Source of the DNA: Tenggerimyces flavus
Lineage (GTDB): Bacteria > Actinomycetota > Actinomycetes > Propionibacteriales > Actinopolymorphaceae
Assembly: GCF_016907715.1 (NCBI RefSeq)
Contig: NZ_JAFBCM010000001.1
Location: 1,054,001 to 1,118,000, forward strand
Direction of reading: 5' to 3'
DNA: 64,000 bases
In this document: positions 1 to 64,000 of the stretch, piece by piece
Position numbering within the stretch: the stretch's first letter is position 1
How the letters are laid out: each line of letters begins with the position of its first letter
Notes under the pieces: model-generated
What the model saw: only the letters and a program-made list of their open reading frames with translations
Databases searched by the model: none
Told to the model about the DNA's origin: nothing
Translations under genes and position numbers: made by a program

Positions 1-1
1 C

Positions 2-862
2 GGCGACGACGTGCTGGCGCTGCAGCGGCGGCTGCTCGAGCTGGGCTTCAACCTCCGGCGCGTGGACGGCGTCTACGGTCCGGGCACGGAGCGGGCCGTA
101 CGCGAGTTCCAGCGCAGTGTGGGCGTCCCCGCGGACGGCTCGTGTGGTCCGGCGACGTTCAAGTCGCTGACCCGGCTCTCACCGAAGGTGACGGGTGGGC
201 GCGCGGACTCGCTGCGCGACGCCGAGCGCGTCCACGAGGCAGGGCCGCGGCTGCCCGGCAAGATCGTGGTGATCGACCCCGGTCACGGCGACGCCGACCG
301 CGGCTGCTGCTCGAACGGGCTGTGCGAAGCGGACGTCGCGTTCGACCTCGCCTCGCGGATCGAGGGCCGGCTGGCGGCGACCGGCGTACGCGTGTTCCTC
401 ACCCGCGGCCGCGACTCCTGCCCGGACGACGTGAGCCGCGCGCGCTTCGCCAACGAGACCGACGCCGACGTGGTCGTCTCGCTGCACGTGGACGAGCACC
501 CGAACGAGATCGCGAGCGGCGTGGCCACGTACTACTACGGCACCGCGGCCGACCCGCTGCGCTCCTCGTCGCTCGGCGAACGGTTCGCCGGCCTGGTGCA
601 GCGCGAGATCGTGGCACGAACGGACCTGGTCGACTGCCGCACGCACCCGAAGACGTGGGAACTGCTCCGGTACACGCGGATGCCCGCCGTCCGGGTCGAG
701 CTCGGCTACGTGTCCAACCACGGTGACGCGCTACGGATCGCCGACCCCGGCTTCCGCGACGTGGTGGCCGAGGCGATCGTGGTCGCGATCCAACGCGTCT
801 ACCTGCCGCCGGACATGGACGCCCCGACCGGCGTGCTGAAGCTCGGCGAGCTCATCCGCTAG
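2..862 (+). CDS. N-acetylmuramoyl-L-alanine amidase, CwlM-like (5' partial)
   Basis: The reading frame is open from the left edge, so the true start lies outside the window. The visible N-terminus is a peptidoglycan-binding domain (about the first 50 residues, repeat ending near PATFKSL), followed by an Amidase_3 domain that cleaves the MurNAc-L-Ala amide bond in peptidoglycan. The zinc and catalytic residues expected for Amidase_3 are visible: His in IDPGHG, Glu in GLCEADV, His in SLHVDEH and Glu in VELGYVSN. It may therefore be an active enzyme rather than only a regulator. Its position beyond parB matches cwlM of mycobacteria, whose product regulates peptidoglycan precursor synthesis; assignment to that orthologue is inference. 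It is convergent with the acetyltransferase gene that follows. Confidence 0.88.
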   Translation, partial: GDDVLALQRRLLELGFNLRRVDGVYGPGTERAVREFQRSVGVPADGSCGPATFKSLTRLSPKVTGGRADSLRDAERVHEAGPRLPGKIVVIDPGHGDADRGCCSNGLCEADVAFDLASRIEGRLAATGVRVFLTRGRDSCPDDVSRARFANETDADVVVSLHVDEHPNEIASGVATYYYGTAADPLRSSSLGERFAGLVQREIVARTDLVDCRTHPKTWELLRYTRMPAVRVELGYVSNHGDALRIADPGFRDVVAEAIVVAIQRVYLPPDMDAPTGVLKLGELIR

Positions 863-886
863 AAGCGCACACCAGTTCGATCCAGG

Positions 887-1510
887 TCAGACCGGACGGA
901 ACGCACCCTCAGGCGTCATCGAGCCGAGCAGTTTCTCCAACGCCGCTTCGACATCTTCCTTCCACGAGATCGCATTGCGAAGCTCGAGGCGGAGCCGCGG
1001 GAAGCGGTGGTGCGGGCGTACGGTCTTGAAGCCGACGGCCAGGAAGTAGTCCGCCGGCACCATGCAGGACGGCCGGTCCCAGCGAGCGTCGCCGAACGCC
1101 TCCAGCGCCTTGATGTTCCGCTTCACCAGGTCCTTCGCGACGCTCTGCACGAGCATCCGGCCGAGCCCGCTGCCGGCGAAGTCGGGCACGATGTGCGCGG
1201 TCATCAGCAGCGCCGCGTCACTACTCACGGGCGAGGTCGGGAACGCGACCGAGCGCGGAACGTACATCGGCGGCGCGTACAGAACGAAGCCCGCCGGAGA
1301 CTGGTCGACGTAGCAGACCTTCCCGACCGACCCCCACTCGAGTAGGGCCGCGGAGACCCACGCCTCCTTCTCGAGCCCGGGATCGCCGGCGTCCTCGGCG
1401 CGTTCACCGGCGACCGGGTCGAGCTCCCAGAACACACATGACCTACACCGCTTCGGCAGATCGTCGAGATTGTCGAGGGTGATGTTCGCGAGCCGCCGGG
1501 TCGTACTCAT
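887..1510 (-). CDS. GNAT-family N-acetyltransferase
   Basis: A 207-residue protein beginning MSTTRRLANIT. It has the GNAT fold, with the acetyl-CoA-binding motif A region around GSGLGRMLVQSVAKDL (residues about 125-140), where the R/Q-x-x-G-x-G/A pattern is recognisable. The N-terminal third contains a CRSC pair, typical of a conserved actinobacterial acetyltransferase found near parB. The substrate is unknown. The start overlaps the stop of the upstream small membrane-protein gene by 4 bp (ATGA), suggesting co-translation. Confidence 0.8.
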   Translation of the reverse strand: MSTTRRLANITLDNLDDLPKRCRSCVFWELDPVAGERAEDAGDPGLEKEAWVSAALLEWGSVGKVCYVDQSPAGFVLYAPPMYVPRSVAFPTSPVSSDAALLMTAHIVPDFAGSGLGRMLVQSVAKDLVKRNIKALEAFGDARWDRPSCMVPADYFLAVGFKTVRPHHRFPRLRLELRNAISWKEDVEAALEKLLGSMTPEGAFRPV

Positions 1511-1710
1511 TCCGTCCCAGTCACCCGCTGTTGGTGGGCGACGGTGTGGTCCTCCGACGGCCTCGGCGCGACGTAACCGCCCGCGTACGCGCGCGGATCG
1601 GCTCGGACCGAATGCGGGATCGAGGCGGCCTGACGCCGCAACAAGCCAGCCAGGAAACCGAGAAGCAGGCCGGCGAGAACTCCCAGCACGACCAACCGGA
1701 TGTAGCGCAT
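1507..1710 (-). CDS. Small single-pass membrane protein
   Basis: A 67-residue protein with a hydrophobic N-terminal helix (residues about 3-25, rich in Leu, Val and Gly) followed by a short polar tail. The ATG at 1710 is preferred over an upstream GTG at 1728 because a GGAAGGG ribosome-binding site lies 6-7 bases before it. Its stop overlaps the start of the acetyltransferase gene by 4 bp, so the two form an operon. No family is recognised. The length, single membrane segment and codon use look real rather than shadow coding. Confidence 0.55.
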   Translation of the reverse strand: MRYIRLVVLGVLAGLLLGFLAGLLRRQAASIPHSVRADPRAYAGGYVAPRPSEDHTVAHQQRVTGTE

Positions 1711-1790
1711 GACCGACCCTTCCGACACCTCACCCTGCCGCTGACTCCCGCGCGAGGCGTCTCATAGGGCATCGTAGTAGGCACACCCCT

Positions 1791-3137
1791 GTGACGAGAG
1801 AGGCAGTGTGCCCGATCATGGAGAGCACCCCGGAGCAGCGTCCCGTCCCGCGCGAGACTCGGTTCGACGCCGACGTCGCACGGTACGCCGCACGAGCTCG
1901 CGGGATGGTGGCCTCCGAGATCCGCGCCCTGTTCTCCGTCGCGAACCGGCCCGAGGTCGTCTCGCTCGCCGGCGGATCGCCGAACATCTCCGGCCTCCCC
2001 CTCGACGTCGTGGGCTCGCTGCTGAACGACCTCGTCCTGGACCGCGGCGTGGCCGCGATGAACTACGCGGTCGCCCAGGGCTATCCCCCGCTGCGTGAGC
2101 AGATCCTCGAGGTGATGCGGCCGGTGGGGATCGAGGCGAACGCGGACGACGTCGTCGTCACCGTCGGCAGCCAGCAGGCGCTCGACCTGGTGACGCGGAT
2201 CTTCTGCGATCCCGGCGACGTGGTGATCGCCGAAGCCCCGAGCTACGTCGGCGCGCTCGGTGTGTTCGCCGCGTACCAGTGCGACGTCGTGCACGTCGCG
2301 ATGGACGACGACGGCCTCATCCCCGACCACCTCGACACGGCGATCGCGTCGGTCATCGCGAGCGGCCGGCGGGTCAAGTTCCTCTACACGATCCCCAACT
2401 TCCAGAACCCGACCGGCGTCTCGCTCCCGCAGGAGCGGCGGCACGCGATCCTCGAGATCTGCCGCAAGCACGACGTGCTGGTGGTCGAGGACGACCCGTA
2501 CGGTCTGCTCGGGTTCGACGGGGAACCGAACAGGGCGCTCCGCGCCGACGACCCGGCGCGGGTGGTCTACCTCGGCTCGTTCTCGAAGACGTTCGCCCCG
2601 GGCTTCCGGGTCGGCTGGGCGCTCGCCCCGCACGCGATCCGCGACAAGCTCGTGCTCGCCCAGGAGTCGGCGACGCTGTGTCCGCCGACGTTCAGCCAGC
2701 ACGTGGTGTCGTCGTACCTGGAACGCCATGACTGGCGCGGGCAGATCAAGTCGTTCCGCGAGATGTACCGGGAGCGGCGCGACGCGATGCTGGACGCGCT
2801 CGACGACTTCATGCCGGCGAGCATGACGTGGACGAAGCCCGGGGGCGGCTTCTTCGTCTGGGCAACGCTGCCTGAAGGTCTGGACGCCAAGGCCATGTCG
2901 CCGCGGGCGATCACGGAGAGAGTGGCGTACGTGCCGGGGACTGCGTTCTATGCCGATGGGTACGGAAGCCAGTGTCTGCGGCTGTCGTACTGTTTCCCGC
3001 CACCGGAGCGCATCCGGGAAGGTGTACGACGGCTCGCCGCGGTGGTGGAGCAGGAGCTGGAGCTACGCGAGACGTTCGGGCCGATGCATCTCGGTCCGGG
3101 CCGAGGCGTCGAGTCGCCCGGTCCCGGCCTGACCTAG
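1791..3137 (+). CDS. PLP-dependent aminotransferase, class I/II (2-aminoadipate transaminase-like)
   Basis: Fold-type I aminotransferase of 448 residues if the GTG at 1791 is used; an ATG at 1818 (MESTPEQ) is an equally plausible start. The PLP lysine is Lys266 in GSFSKTFAPGFRVGW. The upstream IPNFQNPTG segment (residues 201-209) and EDDPYG (233-238) are the cofactor-contact motifs of the LysN/2-aminoadipate aminotransferase subgroup, also shared with MocR-type C-terminal domains. There is no N-terminal GntR domain, so it is a stand-alone enzyme. The amino-acid substrate cannot be fixed from sequence. It is divergent from the acetyltransferase pair and upstream of the Ddl-type gene; similar aminotransferases neighbour parB in other actinobacteria. 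Confidence 0.85.
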   Translation: MTREAVCPIMESTPEQRPVPRETRFDADVARYAARARGMVASEIRALFSVANRPEVVSLAGGSPNISGLPLDVVGSLLNDLVLDRGVAAMNYAVAQGYPPLREQILEVMRPVGIEANADDVVVTVGSQQALDLVTRIFCDPGDVVIAEAPSYVGALGVFAAYQCDVVHVAMDDDGLIPDHLDTAIASVIASGRRVKFLYTIPNFQNPTGVSLPQERRHAILEICRKHDVLVVEDDPYGLLGFDGEPNRALRADDPARVVYLGSFSKTFAPGFRVGWALAPHAIRDKLVLAQESATLCPPTFSQHVVSSYLERHDWRGQIKSFREMYRERRDAMLDALDDFMPASMTWTKPGGGFFVWATLPEGLDAKAMSPRAITERVAYVPGTAFYADGYGSQCLRLSYCFPPPERIREGVRRLAAVVEQELELRETFGPMHLGPGRGVESPGPGLT

Positions 3138-3154
3138 TCGCGTCGGTTCACGGA

Positions 3155-3239
3155 GCAGTCCGGCTTGTCGAAGCAGCGGAGCCGATTCACCGGCGAACAT
3201 TCAGGCGGCGGCGAAGTGAAACTGGGCAAGCCGGACTGC
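3155..3239 (+). repeat. 13-bp perfect inverted repeat with 59-bp loop upstream of the Ddl-type gene
   Basis: GCAGTCCGGCTTG at 3155-3167 is exactly complementary to CAAGCCGGACTGC at 3227-3239. Wobble and one more pair extend the stem slightly inward. It ends 36 bases before the ATG of the ligase gene. It could be a structured mRNA leader or a binding site for two protein dimers; the sequence does not decide between these. Confidence 0.6.
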
Positions 3240-3275
3240 GACCATAGGGCTAGCGAGTCAGTGAAAGGGAAGTCC

Positions 3276-4226
3276 ATGAGTGACCTCGGTCGTGTCCTCG
3301 TTCTCGCCGGCGGCCTCTCGCACGAGCGGGAGGTGTCGCTGCGGTCCGGGCGACGGGTGAGCGACGCGCTGCGTTCGGTCGGCCTCGAGGTCGACGAGCG
3401 CGACGTCGACGCGGCGCTGATCCCGTCGCTGCGGAACGATCCCCCGTCCGCGGTGTTCCCGTTGCTGCACGGGTCGATCGGTGAGGACGGCGCCGTACGC
3501 GAGGTGCTCGATCTGCTGGGGGTGCCGTACGTCGGTTCTGGTCCGGCGGCGTGCCGGGTCGCGTTCGACAAGCCGGTCGCGAAGACGACGGTGTTGGCGG
3601 CGGGCATCCGTACGCCGGACTCGGTGGCGCTCCCCCACGAGACGTTCCGCGAGCTCGGCGCCCAGGCCGTGTTGGAGCGGATCCTCGACCGGCTCGGGTT
3701 GCCGTTGGTCGTGAAGCCGACCCGCGGTGGGTCTGCTCTCGGGTGCACGGTGGTGCGCGAGCCGGAGGAGCTACCGGCCGCGATGGTGGGCTGCTTCGCG
3801 TACGGCGAGGTCGCTCTGCTCGAACGGTTCGTCGCCGGCACCGAGGTGACGGTCACGGTGGTCGACACCGGGGACGGGCCGCGCGCACTCCCGGCGGTGG
3901 AGATCGTGCCGGACGGCGGCGTGTACGACTACGCGGCTCGCTACAACGCGGGTGCGACGGAGTTCGTCACGCCGGCCCGGTTGGACGACGCGGTGGCGAC
4001 CCAGTGTGCGGAGATCGCGCTCGCCGCGCACCGCGCCCTCGGGCTGCGCGACCTGTCCCGCTCCGACCTGATCGTGGACGCGAACGGTGCGGTCTGGTTC
4101 CTCGAGGTGAACGTCGCGCCCGGCATGACCGAGACCTCGCTGGTGCCCCTCGCGGTGGAGTCGGCCGGCCTCGACCTCGGCGTCATCTGCCGCGACCTGC
4201 TCCAGTTGGCGGCCAACCGCACCTGA
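3276..4226 (+). CDS. ddl: D-alanine--D-alanine ligase family protein (ATP-grasp)
   Basis: A 316-residue ATP-grasp enzyme. Ddl signatures are present in order: GGLSHEREVSL near residues 12-22 (family GGxSxEHEVSL), HGSIGEDGAVREVLDLLGVPY, and a C-terminal EVNVAPGMTETSL containing the Mg/ADP-binding Glu and Asn. The family joins two D-alanines for peptidoglycan precursors using ATP. ATG 3276 is chosen because AAAGGGA lies 6-9 bases upstream and the Ddl homology starts there. A second ddl may exist elsewhere, so which is the housekeeping copy is unknown. It is preceded by a long inverted repeat and followed by parS sites and a terminator. Confidence 0.82.
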   Translation: MSDLGRVLVLAGGLSHEREVSLRSGRRVSDALRSVGLEVDERDVDAALIPSLRNDPPSAVFPLLHGSIGEDGAVREVLDLLGVPYVGSGPAACRVAFDKPVAKTTVLAAGIRTPDSVALPHETFRELGAQAVLERILDRLGLPLVVKPTRGGSALGCTVVREPEELPAAMVGCFAYGEVALLERFVAGTEVTVTVVDTGDGPRALPAVEIVPDGGVYDYAARYNAGATEFVTPARLDDAVATQCAEIALAAHRALGLRDLSRSDLIVDANGAVWFLEVNVAPGMTETSLVPLAVESAGLDLGVICRDLLQLAANRT

Positions 4227-4242
4227 CGTTTCACGTGAAACA
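4227..4242. other. parS: parS centromere site 1
   Basis: CGTTTCACGTGAAACA matches the ParB-binding palindrome TGTTTCACGTGAAACA at 15 of 16 positions. It begins just after the Ddl-type stop codon. ParB loads here and spreads to form the segregation complex with ParA, as established for chromosomal parABS systems. Confidence 0.95.
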
Positions 4243-4261
4243 TTGGGCACTCGGTGGCCGT

Positions 4262-4277
4262 TGTTTCACGTGAAACC
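4262..4277. other. parS: parS centromere site 2
   Basis: TGTTTCACGTGAAACC, 15 of 16 matches to the parS palindrome, 35 bp from site 1 (start to start). Confidence 0.95.
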
Positions 4278-4296
4278 AGCACGTTCGCACCAGCAA

Positions 4297-4312
4297 TGTT
4301 TCACGTGAAACA
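4297..4312. other. parS: parS centromere site 3 (perfect)
   Basis: A perfect 16-bp parS palindrome, again 35 bp from the previous site. The three sites are therefore regularly spaced in the gap between the convergent ddl-type and parB genes. Confidence 0.96.
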
Positions 4313-4347
4313 ACGAAGGGCCCGTCCAACCGGACGGGCCCTTCGTT
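4312..4347. terminator. Bidirectional intrinsic terminator between ddl and parB
   Basis: A perfect 16-bp stem: AACGAAGGGCCCGTCC at 4312-4327 pairs with GGACGGGCCCTTCGTT at 4332-4347 around a 4-base loop. It sits between convergent genes and its left edge abuts parS site 3. The T-tract is short, as is usual in high-GC actinobacteria. Confidence 0.85.
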
Positions 4348-4359
4348 CTTGATTGAGTA

Positions 4360-5289
4360 CTAGGAAGCGATCGACCGAGAGGTCTTCGGATCCATCAGCG
4401 TCACGATGCGCTCGAGGTCGTCGAGCGATGCGAACTCGACGGTGATCTTGCCCTTGGACTTGCCGAGGTCGACCTTCACCCGCGTCTCGAACCGGTCGGC
4501 CAGCCGGCCCTCCAGGTCGGCGAGCTTCGGCGCCACCGGCTTCGGTCCCTTGGGTGGCTTCGCCTTCCGCTGCGGTCCGCCGCCCATGCCGAGCGTCACG
4601 ATCTCCTCGACCGTCCGCACCGACAGGCCCTCGGCGACGATCCGGTGTGCCAGCCGCTCCTGCTCGTCCGGGTCGGTCAACCCGAGCAACGCGCGGGCAT
4701 GTCCCGCCGACAGCACGCCGGCGGCGACGCGGCGCTGCACGGTCGCCGGCAGCTTCATCAGCCGGAGCGTGTTCGTGATCTGCGGACGCGAGCGACCGAT
4801 CCGCTGCGCGAGCTCGTCGTGGGTGCAGCCGAAGTCGTCGAGCAACTGCCCGTACGCGGCCGCCTCTTCGAGCGGGTTCAGCTGAGCGCGGTGCAGGTTC
4901 TCCAGCAGCGCGTCGCGGAGCATCGCGTCGTCAGTCGTCTCCCGCACGATCGCCGGGATGACCGTGAGGCCGGCCAGCTGGGAGGCACGCCAGCGGCGCT
5001 CGCCCATGACCAGCTCGTACCGTTCGTCGTCCAGCTTGCGAACGACGATCGGCTGCAGCAGCCCGACTTCCTTCAGCGAGTGGACGAGCTCGCCCATCGC
5101 GTCTTCGTCGAAGGTCTGGCGTGGCTGTCGGGCGTTCGGGGTGATCGAGTCGACGGGCACTTCGGCGAAGTACGCCCCGTCGATGGTGGCGGGCTGAGCG
5201 TCGACCCCCGCGTCGACGCTGGCGGCCTTCTCCACGGCCGGCGGGATGAGGGCGCCGAGACCACGGCCAAGCCCACGACGAACGGTCAC
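4360..5289 (-). CDS. parB: Chromosome partitioning protein ParB
   Basis: A 309-residue CTPase clamp that binds parS. Visible parts are a basic N-terminal ParA-stimulating segment ([16 protein letters not shown]), the CTP-binding boxes GERRWRAS (residues 96-103) and [10 protein letters not shown] (130-139), a helix-turn-helix around residues 156-178, a basic Pro/Lys linker, and a C-terminal dimerisation domain. GTG 5289 is chosen because AAGGAG lies 5 bases upstream and the ParB N-terminal motif begins there, although the frame is open further. It follows parA by 17 bp, so the two are an operon. Four parS sites lie within 1.2 kb of either end of the gene. Confidence 0.95.
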
Positions 5290-5306
5290 CTGTACTCCTT
5301 CACGTT

Positions 5307-6626
5307 CTACTGCGACGAGCTTAGAGCGCTCGCGGAGCGCGATCGCGGCGGCTGTGTCGCCAGCTCGCGAGCCGCCTCGAGGTACGAGAGCGCACCGGAC
5401 GAGGTCGGGTCCCACGTCATCACCGTCTGCCCGAAGCTCGGCGCCTCCGAGATCCGCACCGAGCGCGGGATCGCGGTCTTCAGCACCTTGTCGCCGAGGA
5501 ACTCACGTGCGTTCTCCGCCACCTGCGCGGAGAGCCGGGTGCGGGCGTCGAACATCGTGAGCAGGACGGTGGTGGTGTCGAGGCCAGGGTTCAGCTGGCT
5601 CCGGACCAGGTCCACGGTCTGGATGAGCGCACCCACACCTTCCAGCGCGTAGTACTCGCACTGGATCGGCACGAGCACCTCTTCGCCGGCGACGAGCGCG
5701 TTGATCGTCAGCAGGCCGAGCGAGGGCGGGCAGTCGATCAGCACGTAGTCGAAGCGCTGACCGGCCTCCGTCGTCTCGGCGAGGTAGGTGTTGAGCACGC
5801 CCTTCAACCGCGACTCCCGAGCGACCACGCTGGCGAGCTCGAGCTCAGCACCAGCAAGGTCGATGGTCGCGGGAACGGCGAACAGCGTGGGGAAGCCCGG
5901 TACGGGGTGCACGAACTCGGCGAGCGGCTCGCCGTCCACCACGGACTCGTAGATGCTCGGAATGCCGCGGTGGTGCTCGACGCCCAGGGCAGTCGAGGCG
6001 TTGCCCTGCGGGTCGAGGTCGATCACGAGCACCCGCGCACCGCACGCGGCGAGGGCGGCGGCCAGGTTCACCGACGTGGTGGTCTTGCCCACGCCGCCCT
6101 TCTGGTTCGCGACAACGAGGACGCGGGTCCGGTCCGGCTTCGGCAGCGGCGGACCGAACGAGGGGACGCGGATCTCCGACGCGAGCTGCGAGCGGTCGAG
6201 CTCGTCGGCATCGACCGGCGGCGGCATCACGTCGGTCCCGCTGGAGTTCGTGGAGGCGGAGGTCACCTCAGGGGTCTCCTCAATGACTGGCGTTGTGGCT
6301 ACCGGGGTCGGTGGCTCCGACCACGGCTTCTGCTCCCCCGGTACGCCGAGATGACGAGGCGTGGGACGTTCCTCGGTCACGCCAGCGGTCGTGGACGGAT
6401 CCCTCCAGTCTGTCCCCGACTCCGACGGAGCGGCTTCGCCGACATGCACGTCGGCGGATGTTTCACGTGAAACACCGGGAGGCGGACCGTCCGGATCGGC
6501 CGGACCAGCGGTCCTCGAGCCCGGCCAACCGAGCCCGGTCTCGCGACGGTGGCGTCCGGGCGCGGGCGCGTCGGGATGAGCGGCACCACCTTGAACGGTG
6601 GGAACGGCACTCTCGGTCGACGCCAT
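5307..6626 (-). CDS. parA: Chromosome partitioning ATPase ParA, with long N-terminal extension
   Basis: Deviant Walker A ATPase (KGGVGKTT, signature Lys176 and catalytic Lys181 with the ATG at 6626). It drives origin segregation with ParB on the nucleoid. The protein is 439 residues with this start because about 165 low-complexity Pro/Thr/Ser/Glu-rich residues precede the ATPase core. The extension looks disordered and its coding DNA contains a perfect parS site. The frame is open to 6737, but that would overlap rsmG. ATG 6626 avoids the overlap but has only a poorly spaced GGAG. The true start could lie further downstream, nearer the core. Confidence 0.92.
6459..6474. other. parS: parS centromere site 4, inside parA coding sequence
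   Basis: A perfect 16-bp parS palindrome within the parA reading frame, encoding part of GVSRETS in the N-terminal extension (about residues 51-57). Confidence 0.95.
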
Positions 6627-6690
6627 CTCCACATCTCCCACAGCCTCGGGCCAGCCCAGTCCGGGAACCACGTGTCCTCCCCTCACTGCC

Positions 6691-7488
6691 CTACCTCGCT
6701 TCCCCGCGGCGACCGCGGCGACGCACGGATGAGGCACCTGCTCCAGCTTGCCGCATCGCTCGTTCAGCGGCGACGAGCCGCACTACCGTTAACACTGGCG
6801 TCACCAGCTCGACGCCGTACTGACGGATCTCCCCCTCGGAGGCACCGAGCGTCGGCAACTGGCCCGTCACAGCCTCCAGCTCAGCGGCCGCTCGTTCGCC
6901 CTTGATCGCCAGGACTTCGCCCCCTGGTCGACACAGCGGAAGCGCCCAAGCCGCCAACCGGTCCAACGGCGCGACCGCCCGTGCGGTCACGGTGTCGTAC
7001 CGACCCTCATGATCCTCCGCTCGGGAACGGACTACCCGAGCATTGGACAATCCAAGCTCGTCCAGGGCTTCGGCGAGGAACTCGGTCCGCCGCAGCAGCG
7101 GCTCCAACAAGGTCACTCGCAGATCGGGCCGCATCGCGGCCAGCACGATTCCGGGCAGTCCAGCACCCGAACCGAGATCGCAGACTAGCCGATCCGGGCC
7201 GATCGCCTCGGCCAACAATCCACAGTTGAGGAGATGCCGGTCCCACAGCCGATCGACCTCGCGAGGTCCGATCAGGCCGCGTTCGACGCCCGGGCCGGCA
7301 AGCAGCACAGCGAAGCGCTCCACCATCGGTAGCCGCTCGGCGAAGACCGAAGCGGCTACCGGCGGGGGCGGCGGCGGGGATGTTTCACGTGAAAATTCGC
7401 GCGGGGTCGATCGTGAGGCTGCTTTGCCGGGCCCGACCGACTCAACGGAGTCACTCGCTGAGCGATCGGGCCCCGGGCCAGTAGACAC
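6691..7488 (-). CDS. rsmG: 16S rRNA (guanine(527)-N(7))-methyltransferase RsmG
   Basis: A 265-residue class I SAM methyltransferase (GidB) that methylates N7 of G527 in 16S rRNA; loss of this activity gives low-level streptomycin resistance in other bacteria. The core begins at FAVLLAGPGVERGLIGPREVDRLW, followed by the SAM motif CDLGSGAGLPGI and the later DTVTARAVAPLDRLAAW. The first 40 or so residues are a Ser/Pro-rich extension ending in a run of prolines. GTG 7488 is 5 bases from the jag stop; a start nearer the core is possible. It lies between jag and parA as in nearly all actinobacteria. Confidence 0.93.
   Translation of the reverse strand: MSTGPGPDRSASDSVESVGPGKAASRSTPREFSRETSPPPPPPVAASVFAERLPMVERFAVLLAGPGVERGLIGPREVDRLWDRHLLNCGLLAEAIGPDRLVCDLGSGAGLPGIVLAAMRPDLRVTLLEPLLRRTEFLAEALDELGLSNARVVRSRAEDHEGRYDTVTARAVAPLDRLAAWALPLCRPGGEVLAIKGERAAAELEAVTGQLPTLGASEGEIRQYGVELVTPVLTVVRLVAAERAMRQAGAGASSVRRRGRRGEAR
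7381..7394. other. parS: Degenerate parS-like site inside rsmG
   Basis: TGTTTCACGTGAAA, followed by AT instead of CA (14 of 16 to the parS consensus). It lies in the region coding for the rsmG N-terminal extension (EFSRETS). The half-site loss may weaken ParB nucleation. Confidence 0.6.
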
Positions 7489-7493
7489 CGGGG

Positions 7494-8111
7494 TCAGGCC
7501 GGCTGAACGACGACCCGGCGCTCGGGCTCTTCGCCCTCCGACTCCGACGTCAGCCCCTTGGCCGCGACGGTGTCGTGGACGACCTTCCGTTCGAACGGAG
7601 ACATCGGCTCGAGCTTCACGGCCTGTCCGGTCGAACGCACTTCTTCGACGATCTTCTCGGTGAGCGTGATCAGGTCGCTCCGGCGCTGGGCCCGGTGGCC
7701 GGCGATGTCGAGCATGAGTCGGCTGCGTTCCCCGGTCTCCCGGTACACGGCCAGCCGGGTCAGCTCCTGCAGCGCTTCGAGCACCTCGCCGTCGGCGCCG
7801 ACCAGGTGGTCGAGCCCGCCGCCGACGACCGCGACCAGTGCGCGGTCGCTCTCCACGTCCAGGTCGATATCGCCATCCAGGTCGGCGATGTCGAGCAGTT
7901 CCTCGAGGTAGTCCGCGGCGATGTCACCCTCGTTCTCGAGACGGGCGACCGACGGCTTGGACTCGCCGTCCTCATCCTCAGCGTCGTCGTCCTCGACCTC
8001 TTCGGTCTCGCCCTCGGCGACGTCACTCTCGTCCGCGTCGACTTCGTCGACGGCCTCGACCTGCTCGACCTCGTCCTCGACCGTTTCCACGCTCGACTGG
8101 TCCTCGGTCAC
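7494..8111 (-). CDS. jag: Jag/KhpB-type KH-R3H RNA-binding protein
   Basis: A 205-residue protein. The N-terminal 55 residues are strikingly acidic (Glu/Asp/Val repeats). They are followed by a KH-type domain (around GDIDLDVESDRALVAVVGGGLDHLVG) and an R3H domain ending near PMSPFERKVVHDTVA. The family binds RNA and influences cell division and envelope gene expression. GTG 8111 is preferred over a longer frame because AAGGGGAG lies 6 bases upstream. It is encoded between yidC and rsmG. Confidence 0.9.
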   Translation of the reverse strand: MTEDQSSVETVEDEVEQVEAVDEVDADESDVAEGETEEVEDDDAEDEDGESKPSVARLENEGDIAADYLEELLDIADLDGDIDLDVESDRALVAVVGGGLDHLVGADGEVLEALQELTRLAVYRETGERSRLMLDIAGHRAQRRSDLITLTEKIVEEVRSTGQAVKLEPMSPFERKVVHDTVAAKGLTSESEGEEPERRVVVQPA

Positions 8112-8192
8112 GAATAACTCCCCTTCAGATTGAAATGTCACGGATGCTCCGCGGTGAGCCGGCGTCACCGGCTCCCGGGTTTCCGCACCCGG

Positions 8193-9170
8193 TCAACGTC
8201 CTTTGCGCTTGCTCCTCGGCACGCGCTGTGGCTGAACCCGCTTCGTGGTGGGCGCCGGAACGGCCTCGGTCGCGGCGCCGTCGACGCTGCCGTTGACGGC
8301 ACCGTTCGCCTCAGCCTTGGAACCACCGATGAGTCCGCCCAGCAGGCCGCCCTTGCCTGCCCGGTCCTTCTTCCGCTTCTCCCACTCGGTGTACGCCGCC
8401 GAGCCGGGGACCGGGTTGCGTCGGATCACCCAGAACTGCTGGCCCATCGTCCACAGGTTGGTGGTGAACCAGTAGATCAGCACACCGACCGGGAAGTTGA
8501 TGCCACCCACGGCGAAGACGACCGGGAGCACGTAGAGCAGCAGCTTCTGCTGCTGGGCGTACTGACCGGTGAGCGCCTCCGGCGGCATGTTCTTGCGCAT
8601 CAGCTGGCGCTGGGTGGTGAACGTGGTCGCGGTCATGCACAGGATCAGGACGACGGTCACGACCTGCACGTGCCAGTTGTCGGCACCGATGAACTTGTCC
8701 GAGATCTTGGCGCCGAAGATCGTGGCCTCGCGGAGCGAGTCGACCAGCTGCTGGTTCAGGCCGTCACCGCGGACGATGCCGTTCGAGGCACCGTCGAGAA
8801 CGCGGAACAGCGCGATGAAGATCGGCGACTGCAGCAGGATCGGCAGACAGGAGGAGAACGGGTTGGTGCCGCTCTCCTTGTAGAGGTTCATGAGCTCTTT
8901 GCCCATGCGCTCCCGGTCGTGGCCGTACTTCTTCTGCAGCTCTTTGACCTTGGGCTGGATCGTCATCATGCTGCGGCTGGCACGGATCTGCCGCACGAAC
9001 AGCGGGATCAGGACGATCCGGATCACGATCACCAGACCGACGATCGACAGCGCCCAGGTCCACCCCGAATCGGTCCCGAACAACGGCGCGATCACCGTGT
9101 GGAAGATCCGGATGATCCACGACACCACGAAGTAGAGCGGGGACAGGATCGTGTCGAACGTGTCCATCAC
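8193..9170 (-). CDS. yidC: Membrane protein insertase YidC/Oxa1
   Basis: A 325-residue polytopic insertase that places proteins in the cytoplasmic membrane with or without SecYEG. It has Oxa1-type membrane segments (residues about 10-30, 38-62, 100-125, 165-185, 215-240), the cytoplasmic coiled loop with MMTIQPKVKELQKKYG, and a basic C-terminal tail (KRVQPQRVPRSKRKGR) that may contact ribosomes. GTG 9170 and ATG 9167 are adjacent alternative starts. It follows yidD by 3 bp. Confidence 0.95.
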   Translation of the reverse strand: MMDTFDTILSPLYFVVSWIIRIFHTVIAPLFGTDSGWTWALSIVGLVIVIRIVLIPLFVRQIRASRSMMTIQPKVKELQKKYGHDRERMGKELMNLYKESGTNPFSSCLPILLQSPIFIALFRVLDGASNGIVRGDGLNQQLVDSLREATIFGAKISDKFIGADNWHVQVVTVVLILCMTATTFTTQRQLMRKNMPPEALTGQYAQQQKLLLYVLPVVFAVGGINFPVGVLIYWFTTNLWTMGQQFWVIRRNPVPGSAAYTEWEKRKKDRAGKGGLLGGLIGGSKAEANGAVNGSVDGAATEAVPAPTTKRVQPQRVPRSKRKGR

Positions 9171-9173
9171 GGG

Positions 9174-9461
9174 TCAAGCACCTCGGTCGGTGTGAGAAAC
9201 GCCGGCCGTCACAGTATGCGGACCGTGCGAATGAGAGCGGACGGGAGGGACGGGGTCGTAGCCACCGGGAGTCCAAGGATGGCAGCGACCGAGGCGGCGA
9301 AGCGCGAGCCAGCTGCCGCGAAGCGCACCGTGTCGTTGGACCGCCTCCAGCGCGTACGCCGAACAGGAGGGGTAGTACCGGCAGACCTGCCCATAGAGCG
9401 GGCTGATGAACGTCCGGTAGCCCTTGAGCAGCAGGACGAGCACGGTCTTCACGGTTGGCAC
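9174..9461 (-). CDS. yidD: Membrane protein insertion efficiency factor YidD
   Basis: A 95-residue DUF37/YidD protein with the family core FISPLYG...[19 protein letters not shown] and [12 protein letters not shown]. It assists YidC-dependent membrane insertion. It overlaps the 3' end of rnpA by 13 bp and is 3 bp from yidC, the usual translationally coupled order rnpA-yidD-yidC. Confidence 0.93.
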
Positions 9462-9844
9462 CGGGCCTTCGAGGTCACACGCGACGGATCCGAGGCGCGA
9501 TCGCGCCCCCGGCCTTCCAACGTGTGGAGTACCGCGTCAAGATCCCGAGCCAGCTGATCGGTTGTCGCGGTCGCCGCGGCAGGCAACGCACGAACGACGA
9601 ATCGGCTGCCAGGCTCGAGAGCCGACAGCCGATCGCGAAGCAGATGACGTAGCCGGCGGCGGACCGCGTTCCGAACCACCGCGTTGCCGACCGCCCGGTT
9701 CACGACGAACCCGACCAACGCCGAAGCGTCCTCCGACGTTCGGCCGAGGTGGCCGACGAGGGTAGGACGACCGGCCCGGCGGCCACGGCGTACCGCGGTC
9801 GCGAAGTCGTCGGACCGACGCATCCGGAAGCGAGCCGGGACCAC
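9449..9844 (-). CDS. rnpA: Ribonuclease P protein component
   Basis: A 131-residue basic protein, cofactor of the RNase P RNA that matures tRNA 5' ends. The RnpA pattern is clear: [21 protein letters not shown] at the start and the RNR-type motif [22 protein letters not shown] in the middle. GTG 9844 is selected from homology because the frame is open far upstream. No strong ribosome-binding site is visible, consistent with coupling to rpmH 35 bp upstream. Confidence 0.93.
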
Positions 9845-9879
9845 GGCATCAAGAGACCTGAAGGAGCCTGGCCGCCGCG

Positions 9880-10014
9880 TCAGGCGGCGAGACGGGCGCG
9901 CCCCTTGCGCCGACGCGCGGCGAGAATGGCCCGGCCCGCGCGCGTGCGCATCCGCAGCCGGAAGCCGTGGGTCTTGTGCCGCTTGCGGTTGTTCGGCTGG
10001 AACGTGCGCTTCAT
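9880..10014 (-). CDS. rpmH: 50S ribosomal protein L34
   Basis: A 44-residue protein starting [19 protein letters not shown] and ending in an Arg/Ala-rich tail, an unmistakable bL34. It is the first gene of the leftward rpmH-rnpA-yidD-yidC-jag-rsmG-parAB block and is transcribed divergently from dnaA. Confidence 0.97.
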
Positions 10015-10620
10015 GAGGAGTTCTCTCCCGATCGGTGGTGAGCAATGTCGCGTTGGCCGGATTCCTCGACGCCACCGTCGACCCGCGCCCGTCCTCTGGC
10101 ACGCCGCGAGGCGGCCAGAAGTCTTGGCGTGAGCATACGGCGATCGCCGAGAGACCGGCACCGTGACCGATCCACGGTACGGGCCCGGTGACGCTTGGGT
10201 CAAACCGACCGTAGCTGACCGTGCCCACGGGCCGGAGACCGGGGCGCAAACGCGATATCTTTGCCAATCCAAAGTGTAGCTGTCGAGTAAGACACGCCGA
10301 CGACACGCCGCTTTCCACGATGACCTGTGGACAACCGGTTGATACGCCCCTCGCGGGCTTGTTACCGTCCACCTTCCACTGGGCGTGGCCGAACCCCAAC
10401 CCGTGCCGCCTCAGGCCCGATGTGCTTGGCCGACCGGCCGGATCGCCTCGCGGTCCGGCCGGCGCGTCTTCCCCCGGCCTTCCACAGGCGCTGTACACAG
10501 CCTGTGGAAGCATCTGTGGAAGCCGTCGCGGAGACGGACGGACCGGTTACTCAAACGCAACAAGCAACACGCGACCGAGGAGCTCGAACCCCTCTCCCCG
10601 GTCGCAGACGGGAGTCAGTC
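10015..10620. promoter_or_regulatory. rpmH-dnaA divergent intergenic region with DnaA boxes
   Basis: A 606-bp non-coding region. It holds a perfect actinobacterial DnaA box, TGTGGACAA (reverse of TTGTCCACA), at 10326-10334. Degenerate box-like sites follow: TTCCACAGG at 10480-10488 and TGTGGAAG at 10503-10510 and 10515-10522. These suggest DnaA autoregulation or origin function on this side of dnaA. The leftward rpmH and rightward dnaA promoters must lie here, but no -10/-35 pair is convincing enough to place. Confidence 0.7.
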
Positions 10621-12156
10621 GTGGTCGCGGACGCCAATGACCTGGGGGCGACCTGGGCAAACGTCCTGGACACGCTCGACCAGGAACTGCCACAGACCCA
10701 GCGCGTCTGGCTCGACCAGAGCCGTCCCGTCACGCTGCACGGCAACACCGCGATCATCGCGGTGCGCGACGACTTCACCCGTACCCAGCTCGAGACCAAG
10801 CTCCGGCCCCGGCTGGAGGACGCGCTGTCGAACGTGCTCGGTCAGTCGATCCGGCTCGCGGTGACGGTGGACGCCTCCCTCACGCTGAACGACGAGCCCC
10901 CGGCCGCGCCGCCGGCGTCGTCGTCGAACGGGCCGATGACCGCGAACGGTGAGGCCCAGCACACCGAGCCGCCGCTCGGCGACCTGCCCCGCGCCGACCA
11001 GGTGGCCCCCGTTCTCGACCTGGACGAGTCGCACCGGTCCGGCCTCGCGCACCCAGGTCCGCCGGACGAGGCGTTCGCGCCGCTCTCCGCCGCCGAGCGC
11101 CGCCGCGAGAGCGAGCCGCCGCGGCTCAACCCCAAGTACACGTTCGACACGTTCGTGATCGGCTCGTCCAACCGGTTCGCGCACGCCGCGGCGGTCGCGG
11201 TCTCCGAGGCACCCGGCAAGGCGTACAACCCGCTGCTGATCTACGGCGAGTCCGGCCTCGGCAAGACCCACCTGCTGCACGCGATCGGCCACTACGTGCG
11301 CAACCTCTACGCGAACGCGCGGATCCGGTACGTGTCGTCGGAGGAGTTCACCAACGACTTCATCAACTCGATCCGCGACGACAAGGCGGCGACGTTCCAG
11401 CGCCGCTACCGCGACGTCGACGTGCTGCTGGTGGACGACATCCAGTTCTTGGAGAACAAGGAACGTACGCAGGAAGAGTTCTTCCACACGTTCAACGCGC
11501 TCCACAACGCGAACAAGCAGATCGTGATCTCCTCCGACCGGCCGCCGAAGCGCCTGGAGACGCTGGAGGACCGGCTCCGCAACCGGTTCGAGTGGGGCCT
11601 GATCACCGACATCCAGCCGCCCGACCTCGAGACCCGGATCGCGATCCTGCGCAAGAAGGCCGTGCAGGAACGGCTGTCCGCGCCGCCCGAGGTACTCGAG
11701 TTCATCGCGAGCAAGATCCAGACGAACATCCGCGAGCTCGAAGGTGCGCTGATCCGCGTCACCGCGTTCGCCAGTCTCAACCGGCAGGCCGTCGACCTGG
11801 CGCTCGCCGAGATCGTGCTCAAGGACCTGATCCCCACCGGCGGCGAGCCCGAGATCACCGCGGCGCAGATCATGGCGCAGACCTCGGCGTACTTCGGGCT
11901 GTCACTCGACGACCTGTGCGGGTCGAGCCGGAGCCGGGTCCTGGTGACCGCTCGGCAGATCGCGATGTACCTGTGCCGCGAGCTCACCGACCTGTCGCTG
12001 CCAAAGATCGGCCAGCAGTTCGGCGGCCGCGACCACACGACCGTCATGCACGCCGACCGGAAGATCCGGCAGCTGATGGCCGAGCGTCGCAGCGTCTACA
12101 ACCAGGTGACCGAGCTGACCAACCGGATCAAGCAGCAGGCGCGTGGTGGGCAGTAG
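10621..12156 (+). CDS. dnaA: Chromosomal replication initiator DnaA
   Basis: A 511-residue AAA+ initiator that melts oriC and recruits the helicase. Domain I occupies about residues 1-85. A long acidic, Pro-rich linker (domain II, about 85-170) is typical of high-GC actinobacteria. The AAA+ domain has Walker A GESGLGKT near residues 209-216 and Walker B LLVDDIQF. Domain IV carries the DnaA signature ending [11 protein letters not shown] near residue 471. GTG 10621 is preferred over the longer frame because GGAG lies 6 bases upstream and domain I starts there. It is flanked by DnaA boxes on both sides. Confidence 0.96.
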
Positions 12157-12716
12157 TCAACGAGCGTCGAAGCCGTCGGTTATGTCCGAATTTAACTGTT
12201 TTCTCCGCTGATGGGGCATCTCCCTCACAGCTGGGGACAACCCTGTGGATCTCTCCCGTCGAGCGTGGGAAGAACTGTGGAACCTCCGTGGACGACGAAC
12301 GACTGTCCCCTGGTCGACCCGAGTTCTTGTCATTCGTTCACACCGTCGCCCACAGGCATTTCAGGCCCCAAATCCGCACTGACCTGCGACGACACGAAGT
12401 TGTCCACACCATCCACCGCAGTGAAGACGACTTCCAACCTATCTATCCGAATGACAAGCTCACGAAAGTCCACACGCCCCGACCCTGGGGACAACCTGTG
12501 GCTACCGCCCGTGCTCTGGTCGTCACACCTTCGCGTCGAACGACAAGAACTTGTCATCCGCTTCGACCCCCAGCAGTCCCTTCGCGTCCTGGCCGGTGTA
12601 GCGTCATGCCTCCGTCGAGCCGTGTGTCCACGCGGCATGCCCCTGGCCTCGATGAGGCAGCTCACTCGTGGCAACGCACGGATCGTGCGGAGAAACCCTG
12701 GAGGAGGCGATGAGCG
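12157..12716. other. oriC: Probable replication origin oriC (dnaA-dnaN intergenic region)
   Basis: A 560-bp gap without genes. It contains a perfect TTGTCCACA at 12400-12408, TGGGGACAA (reverse of TTGTCCCCA) at 12232-12240 and 12486-12494, and weaker boxes such as TGTGGATCT at 12244, TGTGGAACC at 12276, AAGTCCACA at 12466 and GTGTCCACG at 12624. An AT-rich stretch at 12178-12204 (around ATTTAACTGTTTTCT) stands out from the GC-rich surroundings and could be the unwinding element. Box clustering and synteny support the origin call; function is inferred. Confidence 0.88.
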
Positions 12717-13865
12717 GTGAAGTTCCGTCTCGACCGTGACGTCCTCGCCGACGCCGTGGCGTGGGTGGCGCGAAGCCTCCCCACCCGACCGTCCGTGCCT
12801 GTGCTCGCCGGGCTGCTGCTGAACGCGAAGGACGGCGAGCTCGTGCTGTCCGGGTTCGACTACGAGACCTCGGCCCGCGTCAGCCTCCCCGCCGAGATCG
12901 CGGTCGAGGGCAGCGTGCTCGTCTCCGGCCGGCTGCTCGCCGACATCAGCCGCAGCCTCCCGGCCCAGCCGGTCGACATCGAGGCCGACGGCGGCAAGGT
13001 CGTCGTCACCTGCCGCAGTGCGCGCTTCACGATCCAGACCCTTCCGGTCGACGAGTACCCCGACCTGCCCGAGATGCCGACGGCGTCCGGCACGGTCAAG
13101 GGCGACGTTCTCGCCGCCGCGGTCGCCCAGGTCGCGATCGCCGCCGGCCGCGACGACATGCTTCCTGTGCTCACCGGCGTACGGATCGAGATCGAAGGCT
13201 CCTCGGTCACGCTCGCCGCCACCGACCGCTACCGCCTCGCGGTCCGCGAGCTCAGCTGGTCGCCCGAGCGCCCGGACGTCTCCGCCACCGCGCTCGTCCC
13301 GGCCCGCGTGCTCGCCGACACCGCGAAGTCGTTCACCTCCGGTTCGGAGGTCACGATCGCGCTCGCCACCCCGGGCTCCGGCGGCGGCGAGGGCCTCGTG
13401 GGCTTCGCCGGCCAGACCGGCGGCGGCATGCGACGTACGACGACCCGCCTGCTCGACGGCGAGTTCCCCAAATACCGCACGCTGTTCCCGCCCGAGCAGC
13501 AGACGATCGCGCGCATCGAGACGGCGCCGTTCGTCGAGACGCTCAAGCGCGTCGCGCTCGTCGCCGAACGCAACACGCCGATCCGGCTCACGCTCGGCGA
13601 TTCCGAAGCCCGGCTCGAGGCGGGCAGCAGCGACGAGGCGCAGGCCTCGGAGTCGTTGCAGGCGCAGATCGAGGGCGAAGGCCTGACGATCGGCTTCAAC
13701 CCCCAGTACCTGCTCGACGGCCTCGGCGTGATCGACACCCCGGTCGCGCAGCTGGCGTTCACCCAGGCCAACCGCCCCGCCGTCCTGACCGGTGCGCCCG
13801 CGATCGACGCCGAGGCCAACCTCGACTACCGCTACCTGCTGATGCCGGTCCGCCTCCAGGGCTGA
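12717..13865 (+). CDS. dnaN: DNA polymerase III beta sliding clamp
   Basis: A 382-residue three-domain clamp, starting MKFRLDRDVLADAVAWVARSL. It forms the ring that tethers the replicative polymerase and other partners to DNA. The C-terminus YRYLLMPVRLQG is the canonical peptide-binding end. GTG 12717 has GGAGGAGG 8-9 bases upstream. Its 3' end overlaps the convergent SMP-30-like gene by 34 bp. Confidence 0.97.
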   Translation: MKFRLDRDVLADAVAWVARSLPTRPSVPVLAGLLLNAKDGELVLSGFDYETSARVSLPAEIAVEGSVLVSGRLLADISRSLPAQPVDIEADGGKVVVTCRSARFTIQTLPVDEYPDLPEMPTASGTVKGDVLAAAVAQVAIAAGRDDMLPVLTGVRIEIEGSSVTLAATDRYRLAVRELSWSPERPDVSATALVPARVLADTAKSFTSGSEVTIALATPGSGGGEGLVGFAGQTGGGMRRTTTRLLDGEFPKYRTLFPPEQQTIARIETAPFVETLKRVALVAERNTPIRLTLGDSEARLEAGSSDEAQASESLQAQIEGEGLTIGFNPQYLLDGLGVIDTPVAQLAFTQANRPAVLTGAPAIDAEANLDYRYLLMPVRLQG

Positions 13866-14827
13866 CGCAGCACGAACGTGTCCGTCGTCTGACCGGCCTG
13901 CAGAACGTCGAGCCGGCCGGCCAGGCTGAACAAGCCGAACGGGCTGTCGGTCATCGTCGTCTGCGGCTCCGGCATCGGGTTCGTCGCGGCAACCCGAGCC
14001 GCGGACCAGCCCGGTACGGCCCGAACCCGGCGGACGGCGTCGATCCCCGAGCCGCCGAGCGTGTTCGTCACCACGTCGAGCGTTCCGTCGGTGCGCAGCA
14101 GCATCCCGTCGCCGCCGACCAGCGGCTCGTTCAGCCGGACCTCGCTCACGCGGGCGTTGCGCAGGTCGATCCGGAACAGCGTGCCGCTGTCGTACCGCAC
14201 GGACAGCAGGTAGCCGCGCGGGTGCCAGACGATGCCGTTCATGCCGAAGCCCGTCGAGGCGAACCGGTCGTCCCGGACCAGCACCCTGGCATGGCCGGCG
14301 GCTGTGACCTTGTAGAGCTCGGGCGCGAAAACGTCGCTGACAAAGGCGTTTCCGGCCCGGTCGACGGTGAGGTCGTTCGCCGCGTGCCGTCCGGGCGTCG
14401 TAGCGAGGTCGACGAGTCGTTCGAGCCGACCGGTGTGGAGGTCGAACACGGCGAGCCCGGAGACGTGGCCGATGGTGTCGGGCGTGGAGCGAGCGCTCAA
14501 CCCGATGTCGCCGTACGTGACCAGCACCCGGTGCCGGCGTACGTCGACGTGGAGCCCGAACGTCGACGGCATCGCGGGATGCGCGAGGAACGGGCGCACC
14601 TTCCCGTCGAGGCCGACGATCGAGACCGTGCCGTGGCGTACGGAGCTGACCAGGAACGCGTGCCGGGTCGGGTCCCAGGCCACGCCCTCCGGGTGCAGCG
14701 AGGGAGCCGAGGCGTGGATGACCCGCGGCGCGGGGGTCGCTGAGGCACCCGCCGCGGGGAAGGTGCTCACCAGCGCGCAGGCGAGCAGCAGGGTGGCGAA
14801 CAGGCGAAGGATTCGTTGTCGTTTCAC
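13832..14827 (-). CDS. Exported SMP-30/gluconolactonase-like beta-propeller protein
   Basis: A 331-residue protein. Residues 1-28 form a Sec-type signal peptide (basic LVKRQRILRLF start, hydrophobic core, ASA cleavage region). The mature part has propeller-type repeats: PEGVAWDPTRHAFLVSSV, ANDLTVDRAGNAFVSDV and MNGIVWHPRGYLLSV, typical of SMP-30/LRE-like lactonase-fold proteins. The substrate is unknown. The start is a GTG at 14827 with no obvious ribosome-binding site. It is divergent from the XRE regulator and sits, unusually, between dnaN and gnd. Confidence 0.75.
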   Translation of the reverse strand: MKRQRILRLFATLLLACALVSTFPAAGASATPAPRVIHASAPSLHPEGVAWDPTRHAFLVSSVRHGTVSIVGLDGKVRPFLAHPAMPSTFGLHVDVRRHRVLVTYGDIGLSARSTPDTIGHVSGLAVFDLHTGRLERLVDLATTPGRHAANDLTVDRAGNAFVSDVFAPELYKVTAAGHARVLVRDDRFASTGFGMNGIVWHPRGYLLSVRYDSGTLFRIDLRNARVSEVRLNEPLVGGDGMLLRTDGTLDVVTNTLGGSGIDAVRRVRAVPGWSAARVAATNPMPEPQTTMTDSPFGLFSLAGRLDVLQAGQTTDTFVLRQPWRRTGISR

Positions 14828-14929
14828 GAGGTCATCGTCGAAGCGCGAACGGCGGCCAACCAGCGTTCGGGCCTTCCTAGGTCTGCTGGGACCAGGCTCG
14901 CGGTGGCGGTGCGCAGCAGAATGGGAATC

Positions 14930-15766
14930 GTGAACCAGCACACCGAGCTCGGCGAGTTCCTCCGTTCGCGGCGAGCGCTGTTGCGACCGGACGAACTCGG
15001 GATCCGGCACGCGGGACGCCGTCGCGTGCCGGGACTCAGGCGCGAGGAGCTGGCCCAGCTCGCCGGCGTCAGCGCGGACTACTACGTACGGCTCGAGCAG
15101 GGCCGCGCGCTGAACGCGTCCGACGCCATCCTCGACGCGATCGCGCAGGCGCTGCGGCTCGACGACAACGAGCTCCGCCACCTGCACGATCTCGCCCGCC
15201 CCGTTCGCAGTCGCCGTCCGGCGGCTCGTCCGCAGCGGGTCCGCGACTCGTTCCGCCGGATGGTGAACGCGATCGACGCGCCCTCGTTCGTCCTCGGTCG
15301 GCGCTGCGACGTGCTCACCTGGAACCGCTCGATGGCCGCGCTGGTCACCGACTTCGGTGCGCTGCCGCCGAAGGAACGGAACATGGCGCGGTTGTTCTTC
15401 CTCGACGAGTCGGTCGCCAGCCTGTACCCGGACTTCAAGCGCAAGTCCCGCGACGTCGTCGGCTTCCTCCGCATGGACGCCGGCCGGCACCCCGACGATC
15501 CACAGCTGGCCGAGCTGATCGGCGAGCTGTCGATGAAGAGCGACGCGTTCCGGCAGCTGTGGGCCAGTCGTACGGTCCGGGACAAGTCGCACGGGACGTA
15601 CCACCTGCGCCACCCTCTCGTCGGCGAGCTCACGGTCGACTACGAGACGCTGCGGCTGAGCGACGACCCCGACCAGCTGCTGGTGACGTACACAGCCGAG
15701 CCCGGCTCGCCGTCCGAAGCGGCCCTGCGCATCCTGACCGCTTGGGATTCCAGCGGCACACCCTAG
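14930..15766 (+). CDS. XRE-family regulator with MmyB-like ligand-binding domain
   Basis: A 278-residue protein from GTG 14930 (an ATG at 14921 is the alternative). The N-terminal helix-turn-helix has the family string RRRVPGLRREELAQLAGVSADYYVRLEQGR. The C-terminal MmyB-type sensing domain spans about residues 105-270. The adjacent divergent SMP-30-like gene (103 bp between starts) is the likely target by position. Regulators of this family often control a neighbouring enzyme gene in actinobacteria. Confidence 0.85.
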   Translation: MNQHTELGEFLRSRRALLRPDELGIRHAGRRRVPGLRREELAQLAGVSADYYVRLEQGRALNASDAILDAIAQALRLDDNELRHLHDLARPVRSRRPAARPQRVRDSFRRMVNAIDAPSFVLGRRCDVLTWNRSMAALVTDFGALPPKERNMARLFFLDESVASLYPDFKRKSRDVVGFLRMDAGRHPDDPQLAELIGELSMKSDAFRQLWASRTVRDKSHGTYHLRHPLVGELTVDYETLRLSDDPDQLLVTYTAEPGSPSEAALRILTAWDSSGTP

Positions 15767-15808
15767 GCTGGGGCCGTTCAGCAGTCCGCGCGCAGGAAGG
15801 TGTCGGGG

Positions 15809-16720
<912 letters not shown>

Positions 16721-16724
16721 CAGC

Positions 16725-17849
16725 GTGTACGTCGCGCACCTGTCGCTGGCCGACTTCCGCAACTACCCCTCCGTCGAGCTGCCGCTCGAGGCCGGGGTCA
16801 CCGCGTTCGTCGGACCGAACGGCCAGGGAAAGACCAACCTGGTCGAGGCGATCGGCTACCTCGCCTCACTCGGCTCGCATCGCGTCGCGACCGACGCGCC
16901 GCTCGTCCGCCTCGGCGCGGAGCGCGCGGTCATACGCGGCGATGTCGTACGTGACAACCGGCACGCACTGATCGAGCTGGAAATCACGCCAGGTAAGGCG
17001 AATCGAGCTCGACTGAACCGTTCGCCGGTCTCGCGGCCGCGCGAGGTGCTCGGGATCCTGCGCACAGTGCTGTTCGCGCCGGAGGACCTCGCGCTGGTCA
17101 AGGGCGATCCCGACACGCGGCGGCGGTTCATCGACGACCTCATCACCCAGCGCGCGCCGCGGCTCGCCGGCGTCCGGTCGGACTACGACCGGGTACTGCG
17201 GCAGCGCAACACGTTGCTGAAGACCGCCGGTCCCGCACGCCGCGGCGGCTCGTCGAGCGAGGGTGCGCTTCGTACGCTCGACACCTGGGACTCCCACCTC
17301 GCACGGATCGGGTCGGAGCTGCTCTCGGCGCGGCTGCGGACGCTCGCCGAGCTGCGGCCGTTGGTCGCGAAGGCGTACGCGAACGTCTCGCCCGGGCAGG
17401 AGGAAGCGCGGGTCGACTACAAGTCCGCGCTGCCGATCGACGATCCGACGCCCGCGGTGTTGGCCGAGGCGATCCTCGCCGCCGTGGTCGAACGCCGCGC
17501 CGACGAGCTGCAGCGCGGCGTCTCCCTCATCGGCCCGCACCGTGACGACCTCGTACTGAACCTCGGCCCGTTCCCGGCGAAGGGGTACGCGAGCCACGGC
17601 GAGTCGTGGTCGTACGCGCTCGCGTTGAGGCTCGCCGCGTATGACCTGCTCGGCGCGGACGGCGGCGAGCCGGTGCTCGTTCTGGACGACGTGTTCGCGG
17701 AGTTGGACACCCAACGTCGGAGCCGACTGGCAACCTTGGTCTCGGGCGCCGAGCAGGTGCTCGTGACCGCGGCCGTGCCGGCCGACGTTCCCGAGCAGCT
17801 GGCCGGTGCGCGGTTCGACGTGAGCGAAGGGGAGGTGCGCGGTGTCTGA
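16725..17849 (+). CDS. recF: DNA replication and repair protein RecF
   Basis: A 374-residue SMC-like ATPase that loads RecA at gaps through RecOR. Walker A is GPNGQGKT at residues 30-37. The C-terminal Walker B segment [17 protein letters not shown] is present. GTG 16725 ([14 protein letters not shown]) is the homology-supported start, 4 bp after gnd. Its end overlaps dciA by 8 bp. Confidence 0.95.
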
Positions 17850-18411
17850 CGACGAGCTCGAGCAGCCGGTGGAGAAGCCCGCCGACCCGGAGTGGAACCC
17901 GTCCGGCCTGGAGCTGGCGCGTGCCGTCGTGGCGACGTTTGGCACGCTGGGCAAGGGAAGGCCGCGCCGCAACCGACCGCGCCCGTCGACCTCGGCAGGT
18001 GGGCGACGCAGGTACGGCGACGAGCCGATCGTGTCCGGCCCCAGCCCGGACGACCGCGACCCGCAGGTACTCGACGCGACGATGGACCGCCTGGTCGCCG
18101 AGCACGGCTGGTCCACGAACGTCGCCGTCGCCGGCGCGATCGCGCGCTGGGACCACATCGTCGGGCCGGAGGTCGCGGCGCACTGCAAGGCCGAGCGGTA
18201 CGCCGACGCCGAGCTCACCGTGCGCGCCGACTCGACCGCCTGGGCGACCCAGGTCCGGCTGCTCGCGCCGACGCTCGTGCAGCGGCTGAACCAGGAGCTT
18301 GGCGACGACACCGTTCGCCGGGTGATCGTGGTCGGACCCACCGGCCCGAGCTGGCGCAAGGGGCCCCGTTCCGTCCGCGACGGACGAGGCCCCCGCGACA
18401 CGTATGGATGA
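17842..18411 (+). CDS. dciA: DciA family protein (DUF721), replicative helicase operator
   Basis: A 189-residue protein. The DUF721 domain runs from about residue 75 to 165 ([21 protein letters not shown]...[24 protein letters not shown]) behind a basic, disordered N-terminus. DciA proteins interact with the DnaB helicase; the mycobacterial homologue, Rv0004, lies at the same recF-gyrB location. The 8-bp overlap with recF indicates coupling. Confidence 0.9.
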
Positions 18412-18562
18412 GCCCGCACCGGTCGGCGGCCCTAGTCGTCGCCATCTCGGCGGATGGCACCGGCGACGCCCACGTATCCGGCCCGGCTTGGGCTCTGGGA
18501 TGGGGCGTCGCCGATGCAAAGCGGAGCCGAGATAGCAACGACGCCGCCGACGCTCTTGCGGG

Positions 18563-20311
18563 CTACGGTTGAGTCGGCTCAGACGGCTTGCCGCCGTTGC
18601 CGTTGGTCGACTTGACCTCGAGCTTGAAGTCGCCGTCATAGTCACGTTCGCCGGCCATGACCGCCTCCTCGACGACCTCCGTGCACTTCTCCTCGCGCCG
18701 CATCAGCGGGTCCTGGCTGAGATCGCGCGCCAGCGAGACGCACAACCCGATCATCACGAGCATGAACGGGAAGCCCGCGAGGATCGTGAAGTTCTGTAAC
18801 CCGGTCAACGCCTCGTTTCCGCCGTGACCGACCAGCAGCATGATCGCCGCGACCGCTCCGGTCAGCACACCCCAGAAGATGATCACCCACTTGCTCGGCA
18901 TCATCGACCCGCGCTGCGACAACGTGCCCATCACGATCGACGCCGCGTCCGCGCCGGAGACGAAGAAGATCGCGACGAGCACCATCACGAGCACGCTCAT
19001 CACCGCGCCGAGCGGGAAGTTCTCCAGCAGTCCAAACAGCTGGCCCTCCTGCGTACTCGCTCCCGCCAGGTCCGTGCCTCCGCGCTGCAGGTCGATCGCC
19101 GTACCACCGAAGATCACGAACCACAGCAGGGAAACCAGGCTCGGCACGAGCAGCACGCCGACCACGAACTGCCGGATCGTCCGGCCGCGGCTGATCCGCG
19201 CGATGAACAGGCCGACGAACGGCGTCCACGAGATCCACCAGGCCCAGTAGAAGACCGTCCAGCCCGCCATCCACTCCGCCATCGCGTCGCCGCCGGTCGC
19301 CTCGGTGCGCGCGGCCATCGCGGCGAGGTCCCGGAAGTAGTCGCCGACCGCGGACGGCAGGAGGTTGAGCAGAAAGATCGTCGGACCGACGACGAACACG
19401 AACACCGCGAGGGTGACGGCGAGCACCATGTTGATGTTCGACAGCCACTGGATGCCCTTCGCGATGCCGGACACCGCGGAGGCGACGAACGCGCACGTGA
19501 GCACCGCGATCACGGCGACGAGCAGCCCGCTACCGAACTGGCCGACCCAGCCGACCTCGTGCATGCCACGTCCGATCTGCAACGCGCCGAGGCCGAGCGA
19601 CGTGGCCGAGCCGAACAGCGTCGCGAAGATCGCGAGGATGTCGATCACCTTGCCTGCTGGGCCGTTCGCCCGCTTCTCGCCCAACAGTGGAGCGAACGCG
19701 GAGCTGAACAGCTGCTTGCGGCCCTTGCGGAACGTTCCGTACGCGAGCGCCAACCCGACGACCGCGTAGATCGCCCATGGATGCAGTGTCCAGTGGAACA
19801 ACGTCGTTGCCATCGCGGTGTCCACCGCCGCCGGCGTACCCGCCGCGGACGTTCCCGGCGGTGGTTCGGTGAAGTGACTGAGCGGCTCGGCGACGCCGAA
19901 GAACATCAGCCCGATCCCCATGCCGGCGCTGAACATCATCGCCACCCACGAGATCGTGCGGAACTCCGGCTGCTCGTCGTCGCGGCCCAGGGGGATGCGG
20001 CCGAACCGACCGAACGCGAGCCACAGGGTGTAGATGACGAAGCCCGACGCCGCGAGCACGAACGCCCACCCGACGTTGTGCTTGACCCACTCCAGCGCGG
20101 TCGAGGAGATCGAGCCGAGCGACTTGGTGGAGATCATGCCCCACACCACGAACACGAGCGTGATGCCCGCCGCGACCCCGAACACCACCCAGTCGACCCG
20201 CGCCCGCCGTCCCGCAGGCGACGCCGACACGCCGGTCACCGCCTCGGCCACACGTTGACCGGGCGTGCCCGGTCGTTCGGTCTTGGGTGATGTTCTCCGG
20301 GTCGGGCCCAT
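18563..20311 (-). CDS. BCCT-family betaine/carnitine/choline transporter
   Basis: A 582-residue permease with about 12 membrane segments. The BCCT signatures are GMGIGLMFFGVAEPLSH, WAIYAVVGLALAYG and the Trp-rich VFYWAWWISWTPFVGLFIARISRGRTIRQF. The family imports trimethylammonium osmolytes by Na+ or H+ coupling. ATG 20311 is chosen because GAGGG lies 6 bases upstream, although the frame opens earlier. It is inserted against the direction of the flanking dciA and gyrB genes, where most relatives have no gene. Confidence 0.9.
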   Translation of the reverse strand: MGPTRRTSPKTERPGTPGQRVAEAVTGVSASPAGRRARVDWVVFGVAAGITLVFVVWGMISTKSLGSISSTALEWVKHNVGWAFVLAASGFVIYTLWLAFGRFGRIPLGRDDEQPEFRTISWVAMMFSAGMGIGLMFFGVAEPLSHFTEPPPGTSAAGTPAAVDTAMATTLFHWTLHPWAIYAVVGLALAYGTFRKGRKQLFSSAFAPLLGEKRANGPAGKVIDILAIFATLFGSATSLGLGALQIGRGMHEVGWVGQFGSGLLVAVIAVLTCAFVASAVSGIAKGIQWLSNINMVLAVTLAVFVFVVGPTIFLLNLLPSAVGDYFRDLAAMAARTEATGGDAMAEWMAGWTVFYWAWWISWTPFVGLFIARISRGRTIRQFVVGVLLVPSLVSLLWFVIFGGTAIDLQRGGTDLAGASTQEGQLFGLLENFPLGAVMSVLVMVLVAIFFVSGADAASIVMGTLSQRGSMMPSKWVIIFWGVLTGAVAAIMLLVGHGGNEALTGLQNFTILAGFPFMLVMIGLCVSLARDLSQDPLMRREEKCTEVVEEAVMAGERDYDGDFKLEVKSTNGNGGKPSEPTQP

Positions 20312-22773
<2,462 letters not shown>

Positions 22774-22825
22774 ACCGCCGCACGGCTTGCCAGTTTCCGT
22801 CGTATGCCCTGAAGGAAAATAGCCA

Positions 22826-25419
<2,594 letters not shown>

Positions 25420-25423
<4 letters not shown>

Positions 25424-26160
25424 CGCTGAACGGCAGGGATGACGACACGATTGCGCAGGTCATCCCGACCGCGACAGGTCCGAACGGGCGTTCCGCCCAG
25501 CAGGTCCGCCCGGGTCAAGGGCGCCCCGACCCGCTTCGCCCCGATTCGCACCGTCCCGATCCCAATCGTCCCGAGCCGCGGATGGATCGCGGGCGACCCG
25601 ACCAGGTCCGCCCCGCGCCCACTCCGCCCCAGCCGGGCGGCTTGCGGCCCGGGGACACGGGGCAGTTCCCCCGGCCCCCGATGGGGCCGGATGCGGGACT
25701 GGGCGAGGTCCGTACCGACCGCCCCACGTTCCAGCCACCCGCCTCGCCTACGCCGGCGGCCGCCCCCGGCCCGCAGCTGCCCCGCAGCCGTGTCCGCCGC
25801 GCCCGCCTGCGTGCGGTCCGGCTCGACCCGTGGTCGGTGATGAAGACGGCGTTCCTGCTGTCAATCGCGTTCGGCATCATGACGATGGTCGCGGTCTTTG
25901 TGATCTGGAACGTCCTCGACGCGGCGGGTGTGTACGACTCGATCAGCCGCACCGTCGATGGCGTCCTGGCGAGCCCGAACGCGGAGCCGTTCAACCTCAA
26001 GGACTTCATCGGCCTCGAGCGGGTGCTGGGAATCACGTCCCTGGTGTGCGTCGTGGACGTGGTCTTGATCACAGCCCTGGCCACACTGGGCGCCTTCCTC
26101 TACAACCTCTCCGCCAGCCTCCTCGGCGGCGTCGAGGTCACGTTGGCCGAGGAGGACTAG
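25420..26160 (+). CDS. DUF3566 domain membrane protein
   Basis: A 246-residue protein. The N-terminal 125 residues are Pro/Arg-rich and probably disordered. The C-terminal DUF3566 domain (from [18 protein letters not shown]) has two membrane helices at about residues 140-165 and 205-232. The family is found downstream of gyrA across actinobacteria (Rv0007 in M. tuberculosis); its function is not established. The start codon overlaps the gyrA stop (GTGA), so it is translationally coupled. Confidence 0.88.
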
Positions 26161-26226
26161 GCCGGCTCAGAACCCATTTTCTGCGCCCGGTAGGCTTGCG
26201 GTACGCTGCCTGCTCGGTGCAGCAAG

Positions 26227-26301
26227 GGGCCTATAGCTCAGTTCGGTTAGAGTGCTTCCCTGATAAGGAAGAAGTCGGTGGTTCAAGTCCACCTAGGCCC
26301 A
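26227..26301 (+). tRNA. ileT: tRNA-Ile (GAT)
   Basis: A cloverleaf of 75 nt. The acceptor stem pairs GGGCCTA with TAGGCCC, the anticodon loop CTGATAA gives anticodon GAT, and the T arm carries TTCAAGT. No CCA is encoded. It is in the standard place after gyrA/DUF3566. Confidence 0.97.
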
Positions 26302-26329
26302 CAATTTCTCTGGCGTGAGGAGTCAGGTG

Positions 26330-26461
26330 ATGAAGAAGGTCATCCTCGCAGCGGTCGTCATCGCCGGGGGCTGGTTCGTGTACAAGCGACTCCAGGCCGG
26401 CCGCGCCGAAGAAAACCTGTGGGCAGAGGCAACAGACCCCATCACCCCCTCCTCCCACTAA
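26330..26461 (+). CDS. DLW-39 family small membrane protein
   Basis: A 43-residue protein: short basic start MKKV, one hydrophobic helix (ILAAVVIAGGWFVYKRL), then an acidic tail with the ENLWAEATD motif characteristic of the actinobacterial DLW-39 family. ATG 26330 is preceded by GAGGAGTCAGGTG, with GGAG about 8 bases away. It lies between tRNA-Ile and tRNA-Ala. The function is unknown. Confidence 0.8.
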   Translation: MKKVILAAVVIAGGWFVYKRLQAGRAEENLWAEATDPITPSSH

Positions 26462-26510
26462 CCCCCACCACCACCTCCGCGGCGCCCACCACCTCCCCGC
26501 GCCGCCTCCC

Positions 26511-26583
26511 GGGGGCGTAGCTCAACTGGCAGAGCACTGCCTTTGCAAGGCAGGGGTTAGGGGTTCGAGTCCCCTCGTCTCCA
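26511..26583 (+). tRNA. alaT: tRNA-Ala (TGC)
   Basis: A 73-nt cloverleaf. The acceptor GGGGGCG pairs with CGTCTCC (two G-U pairs), the anticodon loop TTTGCAA gives TGC, and the T arm has GGTTCGAGTCC. No CCA is encoded. Its 3' half is duplicated 832 bp downstream, indicating use as an integration site. Confidence 0.97.
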
Positions 26584-26584
26584 C
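26542..26584 (+). repeat. attL: Attachment-site repeat, tRNA-Ala side
   Basis: 43 bp from the anticodon loop to the 3' end of tRNA-Ala, matching 27374-27416 with a single difference (A at 26552, T at 27384). The identity block ends just past the tRNA, as expected when an integrase recombines into the 3' part of a tRNA gene and the element carries the replacement end. Confidence 0.85.
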
Positions 26585-26829
26585 ACACGACTAAGGCCCC
26601 GGGTCAACCGGCTGTCCGGCGGCCTGGGCCACTCTCGTTCCGAGGCGGAAATCGGCGCTCATGCCAAGTCCGTGCCAGATCTCACTTGGTCGCACGCGGC
26701 TCGGCCAGGGCCGCAAGATCGATGTGAAGCGTTCAGGGAGTCGGCGACGACGACTCGGTCTTGCGGGCGCTTGGCCCCTCATCGGCCGCGTCGGGACGCA
26801 CCAATCTAGAGGCGCGGCATCCTGGCACA

Positions 26830-27165
26830 ATGGCCAAGCCTTTATCACGGAACCGTGTGCACGGTGACCGATTGTGGGACGACCAGGGCCGTGTCTGGAC
26901 CTGCACCAGGGCCGCCTGGGCGACAGCGCGGGATATCGAGCACGTCTTGCGCACAGGCAAACGCATTGTTGTGCAGGGCTTCGGCCGGCCAATGATCTGG
27001 GTTCCGCCAGAACATTGCGAGGCATGCTGGACGTCGATCCGTCAGCACTTGGAGTCACGCGAGGCGTCCCACGGCCCGGAGCCCGACGCCGAAGGCCTCA
27101 CCTATATCGCCAGGATCTGGCAGAGCGGCGAGGACCGCCTCCTTGCATTCGAGGCGTGCTGCTAG
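26830..27165 (+). CDS. Hypothetical protein in the tRNA-Ala island
   Basis: A 111-residue protein with no family recognised. It has a central GFGRPMIWVPPEHCEACW segment with two Cys and a WQSGEDRLLAFEACC end. ATG 26830 is used; the frame is open for another 23 codons upstream. It is the only plausible gene between the duplicated tRNA-Ala ends. Its lower GC and codon use, less biased to G/C at third positions than the neighbours (for example CATTGTTGTG, TTGCATTCG), fit foreign origin. It is probably a leftover cargo gene of an integrative element. Confidence 0.5.
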   Translation: MAKPLSRNRVHGDRLWDDQGRVWTCTRAAWATARDIEHVLRTGKRIVVQGFGRPMIWVPPEHCEACWTSIRQHLESREASHGPEPDAEGLTYIARIWQSGEDRLLAFEACC

Positions 27166-27519
27166 CCGTCCCGGACCCCTGCTGGTGCCGTCCTCCTCGC
27201 ACGCCAGTCTTCGGTGTCCACTTCACGCGTCAAGGGCGCCTTGCGGCGTCACTTCGTGATCTTCGACCCTTGACCTCCTCCACTACTGTCTACGGGCTGG
27301 CAGTTGCGAGGACGACGGCGACGGACCTGCATCCGAGTGAGCACGCCGTACTACGCGGCGCACCAGGCACACATTTGCAAGGCTGGGGTTAGGGGTTCGA
27401 GTCCCCTCGTCTCCACCATCCTCGACCTACTTGCGTGCAACAGATGTCACGTAATCAGTCGATCAACGTCACCGCCGGCGTCCCCGGGCACCTGGCCGCT
27501 TGGTACGCCTGCTCCGTCT
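27166..27519. other. Non-coding stretch with stem-loop and island end
   Basis: A 354-bp stretch. GTCAAGGG at 27229-27236 and CCCTTGAC at 27267-27274 form an 8-bp inverted repeat around a 30-base loop, possibly a terminator for the island gene. The second tRNA-Ala fragment lies at 27374-27416. Nothing else convincing is seen; short frames here lack support. Confidence 0.5.
27374..27416 (+). repeat. attR: Attachment-site repeat, distal copy (tRNA-Ala 3' fragment)
   Basis: A 43-bp near-identical copy of the tRNA-Ala 3' half (TTTGCAAGGC...CTCCAC). No 5' half precedes it (the upstream bases CCAGGCACACA are unrelated), so it cannot make a tRNA. Direct repeats of this kind mark the far end of an element integrated in a tRNA gene. 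Confidence 0.85.
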
Positions 27520-28377
27520 TCAGACCGAGGTGGTGATCTGGTGGCGGCTGATGAAGGTGGCCGCAAGGCGGCCGAGTGTCGCGGGATCCCGGAGTGGCAG
27601 TAGGTGATCGGTGCCGGGGACTGTGGTCGTCTCGGTGTCGGCGGCCAGCATCGCGGCGAGGTGGGCGCTGATCGCATGGACCATGGGTGGGCTGTCGCCG
27701 CCCTGCACGAAGAGCACGGGTTGGGTGACCCTCGACCCGACGGCTTGGTCGAACGTCCAGTGCTGAACGGCGGGGACCTCGTCGCGGAAGAAGAAGCCGC
27801 AGTCGCGCTCCGCGCGCTGGAGGCCCTCCGGACCGAGGGCGGCGAGCAGCACGTCACGATAATCCTCGGCACACACCTGACGCATGAACGAGTCGAACAG
27901 AGGCCGTAGATCGGTACTCTCCCGGGCCAGAGCCGCCATCGCTCGGTAGGACTCGCCGATGCCGGCAGCCTCAGTAGGCGGCGCGAGGGCGGGCGCGATG
28001 GCCGGCTCGACGAGCACGAGGCTCTGCACCAGCTCAGGGCGGTCGGCCGCGAGCTGGAGGCAGATCAACGATCCCGAGGAGTGCCCGAGAACGTGGGCTC
28101 GCCGGATCTGCAGGCTGTCGAGGACGGCTGCGCAGTGCCGCGCATGGTCGGCGATCGTCAGGTGCTGACCCGGCGGTGGCGCTGTCGTGTCGTACCCGAC
28201 CCGACGCGTCTCCAGCACGCGGAAGTCCCTGACCGTGGCGTCGCCAGCCAGCGGAGCGAACCACGCATCGAACACCCCCGCATGGACGAGCAGCAGCGGC
28301 TCGCCCTTACCTCGTTCGACGAACTCCACCCTCTCCCCGCCGACGTCCAACCGGTGCACTACCGCATTGCCGTTCAT
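27520..28377 (-). CDS. Alpha/beta hydrolase
   Basis: A 285-residue cytoplasmic hydrolase. The nucleophile elbow is GHSSGS (Ser100), the oxyanion region LLLVHAG lies near residue 30, and the C-terminal His is in GTDHLLPL. It is a typical esterase/lyase-type fold with no identifiable substrate. ATG 28377 is preferred, with a GAGGGG run upstream; the frame opens 10 codons earlier. It is divergent from a TetR gene 62 bp away, which probably controls it. Confidence 0.85.
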   Translation of the reverse strand: MNGNAVVHRLDVGGERVEFVERGKGEPLLLVHAGVFDAWFAPLAGDATVRDFRVLETRRVGYDTTAPPPGQHLTIADHARHCAAVLDSLQIRRAHVLGHSSGSLICLQLAADRPELVQSLVLVEPAIAPALAPPTEAAGIGESYRAMAALARESTDLRPLFDSFMRQVCAEDYRDVLLAALGPEGLQRAERDCGFFFRDEVPAVQHWTFDQAVGSRVTQPVLFVQGGDSPPMVHAISAHLAAMLAADTETTTVPGTDHLLPLRDPATLGRLAATFISRHQITTSV

Positions 28378-28390
28378 CACGCCGCCCCCC

Positions 28391-28418
28391 TCAATTGGTA
28401 CCACCAAGACTTAATTGA
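28391..28418. promoter_or_regulatory. Probable TetR operator between hydrolase and TetR genes
   Basis: An interrupted palindrome TCAATT-N16-AATTGA, in an unusually AT-rich spot between divergent starts at 28377 and 28440. Position and symmetry suggest the adjacent TetR protein binds here and represses both genes. Confidence 0.5.
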
Positions 28419-28439
28419 CCTGAGTGCTACTGTAGCGAC

Positions 28440-29102
28440 ATGGCACGTCCCGTCAACCCCACCGCCCGCAAGTACCGCTCCACCGTCCGCACCGAGCAGG
28501 CCCAGCTCACCCGCCGGCGGATCCTGGACGCCGCGACCCGGCTGTTCGTGACGAACGGCTATGCCGGCACGACGGTCAACGCGGTCGCGGCCGAAGCCGG
28601 CGTCGTGGCCGAAACGATCTACTCCACCTTGGGGGGCAAACGAGGACTCCTGGAAGGTGTCATCGACGCCACGATCGTCGCCTACCTGGCACCGCTCCAC
28701 GACCCAGATCACGATCGATCGAGTCGATGGGCAGAGATCGATCGCCTCAGCAGTGCACGCGAACGGTTGCGCGCCTGGGCAGAGCTGGTCTGTCAGATCC
28801 TCGCCCACACCAGCCCGATCCACGCCCTGATCCGAGGCGCCGCGGACGGCGAACCCTTCGCGCTGCAACTGCGTGAACGACTGTTACGGGAGCGCCTCGC
28901 TGACATCACCATGTCGGTCGAGAGGTACGTCGGCGACGCCCTGCGTCCCGGGCTCACCGTGGCCCAAGCCAGTGCACGCGCCTGCGCCCTGGCCAGCCCT
29001 GAGCTGCATCACCTTCTCACCGTCGAGCTCGGCTGGACACCGCCACAGCATCAAGCGTGGCTGTGCGAGCTCCTCCAAGTCGAGCTGCTCGGACCTGAAT
29101 AG
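28440..29102 (+). CDS. TetR/AcrR-family transcriptional regulator
   Basis: A 220-residue protein. The N-terminal helix-turn-helix spans about residues 22-65 (RRRILDAATRLFVTNGYAGTTVNAVAAEAGVVAETIYSTLGGKRGLL). The ligand-binding C-terminal domain is of unknown specificity. It is divergent from the alpha/beta hydrolase and convergent with the large regulator that follows. Confidence 0.88.
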   Translation: MARPVNPTARKYRSTVRTEQAQLTRRRILDAATRLFVTNGYAGTTVNAVAAEAGVVAETIYSTLGGKRGLLEGVIDATIVAYLAPLHDPDHDRSSRWAEIDRLSSARERLRAWAELVCQILAHTSPIHALIRGAADGEPFALQLRERLLRERLADITMSVERYVGDALRPGLTVAQASARACALASPELHHLLTVELGWTPPQHQAWLCELLQVELLGPE

Positions 29103-29136
29103 GTACCGGTTCGGGTGAGCAGGTCGACCATGCCCT

Positions 29137-31830
29137 CTAGGTGGGGCGGCGGGTGGCGAGGGTGGCGAGTTCGGTGCGGTTGGTGATCTCGAGCTTGGCG
29201 AAGATGTGGGCCAGGTGGGCCTTGACGGTGCCGCGGCTCATGAACAATCGGGCCGCGATCGCTGGGTTGTTGAGGCCCTCAGCGACCAGGCGGGCGACGT
29301 CGAGCTCGGTCGGGGTCAGGCTGGCCCAGCCGCTGGTGGGGCGGCCCCGGGTGCCGCGGGTGCGGCGGCAGAGGGCGACTGCTTCGTCCAACGACATCGT
29401 CGAGCCGTCCGACCAGGCCTCCTCGTACGCCTCGTCGCCCAGGGCAGCGCGCAACCGGGCGCAAGTCTGGTCGAACGCTGTCTGGGCAAACGCCGGGCGC
29501 GGCAGCATCGAGGCGGCGGAGGCCGCCGCGAGCGTACGGACGTCGTCAGGCGCCGGTCGGAGAACGCTCGCGACCGACGCGATCGCCTCCAGGCTGACCG
29601 GCAGGAACGCGCGGAGGCCGTGGTCGACGCGTTCGGCCAGCGCCGCGTGATGCAGGTCGAGAGCAACGCCGAGCTGATCCGGAGAGCGAGCAACTAGCGC
29701 GCCTCGGACGTCGAGCGCCGCCGCCCGGACGAACGGCAGGTCGAAGTGGTCGGCGAGCTCCAACGCGCGCGAGACCGTCGCCGCAGCCTCGTCCAACCGG
29801 TCCAGAGCAAGCAGCGCGGCAGCCAGCCCCGGTAGCGCGTGGGCGGCCAGCCAGGTCGGCGATCCGCCGTCGGTCGAGCCCGCCTCCCGCGAGAACCACC
29901 CCACCGCCGCCAACGGGTCGCCGCCGAGCAGGCTGAGTACGCCCATCGTGCGCGCGAGACCAGGTACCCAGGGAGACGCGCCGGACTCGTCGACCAGCCG
30001 AAGGTCCGGATCCACCGTCGCCAGCGCGCCCTCCACATCTCCCGTCAAGCCCTGGATCATCGCCAGCGTCGACCGCGCCCCGCCGATCCGCAGGTAGTCA
30101 CCGAGCGGCTCCGCGAGCCGAAGGGCCGACAACGCCAGGTCGCGGGCATCACCAACGGAACCCGCATACAAACTGCCCAGGGCCCGATAAGACAACAAGG
30201 TCGACGCCACCCCGCGGTGCCGGCGCAGCAGGATCGGCAGTGCAGCCTCCGTGACCGAAGCCGCCTCGACGTGCCGGTCCCGCAGGTGGAGCACGATCGC
30301 TTGCAGAGCAGGCGAAGCACCGAGGACGAACGAGTTGCCGGAAGCCTTGGCCGCCTCAGAGGCGACCTCGCACAGGGACCAAGCCGCGTCGAAGTCGGTG
30401 TAGAACCGGCCCACCGCGGCAAGCGTCAGGCACAGAGCACGCAAGCCCTCGTCGCCGAGCTCGGTGGCGAGCTCCAGCGCCCGCGTGGCGGCGTCGTACT
30501 CCAGGTCCAGCGGCGCCGCCGTGTCCGCGACCAACGCGATCCCCGTCAGCAGCCGAGCCTGCGTGAGCGAATGGTCAGCAGGCGCACGTGAAACGGCCCG
30601 GCGCAGGTACCCGATGCCCTCGCGACCGAGCCGGTCCAGGTGCCACATCCACGGCAGCGCCGCCGCGAGCCGGCGACCGTCCGTGGGATCCGCCGCCGCG
30701 AGGCCCCACTCGAGGGCCGCGCGCAGGTTCGCGTGCTCAGGCAGGATCAACGCCTGCCAGGCGTCGAGGTCCTGTTCGAGAACGGCCTCCGCAGACTCGG
30801 CGAAGCGCACGCACCAGGCCACGTGGGCGTCGCGTACGGCCGCGTCCTCCCCCGACTCCAGCAGCCGGGCGGCGGCGTACGCACGGATCGTCTCGAGCAG
30901 CCGGTACCGGATGGCGTCGCCGTGTCGTTCGGTCATCACCAGCGACTTGTCGACCAGCCGGCCGATCGCGGGCAGCGACAGCTCGGCCACCGCGTCCAGC
31001 CCGAACGACCCCGCGAACACAGCCAGCCGCCGGAACAGAACCCGATCGCCCTCGTCCAGCAGCGCGTGACTCCACCCGATCGACCCGGCGAGCGTCTGCT
31101 GCCGCCGCTGGGCCCCGCGCGGACCTCGCACGAGCAGCCGGAACCGATCATCCAGACCGGAAAGGATCTGCTGCGGCGTCAGGCTCCCCAGCCACGCCGC
31201 GGCCAGCTCCAACGCGAGCGGGATTCCATCGAGGTGAACGACGATCTTCCGCACAGCCGCCTCGGAGTCCGGATCGAGAACGAACGACGGCTGGACGTGC
31301 ATCGCGCGATCGACGAACAGCTGTACGGCGTCGTCGTCCTCCAGCGGCGGCACCCGCCAGACGACCTCCCCCGGAACGCGCAGTGGCTCCCGGCTGGTGA
31401 CGAGCAACGTGAGGTCCGGACAAGAGCGCAACAGCTCAGCGGCGAGCGAAGCGACGGCATCGATCAGATGCTCGGCGTTGTCGAGGCAGAGCAGTACGCG
31501 CCGTCCAGTGAGCCCGGCGACCAGCGAACCCAGAGGCTGAACGGGGACGCCGACCGCGCCACCCACGGCCTCGGCGACCGAATCGTCCGGAGCCAGTAGC
31601 GAAAGGTCGACAAACCACACATCGTCGGCAAACAGAGCGGTGTGCGCGGAAGCGGCCTCGAGCGCCAGCCGGGTCTTCCCCGCGCCGCCAGGCCCGGTCA
31701 GCGTCACCAGGCGCGCGGTCGCCAGGAGCTTGTCGACCGCGGCCAGATCCGAGGCCCGGCCGATGAACGAGGTGAGCTGGACCGGCAGGTTCATCGAGCG
31801 CTCAGTGTGCCAGCCGCGGGAGTTGGCCAC
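29137..31830 (-). CDS. Large ATPase-type LuxR regulator (AfsR/MalT-like, STAND)
   Basis: An 897-residue protein from GTG 31830; alternatives are an ATG at 31794 or a longer frame to 31887. The order is LPVQLTSFIGR leader, NB-ARC-like NTPase with Walker A GPGGAGKT (46-53), LLCLDNAEHL (Walker B-like) and VTSREPLRV sensor, then winged helix, TPR-like helical repeats over about 500 residues, and a C-terminal GerE/LuxR helix-turn-helix (LTPTELDVARLVAEGLNNPAIAARL...VKAHLAHIFAKLEITNRTEL). STAND ATPases of this type switch transcription on ligand binding. It is divergent from the glycoside-hydrolase-like gene (74 bp between starts), a possible target. Confidence 0.88.
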   Translation of the reverse strand: MANSRGWHTERSMNLPVQLTSFIGRASDLAAVDKLLATARLVTLTGPGGAGKTRLALEAASAHTALFADDVWFVDLSLLAPDDSVAEAVGGAVGVPVQPLGSLVAGLTGRRVLLCLDNAEHLIDAVASLAAELLRSCPDLTLLVTSREPLRVPGEVVWRVPPLEDDDAVQLFVDRAMHVQPSFVLDPDSEAAVRKIVVHLDGIPLALELAAAWLGSLTPQQILSGLDDRFRLLVRGPRGAQRRQQTLAGSIGWSHALLDEGDRVLFRRLAVFAGSFGLDAVAELSLPAIGRLVDKSLVMTERHGDAIRYRLLETIRAYAAARLLESGEDAAVRDAHVAWCVRFAESAEAVLEQDLDAWQALILPEHANLRAALEWGLAAADPTDGRRLAAALPWMWHLDRLGREGIGYLRRAVSRAPADHSLTQARLLTGIALVADTAAPLDLEYDAATRALELATELGDEGLRALCLTLAAVGRFYTDFDAAWSLCEVASEAAKASGNSFVLGASPALQAIVLHLRDRHVEAASVTEAALPILLRRHRGVASTLLSYRALGSLYAGSVGDARDLALSALRLAEPLGDYLRIGGARSTLAMIQGLTGDVEGALATVDPDLRLVDESGASPWVPGLARTMGVLSLLGGDPLAAVGWFSREAGSTDGGSPTWLAAHALPGLAAALLALDRLDEAAATVSRALELADHFDLPFVRAAALDVRGALVARSPDQLGVALDLHHAALAERVDHGLRAFLPVSLEAIASVASVLRPAPDDVRTLAAASAASMLPRPAFAQTAFDQTCARLRAALGDEAYEEAWSDGSTMSLDEAVALCRRTRGTRGRPTSGWASLTPTELDVARLVAEGLNNPAIAARLFMSRGTVKAHLAHIFAKLEITNRTELATLATRRPT

Positions 31831-31904
31831 CTGGCCGATGTTCCGCTCGCGCGATTCGCGAACGCTGGGAGCATCCCCGACGAGCAACCAAGGAGTCCCA
31901 CGAA

Positions 31905-33404
31905 ATGTCTGCCAACGCCACCAGACCGCTCACCGTCTCCACCAAGAACCCGCGCTACTTCACCCACCAGAGCGACGACACGGGAAGCGCCGTCTACCTC
32001 ACCGGCTCGCACATCTGGAACAACTTCCAGGACGGCATGGGCCCCGGCGCCGAGGCGCCCGACGAGCCCGAGCGCTCCGACTTCGACGCATACCTGAGGT
32101 TCCTCACCGAACGCGGCCACAACTTCATCCGGCTCTGGCGCTGGGAGCAGTTCCGGTCCCAGGCCGCCGGCGGCAACTACCACCTCGACATGTCGCCCCA
32201 GCCCTGGGCGCGTACGGGCGACGGCTCGGCCAAGGACGGCAAGCCGAAGTTCGACCTGACCCAGTTCGACGACGCGTTCTTCACCCGGCTGCGGACCCGT
32301 GTCGAGGCGGCCGGCAACGCGGGCATCTACGTCGGCGTCCTGCTGTTCGACGGCTGGGCGCTGCACCTGAGCCCGCCGCCCGACCACATCGAGGGCCATC
32401 CGTTCCATGCCATGAACAATGTCAACGGCGTGGCCGCGGCCTCGATCGACGACCTGCAGGTCCTGCCGCTGAGCGACCAGATCCGCGAGTTCGAGGAGGC
32501 CTTCATCAAGAAGGTCGTCGACACGCTCCACGACCTGCCGAACGTGCTGTGGGAGGTCGCGAACGAGTCGACGGGCGACGGCCAGCTCACCGAGGAGTTC
32601 GCCGCGTTCCTCGGCATGGCCAAGGCGCCGGTCTACGGCGACTCCACCCAGTGGCAGTACTGGGTCATCGACACTGTCAAGGCGCACGAAGCGGCGCAGG
32701 GGTACGACACGCATCCGATCGGGATGTCCATGCAGTTCCCGGTCGCCAACCAGACCCGCGTGAACGAACCGCTCCTGAACAGCGAGGCCGACTGGATCGC
32801 GCCCGGCTTCGACGACGAGCGGTTCGCGAACGGCGGCCACCCCATGTCCCCCGGCTCCGAGCCGTCCCACTGGCTCGTCGACCCGCCCATCAACAAAGGC
32901 CGGAAGATCGTTGTCAGCGACACCGACCACTACACCCAGGGCGGCGACGCGCTGTGGGCGTGGAAGACGTTCCTCCGCGGCAACCACCCGATCCTCATGG
33001 ACTACGGGCTGATCGGCGGGTTCGAGCCCGACCCCAACGCCGGTCCGGAGCAGGGCGTGCCGCCGTTCGGGTTCTACGAGCCGGCCAGGTTCGCGATGGG
33101 CGACACCCGAAAGTACGCCGAGCGCGTCGGGCTGATCGACCTGGAGCCGAGCCTCGACGTCTCCTCGACGCGGTACGCGCTCGCGAACGCCGGGCAGGAG
33201 GTCCTCACGCTCGAGCCCACTGGCGACGGCGCGGCGTTCACGGTCACGCTCGAGCCGGGCACGTACGCCGTCGAGTGGTTCGACGTCGACAAGCGCACTG
33301 CTGACACTGCCGACCCGATCGAGGTCACGGCAGCCGGCCCGGTGGACTTCACCGCCCCGTTCACCGGCGCCCCCGCCGTGCTCTACCTCCGCCGAAGCGC
33401 CTGA
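31905..33404 (+). CDS. Glycoside-hydrolase-like TIM-barrel protein (DUF4038-like)
   Basis: A 499-residue protein. The N-terminal two-thirds resemble the DUF4038/GH-A-type TIM barrel: VYLTGSHIWNNFQD, then HNFIRLWRWEQF, then a conserved NVLWEVANES (typical acid/base Glu position of clan GH-A). A beta-rich C-terminal domain ends the protein (about residues 415-499, EPGTYAVEWFDV). No signal peptide is visible, so the enzyme appears cytoplasmic, unlike many relatives. AAGGAG lies 9 bases before ATG 31905. The substrate is not predictable. Confidence 0.75.
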   Translation: MSANATRPLTVSTKNPRYFTHQSDDTGSAVYLTGSHIWNNFQDGMGPGAEAPDEPERSDFDAYLRFLTERGHNFIRLWRWEQFRSQAAGGNYHLDMSPQPWARTGDGSAKDGKPKFDLTQFDDAFFTRLRTRVEAAGNAGIYVGVLLFDGWALHLSPPPDHIEGHPFHAMNNVNGVAAASIDDLQVLPLSDQIREFEEAFIKKVVDTLHDLPNVLWEVANESTGDGQLTEEFAAFLGMAKAPVYGDSTQWQYWVIDTVKAHEAAQGYDTHPIGMSMQFPVANQTRVNEPLLNSEADWIAPGFDDERFANGGHPMSPGSEPSHWLVDPPINKGRKIVVSDTDHYTQGGDALWAWKTFLRGNHPILMDYGLIGGFEPDPNAGPEQGVPPFGFYEPARFAMGDTRKYAERVGLIDLEPSLDVSSTRYALANAGQEVLTLEPTGDGAAFTVTLEPGTYAVEWFDVDKRTADTADPIEVTAAGPVDFTAPFTGAPAVLYLRRSA

Positions 33405-33414
33405 CCCCTCGAAG

Positions 33415-33996
33415 CTAGATCTCGCGCCAGGTCTCGGCGAACGCCAGCATCGCGGTGCTGCCGAACCAGCCCTCCGGCTGGTGGACCTCGCCGCGCGCCG
33501 CGACTCCGTTCACCCGGACCTCGGCCGCGGCGGCCGGGCGCGCGACGACCGAGGTCTCGAAGCCGGTGAGCCGGGTCGTCACCAGGCGGGTGTCGAGGAG
33601 GTCCCGCCACTCGAGCTCGATCGTGGTGTCCGCGGCGACGCAGGTGATCCGGTGGAACGCGTCGCCGCCGGACACCTCGACGAACCGGGCCGCGGCGGGC
33701 GGGTCGGTCTCGATGCCGCGGCCACGGATCGTGTCGTAGTCGCGGTAGAAGTTCTCCCAGACGTACTGGGCGAGCTCCGGGTTGTCGGTGTAGATCCCGA
33801 TCGGCGCCTCGGAGCCGAGGCCGGTCTCGTCGGGATCGGCCCAGATCAGCAGCGCGCGCCCCGTACCGACGGGCGACCACTGCGCGGTCCAGATGCTCAC
33901 CAGCACGACCATGTCGTCGCTGCCGGGGCGATACAGAACGATCATCGGGTTCTCGCCGGCGATCTTGATGCCGTGCTGGGTGACGGGCTCGAACAT
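33415..33996 (-). CDS. Conserved hypothetical protein, last gene of the BKACE operon
   Basis: A 193-residue soluble protein, family not recognised. It shows alternating beta-rich segments (MIVLYRPGSDDMVVLVSIW, IELEWRDLLDTRLVTTRL) and ends FGSTAMLAFAETWREI; a beta-sandwich or barrel fold is plausible. It starts 5 bp after the BKACE stop, so it is co-transcribed and may act on the same substrate or product. It is convergent with the TIM-barrel gene. Confidence 0.7.
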   Translation of the reverse strand: MFEPVTQHGIKIAGENPMIVLYRPGSDDMVVLVSIWTAQWSPVGTGRALLIWADPDETGLGSEAPIGIYTDNPELAQYVWENFYRDYDTIRGRGIETDPPAAARFVEVSGGDAFHRITCVAADTTIELEWRDLLDTRLVTTRLTGFETSVVARPAAAAEVRVNGVAARGEVHQPEGWFGSTAMLAFAETWREI

Positions 33997-34001
33997 GCCC
34001 C

Positions 34002-34745
34002 TCAACGTAGCCGGGTCGCCAGGGCGACCGCTGCCTCCACGAGCTGGGCGTTGTTGTCGGCCCGGCTGCCATCGGGAAGCAGGACGGAGTCCTCGAAGCC
34101 GACGCGGGTGTCGTGGCCGCGCCGGAACGCGTCCTCGACCAGCGGCCAGGTCCAGTCGTTCATGCCGTGCGTCAACCGAGGACAGGTGGAGCCGGCGGCG
34201 TCGAGCGCGTCGTTGAGCTGGCTCGCGACATCGAGGGGCGAGCCCTGCAGGAAGTACGGCTCCCCCGGGTCGAGCTCGATGCTCACCCGTTGCGCGCTCG
34301 GCAACACCCCGGACGCCAGCAGCCGGTCCAGCTCGACCGGCGCCCACAGGCCGACGTCGATGCCGACACCGACCTCGAGCATCGCCGCCATGACCTGCTC
34401 GAAGCCCGCCTCGGACAGGTTGACGGTGGCGCAGTCGACGCCCTCCCACTCACGGATCATCGCGATGCGTTCGGCGACGTCCGGGACGATCCACGCGCCG
34501 GTTGTCAGCCCGATCTCGATCGCGACGCCGGCCTCGGCAGCGACCGCCCGCACGTCGCGGCAGGTCTCGTTGACCACAGCGGGGAGCAGCGTCTCCACCC
34601 CGGCGGCGTCGCGTACGTGCAGGTGCACACCCTCCGCACCCGCCGCGAAGCACGCCCGAAGCTCGGTCAGCAGCTCGTCCCGGGACAGCGGCATATTGGG
34701 GTGAACGTCCTTGCCCCACGGGCCATTCGGTGTGACCTGCAACAT
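34002..34745 (-). CDS. BKACE-family beta-keto acid cleavage enzyme (DUF849)
   Basis: A 247-residue TIM-barrel protein of the 3-keto-5-aminohexanoate cleavage family, which condenses a beta-keto acid with acetyl-CoA. The metal ligands are visible: His41 and His43 in GVHLHVRD and Glu218 in GFEDS. It is shorter than the usual 270-310 residues, mainly at the N-terminus, where the first strand (family I-T-x-A-x-x-G) is replaced by LQVTPNGPWGKD. Substrate specificity is unknown. It sits 9 bp after the MFS gene. Confidence 0.85.
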   Translation of the reverse strand: MLQVTPNGPWGKDVHPNMPLSRDELLTELRACFAAGAEGVHLHVRDAAGVETLLPAVVNETCRDVRAVAAEAGVAIEIGLTTGAWIVPDVAERIAMIREWEGVDCATVNLSEAGFEQVMAAMLEVGVGIDVGLWAPVELDRLLASGVLPSAQRVSIELDPGEPYFLQGSPLDVASQLNDALDAAGSTCPRLTHGMNDWTWPLVEDAFRRGHDTRVGFEDSVLLPDGSRADNNAQLVEAAVALATRLR

Positions 34746-34754
34746 GACGGCATC

Positions 34755-35903
34755 CTAAGCCGCAGTGCGCGTCCTGGCTCGATGGACCAGCACGAGGCAC
34801 CCGGCGGCCAGGACGAGGAACGCCGGCATCACGCCGAGCGCGGCCTTCAGCGAGGTCGCGTCCGCGAGCGTTCCGACCGTGAGCGGCGCGATCAGAACGG
34901 CGAACGAGCCCGCGGACACGGCCCGTCCGCTCGCGAGCACGGCCCGCTCTGGCACGAGCGCGACGGTCAACGACATGCCCATCGGGAACAGGTTTCCGAT
35001 GCCGATCCCCACCAGGACAAGGCCGATCAGCGCCTGGACGAGCTGCGTCGAAGGCCAGAGGATCGCGAACCCCACCGCGGCGACGACGAGCGCGTACGCC
35101 AGCAACCGGGTCGGGTCGTGCCGGTGTGCCAACCTGCTCCCCGCCATCCGTCCGACGAGGACCCCACCGAAGTAGCCGGCCATCACCGCGATCGCCACGT
35201 CGGCAGGTAGCTCGACGGCCGCCTCGACGAACGACGCTCCCCAGGCTGTGATGCACCACTCGGCCCCGACCACACAGAAGAGCATCGTCGCCGCGATCCA
35301 GAACACGCCCGGCAGCCGGCCGCGTACCACCCGCGCGTGCGTCGCTTCGACCGTCAATCCACGGTTGCGCCACCACATCAGCGCGGGGACCGCGAGCACC
35401 GCCAGCACGGCCACGCGCCAGCTCATGGTGAGCGCCGCCGTCGCCGACAGCACCGCGATGAGGACGAGATAGGAGCTGCTGGCGGCCACGTTCGCCTCGG
35501 CCAGGGCGACCGCCCGCAGCGCGCCATGGTGGTCGGCGAGGCCGGCCTGGACCGTGGCGAGCAGCAGCCCACCGCCGAAACCCATCACGCCGACCGACCC
35601 GATCGTCACCGCGGCGACGGATCCGGCCGTCAACCCGACGGCTCCCGCGCCCATCAGGACGGCCGCGAACCAGAGCAACCGGACCCGGCCGAGGACACTT
35701 TCGAGCCAGGCGGAGAGCAGGCCCGCGACGATGGCGAAGGCCGAGAACGCCGAAAGGTGCAATCCCGCCACCGCGTAGCTGATCTCCAGCTCGTCCCGCA
35801 GGTAGGCGAGGACGAGCCCGGGAGCTCCTTGCAGGTAGGCGAAGTAGGCGAGCAGCACGTACGCGACCCAGGTGAACCTGTCGCGATGGAACGTCGAGGC
35901 CAT
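34755..35903 (-). CDS. MFS transporter in BKACE operon
   Basis: A 382-residue permease with about 12 membrane segments and the FGGGLLLATVQAGL and GNLFPMGMSLTVALVP helices of the sugar/drug type. It lies 3 bp from the regulator upstream and 9 bp from the BKACE gene downstream. The likely role is uptake of the BKACE substrate, or efflux of a product. Confidence 0.85.
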   Translation of the reverse strand: MASTFHRDRFTWVAYVLLAYFAYLQGAPGLVLAYLRDELEISYAVAGLHLSAFSAFAIVAGLLSAWLESVLGRVRLLWFAAVLMGAGAVGLTAGSVAAVTIGSVGVMGFGGGLLLATVQAGLADHHGALRAVALAEANVAASSSYLVLIAVLSATAALTMSWRVAVLAVLAVPALMWWRNRGLTVEATHARVVRGRLPGVFWIAATMLFCVVGAEWCITAWGASFVEAAVELPADVAIAVMAGYFGGVLVGRMAGSRLAHRHDPTRLLAYALVVAAVGFAILWPSTQLVQALIGLVLVGIGIGNLFPMGMSLTVALVPERAVLASGRAVSAGSFAVLIAPLTVGTLADATSLKAALGVMPAFLVLAAGCLVLVHRARTRTAA

Positions 35904-35906
35904 CCG

Positions 35907-36890
35907 CTACCCGCTCGTCGACAGCGGGAGCAGGCCGGTGCGCGCGGCCTGGAGGACGACCTGCGCGCGGCTGTCGGCGCCGACCGTACGCATCAGCCGT
36001 TGGATCCGGCGCTGGACCGTGCGCCGCGAGACGCCCAGCTGCCTTGCCAGCGCGTCGTCCTTCAGCCCCGCCGCGAGCAGCGTGAGCAGGTCACTGTCGT
36101 CCGGAGCGTCCACGCTCCCGGCCATCGGCGTGGCCGCCTGCCACAGCGACTCGAACAGCGCGCACAGCGCGTCGAGCAGTGGCGAGGCGTTCACGAGCAC
36201 GATCCCGTCGATGCCGGGCCGGGTGAAGCCGAGCGGAACGATCGCATGCCGGCGGTCGGCGATCATCAGCTTCGTCGGCAGCCCGTCCCGGACACGCGCC
36301 TCCTCGCCCAGCTCGCGCAGCCGGCCGATCGTGGCCAGCTGGCCGGGCACCTCGAGCGCGCTGCGGTCGTAGATCACCCGCGCCCGTACGCCGCGTTCCA
36401 GGTGCTCGACCTCCGCGGCCGTCACCTGATGGGAGGCCGCGTACGGAGGCGTGTCGAGCACCAGGATCTCGTCCTGCGCGGCCCGCTGCAGCTGCGTGAC
36501 CCGTTGCAGGACCGCGTCCTGCCCGACGACCACCTCCACCAGGTCGAGCGGGTCGGTCGAGCCGGTCGCGTGCGCGAAGCGCGCCTGGTACGCGGCCGTC
36601 GCCGCCCGGACGCGGTCGAGCTCGTCCGCGCGCTGCCGCAGCAGGATGCCGAGCGCGAGCTCCGGCGCCGTCGCGAAGTACCGCACCGGCCGGCTCGCGG
36701 ACCGGGTCACCAGGCCGCGGTCCTCGAGCTCGCGCAGCGCCTCCTTGACGGCGGCCTGGCTGGCCCCGGAGCCACGGGTCACTTCGGCGGCGGACTGGCC
36801 GGGTCGGTCGAGCAGCCCGCCGTACACCTGCTCGGCCAGGTCGCCGATCCCCAGCACGGCGAGGGTGTGGCTAGTTTGCGTCACTGTCAT
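35907..36890 (-). CDS. TrmB-like/LuxR-like two-HTH transcriptional regulator
   Basis: A 327-residue protein from ATG 36890 (an ATG at 36905 adds five residues). An N-terminal TrmB-type winged helix (residues about 13-65: YGGLLDRPGQSAAEVTRGSGASQAAVKEALRELEDRG) is followed by a helical linker, a PLD-like sensing domain, and a C-terminal LuxR-type helix-turn-helix (LLAAGLKDDALARQLGVSRRTVQRRIQRLM). It is the first gene of a four-gene operon with gaps of 3, 9 and 5 bp, so it probably autoregulates the transporter and enzyme genes. It is divergent from the subtilase. Confidence 0.82.
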   Translation of the reverse strand: MTVTQTSHTLAVLGIGDLAEQVYGGLLDRPGQSAAEVTRGSGASQAAVKEALRELEDRGLVTRSASRPVRYFATAPELALGILLRQRADELDRVRAATAAYQARFAHATGSTDPLDLVEVVVGQDAVLQRVTQLQRAAQDEILVLDTPPYAASHQVTAAEVEHLERGVRARVIYDRSALEVPGQLATIGRLRELGEEARVRDGLPTKLMIADRRHAIVPLGFTRPGIDGIVLVNASPLLDALCALFESLWQAATPMAGSVDAPDDSDLLTLLAAGLKDDALARQLGVSRRTVQRRIQRLMRTVGADSRAQVVLQAARTGLLPLSTSG

Positions 36891-36934
36891 ATCTGCGCCA
36901 CCCATCGAGGTCGAAGCGAGCCTACCTTGAGTGC

Positions 36935-39900
36935 GTGCGCATCCCCGCTCTCGCGACCGTACTGGTCGCCGCCACGGTGCTCCTCACGCCGTCCGCCCAT
37001 TCCAGCGACCTGGACACGGTCCGCGTACTCGTCGAGCTCGACGGCGCGCCGACCCTTGCCCGGGCGTCGACGAACGCCGTCCGCGCCGAGCAGAACGCGG
37101 TGGTCGCCGACGCCTCCGCCGCTGGTGTCGAGCTCGATGTCACGCGGAGGCTCACGGCCGCGTACAACGGTCTCGTCGCCTCCGTTCCGCGTGCCGAGCT
37201 CGCCACGCTACGCGGTGTCTCTGGTGTGAAGGCGGTGCACGAGAACACGACGTACGCGCTGACCCTCGACGACAGCGTCCCGCTCGTGCGCGCGCCGGAC
37301 GTGTGGAAGCGCCCCGACCCTGCCGGCAAGCAGGCAGACGGCACCGGCATGACAGTGGCGATCATCGACAGCGGCATCGACCACCGGCATCCCGACTTCG
37401 GTGGTCGCGTGGTCGGCGGGTACGACTTCGTCAACGACGACCCGGACCCGATGGACGACAACGGGCACGGCACACACGTGGCCGGGATCGTCGCCGCGAA
37501 CGGCAAGGTCCGCGGCGTCGCGCCCGGCGCCACCCTGGTGGCCTACAAGGCGATGGACCAGTACGGCAACGGGGAGCTCGTCGACATCATCGCCGCGCTC
37601 GACCTGGCGGTCGCACCGGACAACCCGCACCGCGCGGACGTGGTGAACCTCAGCCTGTCCGGTCCCGGCGACGGCACCGACCCGATGTCCGTCGCCGCCA
37701 ACCGCGCGGTCGCCGCGGGCGTGGTCGTGGTCGCGTCGTCCGGCAACGCCGGCCCCGGCGCGGGGACGGTCAGCTCGCCCGCCTCCGCCGACGGCGTGCT
37801 CACAGTGGGGGCGAGCGCGAGCGGCATCACGGTGCCTGAGGTGGCGATGGTCTCGCCGTCGCGGCAGGACCTGCGCGGCGTGCGGCGTCCGTACTCGGCC
37901 AACCCCTCGGCTGCTCCCGTGCGCGCCGAGGTCGTGGACATCGGCGAGTGCCGGCCGGAGGACTACGCGGGCAAGGAGGTTGCCGGCAAGGCGCTGCTGT
38001 GCCATGCGTACGTGCCGTTCGCGCAGGAGCTCGAGCTGGCGACGTACGCGCAGGAACGGGGCGCGGTGGCGATGTTCTTCTTCATCCCGGACTCGTGGGG
38101 CGTGCCGCAGGCGACCGCGGCACAGGAGCACGCGTTCACGACTGGTCGCGACGACGGTCGGCTCGACTCGATCGTCGCGATGCAGCTTCCCGGTGCGAGC
38201 GCGGCGACGCTGACGCACCAGCTCGCGGGCGGCAGTGTCAAGGTGGAGTTGACGGCGGTCGACGCGACCGACGAGCTGGCGGACTTCAGCTCGCGCGGTC
38301 CGACGCCGCGGTTCGCCGCGAAGCCCGAGCTGGTCGCTCCCGGCGTGGAGATCCTGTCCACGTTGCCGAACGGCTCCTACGGTCGCGCAAGTGGGACGAG
38401 CATGTCCGCGCCGCACGTCGCGGGTGCGGCGGCCCTTGTACGCCAGCTGCATCCGACCTGGTCGGTCGCGCAGGTCGACTCGGCGCTCGCAGGTACGGCG
38501 CATCGGCTCGCGCTGGATCCGCTGCTCGCGGGTGCTGGCCGGCTCGATGTGCTCGCGGCCGCGACGGCTCGGGTGGTCGCCAACGTACGGACCGTGTCGT
38601 TCGGGCTCGCGGACCTGTCGAAGGCGCGGATCACGCGTACTTCCGACCTGTCGTTGACGAATGTCAGCGGGGCGGACGTTCCTGTGAAGCTGTCGGTCGA
38701 ACGATCGGGCGGCCTCGACGCTTCGGTCTCCGTCGAGGCGGGCAAGTCGAGGATCCCGCGCGGCGACAGCCTGTCAGCCCAGCTGCGGGTGTCCCTGTCG
38801 ACGCCTTCCGCTGACGGGGAGGTCAGCGGTTGGGTTCTGGTCGATGTCGGCCGGGACGGTTCGACGGATCTGCGGATCCCTTACCTGCTTGCCGTTCGGC
38901 ACCTGCAGGTCAGCGCGTCGCCCGACGCCGTACCCGCGGGCGCTTCGACGAACGTGTTCGTCCGCAGCCCGGTGGACCTGACCGCCGCGCCTTCTCTTGC
39001 CGTGGAGTGCCCGGGGCGCCCGGTGCAGCGGCCGGTGCTCCAGCCCGCGGGCACGCGCACGTGGCGGGTGAACGTGCCGGTGGGATCGGACGGCGTGTGC
39101 GAGCTGCGTACCGTCGGCCGGACCTCGTCGGTGACGATCACCGGCGAGAACGCGGTCGAGGTCGCGGAGACGCCACTGCCGGGCGACTCCGGCTGGCAGC
39201 CCGTCGGACCCAACGCGGAGGCGGGCTTCCTCGCGCTCGGCGCGAACGGCAACCGGCTGGCCGTCCTGCCGACTGGGTCGACGAGCACGTTCGTCACCGA
39301 TGATCTGCGTACCTGGCGGGAGATTCGCACGATGCCCGTCGCCGGCGGGACGACCGTCGGCGTCGAGCCGGACCCCGCACACGGCGACGCGCTGTACGTC
39401 GCGGTGAACGGTCGACCCGCCGATCTCACGTACCAGGGCAAGGTGCTGTTGACACCCGACGGCGGTACGACCTGGCGGACGTTGCCCGGCCCCGACGCGC
39501 AGATCGACGCGATCGCGCTCGACGCTGGCGGTGCTGCGCTCGCGGTCGCCGACGCCGCTGGCGTGCGCGTGACGACCGACCAGGGCACGACGTGGAACCA
39601 GCTGCCGAAGAACTGGACGCTCCTGTACGACCTGCACTGGATCGGCGCCGACCTGTACCTCGGCACGAACCGAGGCCTGCAGGTGATCCGCAACGCGGCG
39701 ACCGCGCCGGACGGGCCGAAGCAGCTGTTCCAGCCGCCGCCGCTCGGCTGGGTCGCGCGGGTCGCGGGTGATGCTCAGACGATCGTGGTCGCGAGCTACC
39801 CGAGTCCCTGGCTGTACACGTCGACCGATGGTGGCGCGACGTTCCAACAGGTGTTGCAGAAGACCGGCATCAGCTTCCAGGACGTCGAGCTGGTGGGTGA

Positions 39901-41005
39901 CGAGATCTACGCCCTGCAAGGCGGTTCGCACCTGTGGGTCGGCGCTGATCGCGGCAAGAGCTGGACGTCGTGGGGCGACCCGAACCGGAACGGGGTGGAG
40001 TACGACTTCACCCGGCGTGCTGACGGCACCGCCTACGTGTCGTCGTCCGGGACTGGCGTCTTCGAGGTGACGGCGCCGGGGACGTACGCGCGCCGAGGTG
40101 TGCCCGCGGCGAACGTGTACGACCTGGCTGTCAGCGGGTCGAAGCTGGTGGCGGGGACGTTCCGCGACACGTTCCGGACGCCTGTTCCCGCGTCGGGGCT
40201 GGAGTGGGAGTCGTCGGGCGGGGAGGGGACGCTCGGACGGCAGGCCAGGTTCCTGGGGGTGTCGCGGACGGATCCGAACGTGGTCTTCAAGGTGCTGGCG
40301 GGCGGGCCTTCGTTCGCCGTTTCTCGAAGCCTGGATGGCGGTGCGACCTGGCAGGAGCTGACGCGACCGACCGAGGTGCCGACGTCGCTGCTCGTGCATC
40401 CGGCCGATCCGCGGCACATCTATGTCGGGTACTGGAGCATCGTCGGGTTCGGGCTGGTGGAGAGCAAGGACGGCGGCGCGACGTGGCGGAAGGTCGACCA
40501 CGGGCATGCCTTCAGGGCGCTGGCTGGGCACCCGACGAACCCGAAGCGGCTCTGGGCGGGCGACGAGACCGGGCTGTACCGGTCGGACGACGGCGGGCTC
40601 TCGTTCCGGCAGCTGTCCTCGGTACCGGTGACGGCGCTCTCGGTGAACCCGCGCGACGGCGACCAACTCGTCGTGGGGGGTCGCGGGCTGTACGTCAGTC
40701 GCGATGGTGGACGGACGCTGCGCGAGGCGATCCAGCCGGGGCTGGACATGTGGGTGACCGACCTGGTGGTGGATCCGAAGGTGCCGTCGCGGGTGTACGC
40801 CGGCCTGGGCGCGTTCTACGACTCGATGGGCCTGCTGCACTCCGGCCGCGGGGTGTTGCGGAGTACGAACGGCGGGACGAGCTGGAAGTCGATCGCCGCC
40901 GGCTTGGACAACCCCAACGTCACCAGCCTGGCGGTGGATCGCGACGGGAGGTACCTCTTCGCCGGAACGTCCGGAGGCAGCACCCACCGCCTCCGCCTGC
41001 GCTGA
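36935..41005 (+). CDS. Secreted subtilisin-like serine protease with Asp-box repeats
   Basis: A 1356-residue protein. The signal peptide covers residues 1-23 (AHSS cleavage region), then an I9-type propeptide (about 28-108). The S8 domain has Asp145 (IIDSGID), His178 (NGHGTHVAG), oxyanion Asn271 and Ser489 (SGTSMSAP), with a PA-type insert at about 310-440. Two beta domains follow (about 550-760). The C-terminal 550 residues carry about nine BNR/Asp-box motifs (SxDxGxTW: TPDGGTTW, TSTDGGATF, SLDGGATW, SKDGGATW, SDDGGLSF, STNGGTSW), forming VPS10/sialidase-type propellers. GTG 36935 is the start. It probably acts on extracellular protein or glycoprotein substrates. Confidence 0.9.
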   Translation: MRIPALATVLVAATVLLTPSAHSSDLDTVRVLVELDGAPTLARASTNAVRAEQNAVVADASAAGVELDVTRRLTAAYNGLVASVPRAELATLRGVSGVKAVHENTTYALTLDDSVPLVRAPDVWKRPDPAGKQADGTGMTVAIIDSGIDHRHPDFGGRVVGGYDFVNDDPDPMDDNGHGTHVAGIVAANGKVRGVAPGATLVAYKAMDQYGNGELVDIIAALDLAVAPDNPHRADVVNLSLSGPGDGTDPMSVAANRAVAAGVVVVASSGNAGPGAGTVSSPASADGVLTVGASASGITVPEVAMVSPSRQDLRGVRRPYSANPSAAPVRAEVVDIGECRPEDYAGKEVAGKALLCHAYVPFAQELELATYAQERGAVAMFFFIPDSWGVPQATAAQEHAFTTGRDDGRLDSIVAMQLPGASAATLTHQLAGGSVKVELTAVDATDELADFSSRGPTPRFAAKPELVAPGVEILSTLPNGSYGRASGTSMSAPHVAGAAALVRQLHPTWSVAQVDSALAGTAHRLALDPLLAGAGRLDVLAAATARVVANVRTVSFGLADLSKARITRTSDLSLTNVSGADVPVKLSVERSGGLDASVSVEAGKSRIPRGDSLSAQLRVSLSTPSADGEVSGWVLVDVGRDGSTDLRIPYLLAVRHLQVSASPDAVPAGASTNVFVRSPVDLTAAPSLAVECPGRPVQRPVLQPAGTRTWRVNVPVGSDGVCELRTVGRTSSVTITGENAVEVAETPLPGDSGWQPVGPNAEAGFLALGANGNRLAVLPTGSTSTFVTDDLRTWREIRTMPVAGGTTVGVEPDPAHGDALYVAVNGRPADLTYQGKVLLTPDGGTTWRTLPGPDAQIDAIALDAGGAALAVADAAGVRVTTDQGTTWNQLPKNWTLLYDLHWIGADLYLGTNRGLQVIRNAATAPDGPKQLFQPPPLGWVARVAGDAQTIVVASYPSPWLYTSTDGGATFQQVLQKTGISFQDVELVGDEIYALQGGSHLWVGADRGKSWTSWGDPNRNGVEYDFTRRADGTAYVSSSGTGVFEVTAPGTYARRGVPAANVYDLAVSGSKLVAGTFRDTFRTPVPASGLEWESSGGEGTLGRQARFLGVSRTDPNVVFKVLAGGPSFAVSRSLDGGATWQELTRPTEVPTSLLVHPADPRHIYVGYWSIVGFGLVESKDGGATWRKVDHGHAFRALAGHPTNPKRLWAGDETGLYRSDDGGLSFRQLSSVPVTALSVNPRDGDQLVVGGRGLYVSRDGGRTLREAIQPGLDMWVTDLVVDPKVPSRVYAGLGAFYDSMGLLHSGRGVLRSTNGGTSWKSIAAGLDNPNVTSLAVDRDGRYLFAGTSGGSTHRLRLR

Positions 41006-41006
41006 G

Positions 41007-41432
41007 TCAGAGCTCCCTGGCGAACTCGACGGCCGCCCGCGCCAGGGCGTACGACACTCCACGCCGCCGGTAGCCGCGGCGGGTGACGAAGCAGCTGACC
41101 GTCCAGACGTCCTCGTCGTCGGGATCTTCCTGGCGGTCGGCCCAGACCAGCCGGCTCTTGAGCAGGCGGACGTACGTCGAGCGCGGCGCGACCGCGCACC
41201 AGCCGACCGGCTCGTCGTCGAGGTAGGCGACGAGGCCTGTCGTTCCCGCTGCCTTGGGATCGCCGAAGTGGCTTTGCCCCTGGAGTAGGTCGGCGCGCTG
41301 GGCGGGCGATCTCTCTCGATGCTCGGCCGGCGTCGACCTGAACCACTGGCACTGACACCGCGCGGCATCGCCACCGGCGAAGACCAGCTGCACATCGTCG
41401 GCGGAGGCCTCGTTGGCGGGGACGATCCTCAT
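41007..41432 (-). CDS. GNAT-family acetyltransferase
   Basis: A 141-residue acetyltransferase from ATG 41432 (the frame opens 10 codons earlier). The acetyl-CoA motif region is VSCFVTRRGYRRRGVSYALARAAVEFA. The N-terminus has CQCQWF, a mark of a small actinobacterial GNAT subgroup. The substrate is unknown. It is convergent with the subtilase, with only one base between their stops. Confidence 0.8.
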   Translation of the reverse strand: MRIVPANEASADDVQLVFAGGDAARCQCQWFRSTPAEHRERSPAQRADLLQGQSHFGDPKAAGTTGLVAYLDDEPVGWCAVAPRSTYVRLLKSRLVWADRQEDPDDEDVWTVSCFVTRRGYRRRGVSYALARAAVEFAREL

Positions 41433-41479
41433 CGCCGCGACGCTAACAGCCGAACCGGACACCCGCTGTCTTGTTCCTC

Positions 41480-41986
41480 TCAGGCCGGCGAGTCCCCTAG
41501 CGCCACCAGTAGCTGGCGCAGAGTCTCCGCCAGCTGGGCACGCTGCTCAGTGGACAACGAGGCGAGGATCCGCTCCTCGTTCGCCACGTGGTCGGGTAGC
41601 GCCGCGTTGATCAGGGCAAGGCCCTCGTCGGTCAGCGCGACTACCACGCCGCGGCCGTCGGAGTCGCTCGGCGTACGCGTCACCCAACCCCGAGCCTCCA
41701 GGCGGTCCAGCCGCTGGGTGATCGCGCCCGACGTCACCATCGACGCCCGCATCAGGCCGGCCGGCGTCAGCGCGAACGGCGGACCGCTCCGCCGCAGGGT
41801 CGCGAGCATGTCGAACGCGCCCCGGTCGAGCCCGTGCGCGCTGAACGCCTTCTCCAGCTCCGTCCCCACCAGCCGCGACAGCCGGGACAGCCGCCCGATC
41901 ACGCCCATCGCCGAAACGTCCAGGTCAGGGCGTTCCCGCGCCCACTGATCGAGCACGAAGTCCAAATGATCCGCCAACGCAGACAC
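41480..41986 (-). CDS. MarR-family transcriptional regulator
   Basis: A 168-residue winged-helix regulator (HTH around LTPAGLMRASMVTSGAITQRLDRLEARGWVTRTPSDSDGRG, the MarR wing). GTG 41986 is chosen because AGAGGGG stands 3-4 bases upstream; the longer frame crosses the operators. It is divergent from the MFS efflux gene, with two palindromic sites between them. Confidence 0.88.
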   Translation of the reverse strand: MSALADHLDFVLDQWARERPDLDVSAMGVIGRLSRLSRLVGTELEKAFSAHGLDRGAFDMLATLRRSGPPFALTPAGLMRASMVTSGAITQRLDRLEARGWVTRTPSDSDGRGVVVALTDEGLALINAALPDHVANEERILASLSTEQRAQLAETLRQLLVALGDSPA

Positions 41987-42005
41987 GTCCCCTCTTGGCA
42001 AGTCG

Positions 42006-42038
42006 CTTAGCACTAAGCTACATTTGCTTAGCGCTAAA
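42006..42038. promoter_or_regulatory. Tandem MarR operators
   Basis: CTTAGCACTAAG at 42006-42017 and CTTAGCGCTAAA at 42027-42038 are two copies of one palindrome, 21 bp apart (two helical turns). They lie between the divergent marR and MFS starts in AT-richer DNA, a typical arrangement for repression of both genes. Confidence 0.8.
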
Positions 42039-42072
42039 CAAAATCCTACCAAGACCTCGAGGGGCACCCGAG

Positions 42073-43263
42073 ATGACCGCCACCGCAGCACCCGCCCAGC
42101 ACACCGAACGCGTCCCGCTCAAGAGCTGGCTCGCCGTCACCGCCGTCACGCTCGGCACGTTCCTCGTCGTCACCGTCGAGAACCTGCCGATGGGCCTGCT
42201 CACCGCCATCGGCGCCGGCCTGCACGTGACCGACGGACAGGTCGGCTTCATGGTCACGGTCTCCGGCCTCGTCGCCGCCGTCACCGCCGCGGTCCTGCCC
42301 GTCGCGATCAAGCGCGTCGACCGCAGGCTCGTCCTGCTCGGCCTGATTCTCCTTGCGGCGTTGGCGAACGTCGTCGTCGCGATCACCCCCGACTACACGG
42401 TCCTGATCGGCGCGCGCTTCCTTGTCGGCATCAGCATCGGCGGCTTCTGGTCGCTCGCGGCCGGTATCGGCGTCCGCCTCGTTCCCGGCCACGCCGTGCC
42501 AAGAGCACTCTCGATGGTCTTCTTCGGCGCGATGGCGGCGAACGTCCTCGGCGTCCCCGCCGGCACCCTGCTCGGCAGCCTCACCCACTGGCGCGTCGCG
42601 TTCGCCTCGCTCGCCGGCCTCGCGCTCGTCCTCCTCGTGGCGCTGGCGATCCTGCTGCCGAAGCTCCCGGCCACCGAGCCCGTCCGGCTGCGGACGCTCG
42701 CCGATCAGCTCCGCGTGCCGGCCGTAAGGGTCGGCGTCCTCGCGACGTTCCTGCTGGTCAGCGGCGCGTACGGGGCGTTCACGTTCGTCAGCCCGATCCT
42801 GCAGGACATCTCCGGCGTCGGCCCGAAGGCGATCGGCCCGCTGCTGTTGGCGTACGGCCTCGCCGGCATCGCGGGCAACTTCCTCGCCGGTGCCGCCGCG
42901 GCCCGCAACACCCGCGGCACGATCATCGCGGTCAGCGTCCTGCTCGCCGCCGTTCTCGCGCTCTTCCCGGTCGTCGGTGGGAGCCCGATGAACGGCACGA
43001 TTCTTCTTGTCCTGTGGGGAATGGCGTTCGGCGGCCTGCCCGTGAGCGTGCAGACCTGGATCCTCAAGGCCGCACCGAACGCGACCGAGGCGGCGACCGG
43101 GCTGAACACCTCGATGTTCAACCTCGCCATCGCCCTCGGCGCGCTGCTCGCCAGCTCCGTCGTCGGCGCGATCGCCGTCAGCGGCGTCCTGTGGCTGGCC
43201 GCGGCTCTCGTCGTCCTGACCGTCGTCGCCATGTGGCGGACAGCTAGCCAGCGGCCTTCTTGA
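42073..43263 (+). CDS. MFS transporter, AraJ/DHA1-like
   Basis: A 396-residue permease with 12 membrane segments, starting MTATAAPAQHTERVPLKSWLAVTAVTLGTF. The VTVENLPMGLL segment and the GISIGGFWSLAAGIGVRLVPGHAVPRAL helix are typical of the AraJ/YdhP-type efflux group. It is probably controlled by the divergent MarR protein. ATG 42073 is selected from homology; GAGGGGCACCCGAG precedes it. Confidence 0.87.
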   Translation: MTATAAPAQHTERVPLKSWLAVTAVTLGTFLVVTVENLPMGLLTAIGAGLHVTDGQVGFMVTVSGLVAAVTAAVLPVAIKRVDRRLVLLGLILLAALANVVVAITPDYTVLIGARFLVGISIGGFWSLAAGIGVRLVPGHAVPRALSMVFFGAMAANVLGVPAGTLLGSLTHWRVAFASLAGLALVLLVALAILLPKLPATEPVRLRTLADQLRVPAVRVGVLATFLLVSGAYGAFTFVSPILQDISGVGPKAIGPLLLAYGLAGIAGNFLAGAAAARNTRGTIIAVSVLLAAVLALFPVVGGSPMNGTILLVLWGMAFGGLPVSVQTWILKAAPNATEAATGLNTSMFNLAIALGALLASSVVGAIAVSGVLWLAAALVVLTVVAMWRTASQRPS

Positions 43264-43675
43264 TGAGCGCGCCGAGCTTCTTCTCGTCGGCGGCCGAGAG
43301 GTCCAGCAGCGCGAACGAGGTCGCCCACATCGTGCCGTCGTCGAGGTTCGCCGGCTCGTTGAAGCCGAACGTCGCGTACCTGGTCTTGAACTTCGCCGTG
43401 GCCTGGAAGAAGCAGACGACCTTGCCCGCCTGGGTGGCCCACGCGGGCTGCCCGTACCAGGTCCGCGGCACGAGGTCCGGCGCGTTCTGCTGGACGAGTG
43501 CGTGGATGCGCTCGGCCATCGCGCGGTCCGCGGGCGGCATCTCGTCGATCGCCGCGAGCAGGTCCGACTCTCCGTCGGCCTTGCTGGCCGCGCCACGCTT
43601 CGAGGCCGTCCTCAGCTCCTTGGCGCGTCCCTTCATGGCGGCTCGTTCCTCGGCGGTGAAGTTGGTCTCGGGCAT
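43244..43675 (-). CDS. DUF1801 (YdhG-like) protein
   Basis: A 143-residue protein. A charged Lys/Arg-rich N-terminus (ERAAMKGRAKELRTASKRG) precedes the DUF1801 core (AMAERIHALVQQNAPDLVPRTWYGQPAWA...GKVVCFFQ...ATFGFNEPANLDDGTMW). The family's function is unsettled. AAGGAG lies 6 bases before ATG 43675. Its 3' end overlaps the convergent MFS gene by 20 bp. Confidence 0.82.
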   Translation of the reverse strand: MPETNFTAEERAAMKGRAKELRTASKRGAASKADGESDLLAAIDEMPPADRAMAERIHALVQQNAPDLVPRTWYGQPAWATQAGKVVCFFQATAKFKTRYATFGFNEPANLDDGTMWATSFALLDLSAADEKKLGALIKKAAG

Positions 43676-43777
43676 CTCGGGCTCCTTCAGCAGGACTTCG
43701 GTTTCCAACGATCTCGATGTTAGGGAGCGCGCCAGCACGGGCGCTTCTCGAAACCTGATCGATGTACGGTCGAAGCC

Positions 43778-43915
43778 ATGAGCGAGGACGACGAGGGCGG
43801 CAGCCCGGTCTGCTTCCTCCCGAACGTCTGCCCCGCCTGCGGCCGGCTCACCGACACCGAGCCGCGGCCGGACACCTGCCCCGAGTGCGGCGCCGACCTC
43901 CCCGACGTCTACTGA
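43778..43915 (+). CDS. 45-residue double-CxxC zinc-ribbon-like protein
   Basis: ATG 43778 to TGA 43915 gives a small acidic protein with CPACG and CPECG motifs 17 residues apart, a rubredoxin/zinc-ribbon metal-binding arrangement, and a third Cys near the start. No ribosome-binding site is strong. It stands immediately before the dispersed repeat and IS element. The function is unknown; it could be a regulatory or electron-transfer mini-protein. Confidence 0.5.
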   Translation: MSEDDEGGSPVCFLPNVCPACGRLTDTEPRPDTCPECGADLPDVY

Positions 43916-43940
43916 GCGGTCGGCACGGCCTAGCCTTGGC

Positions 43941-44018
43941 CTAGCCTCGGTCTTTCGTCCGGCGGTGGGTTCGCCGGTCCGGCCCCGCCCCGCCTTGGAG
44001 CCAATGATCATGTTTACA
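43941..44018 (+). repeat. Dispersed repeat copy A, left part (split by IS)
   Basis: Homologous to 57194-57264 (shared CTAGCCTCG, TCTTTCGTCC, GCGGTGG and CCAATGATCATG). The copy is interrupted by the ISL3 element at 44019-45576 and continues at 45585. Joined, the parts make about 144 bp. Confidence 0.8.
44011..44018 (+). repeat. IS target-site duplication, left
   Basis: TGTTTACA directly precedes the IS left end and is repeated at 45577-45584. The 8-bp length is the norm for ISL3-family insertion. Confidence 0.9.
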
Positions 44019-44022
44019 GGCT

Positions 44023-45444
44023 CTACGCAGCCAAGCGTGGTGTGCGGTGTCTGATGTGGGTGGCTGCGGGTTTGGGTGGCCAGTCTATGTCGGCGCAGGC
44101 GAGGAGGATGCGGGCGCGGTAGTTGGTGAAGCTGCGGAAGCCGAAGCCGATGCGTTTGATCTTCTTGATGATGGTGTTGGTGCCTTCGGTGGGGCCGTTG
44201 CTGGCGTAGGGGTGGTCGGCTCGGGCGAGGATGGGGTCGCGCCACTCGGTGAGGGTGTTCGCCAGGGTCGCTAGTTCGGGGATGTCGTCGTGGTGGGCGT
44301 AGTAGCGGGCGTCGGCGATGAGCCGGTCAAGGCGTGCGGTGACCCTTGTTTTGTTGGGGAAACGCTGCCTCGCCGTGGTGTCGACGCGTTGGTAGAGGTG
44401 GCGGAGGCGGTGGGCGATCTCCCAGGTGGCGCCGACCTGGCCGGTGGGGTCGTGGTCGAGTAGGACGGTGCGCAGTCGGGTGGCGCGGTGTCCGTCGGGG
44501 GTGAAGGCCTCGGGTTTGCTGCGCAGCAGCCGCAGTGTGTCGTGCAGGGGGTCGCCCTTGCGGCCGCGGCGGCCGAGTTGGTCGAACTGGACCCGGCGGC
44601 GGACCAGTTCGGTCGTGTCGGTGCCGAGTTTGACCAGGTGGAAGGCGTCGAGCACCACGCTGGCCTGCGGCAGCCCGGTCCGTAGCCCGGACCGGTAGGA
44701 GCGCAGCGGATCACACACCGCGGCCTGGATACCGGCCCGCCAGGCCGGGTCCCGGTGGGCGAACCAGTCGGACACGATCCGGCCGGTGCGGCCCGGCAGC
44801 ACATCGAGCAGCTTCCCGCGGCCGACGTCGACGATGGTGGTGCAGAACCGCATCCACTGCACCGGCCCACGGGCCCCGAACACGTGCTCATCGACGCCGA
44901 CCGCGGTCACCGCACGCGCCTCCGGTGGCCGGCGCAGCGCCTTCGCGGCGGCCACGACGGCGGTGTTGACCGTGCCCCACGACACACCGAACTCCGCGGC
45001 CACCGTCGCCACCGCGGACTGGTCCTGACCGACCCGGCGCACCGCCTCGGCCACCGCCCGCTCGGTCATACACCGCCGCGGCCGAATCAGCTCACTCGTC
45101 TCAGACCACGTCACCGCCGTCGCCGTGGTCGTCGTCGTCGTCGTGGCCGTGGCCGTCGCCGTGGTCGTTCTTCCTTGCAGGCAACGAGGTTCGCGGCATC
45201 GCCACAACCGCTTATGCCACACCAGCAGCACCGGCTTACCCGCAATCGGCAGATCCCGCACCACCACCGGCCGCCGACCATGCGGCGACGCGACCGCCCC
45301 ACACCCCCGACACGCCTCCCGACACGCCTGCGACCCGGCCGTGGTCTGAATCAGCAGGTTCCACTCCCCGAGCAGTTCCACCGCCCGAGTCACCTCGAAC
45401 CCCTCAAGGCCCAACGCGGCCGTCCACCCAGTAACGTCATCCAC
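44023..45444 (-). CDS. ISL3-family transposase
   Basis: A 473-residue transposase from GTG 45444 (MDDVTGWTAALGLEGFEVTR), with AAGGAG 11 bases upstream. The parts are a zinc-finger N-terminus (CREACRGCG and CREPRC pairs), a helix-turn-helix (VATVAAEFGVSWGTVNTAVV), and a DDE nuclease domain beginning VGVDEHVFGARG, with AVCDPLRSYRSGL and the C-terminal Glu in NGPTEGTNTIIKKIKRIGFGFRSF. An unusual Thr/Ala-only tract of about 20 residues (coded near 45113-45170) is inserted between zinc finger and HTH. The frame is intact, so it may be active. Confidence 0.92.
   Translation of the reverse strand: MDDVTGWTAALGLEGFEVTRAVELLGEWNLLIQTTAGSQACREACRGCGAVASPHGRRPVVVRDLPIAGKPVLLVWHKRLWRCREPRCLQGRTTTATATATTTTTTTATAVTWSETSELIRPRRCMTERAVAEAVRRVGQDQSAVATVAAEFGVSWGTVNTAVVAAAKALRRPPEARAVTAVGVDEHVFGARGPVQWMRFCTTIVDVGRGKLLDVLPGRTGRIVSDWFAHRDPAWRAGIQAAVCDPLRSYRSGLRTGLPQASVVLDAFHLVKLGTDTTELVRRRVQFDQLGRRGRKGDPLHDTLRLLRSKPEAFTPDGHRATRLRTVLLDHDPTGQVGATWEIAHRLRHLYQRVDTTARQRFPNKTRVTARLDRLIADARYYAHHDDIPELATLANTLTEWRDPILARADHPYASNGPTEGTNTIIKKIKRIGFGFRSFTNYRARILLACADIDWPPKPAATHIRHRTPRLAA
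45113..45170 (-). repeat. GTC/GTG microsatellite within the transposase gene
   Basis: A run of (G/C)T(C/G)-type trinucleotides encodes alternating Thr and Ala (TTTATATA..., ending before VTWSETSE). It keeps frame, so growth or shrinkage by whole triplets would be tolerated. Confidence 0.7.
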
Positions 45445-45576
45445 GGGTCCTGTGCTCCTTCCAGCCCCGGCTGATTCGCAACCAACCGAGACTGACCGGC
45501 ACAGGACCCCCCTCACGAGGAGACACGCCGACAGGTCTGCTACCAGCCCCACCACCACCCTTGGCTAAGAAGAGCC

Positions 45577-45584
45577 TGTTTACA
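45577..45584 (+). repeat. IS target-site duplication, right
   Basis: TGTTTACA, an exact copy of 44011-44018, immediately after the IS right end. Confidence 0.9.
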
Positions 45585-45650
45585 TGGTCATTGGCCGCTT
45601 TACGTGGGGTGGACGCCAGGTAGAGCGGTCACTGGCCGGGTAAGGCGACC
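45585..45650 (+). repeat. Dispersed repeat copy A, right part
   Basis: Matches 57270-57335, including TACGTGGGGTGGACGCCAGG and CACTGGCCGGGTAAGGCGAC. Removing the IS and one duplication restores a palindrome CCAATGATCATG-TTTA-CATGGTCATTGG with one mismatch. No gene lies between the IS and the serine hydrolase start at 45702. Confidence 0.8.
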
Positions 45651-45701
45651 ACGACACGCGCCGGCGCTATTTGCCAGGTACGGCCTAGTAACGTCGAGCG
45701 G

Positions 45702-47045
45702 GTGACCGCGCCCGATGCTGAGACGCTCGCCGAAGTTCTCTCGTACTACGACACCCTCCTCTCGTTCGGGCAGCGGTACTTCCGCGAGCCCGGCGTCCAG
45801 GTCGCCGTGTACGCCGACGGCGGGATCGCCTACGAGGCGGCCTTCGGCCAGGCGAACGTGGAGAACGGCACTCCGCTCACCGAGCGGCATCTGTTCCGCG
45901 TCGCCTCGCACTCCAAGTCCGTGACCGCGGTCGCCGTTCTCCAGCTCGTCGAACGCGGCGTCCTCCGCCTCGACGACCAGGCCGGCGCGCACGTGAAGGA
46001 GCTCGACGGCACCGCGGCCGGGCGGCTGACCCTCCGCGACCTGCTCTCGCACGGCAGCGGCCTCACCAGGAACGGGCCCGAAGCCGACTACTGGCAGCTC
46101 GAGACGCCGTTCCCCTCCCGCGACCTGCTGCTCGGCTGGCTCGCCGACGCGAGCTCGAACGTGATCGAGGACAACGTCCGGTTCAAGTACTCCAACATCG
46201 GCTACGGGCTGCTCGGCCTCGTCCTCGAGGCGACCGGCAACCCGTTCGGCGAGCACGTCCGCACCGAGATCGCCGGCAAGCTCGGCCTGAACGACCTGAC
46301 CGCCGAGCTCGACACAGCCCGCCGCGCCGAGTACGCCACCGGGTACTCCGCGCTCGCGTTCGGCGACCGCGTCCCGCTCGACAACGTCGGAACGGACGCC
46401 CTCGCCGCCGCGACCGGCGTCTCCAGCACCGCCCGCGACCTCGCCACGTTCTTCGCCGCACTCCTGCCCGGCGACGAGCGGCTGCTCACCGAGGCATCCA
46501 AGCGGCAGCTCGGCCACCCGCTGTGGGCGACCGGCAGGGGCGACGACCAGCGGTACGCGCTGGGCCTGCACGTCCTCCGCATCGGCGAGCACGAGCTGCT
46601 CGGGCACGGCGGCCTCTACCCCGGGCACACCAGCCGGACGCTCGTCGATCCCGAGCGGAAGCTGGTCGTCTCGGTGCTGGTCAACGCGGTGGACGGCAAC
46701 CCGGTGCGGTACGTCCAGCAGCCGTTCAAACTGCTCGACCTCGCCGCGTCGCGGTCACGCGGGTCTGCCGACCTGGGCCGCTTCGCCGGCCGGTTCGGGA
46801 ACATCTTCGGCATCGGCGACATCGCGTTGCTCGGCGGGCAGCTGTACTGGCTCAGCCCCGACCAGGAGGACCCCACCGCCGAGGCCGCGTCGCTCGAACC
46901 CGACGGTGACACGTTGCGTGTGACGGGCGGCTCTGGCTACGGCGCGTACGGCGAGTCGTTCCGCTACACGTTCGAGGCCGGCAAGGCCACCTCGGTGCGG
47001 TCCGCCGACGGGATGCTTGTGCGGTCGCCTATTCCTCCTTCGTGA
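45702..47045 (+). CDS. Serine hydrolase, class C beta-lactamase/D-aminopeptidase family
   Basis: A 447-residue protein. SxxK is Ser69-His-Ser-Lys72 (VASHSKSVTA), YxN is Tyr163-Ser-Asn165 (KYSNIGYG), and a HGG motif lies near residue 305 (LGHGGLYPG). A C-terminal beta domain of about 100 residues follows. There is no signal peptide, so it is a cytoplasmic esterase or peptidase rather than a resistance enzyme. GTG 45702. It is convergent with the TetR gene; their ends overlap by 17 bp. Confidence 0.85.
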   Translation: MTAPDAETLAEVLSYYDTLLSFGQRYFREPGVQVAVYADGGIAYEAAFGQANVENGTPLTERHLFRVASHSKSVTAVAVLQLVERGVLRLDDQAGAHVKELDGTAAGRLTLRDLLSHGSGLTRNGPEADYWQLETPFPSRDLLLGWLADASSNVIEDNVRFKYSNIGYGLLGLVLEATGNPFGEHVRTEIAGKLGLNDLTAELDTARRAEYATGYSALAFGDRVPLDNVGTDALAAATGVSSTARDLATFFAALLPGDERLLTEASKRQLGHPLWATGRGDDQRYALGLHVLRIGEHELLGHGGLYPGHTSRTLVDPERKLVVSVLVNAVDGNPVRYVQQPFKLLDLAASRSRGSADLGRFAGRFGNIFGIGDIALLGGQLYWLSPDQEDPTAEAASLEPDGDTLRVTGGSGYGAYGESFRYTFEAGKATSVRSADGMLVRSPIPPS

Positions 47046-47595
47046 TCGCCCGCATCGCCGCCGCGACCTGAGCGCCGGTGGGGAGCGTCGCCGGGTCGAG
47101 GAACGCCTGCAGCGACAGGCCCGCGATCAGGGCGTGCACCACCGAACCGAGGCTCCTCGTGGTGTCGTCGTCGACGTTCTCCGGCTCGGTGCCGAGGATG
47201 CCGGCGGCGAGGTTGCGCCGTGCCCCGGCGGTCGCGGCACTGAGCGTGGAGCGGATGTCGTCGTCGTACGCGGCCTGGGCGTAGGTCTGAATGCTCGCGA
47301 CCAGCACCTCACGCTGGGCGGCCATCGACGCGGTCAGGCGGTCGACGGCGATGCTGAGCCGGTCGGCGGCATCCGCTCCGTCCGCGGCCATCGCGGTGTC
47401 GATCGCGTCGCCCCACTCGTTCTGCGCCTCGAGCGCCGCGGCGGTCATCAGCGCGTCCTTCGACCCGTAGTGGTAGCCGATCGACGCCAGATGCGACCCG
47501 GACGCGGTCGCGATGTCGCGGGCGGTCGTGCGGTGGTACCCCTTGTCGACCAGCAGCTTCTTCGCCGCCGCTAGCAGGTCCTCGCGTTGACTCAT
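47029..47595 (-). CDS. TetR-family regulator of the divergent efflux gene
   Basis: A 188-residue protein starting MSQREDLLAAAKKLLVDKGYHRTTARDIATASGSHLASIGYHYGSKDALM (N-terminal HTH). The C-terminal domain is of the type linked to drug-efflux control. It is divergent from the DHA2 transporter, with the CGTACGTAC sites in the 74-bp gap. Confidence 0.88.
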   Translation of the reverse strand: MSQREDLLAAAKKLLVDKGYHRTTARDIATASGSHLASIGYHYGSKDALMTAAALEAQNEWGDAIDTAMAADGADAADRLSIAVDRLTASMAAQREVLVASIQTYAQAAYDDDIRSTLSAATAGARRNLAAGILGTEPENVDDDTTRSLGSVVHALIAGLSLQAFLDPATLPTGAQVAAAMRAITKEE

Positions 47596-47618
47596 GGGCA
47601 GCAGGCTAGCGGGTTTTG

Positions 47619-47660
47619 AACGTACGTACATATTGACGCGTGGATTTGTACGTACGTACG
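47619..47660. promoter_or_regulatory. TetR operator pair (CGTACGTAC)
   Basis: CGTACGTAC at 47621-47629 and again at 47651-47659 (start to start 30 bp), each embedded in a self-complementary GTACGTAC core. The second lies only about 10 bases before the efflux ATG at 47670. The placement between divergent tetR and efflux genes supports an operator call. Confidence 0.8.
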
Positions 47661-47669
47661 ATCGACGAC

Positions 47670-49046
47670 ATGCGCGCGACTCCTCGCACCTGGGCCGGCC
47701 TCGCCGTTCTCCTGCTCGCCGCCCTGCTGAGCTCGATGGACATCTCGGTGCTGTTCGTCGCCGGCCCGGCGATCACGTCGGCGCTCCGGCCGTCGCCGAC
47801 CGAGTGGCTGTGGGCATTGGACGTCTACGGGTTCGTGATGGCGGGGCTGCTGATCGCGATGGGCAGTCTCGGCGACCGGATCGGGCGGCGGAAGGTGCTG
47901 CTGATCGGGGCCGCGTTGTTCGGGCTGTCGTCGGTTGTGCTCGCGTACGCGTCCAGCCCGGAGCTGCTGATCGCGGCTCGGGCGCTGATGGCGGTCGGCG
48001 GTGCGACGCTGGCGCCTTCGACCCTCTCGTTGATCCGCGGGATGTTCGCCGACGCGCGCGATCGGAGCGTGGCGGTCGCCGCGTGGAACGTCGCGTTCGC
48101 GGGCGGGGCGATCGCGGGGCCGATCCTCGGCGGGGCGTTGCTCGAGTACTTCTGGTGGGGCTCGGTGTTCCTCATCAACGTGCCGGTGATGGTGCTGTTG
48201 CTGGTGGTCGGGCCGCTGTTGATCGTGGAGTCGAAGAGCCCGGAGCGGTCCTCGTTCGATCTCGTCGGGGCTGGCTTGTCGATGGTGGCGATCCTCAGCC
48301 TGGTGTACTCGATGAAGGAGCTCGCGCGGGCAGGAGTGGGCGGCGTCGTGCTGCTGACCGCCTTGGTGGGCGTCGTCGCGGGCACTGCGTTCCTTCGGCG
48401 GCAGCGGCAGATCGCGCATCCGTTGATCGACCTGGGGCTGTTCCGGTCGCGTGGCTTCTCGGTGGCGATCGGGACGAGTACCGCGGTCTCGTTGGTGATG
48501 TCGGGCCTTGGTGCGCTCGCGTTCCCATTCCTGCAGTCCGTGCACGGGCTGAGCCCGCTGGAGTCGGCGCTCTGGGCGGTGCCGACGTTCGTCGGTGTGT
48601 TCGCCGGCGCGTTCCTCGCATCCCACCTGGCCGGCCGCGTCCATGCCGCCCCGCTCCTTGGCGTTGGCCTGGTGACGATGGCCGCCGGACTGACCGTCCT
48701 CGCTTCGCTGCGGCCGACGACCGGGCTGGCCACGTTCCTCGCCGGCTACAACGTGTTGACGCTGGGCTCCGGGCTCGCGACGACCATCGCCACCTCGCTG
48801 GTGTTGAGCACCGCGCCGCCCGCCCAGGCCGGCGCCGCGTCCGGGATCGCCGAGACCAGCACGTCCCTCGGCTCCTCCCTGGGCATCGCGATCCTCGGCA
48901 CGATCGCCAGCCTGGTCGTGCGATCGAGCCTCACCACCGGCCTGACCACCGCGGCCCTCACCAGCGCGCTCCTCCTCATCGTCGTCGCGGCGATCGGCGT
49001 TCTCGGGCTGCGGCGGGAGAAAACCAGCGGCACTGTCGGCCGATAG
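47670..49046 (+). CDS. DHA2-family MFS drug efflux transporter (EmrB/QacA-like)
   Basis: A 458-residue permease with about 14 membrane segments. The DHA2 start LLAALLSSMDISVLFVAGPAI, the motif A GSLGDRIGRRKVLLIG, and the motif C-like AFAGGAIAGPILGGALLEYFWWGSVFLINVP are present. These transporters export cationic drugs and antiseptics with proton coupling. ATG 47670 follows the operator almost directly, so the mRNA may be nearly leaderless. It is probably repressed by the divergent TetR. Confidence 0.88.
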   Translation: MRATPRTWAGLAVLLLAALLSSMDISVLFVAGPAITSALRPSPTEWLWALDVYGFVMAGLLIAMGSLGDRIGRRKVLLIGAALFGLSSVVLAYASSPELLIAARALMAVGGATLAPSTLSLIRGMFADARDRSVAVAAWNVAFAGGAIAGPILGGALLEYFWWGSVFLINVPVMVLLLVVGPLLIVESKSPERSSFDLVGAGLSMVAILSLVYSMKELARAGVGGVVLLTALVGVVAGTAFLRRQRQIAHPLIDLGLFRSRGFSVAIGTSTAVSLVMSGLGALAFPFLQSVHGLSPLESALWAVPTFVGVFAGAFLASHLAGRVHAAPLLGVGLVTMAAGLTVLASLRPTTGLATFLAGYNVLTLGSGLATTIATSLVLSTAPPAQAGAASGIAETSTSLGSSLGIAILGTIASLVVRSSLTTGLTTAALTSALLLIVVAAIGVLGLRREKTSGTVGR

Positions 49047-49063
49047 TTCCTAGGCTGCGTCGA

Positions 49064-50008
49064 ATGCCGAGCATCGTCGCGTGGGTCCAGGAAGACTTCG
49101 GGATCGAGCTGGAGAAGCTCGAACGCATCGAGCACGGCGCCGACGTGGCCGCGGCGGTGTGGCGAGGCACGGCAGCGGACGGGCGGGCGTACGCGGTCAA
49201 GTGGAGCGGCGGCGGTTCGGCCGCCGGGCTGCTCGTCCCCGCTCTGTTGGCCTCCGCCGGCGTGCGGGGCATCACCGCCCCGGTACGGGCTGGGTCAGGC
49301 GAACTGTCGACTGAACGCGACGGCCGCAGGCTGTCCGTCGTGCCGTGGATCTCCGACGAGCACTCGTTCGGCGCCGAGATGACCGAGGCTCGGTGGCACT
49401 CGTACGGCGCGGTGCTCGCCGCCGTCCACGCCGCCAGCGTCGAAGTGGACCTGCCGCGGGAGACGTACGACCACGGACGCTGGACCCGAGCCGCCCTCGA
49501 GCTCCCCGAACAGTTCGTCGGCGACCACCTTGTCCAACGGCTCGCGGACGTATGGCGCACCGAGGCCGAACGCATCCGCGTCATCGTCGACCAGACCAAC
49601 GCCCTCGGCCGCGAGCTCGCTGCCGAAACCGTTCCCTTCGTGCTGTGTCATGCCGATCCGCACCGAGGCAACGTGCTGTTGACGGGCGACCAGGCCTGGC
49701 TGATCGACTGGGACGACGCGATGTTCTCGCCCCGCGAGCGCGACCTGATGTTCGCGCTGAGCGGCGTCTCGTTCTTCGGCCCGAGCACTGAGGAGGAACG
49801 CGCGTGGTTCTTCGCGGGCTACGGCCCGGTCGATGTCGACGAGCGACGAGTCGCCTACCACCACGGCGTACGTGCGCTGGACGACCTGGTCAGCTGGTCA
49901 GAACAGGCGCTCGACCCGAACGATGCCGATCGGGAGTTCGCCTTGGAGATCGTGCAGGGCTTGTTCACCGCCGGCGGACTCGCACGAAGAACGCCCATCC
50001 GTAGCTAG
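49064..50008 (+). CDS. Aminoglycoside phosphotransferase-like kinase (APH/ChoK family)
   Basis: A 314-residue kinase-fold protein. The catalytic loop is CHADPHRGNVLL (His196, Asp198, Asn203) and the metal-binding Asp215 is in LIDWDDAM. The N-lobe AVKWSGG supplies the ATP-binding Lys. Substrates in this family range from antibiotics to small metabolites; none can be assigned. ATG 49064 starts 17 bases after the efflux gene, so the two may be co-expressed. Confidence 0.85.
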   Translation: MPSIVAWVQEDFGIELEKLERIEHGADVAAAVWRGTAADGRAYAVKWSGGGSAAGLLVPALLASAGVRGITAPVRAGSGELSTERDGRRLSVVPWISDEHSFGAEMTEARWHSYGAVLAAVHAASVEVDLPRETYDHGRWTRAALELPEQFVGDHLVQRLADVWRTEAERIRVIVDQTNALGRELAAETVPFVLCHADPHRGNVLLTGDQAWLIDWDDAMFSPRERDLMFALSGVSFFGPSTEEERAWFFAGYGPVDVDERRVAYHHGVRALDDLVSWSEQALDPNDADREFALEIVQGLFTAGGLARRTPIRS

Positions 50009-50049
50009 GATTCAGCGTCGGCACGGACGTTGGGGTGAGGGAGAACACG

Positions 50050-50538
50050 ATGGATGTCTTGCGGGCCGTGTTCCTGCTGGCGGCGACGCTGTCGATGGGT
50101 CTGGTGGCGGGCGTGTTCGGCCTGTACTGGCACGCGGTCATGCCGGGTCTCGCGAAGGCCGACGACCGTACGTTCGTCGGTGCGTTCCAGGCGCTCGACC
50201 GCGGCATCATGAACCCCTGGTTCCTGCTGACGAACTTCGTCGGCGCCCTCGCCTTCCCGCTGGTCGCCGGCCTGCTGCTCCTCGGGCAGCCCGCGTTCGT
50301 CTGGGTCGTCGTGGCGTTCGTTCTGTACCTGGTCGTGTTCGTGATGACGATCGCCATCAACGTGCCGATGAACGACGCGCTGAAGGCCGCCGGTGATCCG
50401 AACCAGATCGACAACGCCGCCGCCCGCAAGGCCTTCAACGAGGCGCGCTGGGTGAGCTCGAACAACGTCCGCGTCGTGCTCTCGACGGTCGCGTTCGGCT
50501 TGCTGGCTTGGGCTCTCGTCGTGTTCGGCCAGTCATGA
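50050..50538 (+). CDS. DUF1772-type membrane protein
   Basis: A 162-residue protein with four membrane segments (about 3-24, 55-76, 82-105, 137-158). FYWHAVMPGL-like and MTIAINVPMNDAL motifs place it in the DUF1772/anthrone-oxygenase-like superfamily. ATG 50050 follows GGGAGAACACG. The stop overlaps the next start (ATGA). Confidence 0.8.
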   Translation: MDVLRAVFLLAATLSMGLVAGVFGLYWHAVMPGLAKADDRTFVGAFQALDRGIMNPWFLLTNFVGALAFPLVAGLLLLGQPAFVWVVVAFVLYLVVFVMTIAINVPMNDALKAAGDPNQIDNAAARKAFNEARWVSSNNVRVVLSTVAFGLLAWALVVFGQS

Positions 50539-50987
50539 CCGACGTCCGTTCCGCCACGGTGGAGGACTGGGCGGAGTTCTGGCCGATGCTCAAGGACATG
50601 GGCTCGGACGACACGGCGGAGGTCGCGCGGCCGCGGTACGTCGAGCTGTTGGCCGATCCGCGCTGGGGCGTGCTGGTCGCGTCCGACGGGTCGCGGCTGA
50701 TCGGCTACGTGTCCTTGCAGGACTACGGGCCGCACCTGCGGATCGGCAGCCTGCACCGGATCATCCGCATGCACGATCTGTACGTGCTGCCCGACGAGCG
50801 TCGCCGCGGCATCGGAACGGCGCTGCTCGACGCGGCGAAGGCGTGGACCGCCGAGCGTGGCCGCTACCTCGAGTGGCAGGCAGGCGCCACGACGTCCGCC
50901 CCGTTCTACAAGCGCCTCGGCTACCGCGGCGAGCCCTGCCCGCAGCCGGAGTACCCGACGTTCGTCGTCGACTTCGCCAACGCCTAG
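50535..50987 (+). CDS. GNAT-family acetyltransferase
   Basis: A 150-residue protein with the complete GNAT motif LYVLPDERRRGIGTALLDAAKAW and the C-terminal APFYKRLGYRG. It is translationally coupled to the DUF1772 gene through a 4-bp overlap. The substrate is unknown. Its 3' end overlaps the convergent hydrolase gene by 4 bp. Confidence 0.87.
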   Translation: MTDVRSATVEDWAEFWPMLKDMGSDDTAEVARPRYVELLADPRWGVLVASDGSRLIGYVSLQDYGPHLRIGSLHRIIRMHDLYVLPDERRRGIGTALLDAAKAWTAERGRYLEWQAGATTSAPFYKRLGYRGEPCPQPEYPTFVVDFANA

Positions 50988-51766
50988 AGACCGTCGAGGA
51001 AGGCGTTCACCACGGCCAGGTACGCCGAGCGCTGGTCGCGGCGAATGTTGTGCCCGGCGTCCGGAACGTGGGCGATGGTCAGCTCGCCGGCGGCGGCGTT
51101 CCGCAACGCCTCCGCCTGCTCAGGCGAGGTCGTCGAGCCGCGCGCGACGTCCCCGTGGATCACCAGGACGGGGCAGGTGACGCGGGTCAGCCGTTCGCTC
51201 ATCGCGACCGGTGCCTCCACCGGCAGCTCGAACATCCGCTGGTCGAGCTCGCCGGTCGACCGGGCCTGCGGCTCGATCTCGTCGTCGGACCAGGCCGGGT
51301 TTCTGGCGCGAGCGTTCTCGATCCGTTCCTCCAACGACCGGGCGCGTTCGGCGAGGAACCATTCGGGCACCGAGCGCTGGGTCGCGTCGGGCACCGGCGG
51401 GGTCGGGAACGGCGGATCCTCCAGCACCACAGCGCGAACGAGCTCCGGAAACTGCCCGGCGGTCGCGGCGGCCGTGACCGCGCCCATCGAGTGACCGATC
51501 AGCACCACGCCAGCAGCCGGAATCTCCTGTGCACCCAGGACCAACGCGACATCGGCCGCGTTCGCCGACGCTCCGCCCTCGTCCTCGGGCAGACCGGACT
51601 GGCCGTGGCCGCGCGAGTCGATCGCGAGCGACCCGCGCGACGGGAACTGGTCGAACCAGGGCAGCCACACGTCGGCGTTGTCGCTGAACCCGTGCAGGAA
51701 CACGGTGTCCACGTCGTCCCGTGTACGCACCCAGGCGAGATGCTCGGTCCGGCCACGCGTGATCAT
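50984..51766 (-). CDS. Alpha/beta hydrolase
   Basis: A 260-residue protein. The oxyanion segment is TVFLHGFSDN, the nucleophile Ser93 is in IGHSMGA, and the His is in VPDAGHNIRRD. ATG 51766 has GGGAGG 8 bases upstream and overlaps the stop of the GrpB gene (ATGA). Confidence 0.86.
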   Translation of the reverse strand: MITRGRTEHLAWVRTRDDVDTVFLHGFSDNADVWLPWFDQFPSRGSLAIDSRGHGQSGLPEDEGGASANAADVALVLGAQEIPAAGVVLIGHSMGAVTAAATAGQFPELVRAVVLEDPPFPTPPVPDATQRSVPEWFLAERARSLEERIENARARNPAWSDDEIEPQARSTGELDQRMFELPVEAPVAMSERLTRVTCPVLVIHGDVARGSTTSPEQAEALRNAAAGELTIAHVPDAGHNIRRDQRSAYLAVVNAFLDGL

Positions 51767-52335
51767 CGGAATGCCTCCCAGTTCGTCTCGGCGGCCCATC
51801 GTTCGGCTGCCCCCATCAACACCGTCCACGCCGGCGCCTTGATCTGCCCGTAGTCGTACAGGTCCGGAACGCTCTGCGCCAACCGCTGCTTGAACCCGCC
51901 CCACCCGTCGCGCGCTACATCGTCAGCACGCAGGAAGTCGCGGAAGAGCAGCGCTGTCCTGGCGGCGGGACTGCGTTCCCGGACGTGCACGTTGTGGCTC
52001 CGCGCGCCGACGGGCGGCGCGAACACCAGCTTGGGGTACGCGACGCCGTTCGCCTCCTCGGCGCGGTTCCACGACTCCGGCCGCAGCCGGTAACCGGCGG
52101 CGGTGAGCCGTTCGGTGAGCAGCGGCTCGTCGACGCTGGCGACCAGCACGGTGATGTCGATGCAGTCCTTCGCCGCGAGGCCGGGAACCGACGTCGAGCC
52201 GATGTGCTCGATCGCCAAAGCGAGCGGGCCGAGCGTGGCCTGGAGCTCGGCTGCCAGCTTGGCGAACTCGGCCGGCCAGGTCGGGTCGTAGTCGTGCACC
52301 TTCACGTCGTGGACGAGCTCATCGGGAAACGGCAC
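51763..52335 (-). CDS. GrpB-family protein (UPF0157)
   Basis: A 190-residue protein of the GrpB/UPF0157 nucleotidyltransferase-like family. It has the hallmark YDPTWPAEFAKLAAEL, then IEHIGSTSVPGLAAKDCIDITV, then a late VHVRE. The start is a GTG at 52335, 11 bp from the stop of the reductase gene upstream. No activity is established for the group, though the GS...D-x-D arrangement resembles nucleotidyltransferases. Confidence 0.85.
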   Translation of the reverse strand: MPFPDELVHDVKVHDYDPTWPAEFAKLAAELQATLGPLALAIEHIGSTSVPGLAAKDCIDITVLVASVDEPLLTERLTAAGYRLRPESWNRAEEANGVAYPKLVFAPPVGARSHNVHVRERSPAARTALLFRDFLRADDVARDGWGGFKQRLAQSVPDLYDYGQIKAPAWTVLMGAAERWAAETNWEAFR

Positions 52336-52346
52336 GATGGTCGAGC

Positions 52347-52928
52347 TTACGCGCGTACATAGCGAATCAGCACGACTCCGCTGTCGAACGCCCGGGTCGA
52401 CTCGACGGTCCACCGGTTGATCTGGAACGGCCCGTCGAAGATCGGCGCGCCCGTACCGATCGACACCGGGTTGAGCTTGAGGTGGATCTCGTCGATCTCC
52501 TCGCGCAGCGACGCTGCCAGAGCGCCGCCGCCGCAGAGCCAGATGTCCTTGCCTGATTCGCTCTTGAGCTCCCGTACCTTGGCGAGCGGGTCGGTGGAGA
52601 CCAGCTCGATCGCCTTGTCGGGCACCTCCTCGAGCGTGGTCGAGAACACCAGATGCCGCATATGCGGGTACGCGTTCTCGACGCCTTCCGCGAGCGCCAT
52701 CGTGTACGAGACGCGACCCTCGAGCACGGTGTCGAAGTGCTTGTTCTCGACGCCTTCGAGGCCGGCTGCCTCGCGCCAGTGTCCCGGCACCATCTCGGGA
52801 TACTCCGCGGTGAGCACCGGGCCGTGGTCGCCCTCGAGCAGGAAGACCTTGCCGGTCGGGTCGCTGCGGTCGGCCTCGGCGATGAAGCCGTCGATGGTCG
52901 AGGCGATCAGGTAGACGAGCTTTCGCAT
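52347..52928 (-). CDS. Dihydrofolate reductase-like (RibD C-terminal domain) protein
   Basis: A 193-residue protein starting MRKLVYLIASTIDGFIAEAD, with the RibD_C/DHFR-like NADPH-binding segment DIWLCGGGALAASLREEIDEIHLKLNPV. These are oxidoreductases of mostly unknown substrate, not the housekeeping FolA. GGGAGGG lies 3-5 bases before ATG 52928. It is first in a leftward three-gene operon (with grpB-like and hydrolase genes) and divergent from a TetR gene. Confidence 0.87.
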   Translation of the reverse strand: MRKLVYLIASTIDGFIAEADRSDPTGKVFLLEGDHGPVLTAEYPEMVPGHWREAAGLEGVENKHFDTVLEGRVSYTMALAEGVENAYPHMRHLVFSTTLEEVPDKAIELVSTDPLAKVRELKSESGKDIWLCGGGALAASLREEIDEIHLKLNPVSIGTGAPIFDGPFQINRWTVESTRAFDSGVVLIRYVRA

Positions 52929-52943
52929 GGGTCCCTCCCAAAT

Positions 52944-52973
52944 CACTGTGGTTGTAGTACTCTAAACACAGTG
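52944..52973. promoter_or_regulatory. TetR operator between reductase and TetR genes
   Basis: CACTGTG at 52944-52950 and CACAGTG at 52967-52973 form a perfect 7-bp inverted repeat with a 16-bp spacer, in a local AT-rich stretch between divergent starts. It probably binds the adjacent TetR. Confidence 0.75.
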
Positions 52974-52999
52974 GTCAGCGGATGTCCAGGGAGTGACTG

Positions 53000-53572
53000 A
53001 TGGTTCGGCGGAACGACGAACGGCGTGCGGCCCTCGTGGACGGCGCGATCGAGGTGCTCGCCAGGGACGGGGCGCGCGGGCTGACGTTCCGCGCGGTCGA
53101 CACCGAGGCGGGCGTACCCGCTGGAACGGCGTCCAACTACTTCGCCAACCGCACGGACCTGTTCCGCCAGGTGGCGCAGCGCATCCACGTCCGGATGGGG
53201 CCGTCGCCGGAGGAGGAGCTCGCTGGTGCGGCCGGGCCGCCGACGAGGGAGGTCGCGACCGCCCAGCTGCAGGCGCTGTTCGGGCGGATCGTCGCCGACC
53301 GTACGGGCTACCAGGCGCTGCTCGAGCTGCGCCTGGAGGCGACCCGGCAGCCGGAGCTGCGCGAGCTGCTGTCCGCGACGATCCGGGCCAACCACGCCCA
53401 GGACGTCGCCCGCCACGCCGCCTCAGGGATGCCGGGCGACCGTACGACCGTGCTGCTCCTCTACCTCGCGATCAGCGGCCTCGTCGTCGAACACCTCACG
53501 CTGCCCGACATGCTCGAGCCGCTTACGCCGGACGACGTCATCGCCGACCTGGTCCGACTGCTGATGCGCTAG
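53000..53572 (+). CDS. TetR-family transcriptional regulator
   Basis: A 190-residue protein with the N-terminal HTH (LVDGAIEVLARDGARGLTFRAVDTEAGVPAGTASNYFANRTDLFRQV). It is divergent from the DHFR-like gene. The stop overlaps the convergent nucleotidyltransferase-like gene by 4 bp. Confidence 0.87.
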   Translation: MVRRNDERRAALVDGAIEVLARDGARGLTFRAVDTEAGVPAGTASNYFANRTDLFRQVAQRIHVRMGPSPEEELAGAAGPPTREVATAQLQALFGRIVADRTGYQALLELRLEATRQPELRELLSATIRANHAQDVARHAASGMPGDRTTVLLLYLAISGLVVEHLTLPDMLEPLTPDDVIADLVRLLMR

Positions 53573-54165
53573 CGGCTCGGGAAACCTCGTTCGGTCAGCC
53601 AGGCGGCGAACTCGTCGCCGGTCTCGACGCCGTCGTCCAAGACGGCCTGGTAGATCTGCTGGCCGCCGACCTCGTACGGGTACGTCGGCAGCCGGTGCCA
53701 CTCGTCCTTGATGCGCAGCACGGCCAGCCGCTGCGCGGGTGTGATGCGGTCGCGCAGCGCCTCGTGCCACTCGGTCACGTTGCGGTGGACGTCGTGCAGC
53801 CAGATCGTCAGGTCGATCGTCCACGTCGCGTCGCCGCGCCGCAGCGAGATCGGCACGTGGTAGCGCTCGTCCCGCACCGCCGGCGTCGGGGCGCGGGGGC
53901 CGCGCTCATCCGCGTACGTGAAGCCCACCACGCCCGGGATCAGCACGATCTTCGCCAGCAGCGCCACGACGTCCGACGGCGTGAACGACGCGCCGGCGCA
54001 CACCATCACGTCCAGGTCGCGCCACGACATCAGCCCCGACACGTAGCTCCCCGTCGGCAGCAACGAACCCAGGTCGAACGACGCCCACGCCGCCTCCAAC
54101 TCGGCCAGGACCTCGGCGCCTTCGGCCTGCAAAGCTTCCTGCCGCGCGAGCAAATCGTCGTTCAC
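53569..54165 (-). CDS. Nucleotidyltransferase-fold protein
   Basis: A 198-residue protein. The segment LLPTGSYVSGLMSWRDLDVMVCAG matches the hG[GS]...DxDh signature of the polymerase-beta/MNT nucleotidyltransferase superfamily, and TWTIDLTIWL could give the third acidic residue. The exact family and target are unknown. GTG 54165 is used, with another GTG at 54174; neither has a clear ribosome-binding site. It is divergent from the methyltransferase. Confidence 0.65.
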   Translation of the reverse strand: MNDDLLARQEALQAEGAEVLAELEAAWASFDLGSLLPTGSYVSGLMSWRDLDVMVCAGASFTPSDVVALLAKIVLIPGVVGFTYADERGPRAPTPAVRDERYHVPISLRRGDATWTIDLTIWLHDVHRNVTEWHEALRDRITPAQRLAVLRIKDEWHRLPTYPYEVGGQQIYQAVLDDGVETGDEFAAWLTERGFPSR

Positions 54166-54191
54166 CGGCGACACTATGCCGGTGATGGCGC

Positions 54192-54824
54192 ATGATGTGC
54201 GCTGTGATTTCCGACCACCGAGCCTTCTGGAACGCACAAGCCGCGACGTACGACGACGAGGCCGACCACGGCCTGCGCGACCCCGACGTCCGGCAGGCCT
54301 GGCGCGACCTTCTCGCCGAGCTCCTTCCCACGCCACCCGCGAAGCTCGCCGATCTCGGCTGCGGGACCGGCACGCTCTCCGTGCTGCTCGCCGAGGAGGG
54401 CTACGACGTCGTCGGCGTCGACCAGGCGCCGAACATGATCGACTTCGCCGTACGCAAGGCCAAAGCCGCCGGGCTGAACGTCCCGTTCCAGCACGCCGAC
54501 GCGTCGAAGCCGCCGCTCGAGGCAGGCACGTTCGACGTCGTCCTCGCCCGGCACGTGCTCTGGGCGCTGCCCGACCCGCGCGCGGCGCTGGAACGATGGC
54601 GAGACCTGCTCAAGCCGGGCGGCCGGCTCGTCCTCATCGAGGGCCGCTGGTGGACCGGCGGCGGCCTCACCGCCCAGCGGACGAAGCGCCTGCTGAACGG
54701 CATCGCCACGATCACCCAGACGCGGCCGCTCACCAACAAGGGCCTCTGGGGAGCCCCGATCCGCGACGAGCGGTACGCGATGGTCGCGGTCGTCGGGGTG
54801 GACGACGCGGCCAGCTCCACCTGA
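54192..54824 (+). CDS. Class I SAM-dependent methyltransferase
   Basis: A 210-residue methyltransferase (Methyltransf_11 type). Motif I is ADLGCGTGTLS (Asp54-Gly60), the acidic residue after strand 2 is in VVGVDQAPNM, and motif IV is in FDVVLARHVLWALPDP. It is a small-molecule methyltransferase of unknown substrate. A second Met follows the first directly. Confidence 0.87.
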   Translation: MMCAVISDHRAFWNAQAATYDDEADHGLRDPDVRQAWRDLLAELLPTPPAKLADLGCGTGTLSVLLAEEGYDVVGVDQAPNMIDFAVRKAKAAGLNVPFQHADASKPPLEAGTFDVVLARHVLWALPDPRAALERWRDLLKPGGRLVLIEGRWWTGGGLTAQRTKRLLNGIATITQTRPLTNKGLWGAPIRDERYAMVAVVGVDDAASST

Positions 54825-54890
54825 GCCTCCACCCGGATCTCCACCCGACGGTGGTCCTCGAAATCGTCGCCGATTCCTAGCGTCGTGGTC

Positions 54891-55388
54891 ATGACTTTGA
54901 GCACGCTCGTCAACGCAGCCCTCGTCGTCGCCGTCGTCATCTACATGGTCGCGCGGCGGATGAGCTGGCAGCAGTTCAACAAGTCCGGTCGCGAGGTCTG
55001 GGTGATGCCGCTCGTCCTCATCGGCATCGGTCTGCTGCAGATGAAGGACAAGCTCGGCGGCGGCTACCACCTCACGGTCGCCGACATCGGGTTCCTCGTC
55101 GCCGGACTGGCCGTGAGCCTGGTCGTTGGCCTGTTGATGGGACGGACCGTCGAGCTGCAGACCCGCGGCACCGAGGTCTGGTACCGGATGCCGGTGATCG
55201 GCCTGCTCGTCCTTGTCGGGTACGTCGCCGCGAGGTTCGCGCTCGCGATGCTGGGACACACCATGGGGGCGACGATCACGTCGGGTGGTGGGTCGATCAT
55301 GGTTTCGTTGGGCGCCAACCTGCTCGCGCAGTCGCTGGTCACGGCCTCCCGGGTCAGCACCAGCACGCTGCAGCGGGCGCGCGCCTGA
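54891..55388 (+). CDS. Multi-pass membrane protein upstream of two-component genes
   Basis: A 165-residue protein with four to five membrane segments (about 3-20, 36-52, 62-84, 102-124, 134-152). It recalls the CcdC/DUF1453 type, but the match is not certain. ATG 54891; it ends 16 bp before the histidine kinase start and is probably co-transcribed with it, so it may be a sensory partner. Confidence 0.65.
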   Translation: MTLSTLVNAALVVAVVIYMVARRMSWQQFNKSGREVWVMPLVLIGIGLLQMKDKLGGGYHLTVADIGFLVAGLAVSLVVGLLMGRTVELQTRGTEVWYRMPVIGLLVLVGYVAARFALAMLGHTMGATITSGGGSIMVSLGANLLAQSLVTASRVSTSTLQRARA

Positions 55389-55404
55389 GACGCAGAGGAG
55401 AACG

Positions 55405-56559
55405 GTGAACGTCGGCGAGCTGGTGCGGCGGCTGGTCCCGCCGCCCAGCGGCGAGCGGGTACGGGTGGGTTGGTGGATCGTCAACCTGCTCGGCACCTGC
55501 CTGTTCGTCTACACGCTGGCGTCCGCGCGGCCGACTCCCGACATCGCGGTGTTCGTCTGGACCGGGTACGGGCTCTGCATGGCGCTGTGGATCTCGTTCA
55601 TCGTGCTCGAACGCCGCCGGCCGCGGCTCGCGATCGCCCTGCTCGCCGGCTGCTCGTTGCTCGCCTGCGTGCTGTCGGCCGTGCCGCAGAGCAACGAGAC
55701 CACCATCGTCGCGATGGTCACGCTGGTCATCTGTGCCTCGAGCTCGTCGATCTCGGTCGTCGCGATCGTCAGCATCGGCGTGCTGGACGCGCTCGCGTTC
55801 ACCGCGAGCGGATGGACGAACGACCAGCCCGTCGGTTGGTTCGCCAGCAACCTCGGCGCCGCGGCGCTCGTGCTGATGCTCGGCCTGATCCGCCGGCAGG
55901 GCCGCGTCCAGGCGCAGCAGACCGAGGAACTGCTCCGGCAGACCCAGCTCGCGCAGCAGGAGCACGCCCGCGCGGCGGCGTTGGACGAACGGACGCGGAT
56001 CGCCCGCGAGATCCACGACGTGCTGGCGCATTCGCTCGGTGCGCTCGGGGTACAGCTCGAGGTCGCGGAGGCGCAGCTGGACAAGGGCGACGTTGCCGGG
56101 GCCTCGGAGCGCGTACGTCGGGCGCGGCGGCTCGCGGCGTCCGGTTTGGTCGAGGCTCGGGACGCGGTGAACGCTTTGAGGCAGGACGTTCCGTCGTTGG
56201 AGGCGGCTCTCGCCGAGCTGATCGAGGACCACGACCTGGAGGCGCGGCTGCGTACCGACGGCGCGTCCCGGGCGTTGTCGTCCGCGGCGACGGTGTCTTT
56301 GCTGCGGACGGCGCGGGAGGCGCTGACGAACGCTTCGCGACATGCGCCGGGCGCTCCGGTGTCCGTGGTGCTCACGTACACCCCGTCGGCTGTGCGACTG
56401 GCTGTGCGGAACGAGGCGGCCTCGCGTCCCGTGGTCGCCGAGCCGTCGGGTGGGTTTGGCCTGACCGGCATGCGCGAACGCATCGCTTTAGCCGGCGGCA
56501 CGTTGACCGCTGGGCGGTCGGGCGAGGGTTGGGAAGTCGTGGCGGAGGTGCCGGAGTGA
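55405..56559 (+). CDS. Two-component sensor histidine kinase (NarL-type, HisKA_3)
   Basis: A 384-residue kinase. Five to six N-terminal membrane segments (residues 22-162) lead to a coiled region, then the HisKA_3 phosphoacceptor His204 in [18 protein letters not shown]. The HATPase domain has an N-box ([11 protein letters not shown]) and [12 protein letters not shown]. It phosphorylates the adjacent LuxR-type regulator. GTG 55405 has AGAGGAG 5-6 bases upstream. The stop overlaps the regulator start (GTGA). Confidence 0.93.
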
Positions 56560-57197
56560 CCGTACGGGTGGTGGTCGTCGACGACCAGCAGATCGTCCGC
56601 GACGGGCTGGTGGCGTTGCTCGGGTTGCTGGACGACATCTCGGTCGTGGGCTCGGCGGGAGACGGTTCCGAGGCTCTCGCGGTGGTGGCCTCGGCCCGGC
56701 CGGATGTGGTGCTGATGGACCTGCGGATGCCGGTGCTGGACGGCGTGGAGGCGACGCGGCGGCTGTCGCGGGACCACCCGTCCGTGGCGGTGTTGGTGCT
56801 GACGACGTACGCCGACGACGACTCCATCGCCGGAGCGCTCCAGGCCGGCGCCCGCGGCTACCTGACCAAGGACGCCGGCCGCGTCGAGATCGCCGCCGCC
56901 CTCCACGCCGCCGCGGCGGGTCAGTCGACGTTCGACCGTACGGTGTCCGAACGCCTGGTGTCAGCGCTGACATCGCGCCAGAAATCCGTTGTACGCAAGG
57001 AGAATCCAGACGGCCTCACCGGTCGCGAGGTCGAGGTCCTGTCACTGCTCGCGCGGGGATTGAGCAACGCGGAGATCGCTGGAGAGTTGTATATCGGTGA
57101 GACGACGGTGAAGACGCACATCAACAACGCGTTCGCGAAGATCAACGTACGGAACCGCTCCGAGGCAACGAGATACGCGCTCGAGCACAACCTCTAG
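56556..57197 (+). CDS. Two-component response regulator, NarL/LuxR family
   Basis: A 213-residue regulator. The receiver domain has the acidic pair Asp9-Asp10, phospho-acceptor Asp55 (VVLMDLRMP), and the Thr/Lys switch (LTTYAD, YLTKDAG). The C-terminal LuxR HTH is [43 protein letters not shown]. It is co-translated with the kinase. Its stop codon lies at the very edge of dispersed repeat copy B. Confidence 0.94.
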
Positions 57198-57335
57198 CCT
57201 CGATCTTTCGTCCAGCGGTGGTTTCGCCCGGTCCGCCCCCGGCCCTGGGGGCCAATGATCATGTAAACATGATCAACGGCCGCTCTACGTGGGGTGGACG
57301 CCAGGTAAAGGGGCCACTGGCCGGGTAAGGCGACC
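57194..57335 (+). repeat. Dispersed repeat copy B (uninterrupted)
   Basis: A 142-bp copy of the repeat split at 44 kb. It has a central perfect palindrome TGATCATGT-AA-ACATGATCA (57256-57275) followed by the conserved TACGTGGGGTGGACGCCAGG and the GGCGACC end. It spans the gap between the response-regulator stop and the PadR coding region and supplies the last 16 codons and stop of the PadR frame. Confidence 0.8.
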
Positions 57336-57623
57336 GGCGTGGCCCGCAGAGGCGGCCTTGGCGGCGCGGACCTTCCTCGCCTCGGCCGCGCCGTCCTTGG
57401 TCAGCGCATAAAGCCGCCGTCGCGGGCCACGGCGGGTGCCCTCGTCCTCCCACGAGGACGTGACCCAACCAGCCCGTTCCAGCCGCTCGAGCATCGGATA
57501 CACACTGCCCGAGGGCCGGCCCGTGGCCTTGATGATCGCCAGCCCCCACTGCGGATCCTTGGCCTCCAGGAGCACACCAAGGACGTCGACGGTGGCCTTG
57601 CCGATCCGTTCGAGCCTCTCCAT
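57285..57623 (-). CDS. PadR-family transcriptional regulator
   Basis: A 112-residue winged-helix protein (MERLERIGKATVDVLGVLLEAKDPQWGLAIIKATGRPSGSVYPMLERLERAGWV...RRRLYALTKDGAAEARK). It is short for the family, with no downstream membrane-protein partner. The last 16 residues (RLTRPVAPLPGVHPT region) are encoded by the dispersed repeat, so the native end may have been replaced. It is convergent with the response regulator. Confidence 0.82.
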   Translation of the reverse strand: MERLERIGKATVDVLGVLLEAKDPQWGLAIIKATGRPSGSVYPMLERLERAGWVTSSWEDEGTRRGPRRRLYALTKDGAAEARKVRAAKAASAGHAGRLTRPVAPLPGVHPT

Positions 57624-57655
57624 GGCCCTAACCTACATAGGTAGATCAGGAAAGG

Positions 57656-58840
57656 CTAGTGGCCGACGGCGCGGCCGGTTTGTTCGGCCCAGGCGGTCAC
57701 GTCTTCGCGGCGGATGGCCACGGCCAGCAGCTCCGGGAAGAGGTCCGGCGTGCAGGCGAACGCCGGAGCTCCCAACCCAGACAGGGCGGCGGCGAGCTCG
57801 TGGTCGTACGAAGGCGTCCCCGAGTCCGACAGCGCCAGCAGCACGACGACCGTCACGCCCGACGCGACCAGGTCCCGCACGCGGCGCACGAGCTCGGAAG
57901 CCGAGCCGCCCTCATAGAGATCCGAGATCAGCACCAGCACAGTGTCCGCCGGGCGGCGCACCAGCGACTGCGCGTACGACACCGCCCGGTTGATGTCCGT
58001 CCCGCCACCCAGCTGCGTCGAGAACAACAGGTCCACCGGATCCGTCAACAACTCTGTCAGATCCGCCACCTCGGTGTCGAAGACCACCAGCCGCGTGTCC
58101 ACCGACCGCAACGAGGCCAGCGTCGCGCCGAAGATCGCCGAGTACACCATCGACTCGCCCATCGAGCCCGACTGGTCCACCAGCAAGATCACGTCCCGCA
58201 ACGCCGACGCACGGCTGCGCCGATGGTGCCCGAGCAGCTTCTCCACCACGACGGTCTTCTCCGACGGCTGGTAGTGCCGCAGGTTCGCGCGGATCGTCGT
58301 CGACCAGTCCACGTCCGCCAGCAACGGCCGCGACGTACGGCGGGAACGGTCCAACGCCCCGTTCACCGACGCCAACAGCTGGTCCGTCAACCGCCGCTGG
58401 ACATCCTCGACCACCTTCCGCACCACCGCACGCGCCGTCCCCCGCGTACGTTCCGGAATCGCCGACGACAACGAGATCAACGTCGTCGCCAGCTGGATGT
58501 CCGGCTGCGCCAGAGCCAACAGCTCCGGCTCGAACAACAGCTTCGTCAGCCCCAGCCGCTCAACGGCGTCGCGCTGCATCACCTGCACGACGGACGAAGG
58601 AAAGTACGTGCGGATGTCACCCAACCATCGATGCAGAGCCGGCGAGCTACTGCCAAGCCCACCTTGACGCTCACCACGGCGCCCGCTCGACTCGCCGTCC
58701 TCCGAGCCGTCCGCACCCGGCCCGTACAGAACGGTCAGTGCCTCGTCCCGACGCTGATCGTCCTTCTCCAGTTGGCTCAACTCGTCAGCCGAAGGCCCCA
58801 GCAACATCCGCCACCGCCGCCGGCGCTCGTCGTCGCTCAT
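57656..58840 (-). CDS. vWA (MIDAS) domain protein of the MoxR/DUF5682 operon
   Basis: A 394-residue protein. An N-terminal helical region of about 210 residues precedes a von Willebrand A domain with a full MIDAS: Asp222-x-Ser224-x-Ser226 (LLVDQSGSM), Thr281 (GGTDI) and Asp307 (ISDLYEGG). vWA proteins of this kind bind metal and work with MoxR ATPases as adaptors. ATG 58840 overlaps the stop of the DUF5682 gene (ATGA). It is the last gene of a five-gene operon. Confidence 0.88.
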   Translation of the reverse strand: MSDDERRRRWRMLLGPSADELSQLEKDDQRRDEALTVLYGPGADGSEDGESSGRRGERQGGLGSSSPALHRWLGDIRTYFPSSVVQVMQRDAVERLGLTKLLFEPELLALAQPDIQLATTLISLSSAIPERTRGTARAVVRKVVEDVQRRLTDQLLASVNGALDRSRRTSRPLLADVDWSTTIRANLRHYQPSEKTVVVEKLLGHHRRSRASALRDVILLVDQSGSMGESMVYSAIFGATLASLRSVDTRLVVFDTEVADLTELLTDPVDLLFSTQLGGGTDINRAVSYAQSLVRRPADTVLVLISDLYEGGSASELVRRVRDLVASGVTVVVLLALSDSGTPSYDHELAAALSGLGAPAFACTPDLFPELLAVAIRREDVTAWAEQTGRAVGH

Positions 58841-61044
58841 CGCGCAGCCTCCGCCAGCAAGCCCTCGACGTACGACACCAACCGCGCAGCCCGCGTCGGA
58901 TCCCACTCGTCCCCAGCAGCCACCACCGGCCCCGCCTCGCCCGACACCCGCGACGCCAACGTCCGCCGCTCGGCAGTGCTGAACTCCGAAACAGCCCTAC
59001 GCAGCAAGGGCAAAGCGTCCTCGAACGACGAGTCCGACAACCCCGCCAGCCACGAGTCGACCAACGCAAGCAGCCGCGGATCCGCTCCCAGCATCGTCGC
59101 CGACCCGCGCAAGAAGCCCGCCACGAAAGCCGTCGACCCCGACGAGGCAGTCACCGCCCGATGCAGCCGCACCGCCACCGCATCGGCAGACAAGGCAGAA
59201 GACTCCCACAGCAGTCGTGTTGAACGCCCGGCCGGCAACCCGTGCGCGTCGTCGGTCTCGACCAGCTTCACCAAGGACGCCTCCCACAGCTCGGCATGAG
59301 AGTCGTCCGCCATCCGCCGCACCGCCTGCTGTGCGCCGTCGATCGCCCGCACCGCCTGCTCCGCCGTGCGGTCGTCGATCCCCCGGCACGCCAACGGCAA
59401 CCCCACCGCACCCCGCGACAACAGCCCATGCAGCGCCGTCCGCAACAGCTCCGGATCCGTCCCGCGCACCGACCCGTACCGAGCCGTGTCCGACAGCTCC
59501 GGCAACGCACCCAGCAGATCCAACGCGTCCGTCGCCGCGGCCGCACACCGGTCCAGCGCCTCGCGCGCGGACGTCACCACGTCCGGCAGCTCACATCCCA
59601 CCGCCGAAGCGAGCAGCGAGGCGGCCTCGGAGACCCGTTCGGCGTCGACCGTACGAGACAGCAACACGCGTTCGGCAGCCGCCGAGACCGTCGTCCCGTG
59701 CCGAGCCGCCGCCGCGACGGCAACTGCCAGCGACGGGTCCCAGCGCAGCACCCACCGTTCGGCGAACGTCCCCAACCCACGCGCGGGTTCGAGCTCGCCC
59801 CACGCCACGTCCAGCACCAACAGCCGCCGGAACAACCGGGACCGCTCCCGCCCCACGTCCTTCCGCAGATCCAGCGCGACGAGCTTCTCCTCCGGCGACA
59901 CCGGCAACCGGAGCCGCTTCTGCAGCCGTTCGAGGTCCCGCGCCAGCGGTGACCGGGGAACGTCGTCGCCCACCGCGCCCAGCTGCTCGCCGATCACCAG
60001 CCGGTCGCGCACGAGCCGCAGCGGTACGGAGTCGCCGCCGCACAACACCGCCAGCGTCGCGTCCGACACCTCCGACAAACCCGGCGACGGCCGCCCGCGC
60101 AACGCGGCCAACGCGTCGGCCAGCCGTACGGCCTCCACCGCGCTCGCCGTCGAGGCCGGCAAGCCTTCGGACCGCAGCACCTGGCAGGTCCGCGCGAACC
60201 ATCGCGGCACCACGTCACCGTGGCCCGCACGCGAGAACAGGTGCGAGTACCAACCCGGCGAGTCGACGCCCGCGCCGTACCCCGACGTCGCCGCCAGCCG
60301 CCCGTAGCTCCACGGCACCCAGGACCCGGAGACCTTGCGTTTCTTCAACCCACGCAGCAAAGCGGCGTCATGCGTCGCCGGCGGCAACGTCGCCAAGGCG
60401 GGCGCGTGCCATGCCCCACAGACGAAGACGATCGGGCCGGAGAACTCCTTCAGACCCTTCCGCAGGAGCTGCCGCATCGCGGCCTCACGGACCAGCGTCT
60501 CCTCGTCGATCTCGTCCGCGTACTCCTCCCGCAGCGCCCCCATCGCCTCGCCGACTGCCGCGGCGAGCGTCAGCGGGTCGGCGACCGCGGAGTGCTCGAC
60601 GACGTCCTCCCACCACCGTTCCGGATCGTCGAACCCGGCCGCCTCGGCCAGCAGACCCAGCGGGTCGAGGTGCACCCGCTTCCGTCGCGGCCGGAGGATC
60701 CGGTCGACCGGGTCGATGAACGCCGACGCCGCCATGTCCGCGAACCGCGCCGGCACCCCCGCGGCAGCGGCCCACGACAACGCCTGCCACTCCGGCGAGA
60801 ACCCCGCGAACGGCCAGAACGCCGACTTCGACGGATCCGCGTCGTCGTGCAGCAACAGCGCGACCGGCGGCGTGAGGTCGGGAACGTGCGGCACCAACGG
60901 ATCCGCGTCCGGCGGCCCCTCGATCAGCACCAGCTCCGGCCGGACCGCCTCCAGCGCCGCACGCACCATCCGCGCCGAACCCGGCCCGTGGTGCCGGATC
61001 CCCAGCACCGTGACCCGCTCCGGCAGAGCAGTGCTGCGCGCCAC
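58837..61044 (-). CDS. DUF5682 protein with Tiki/TraB-like motifs
   Basis: A 735-residue protein. The N-terminal 220 residues carry GIRH (15-18) after a beta strand, IEGP with Glu42, a helix with Arg186 and Met190 (LVREAAM), and VCGAWH (Gly210-His213). This order (GX2H, E, R, GX2H) is that of the Tiki/TraB/EreA/ChaN superfamily, some of which are metal-dependent hydrolases. The remaining 500 residues are largely helical, with no motif recognised. It ends inside the vWA gene and starts 9 bp after the MoxR gene. The biochemical role is unknown. Confidence 0.82.
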   Translation of the reverse strand: MARSTALPERVTVLGIRHHGPGSARMVRAALEAVRPELVLIEGPPDADPLVPHVPDLTPPVALLLHDDADPSKSAFWPFAGFSPEWQALSWAAAAGVPARFADMAASAFIDPVDRILRPRRKRVHLDPLGLLAEAAGFDDPERWWEDVVEHSAVADPLTLAAAVGEAMGALREEYADEIDEETLVREAAMRQLLRKGLKEFSGPIVFVCGAWHAPALATLPPATHDAALLRGLKKRKVSGSWVPWSYGRLAATSGYGAGVDSPGWYSHLFSRAGHGDVVPRWFARTCQVLRSEGLPASTASAVEAVRLADALAALRGRPSPGLSEVSDATLAVLCGGDSVPLRLVRDRLVIGEQLGAVGDDVPRSPLARDLERLQKRLRLPVSPEEKLVALDLRKDVGRERSRLFRRLLVLDVAWGELEPARGLGTFAERWVLRWDPSLAVAVAAAARHGTTVSAAAERVLLSRTVDAERVSEAASLLASAVGCELPDVVTSAREALDRCAAAATDALDLLGALPELSDTARYGSVRGTDPELLRTALHGLLSRGAVGLPLACRGIDDRTAEQAVRAIDGAQQAVRRMADDSHAELWEASLVKLVETDDAHGLPAGRSTRLLWESSALSADAVAVRLHRAVTASSGSTAFVAGFLRGSATMLGADPRLLALVDSWLAGLSDSSFEDALPLLRRAVSEFSTAERRTLASRVSGEAGPVVAAGDEWDPTRAARLVSYVEGLLAEAAR

Positions 61045-61053
61045 GAGAGAACC

Positions 61054-62172
61054 TCAGACCCCGCCGACCGTGAACCCAGCCACGTCGAGCTCCTGGCAGG
61101 CGCGGTAGAGGTCCCGCCACTCCGAACGTTCCTTCACCACGGTCTCGAGGTACTCCTGCCACGCCGCCGTGTCCGACACCCGGTCCTTGACGATCGCGCC
61201 GAGCAGCCCGGCCGCCACCTCGTCCGCGCCGAGCTGACCGTCGCCGAAGTGCGCCGCGAGCGCCATCCCGGAGGTGATCACCGAGATCGCCTCGGCCGTG
61301 GACAGCGAGCCGCTCGGCTTCTTCAGCTGCGTACGGCCGTCCGACGTCGTCCCGTTCCGCAGCTCGCGGAACACGCGGACGACCCGCCGCACCTCGTCCA
61401 GCGCCGGCGGTTCCGCGGGCAGCTGCAGCGCTTGACCGATCTGCGCCGACCGCGAAGCGACGATCTCCACCTCGGCGTCCTCGGTCGCGGGCGGCGGCAG
61501 CACGACGGTGTTGAACCGGCGCGCCAGTGCGGACGACATCTGGTTGACGCCGCGGTCGCGGTCGTTCGCCGTCCCGATGATCGTGAAGCCGGGGATCGCG
61601 CGGATCTGCAGGTTGAGCTCGGGTACGGGAAGTGCCTTCTCCGACAGCACGGTGATCAACGAGTCCTGCACCTCGGCCGGCATCCGGGTCAGCTCCTCGA
61701 TGCGGGCCACGGCGCCGGTCTGCATCGCGCGCATGATCGGCGAGGCCACCATCGCCGCCTCGCTTGGCCCCTCGGCGATCAGCCGCGCGTAGTTCCAGCC
61801 GTACCGGATCGAGTCCTCCGACGTCCCCGCCGTGCCCTGGACGACGAGCGTCGAGTCGCCGCTGACGGCCGCCGCGATGTGCTCGGACAGCCAGGACTTC
61901 GCGGTGCCGGGTACGCCGACGAGCAGCAGCGCGCGGTCGGTCGCGAGCGTGCCGACCGCGACCTCGACGATGCGCCGGTCGCCGATGTACTTCGGCGTGA
62001 TCACGGTGCCGTCGTCGAGGGTGTCGCCGAGGACATAACGGACAACCGCCTGCGGCGAGAGGCGCCAGTTCGGCGGCCGCGGCAGCACGTCGTTCTCGGC
62101 GAGGGCGGCCAGCTCCTTCGCGTGCTCCACCTCGGCCGGCGGCCGCATCACTCCGGCGGTGTCGCTACTCAT
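61054..62172 (-). CDS. MoxR-type AAA ATPase
   Basis: A 372-residue AAA+ protein. Walker A is GVPGTAKS (86-93). The Walker B position reads ARIEEL (156-161), with Glu-Glu instead of the usual Asp-Glu. Sensor 1 Asn203 is in IIGTANDRDRG and the arginine finger is ALARRF (217-220). MoxR ATPases act with vWA partners as chaperones or remodelers. ATG 62172 lies inside the end of the DUF5691 gene; an in-frame ATG at 62181 is possible. Confidence 0.9.
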   Translation of the reverse strand: MSSDTAGVMRPPAEVEHAKELAALAENDVLPRPPNWRLSPQAVVRYVLGDTLDDGTVITPKYIGDRRIVEVAVGTLATDRALLLVGVPGTAKSWLSEHIAAAVSGDSTLVVQGTAGTSEDSIRYGWNYARLIAEGPSEAAMVASPIMRAMQTGAVARIEELTRMPAEVQDSLITVLSEKALPVPELNLQIRAIPGFTIIGTANDRDRGVNQMSSALARRFNTVVLPPPATEDAEVEIVASRSAQIGQALQLPAEPPALDEVRRVVRVFRELRNGTTSDGRTQLKKPSGSLSTAEAISVITSGMALAAHFGDGQLGADEVAAGLLGAIVKDRVSDTAAWQEYLETVVKERSEWRDLYRACQELDVAGFTVGGV

Positions 62173-63520
62173 AGGCCCCATTCTGCGTGACGGCCACCGA
62201 CCCGTAGAGGGTGCGGCGGAGGTTGAGGACGTACTCGTGGCGGCCGTGCTCGGGCCAGCGCTCGGCGAGGTGCGGCCAGTACTGGGTCAGCAGGTCCACC
62301 GAGCCGCGCCGGATCAGCACGTCCGGCGGCCGGTTGGCCCGCCAGCGGGCGTCGGGGCTCTCGTAGAGGCGGCGGAGAACGGCGAGTGTCGTGTCCTCGG
62401 ACCACGGGCCGGTGACGAGCTCGGCGGCGGACTCGAGCGCGCCGCGGTCGGGGTTGGCGGCGAGCGCAGCGAGAACGTGGGCGCCGGCGGCGGCCGGCAG
62501 GGAGCGCAGGGCGGCGAGGACGTCGCTGTCGAGCAGGACGCCGACCAGCTCTGTCGCCCAGCGGGCCGGTTCGGCGGACTTGGGGAGGCCGAGCAGCATG
62601 CCCGACGCCAACGGCACCGACCAGCGGCTGGCTCCCACCAGCTGGACCACCTCGTCGTCGGACCGGTCCAGCAGCTTGGCCCAGGCCTCGGGCGCGAGGC
62701 AGGATGCGGCGCCGCGCAGGCGGGTGGCGATGCTGCCGACCGCCGTACGTTGGCCGCCAAGGTCGCGCGCCTCGTCGTTCGGTGTCTCGCGCCGCGCGTA
62801 CGGGCCGCCCGGCAGCACCTCGAGCGCGCCGTCCATGACGGTCAGGCCCTCGCGCAGCCGGAGCCTTGTCCGCCGTTCCAACGCCGTCCCCGACAGCTGC
62901 CGCAACAGCCGGAACGCCTCCCCGCGCACCTCGACCGCGCGGTCGTCCAACGCGTCCTCGAGAAACGACTCGTCCTCCTTGGTCACCGGCTCCAGCGCCG
63001 TCAACAGCGCCTTGCGGTCCGCCGAACGTCGTTCCTCCGCGAACTGTTCGGCGAGCCGGTCCCGGTCCGGGATCAGCGCGAGCTCCGCCTGCACCGCCGC
63101 CCACGACCACACCGGCCGTACCTTTGCCAGCCACACGCCACGCTCGCCGACGACCGCGCCGAGCACGTCGCGGAACGCCGGCCGCGCGTTCCCCACCGAC
63201 AGCAGGTCCGGCAGGTGCCGGGGCGCGGCCACCAGCCCGGCGGTGCGGACGACCGTGCACCACTCGTACAGCAGCCCCGCGTCCTCGGTCGCCAGCATCT
63301 CGTCCAGTAGCCGGGCCAGGTCAGCCGACACCACAGCGCCCGGGGCGGGTCCGGGCTCGATCGGTGTGGCATCCGACCGCGGCGCCAGCTGCGCACCCCG
63401 TCTTGCGACGCCCATGGCGGCCAGTTTGTCCAGCAGGGCATGCGATTCGACCCCAGCGCGGTCGGAGCCGAGTACGAGCTGCTGCACGGTGTCAACCCAC
63501 TCTTGACGCGACGCGTTCAT
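62165..63520 (-). CDS. DUF5691 family protein
   Basis: A 451-residue protein starting MNASRQEWVDTVQQLVLGSDRAG. It is predicted mostly alpha-helical with HEAT-like spacing (repeated DRALL/DDRAVEVRGEAFRLLRQLSG, then DEVVQLVGASRWSVPLASGMLLGLP), suggesting a scaffold. The family is recognised from its place beside SWIM and MoxR genes; its function is unknown. It overlaps both neighbours by 4-8 bp. Confidence 0.8.
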   Translation of the reverse strand: MNASRQEWVDTVQQLVLGSDRAGVESHALLDKLAAMGVARRGAQLAPRSDATPIEPGPAPGAVVSADLARLLDEMLATEDAGLLYEWCTVVRTAGLVAAPRHLPDLLSVGNARPAFRDVLGAVVGERGVWLAKVRPVWSWAAVQAELALIPDRDRLAEQFAEERRSADRKALLTALEPVTKEDESFLEDALDDRAVEVRGEAFRLLRQLSGTALERRTRLRLREGLTVMDGALEVLPGGPYARRETPNDEARDLGGQRTAVGSIATRLRGAASCLAPEAWAKLLDRSDDEVVQLVGASRWSVPLASGMLLGLPKSAEPARWATELVGVLLDSDVLAALRSLPAAAGAHVLAALAANPDRGALESAAELVTGPWSEDTTLAVLRRLYESPDARWRANRPPDVLIRRGSVDLLTQYWPHLAERWPEHGRHEYVLNLRRTLYGSVAVTQNGAYE

Positions 63521-64000
63521 CCGACCAGCTCCGGCGTTCCGTCGAACGGCGTCGCAACGCCGAGCCGCAGCACGTTCCCGTCCCACAGGCAGATGGCGCC
63601 GAACGGCTTGCCGCCGCTGACCGCCAGCGCGCGGTCGAGACCGTCGTCGTCGCGTACCGGCAACCCGTGTCCCGCTTCGTCGAGCAGCACCCACGATGCG
63701 CCGGCGGCCGCGGGCCGGACGCCCTCGCAACCCAGCGGAAACTGCCGCTGCCACGGGTCGCTGGACAGCAGCGGCTCGAGCCCGGCCAACGCCTCGGCCC
63801 ACGTCGACGGCAACGGGATCGGCGCCGGCGGGCCGGTGACGTCGACGAGGCCGGGTAGCACCCGGCGCGGCGAGCCCGCCGGGTAGGGGTGCATCGTGCC
63901 GCGCAGTTCCACGCCCAGCGGCAGAAGCGGAGTCGCCGGCGCGTTCACCGCGTACGCGACCGCGATCACCCACTCCCGCCGCTCGCGCGCCCAGGCCCAC
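63517..64000 (-). CDS. C-terminal part of a probable SWIM zinc-finger family protein (partial)
   Basis: The frame is open to the right edge, with 160 residues visible, beginning WAWARERREWVIAVAYAVNAP and ending FDGTPELVG. No SWIM CxCxnCxH motif is in view; it would lie upstream of the window. The assignment rests on the known SWIM-DUF5691-MoxR-DUF5682-vWA gene order and on the general look of the C-terminus. The stop overlaps the DUF5691 start (ATGA). Confidence 0.5.
   Translation of the reverse strand, partial: WAWARERREWVIAVAYAVNAPATPLLPLGVELRGTMHPYPAGSPRRVLPGLVDVTGPPAPIPLPSTWAEALAGLEPLLSSDPWQRQFPLGCEGVRPAAAGASWVLLDEAGHGLPVRDDDGLDRALAVSGGKPFGAICLWDGNVLRLGVATPFDGTPELVG

Follow-up and report, generated by a model that had tools for sequence, protein, structure and literature searches.

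A conserved five-gene operon of Tenggerimyces flavus joins a YehL-type MoxR ATPase and a vWA protein to a predicted TIKI-type hydrolase

Here, we analysed five genes at the end of a 64,000-nt stretch of the Tenggerimyces flavus genome (hereafter the window), which encode a SWIM zinc-finger protein, a DUF5691 protein, a MoxR ATPase, a DUF5682 protein and a vWA protein. They form an ancient conserved system spread over many bacterial phyla, and, judged by sequence similarity, the core of the operon is the counterpart of yehL-yehM-yehP of E. coli. We suggest that this class A 'YehLMP' system holds a TIKI-type hydrolase under the gating control of a MoxR-vWA motor, with SWIM-DUF5691 providing the targeting, a reading that we believe about as far as we doubt it. 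The genes are consecutive, in the order given, and all run leftward:

64812-63517, minus strand: SWIM zinc-finger gene, 431 aa, of which the 3' part (63517..64000) lies within the window
63520-62165, minus strand: DUF5691 gene, 451 aa
62172-61054, minus strand: MoxR gene, YehL-type AAA+ ATPase, 372 aa, with an alternative ATG at 62181
61044-58837, minus strand: DUF5682 gene, YehM homologue, 735 aa, with a GTG start
60259..61044, minus strand: N-terminal domain of DUF5682, predicted TIKI/ChaN/Ere-like fold (AlphaFold2, VIA-align and conservation in 118 loci)
58840-57656, minus strand: vWA adaptor gene, CoxE-type, YehP homologue, 394 aa

The start of the SWIM gene, 812 nt outside the window edge, was read from the genome. 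Neighbouring genes are joined by a 4-nt ATGA overlap (SWIM/DUF5691), an 8-nt overlap (DUF5691/MoxR), a 9-nt gap (MoxR/DUF5682) and a further 4-nt ATGA overlap (DUF5682/vWA), exactly as the first-pass annotation of this DNA had described the five leftward genes, and Pfam assigns all five proteins above the family cut-off. Since the open reading frame upstream of the SWIM gene, which appears aldo/keto reductase-like, is divergent, the operon comprises five genes. Short junctions recur among relatives, with at most 30 nt in 61/69 cases for DUF5691/MoxR and in 100/116 for MoxR/DUF5682, counts that are biased towards short distances as the start codon nearest to the upstream stop was chosen. The coupling had initially been taken to imply a fixed stoichiometry, for which coupling alone is insufficient.

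The E. coli operon yehI-yehK-yehL-yehM-yehP-yehQ likewise encodes MoxR, DUF5682 and vWA proteins with their order kept, and full-length identities to the window proteins amount to 43% (YehL), 27% (YehM) and 39% (YehP), a homology that the first-pass annotation overlooked. A SWIM protein is present in E. coli too, but this protein, YehQ, is a different one and is placed last, while the DUF4132 protein YehI heads the operon in place of SWIM-DUF5691. We found two main classes with different proposed targeting arms: class A, to which the window belongs, has a SWIM-DUF5691 head, and class B, to which E. coli belongs, has a WGR-DUF4132 head together with YehQ. The two classes separate in the MoxR tree and in the DUF5682 tree, with the E. 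coli proteins falling outside the class A clade in both, and they sometimes share one genome. The operon core occurs in ~97% of complete E. coli genomes (yehM in 5284 of 5426, almost always chromosomal), yet literature searches gave no function for it and returned no functional study of YehL, YehM, YehP, YehQ, DUF5682 or DUF5691. DGF-298, a strain derived from K-12, is viable although it lacks this region (PMC10652928), which makes the operon dispensable in that strain.

The linkage between the genes is fixed. In all 102 loci with room around DUF5682 to test its neighbours, the next gene upstream of DUF5682 is MoxR, and the vWA gene is found in the same locus in 102/102, adjacent to DUF5682 in 87 and elsewhere in the locus in 15 (12 from Lentzea and three of class C). 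DUF5691 is confined to DUF5682-bearing genomes (17/17, p = 2e-24); among 246 genomes, none carried DUF5691 above cut-off without DUF5682, and the two were always at most 6 kb apart. The genes are thus not mostly found apart, their co-occurrence is not due to chance, and the proposal that they constitute a genuine conserved system is borne out. Fusions name two partner pairs, SWIM-DUF5691 (ten loci) and DUF5682-vWA (six loci). Pseudomonadota, Deinococcota, Bacteroidota and Planctomycetota also show this gene order, which is identical in Methylosinus, Deinococcus, Hymenobacter and Rhizobium, and the distribution in Actinomycetota is patchy (19/246 genomes).

The MoxR protein matches Pfam AAA_5 (PF07728), and its alignment with YehL spans 371 columns over the full length (E 1e-82), while BLAST yielded no match to RavA. 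Similarity to YehL instead of RavA, together with the linkage to a vWA gene, places it by sequence in the YehL subfamily, already a named subfamily of MoxR ATPases. Its P-loop reads GVPGTAKS, and G86, P88, G89, T90 and K92 of the Walker A motif (GxPGTAK), N203 of sensor 1 and the arginines R218 and R219 are invariant (116/116), as are E159-E160 of the Walker B motif, which is RxEE, not DE (116/116). The vWA protein matches VWA_CoxE (PF05762, E 2e-52) and carries a MIDAS motif (DxSxS...T...D) composed of D222, S224, S226, T281 and D307, of which T281 is kept in 106/113 and the other four in 112/112 aligned rows. The system resembles RavA-ViaA, NorQ-NorD, CbbQ-CbbO and CoxD-CoxE in combining a MoxR AAA+ ATPase with an operon-linked, MIDAS-bearing vWA protein, but its MoxR is of another subfamily, and DUF5682, with a predicted TIKI-like fold, and the SWIM-DUF5691 arm are its constant partners.

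The SWIM protein matches PF04434, and in an alignment of 90 homologues the conservation of each residue of its CxC...CxH motif (C61, C63, C70 and H72) is 97% or higher. DUF5691 (PF18944, E 1.6e-49) is probably a HEAT-like helical scaffold; sub-threshold HEAT matches in fused SWIM-DUF5691 relatives point, if faintly, in the direction of the helical scaffold suggested earlier. Profile comparisons of DUF5691 with DUF4132 and of the SWIM protein with YehQ were unconvincing, and homology is claimed for neither pair.

DUF5682 matches PF18934 (E 5e-221), and sequence searches in the PDB found no relative of it. Apart from a complex IV row, a fold search with the full-length AlphaFold2 model (mean pLDDT 86.5) returned helical-repeat matches only; as these dominated the search, the N-terminal domain was modelled alone (pLDDT 85.7). 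In VIA-align 2 with 381 chains, the top 15 rows were all of the TIKI/ChaN/erythromycin-esterase type (Z 7.1-10.3; next unrelated row, Z 6.1), comprising a Tetrahymena complex IV subunit, HopBA1, ChaN (Z 8.9), PMT, RRSP, EreC and Bcr135, and PMT, HopBA1, Bcr135 and ChaN are TIKI-superfamily relatives according to PMC6254334. Foldseek alone gave weak matches for this domain (best E 0.015), and a search for the TraB family in relatives found nothing comparable. A profile-profile comparison of DUF5682 with the Ere family was non-significant (Prob 1.2), so sequence homology between them is not claimed. From the modelled structure, we predict that the N-terminal domain has the alpha/beta core fold common to TIKI, TraB, ChaN and Ere.

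Across 118 loci of all classes, H18, E42, E85, D103, E150, R172, R186, M190 and H213 of DUF5682 are invariant, H19 is kept in 112/118, and W86, R195 and W212 vary. Our candidates for the active site are H18, possibly H19, E42, E85, D103, E150, R172, R186 and H213. Compared with the set of two His, two Glu and a basic residue in RRSP, H18/H19, E42, R186 and H213 would be the counterparts, and the first Glu is apparently replaced by R17, as judged by motif spacing only. DUF5682 shares with the TIKI/TraB/ChaN/Ere superfamily (RRSP, HopBA1, ChaN, EreC, Bcr135) the predicted fold and the order His, Glu, Arg-x-x-x-Met, His, but differs in the Arg at the apparent first-Glu position, in long inserts, in ~480 extra, mostly helical residues, and in its origin from a cytosolic operon with an AAA+ motor. 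Its earlier assignment as the effector is plausible, since the fold of the N-terminal domain is predicted to be of hydrolase type and the candidate catalytic residues are invariant; a TIKI-like fold is no proof of hydrolysis, as ChaN binds haem and PMT is devoid of the catalytic set. In YehM, the active-site prediction corresponds to H11, H12, E35, R175 and H202.

In the mechanism that we propose, the YehL-type MoxR ATPase and the vWA adaptor would form an ATP-driven remodelling pair, with the vWA protein physically coupled to DUF5682. The N-terminal domain of the latter would act as the hydrolase, either a peptidase or an esterase, with H18/H19, E42, R186 and H213 as candidate residues, and the motor is probably contacted by the extended helical region at the C-terminus of DUF5682. 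A targeting arm may be formed by SWIM and DUF5691, which delivers a protein or a nucleic-acid-bound client to the motor, whereupon ATP hydrolysis by MoxR would open the hydrolase or feed the client to DUF5682. More tentatively, and with our doubts prevailing, DUF5682 could be the first known TIKI-type hydrolase under a MoxR-vWA AAA+ motor. The machine would then be a targeted protease (or esterase) that depends on ATP, can have either SWIM-DUF5691 or WGR-DUF4132 as its targeting arm, and is conserved in lineages ranging from E. coli through Streptomyces to Planctomycetota. If true, this would add a new catalytic output to MoxR-vWA remodelling machines and suggest a likely enzyme class for two domains of unknown function.

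The same components might instead constitute a maturation chaperone, in which MoxR-vWA, like NorQ-NorD, CbbQ-CbbO and CoxD-CoxE, remodels a client enzyme, while the task of DUF5682 is to bind haem or metal, as in ChaN, without hydrolysis. Known MoxR-vWA pairs mature dedicated complexes (PMC3893208), the vWA protein belongs to the CoxE type, the modelled domain has ChaN as one of its best fold matches, and MolR, a WGR protein encoded beside the class B operon, was originally named for molybdate use according to work cited in PMC8533742. However, no constant client enzyme gene adjoins the operon, the invariant His/Glu/Arg/His pattern equally fits a hydrolase motif, and molybdate genes of D. radiodurans are unchanged alongside the DUF4132 and WGR genes (PMC8533742), and we consider a maturation role unlikely, if well worth weighing.

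The WGR-DUF4132 head that class B has in place of SWIM-DUF5691 would also suit a repair-linked machine, one whose nucleic-acid sensor is the SWIM protein in class A and the WGR protein in class B, and whose motor-hydrolase clears a protein bound to that nucleic acid. Upon depletion of DdrO, the damage-response repressor of D. radiodurans, the DUF4132 gene DRA0166 and the WGR gene DR2173 rise, and MolR is described as part of the LexA regulon (PMC8533742). On the other hand, SOS boxes show no enrichment in front of class A operons (allowing one mismatch at most, 1/73 against 2.9 expected), and the 30 kb E. coli region contains no perfect LexA box. SWIM domains, moreover, bind protein as well, and a repair function appears rather improbable to us. 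Scans for HAIR and CIRCE operators upstream of the operon were also negative.

The idea, raised in the first pass, that the operon is one of the MoxR-vWA ternary systems and acts in conflicts or against phages draws on the prediction that ternary systems with peptidases act in conflicts (PMC7159879), on the P-loop, which fits the GXXXTAKS variant of that study, and on the patchy occurrence in Actinomycetota. The VMAP, iSTAND, FtsH and beta-propeller MoxR-vWA systems described there also consist of MoxR, vWA and constant further genes, and there is a weak match to the bpMoxR profile that does not reach the cut-off (E 7e-5). Conflict systems, however, exchange effectors (PMC7159879), whereas the composition here is constant, with no exchangeable effector set and identical invariant residues of DUF5682 in 118/118 loci, and Pfam matches over cut-off in the five proteins include none of the VMAP, iSTAND, FtsH or beta-propeller third components. 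The setting is not that of a defence island: no component has a defence-indicating PADLOC match, and the flanks in ten genomes match PADLOC models mainly via housekeeping PcrA/UvrD helicases, not above the random control. In Streptomyces, the site has pcrA and the genes for succinyl-CoA ligase as fixed housekeeping neighbours, trees of MoxR and of DUF5682 track host families, and the chromosomal E. coli counterpart is near-core. Almost no phage-borne copies turned up, with no relative on viral contigs and a single match in a phage collection, an unverified contig that is probably bacterial DNA because its MoxR and DUF5682 group with Fusobacterium. We thus regard a defence function as highly improbable; for the YehLMP system, intracellular quality control or a stress response is more likely than phage defence.

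The operon is a genuine, conserved and as yet uncharacterised unit. Its five genes, assigned by Pfam, lie in a single-contig host genome of 8.5 Mb (window G000:C1:1054001-1118000):

64812-63517, minus strand (leftward), SWIM gene
63520-62165, minus strand (leftward), DUF5691 gene
62172-61054, minus strand (leftward), MoxR gene
61044-58837, minus strand (leftward), DUF5682 gene
58840-57656, minus strand (leftward), vWA gene

The SWIM gene is cut by the window edge and its start was taken from the genome sequence beyond; a divergent aldo/keto reductase-like ORF (named from sequence only) lies beyond the far side of the operon. Re-reading the coordinates returned the junctions of the first-pass annotation, namely an ATGA overlap, an 8-bp overlap, a 9 bp gap and a second ATGA overlap. 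The nearest named DUF5682 relatives belong to Saccharothrix, Kutzneria and Lentzea (62-69% identity).

A species-genome scan yielded 80 named loci with flanks, extended to 118 by joining other phyla and divergent copies, and linkage was counted in the 102 loci with at least 2.5 kb on either side of the DUF5682 match. The same-strand upstream neighbour was MoxR in all 102 and the downstream neighbour vWA in 87; of the 15 exceptions, 12 come from Lentzea, with vWA on the opposite strand and a few kilobases upstream of SWIM, and three are of class C, with vWA ahead of MoxR. Among 246 sampled genomes of the window's phylum, DUF5682 was present in 19 and DUF5691 exceeded the cut-off in 17, all among the 19 and at a spacing of 2.0-5.7 kb (Fisher p = 2.4e-24, overstated as related genomes are not independent); the two genomes lacking DUF5691 carry class B systems. 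The proposed fixed co-occurrence around DUF5682 held (102/102 for upstream MoxR, 17/17 for DUF5691). In a Planctomycetota sample, 18 of 149 genomes had DUF5682 over the cut-off. One record titled Rhodococcus rhodnii NRRL B-16535 (JOAA01000035.1, L041) carries a Kibdelosporangium-like operon with 66% identity to the window and unchanged layout; its strain label may be wrong.

The five-gene order recurs in plasmid or second-replicon records of Methylosinus, Deinococcus, Hymenobacter and Rhizobium. Streptomyces has SWIM-DUF5691 and MoxR-DUF5682-vWA divergently placed, besides which the vWA relocation in Lentzea (within the first 2 kb of loci L045, L048-L052, L055-L057 and L059-L061) is the sole order break in class A. 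One open frame spans SWIM and DUF5691 in ten loci (Micromonosporaceae, one planctomycete, Hymenobacter, two others), of which L131 and L132 have unusually long frames and could be adjacent genes sharing a frame; where two of the fusion proteins were searched with Pfam, each showed both domains. DUF5682 and vWA share a frame in six loci. Together, the fusions suggest that SWIM-DUF5691 and DUF5682-vWA each form a sub-assembly. An additional small gene, annotated hypothetical, separates MoxR from DUF5682 in Deinococcus (L114, 7747-7983) and Hymenobacter (L115, 7362-7973).

The E. coli K-12 counterpart reads yehI (DUF4132), yehK, yehL, yehM, yehP, yehQ. Class A profiles matched YehL, YehM and YehP at nearly full length (472, 665 and 495 bits), the latter two partly self-contributed since locus L003 belonged to the profile iteration set; direct BLAST of the window proteins gave 43% (E = 1e-82), 27% (1e-38) and 39% identity (4e-83), respectively. 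We assign the window MoxR to the YehL type and regard the whole system as a relative of E. coli yehLMP that belongs to class A (SWIM-DUF5691-headed). The E. coli layout (class B) also occurs in second copies of Streptomyces and several Planctomycetota, with a YehQ-like SWIM protein downstream and WGR-DUF4132 upstream where detected. Two second Streptomyces copies (L119, L120) have a ~1,900-residue ORF, nearly without Pfam match, directly upstream of the class B MoxR, possibly a diverged WGR-DUF4132 protein. Class C, vWA-MoxR-divergent DUF5682, was found in three actinobacterial genomes:

L122, 7183-11336, class C locus
L123, 8594-12761, class C locus
L124, 8210-12301, class C locus

Their DUF5682 is very divergent, and all three genomes also carry class A or B. 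Class B forms a single clade in the MoxR tree (SH-aLRT 97), and the DUF5682 tree separates it from class A; each tree, quickly built and with long branches, needs only two changes of class label among A, B and C. Two or even three classes coexist in some genomes, so they are not simple replacements of each other.

Regarding function, we consider the chances evenly balanced that the operon encodes a motor-gated TIKI-type hydrolase, in which the motor would gate DUF5682 and SWIM-DUF5691 would serve as targeting arm; catalysis and physiological role are what we infer. MoxR (GxPGTAK, N203, R218 and R219 kept, 116 sequences) and vWA (MIDAS kept) are probably both active, judging from these motifs. 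The YehL-type Walker B (residues 157-160) is R-x-E-E, not D-E, in 116/116. AlphaFold2 modelled DUF5682 with a mean pLDDT of 86.5 (85.7 for residues 1-262), and for the N-domain all of the top 15 VIA-align 2 entries (Z 10.3 to 7.1, rmsd 3.5-5.9, 133-193 residues) are the Tetrahymena complex IV subunit, HopBA1, ChaN, the PMT C-terminal region, RRSP, EreC and Bcr135, with Ffh next (Z 6.1). Most of these structures were earlier grouped as TIKI superfamily (PMC6254334). Taken singly, these Z values (7-10) are middling, a Foldseek search by itself gave E = 0.015, and sequence comparison of DUF5682 with Ere was without significance; the joint rise of a whole scattered superfamily to the top is the strongest evidence for the predicted TIKI-type fold. 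Identical in 118/118 loci are H18, E42, E85, D103, W145, E150, R172, R186, M190, G210 and H213, with nearby W86, R195 and W212 variable. RRSP requires two His, two Glu and one Arg (PMC6254334); by order and spacing (motif mapping, not superposition), H18/H19, E42, R186 and H213 appear to fit this set, and R17 appears to stand in for its first Glu.

The suggested defence-island enrichment did not materialise when 113 flank proteins from ten genomes were compared with PADLOC models: matches came chiefly from seven housekeeping helicases of the PcrA/UvrD type (Pfam PcrA_UvrD_tudor), and a control set of 125 proteins, taken at arbitrary positions in those ten genomes, gave a few scattered matches. 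A damage-response link is reported for WGR/DUF4132 genes only (PMC8533742), and operator scans in class A gave it no support. In Streptomyces the operon occupies a fixed chromosomal site, with neighbours that include succinyl-CoA ligase genes and show 83-95% identity across species. In E. coli, yehM is present in 5284/5426 complete genomes, 5289/5291 placements being chromosomal. The yeh region is absent from DGF-298 (PMC10652928), and yehL and yehM are missing from some Shigella sonnei lineages (PMC12795559), so the operon is dispensable. In one E. coli strain, an IS5 element splits yehM (NZ_CP137737.1, 1867916-1871259, H22). MoxR-DUF5682-vWA also appears on an unverified 'Bacteriophage sp.' faecal contig (MT835988.1, 286-4867, L118), which groups with Fusobacterium in both MoxR and DUF5682 trees and probably represents bacterial DNA deposited under a phage label.
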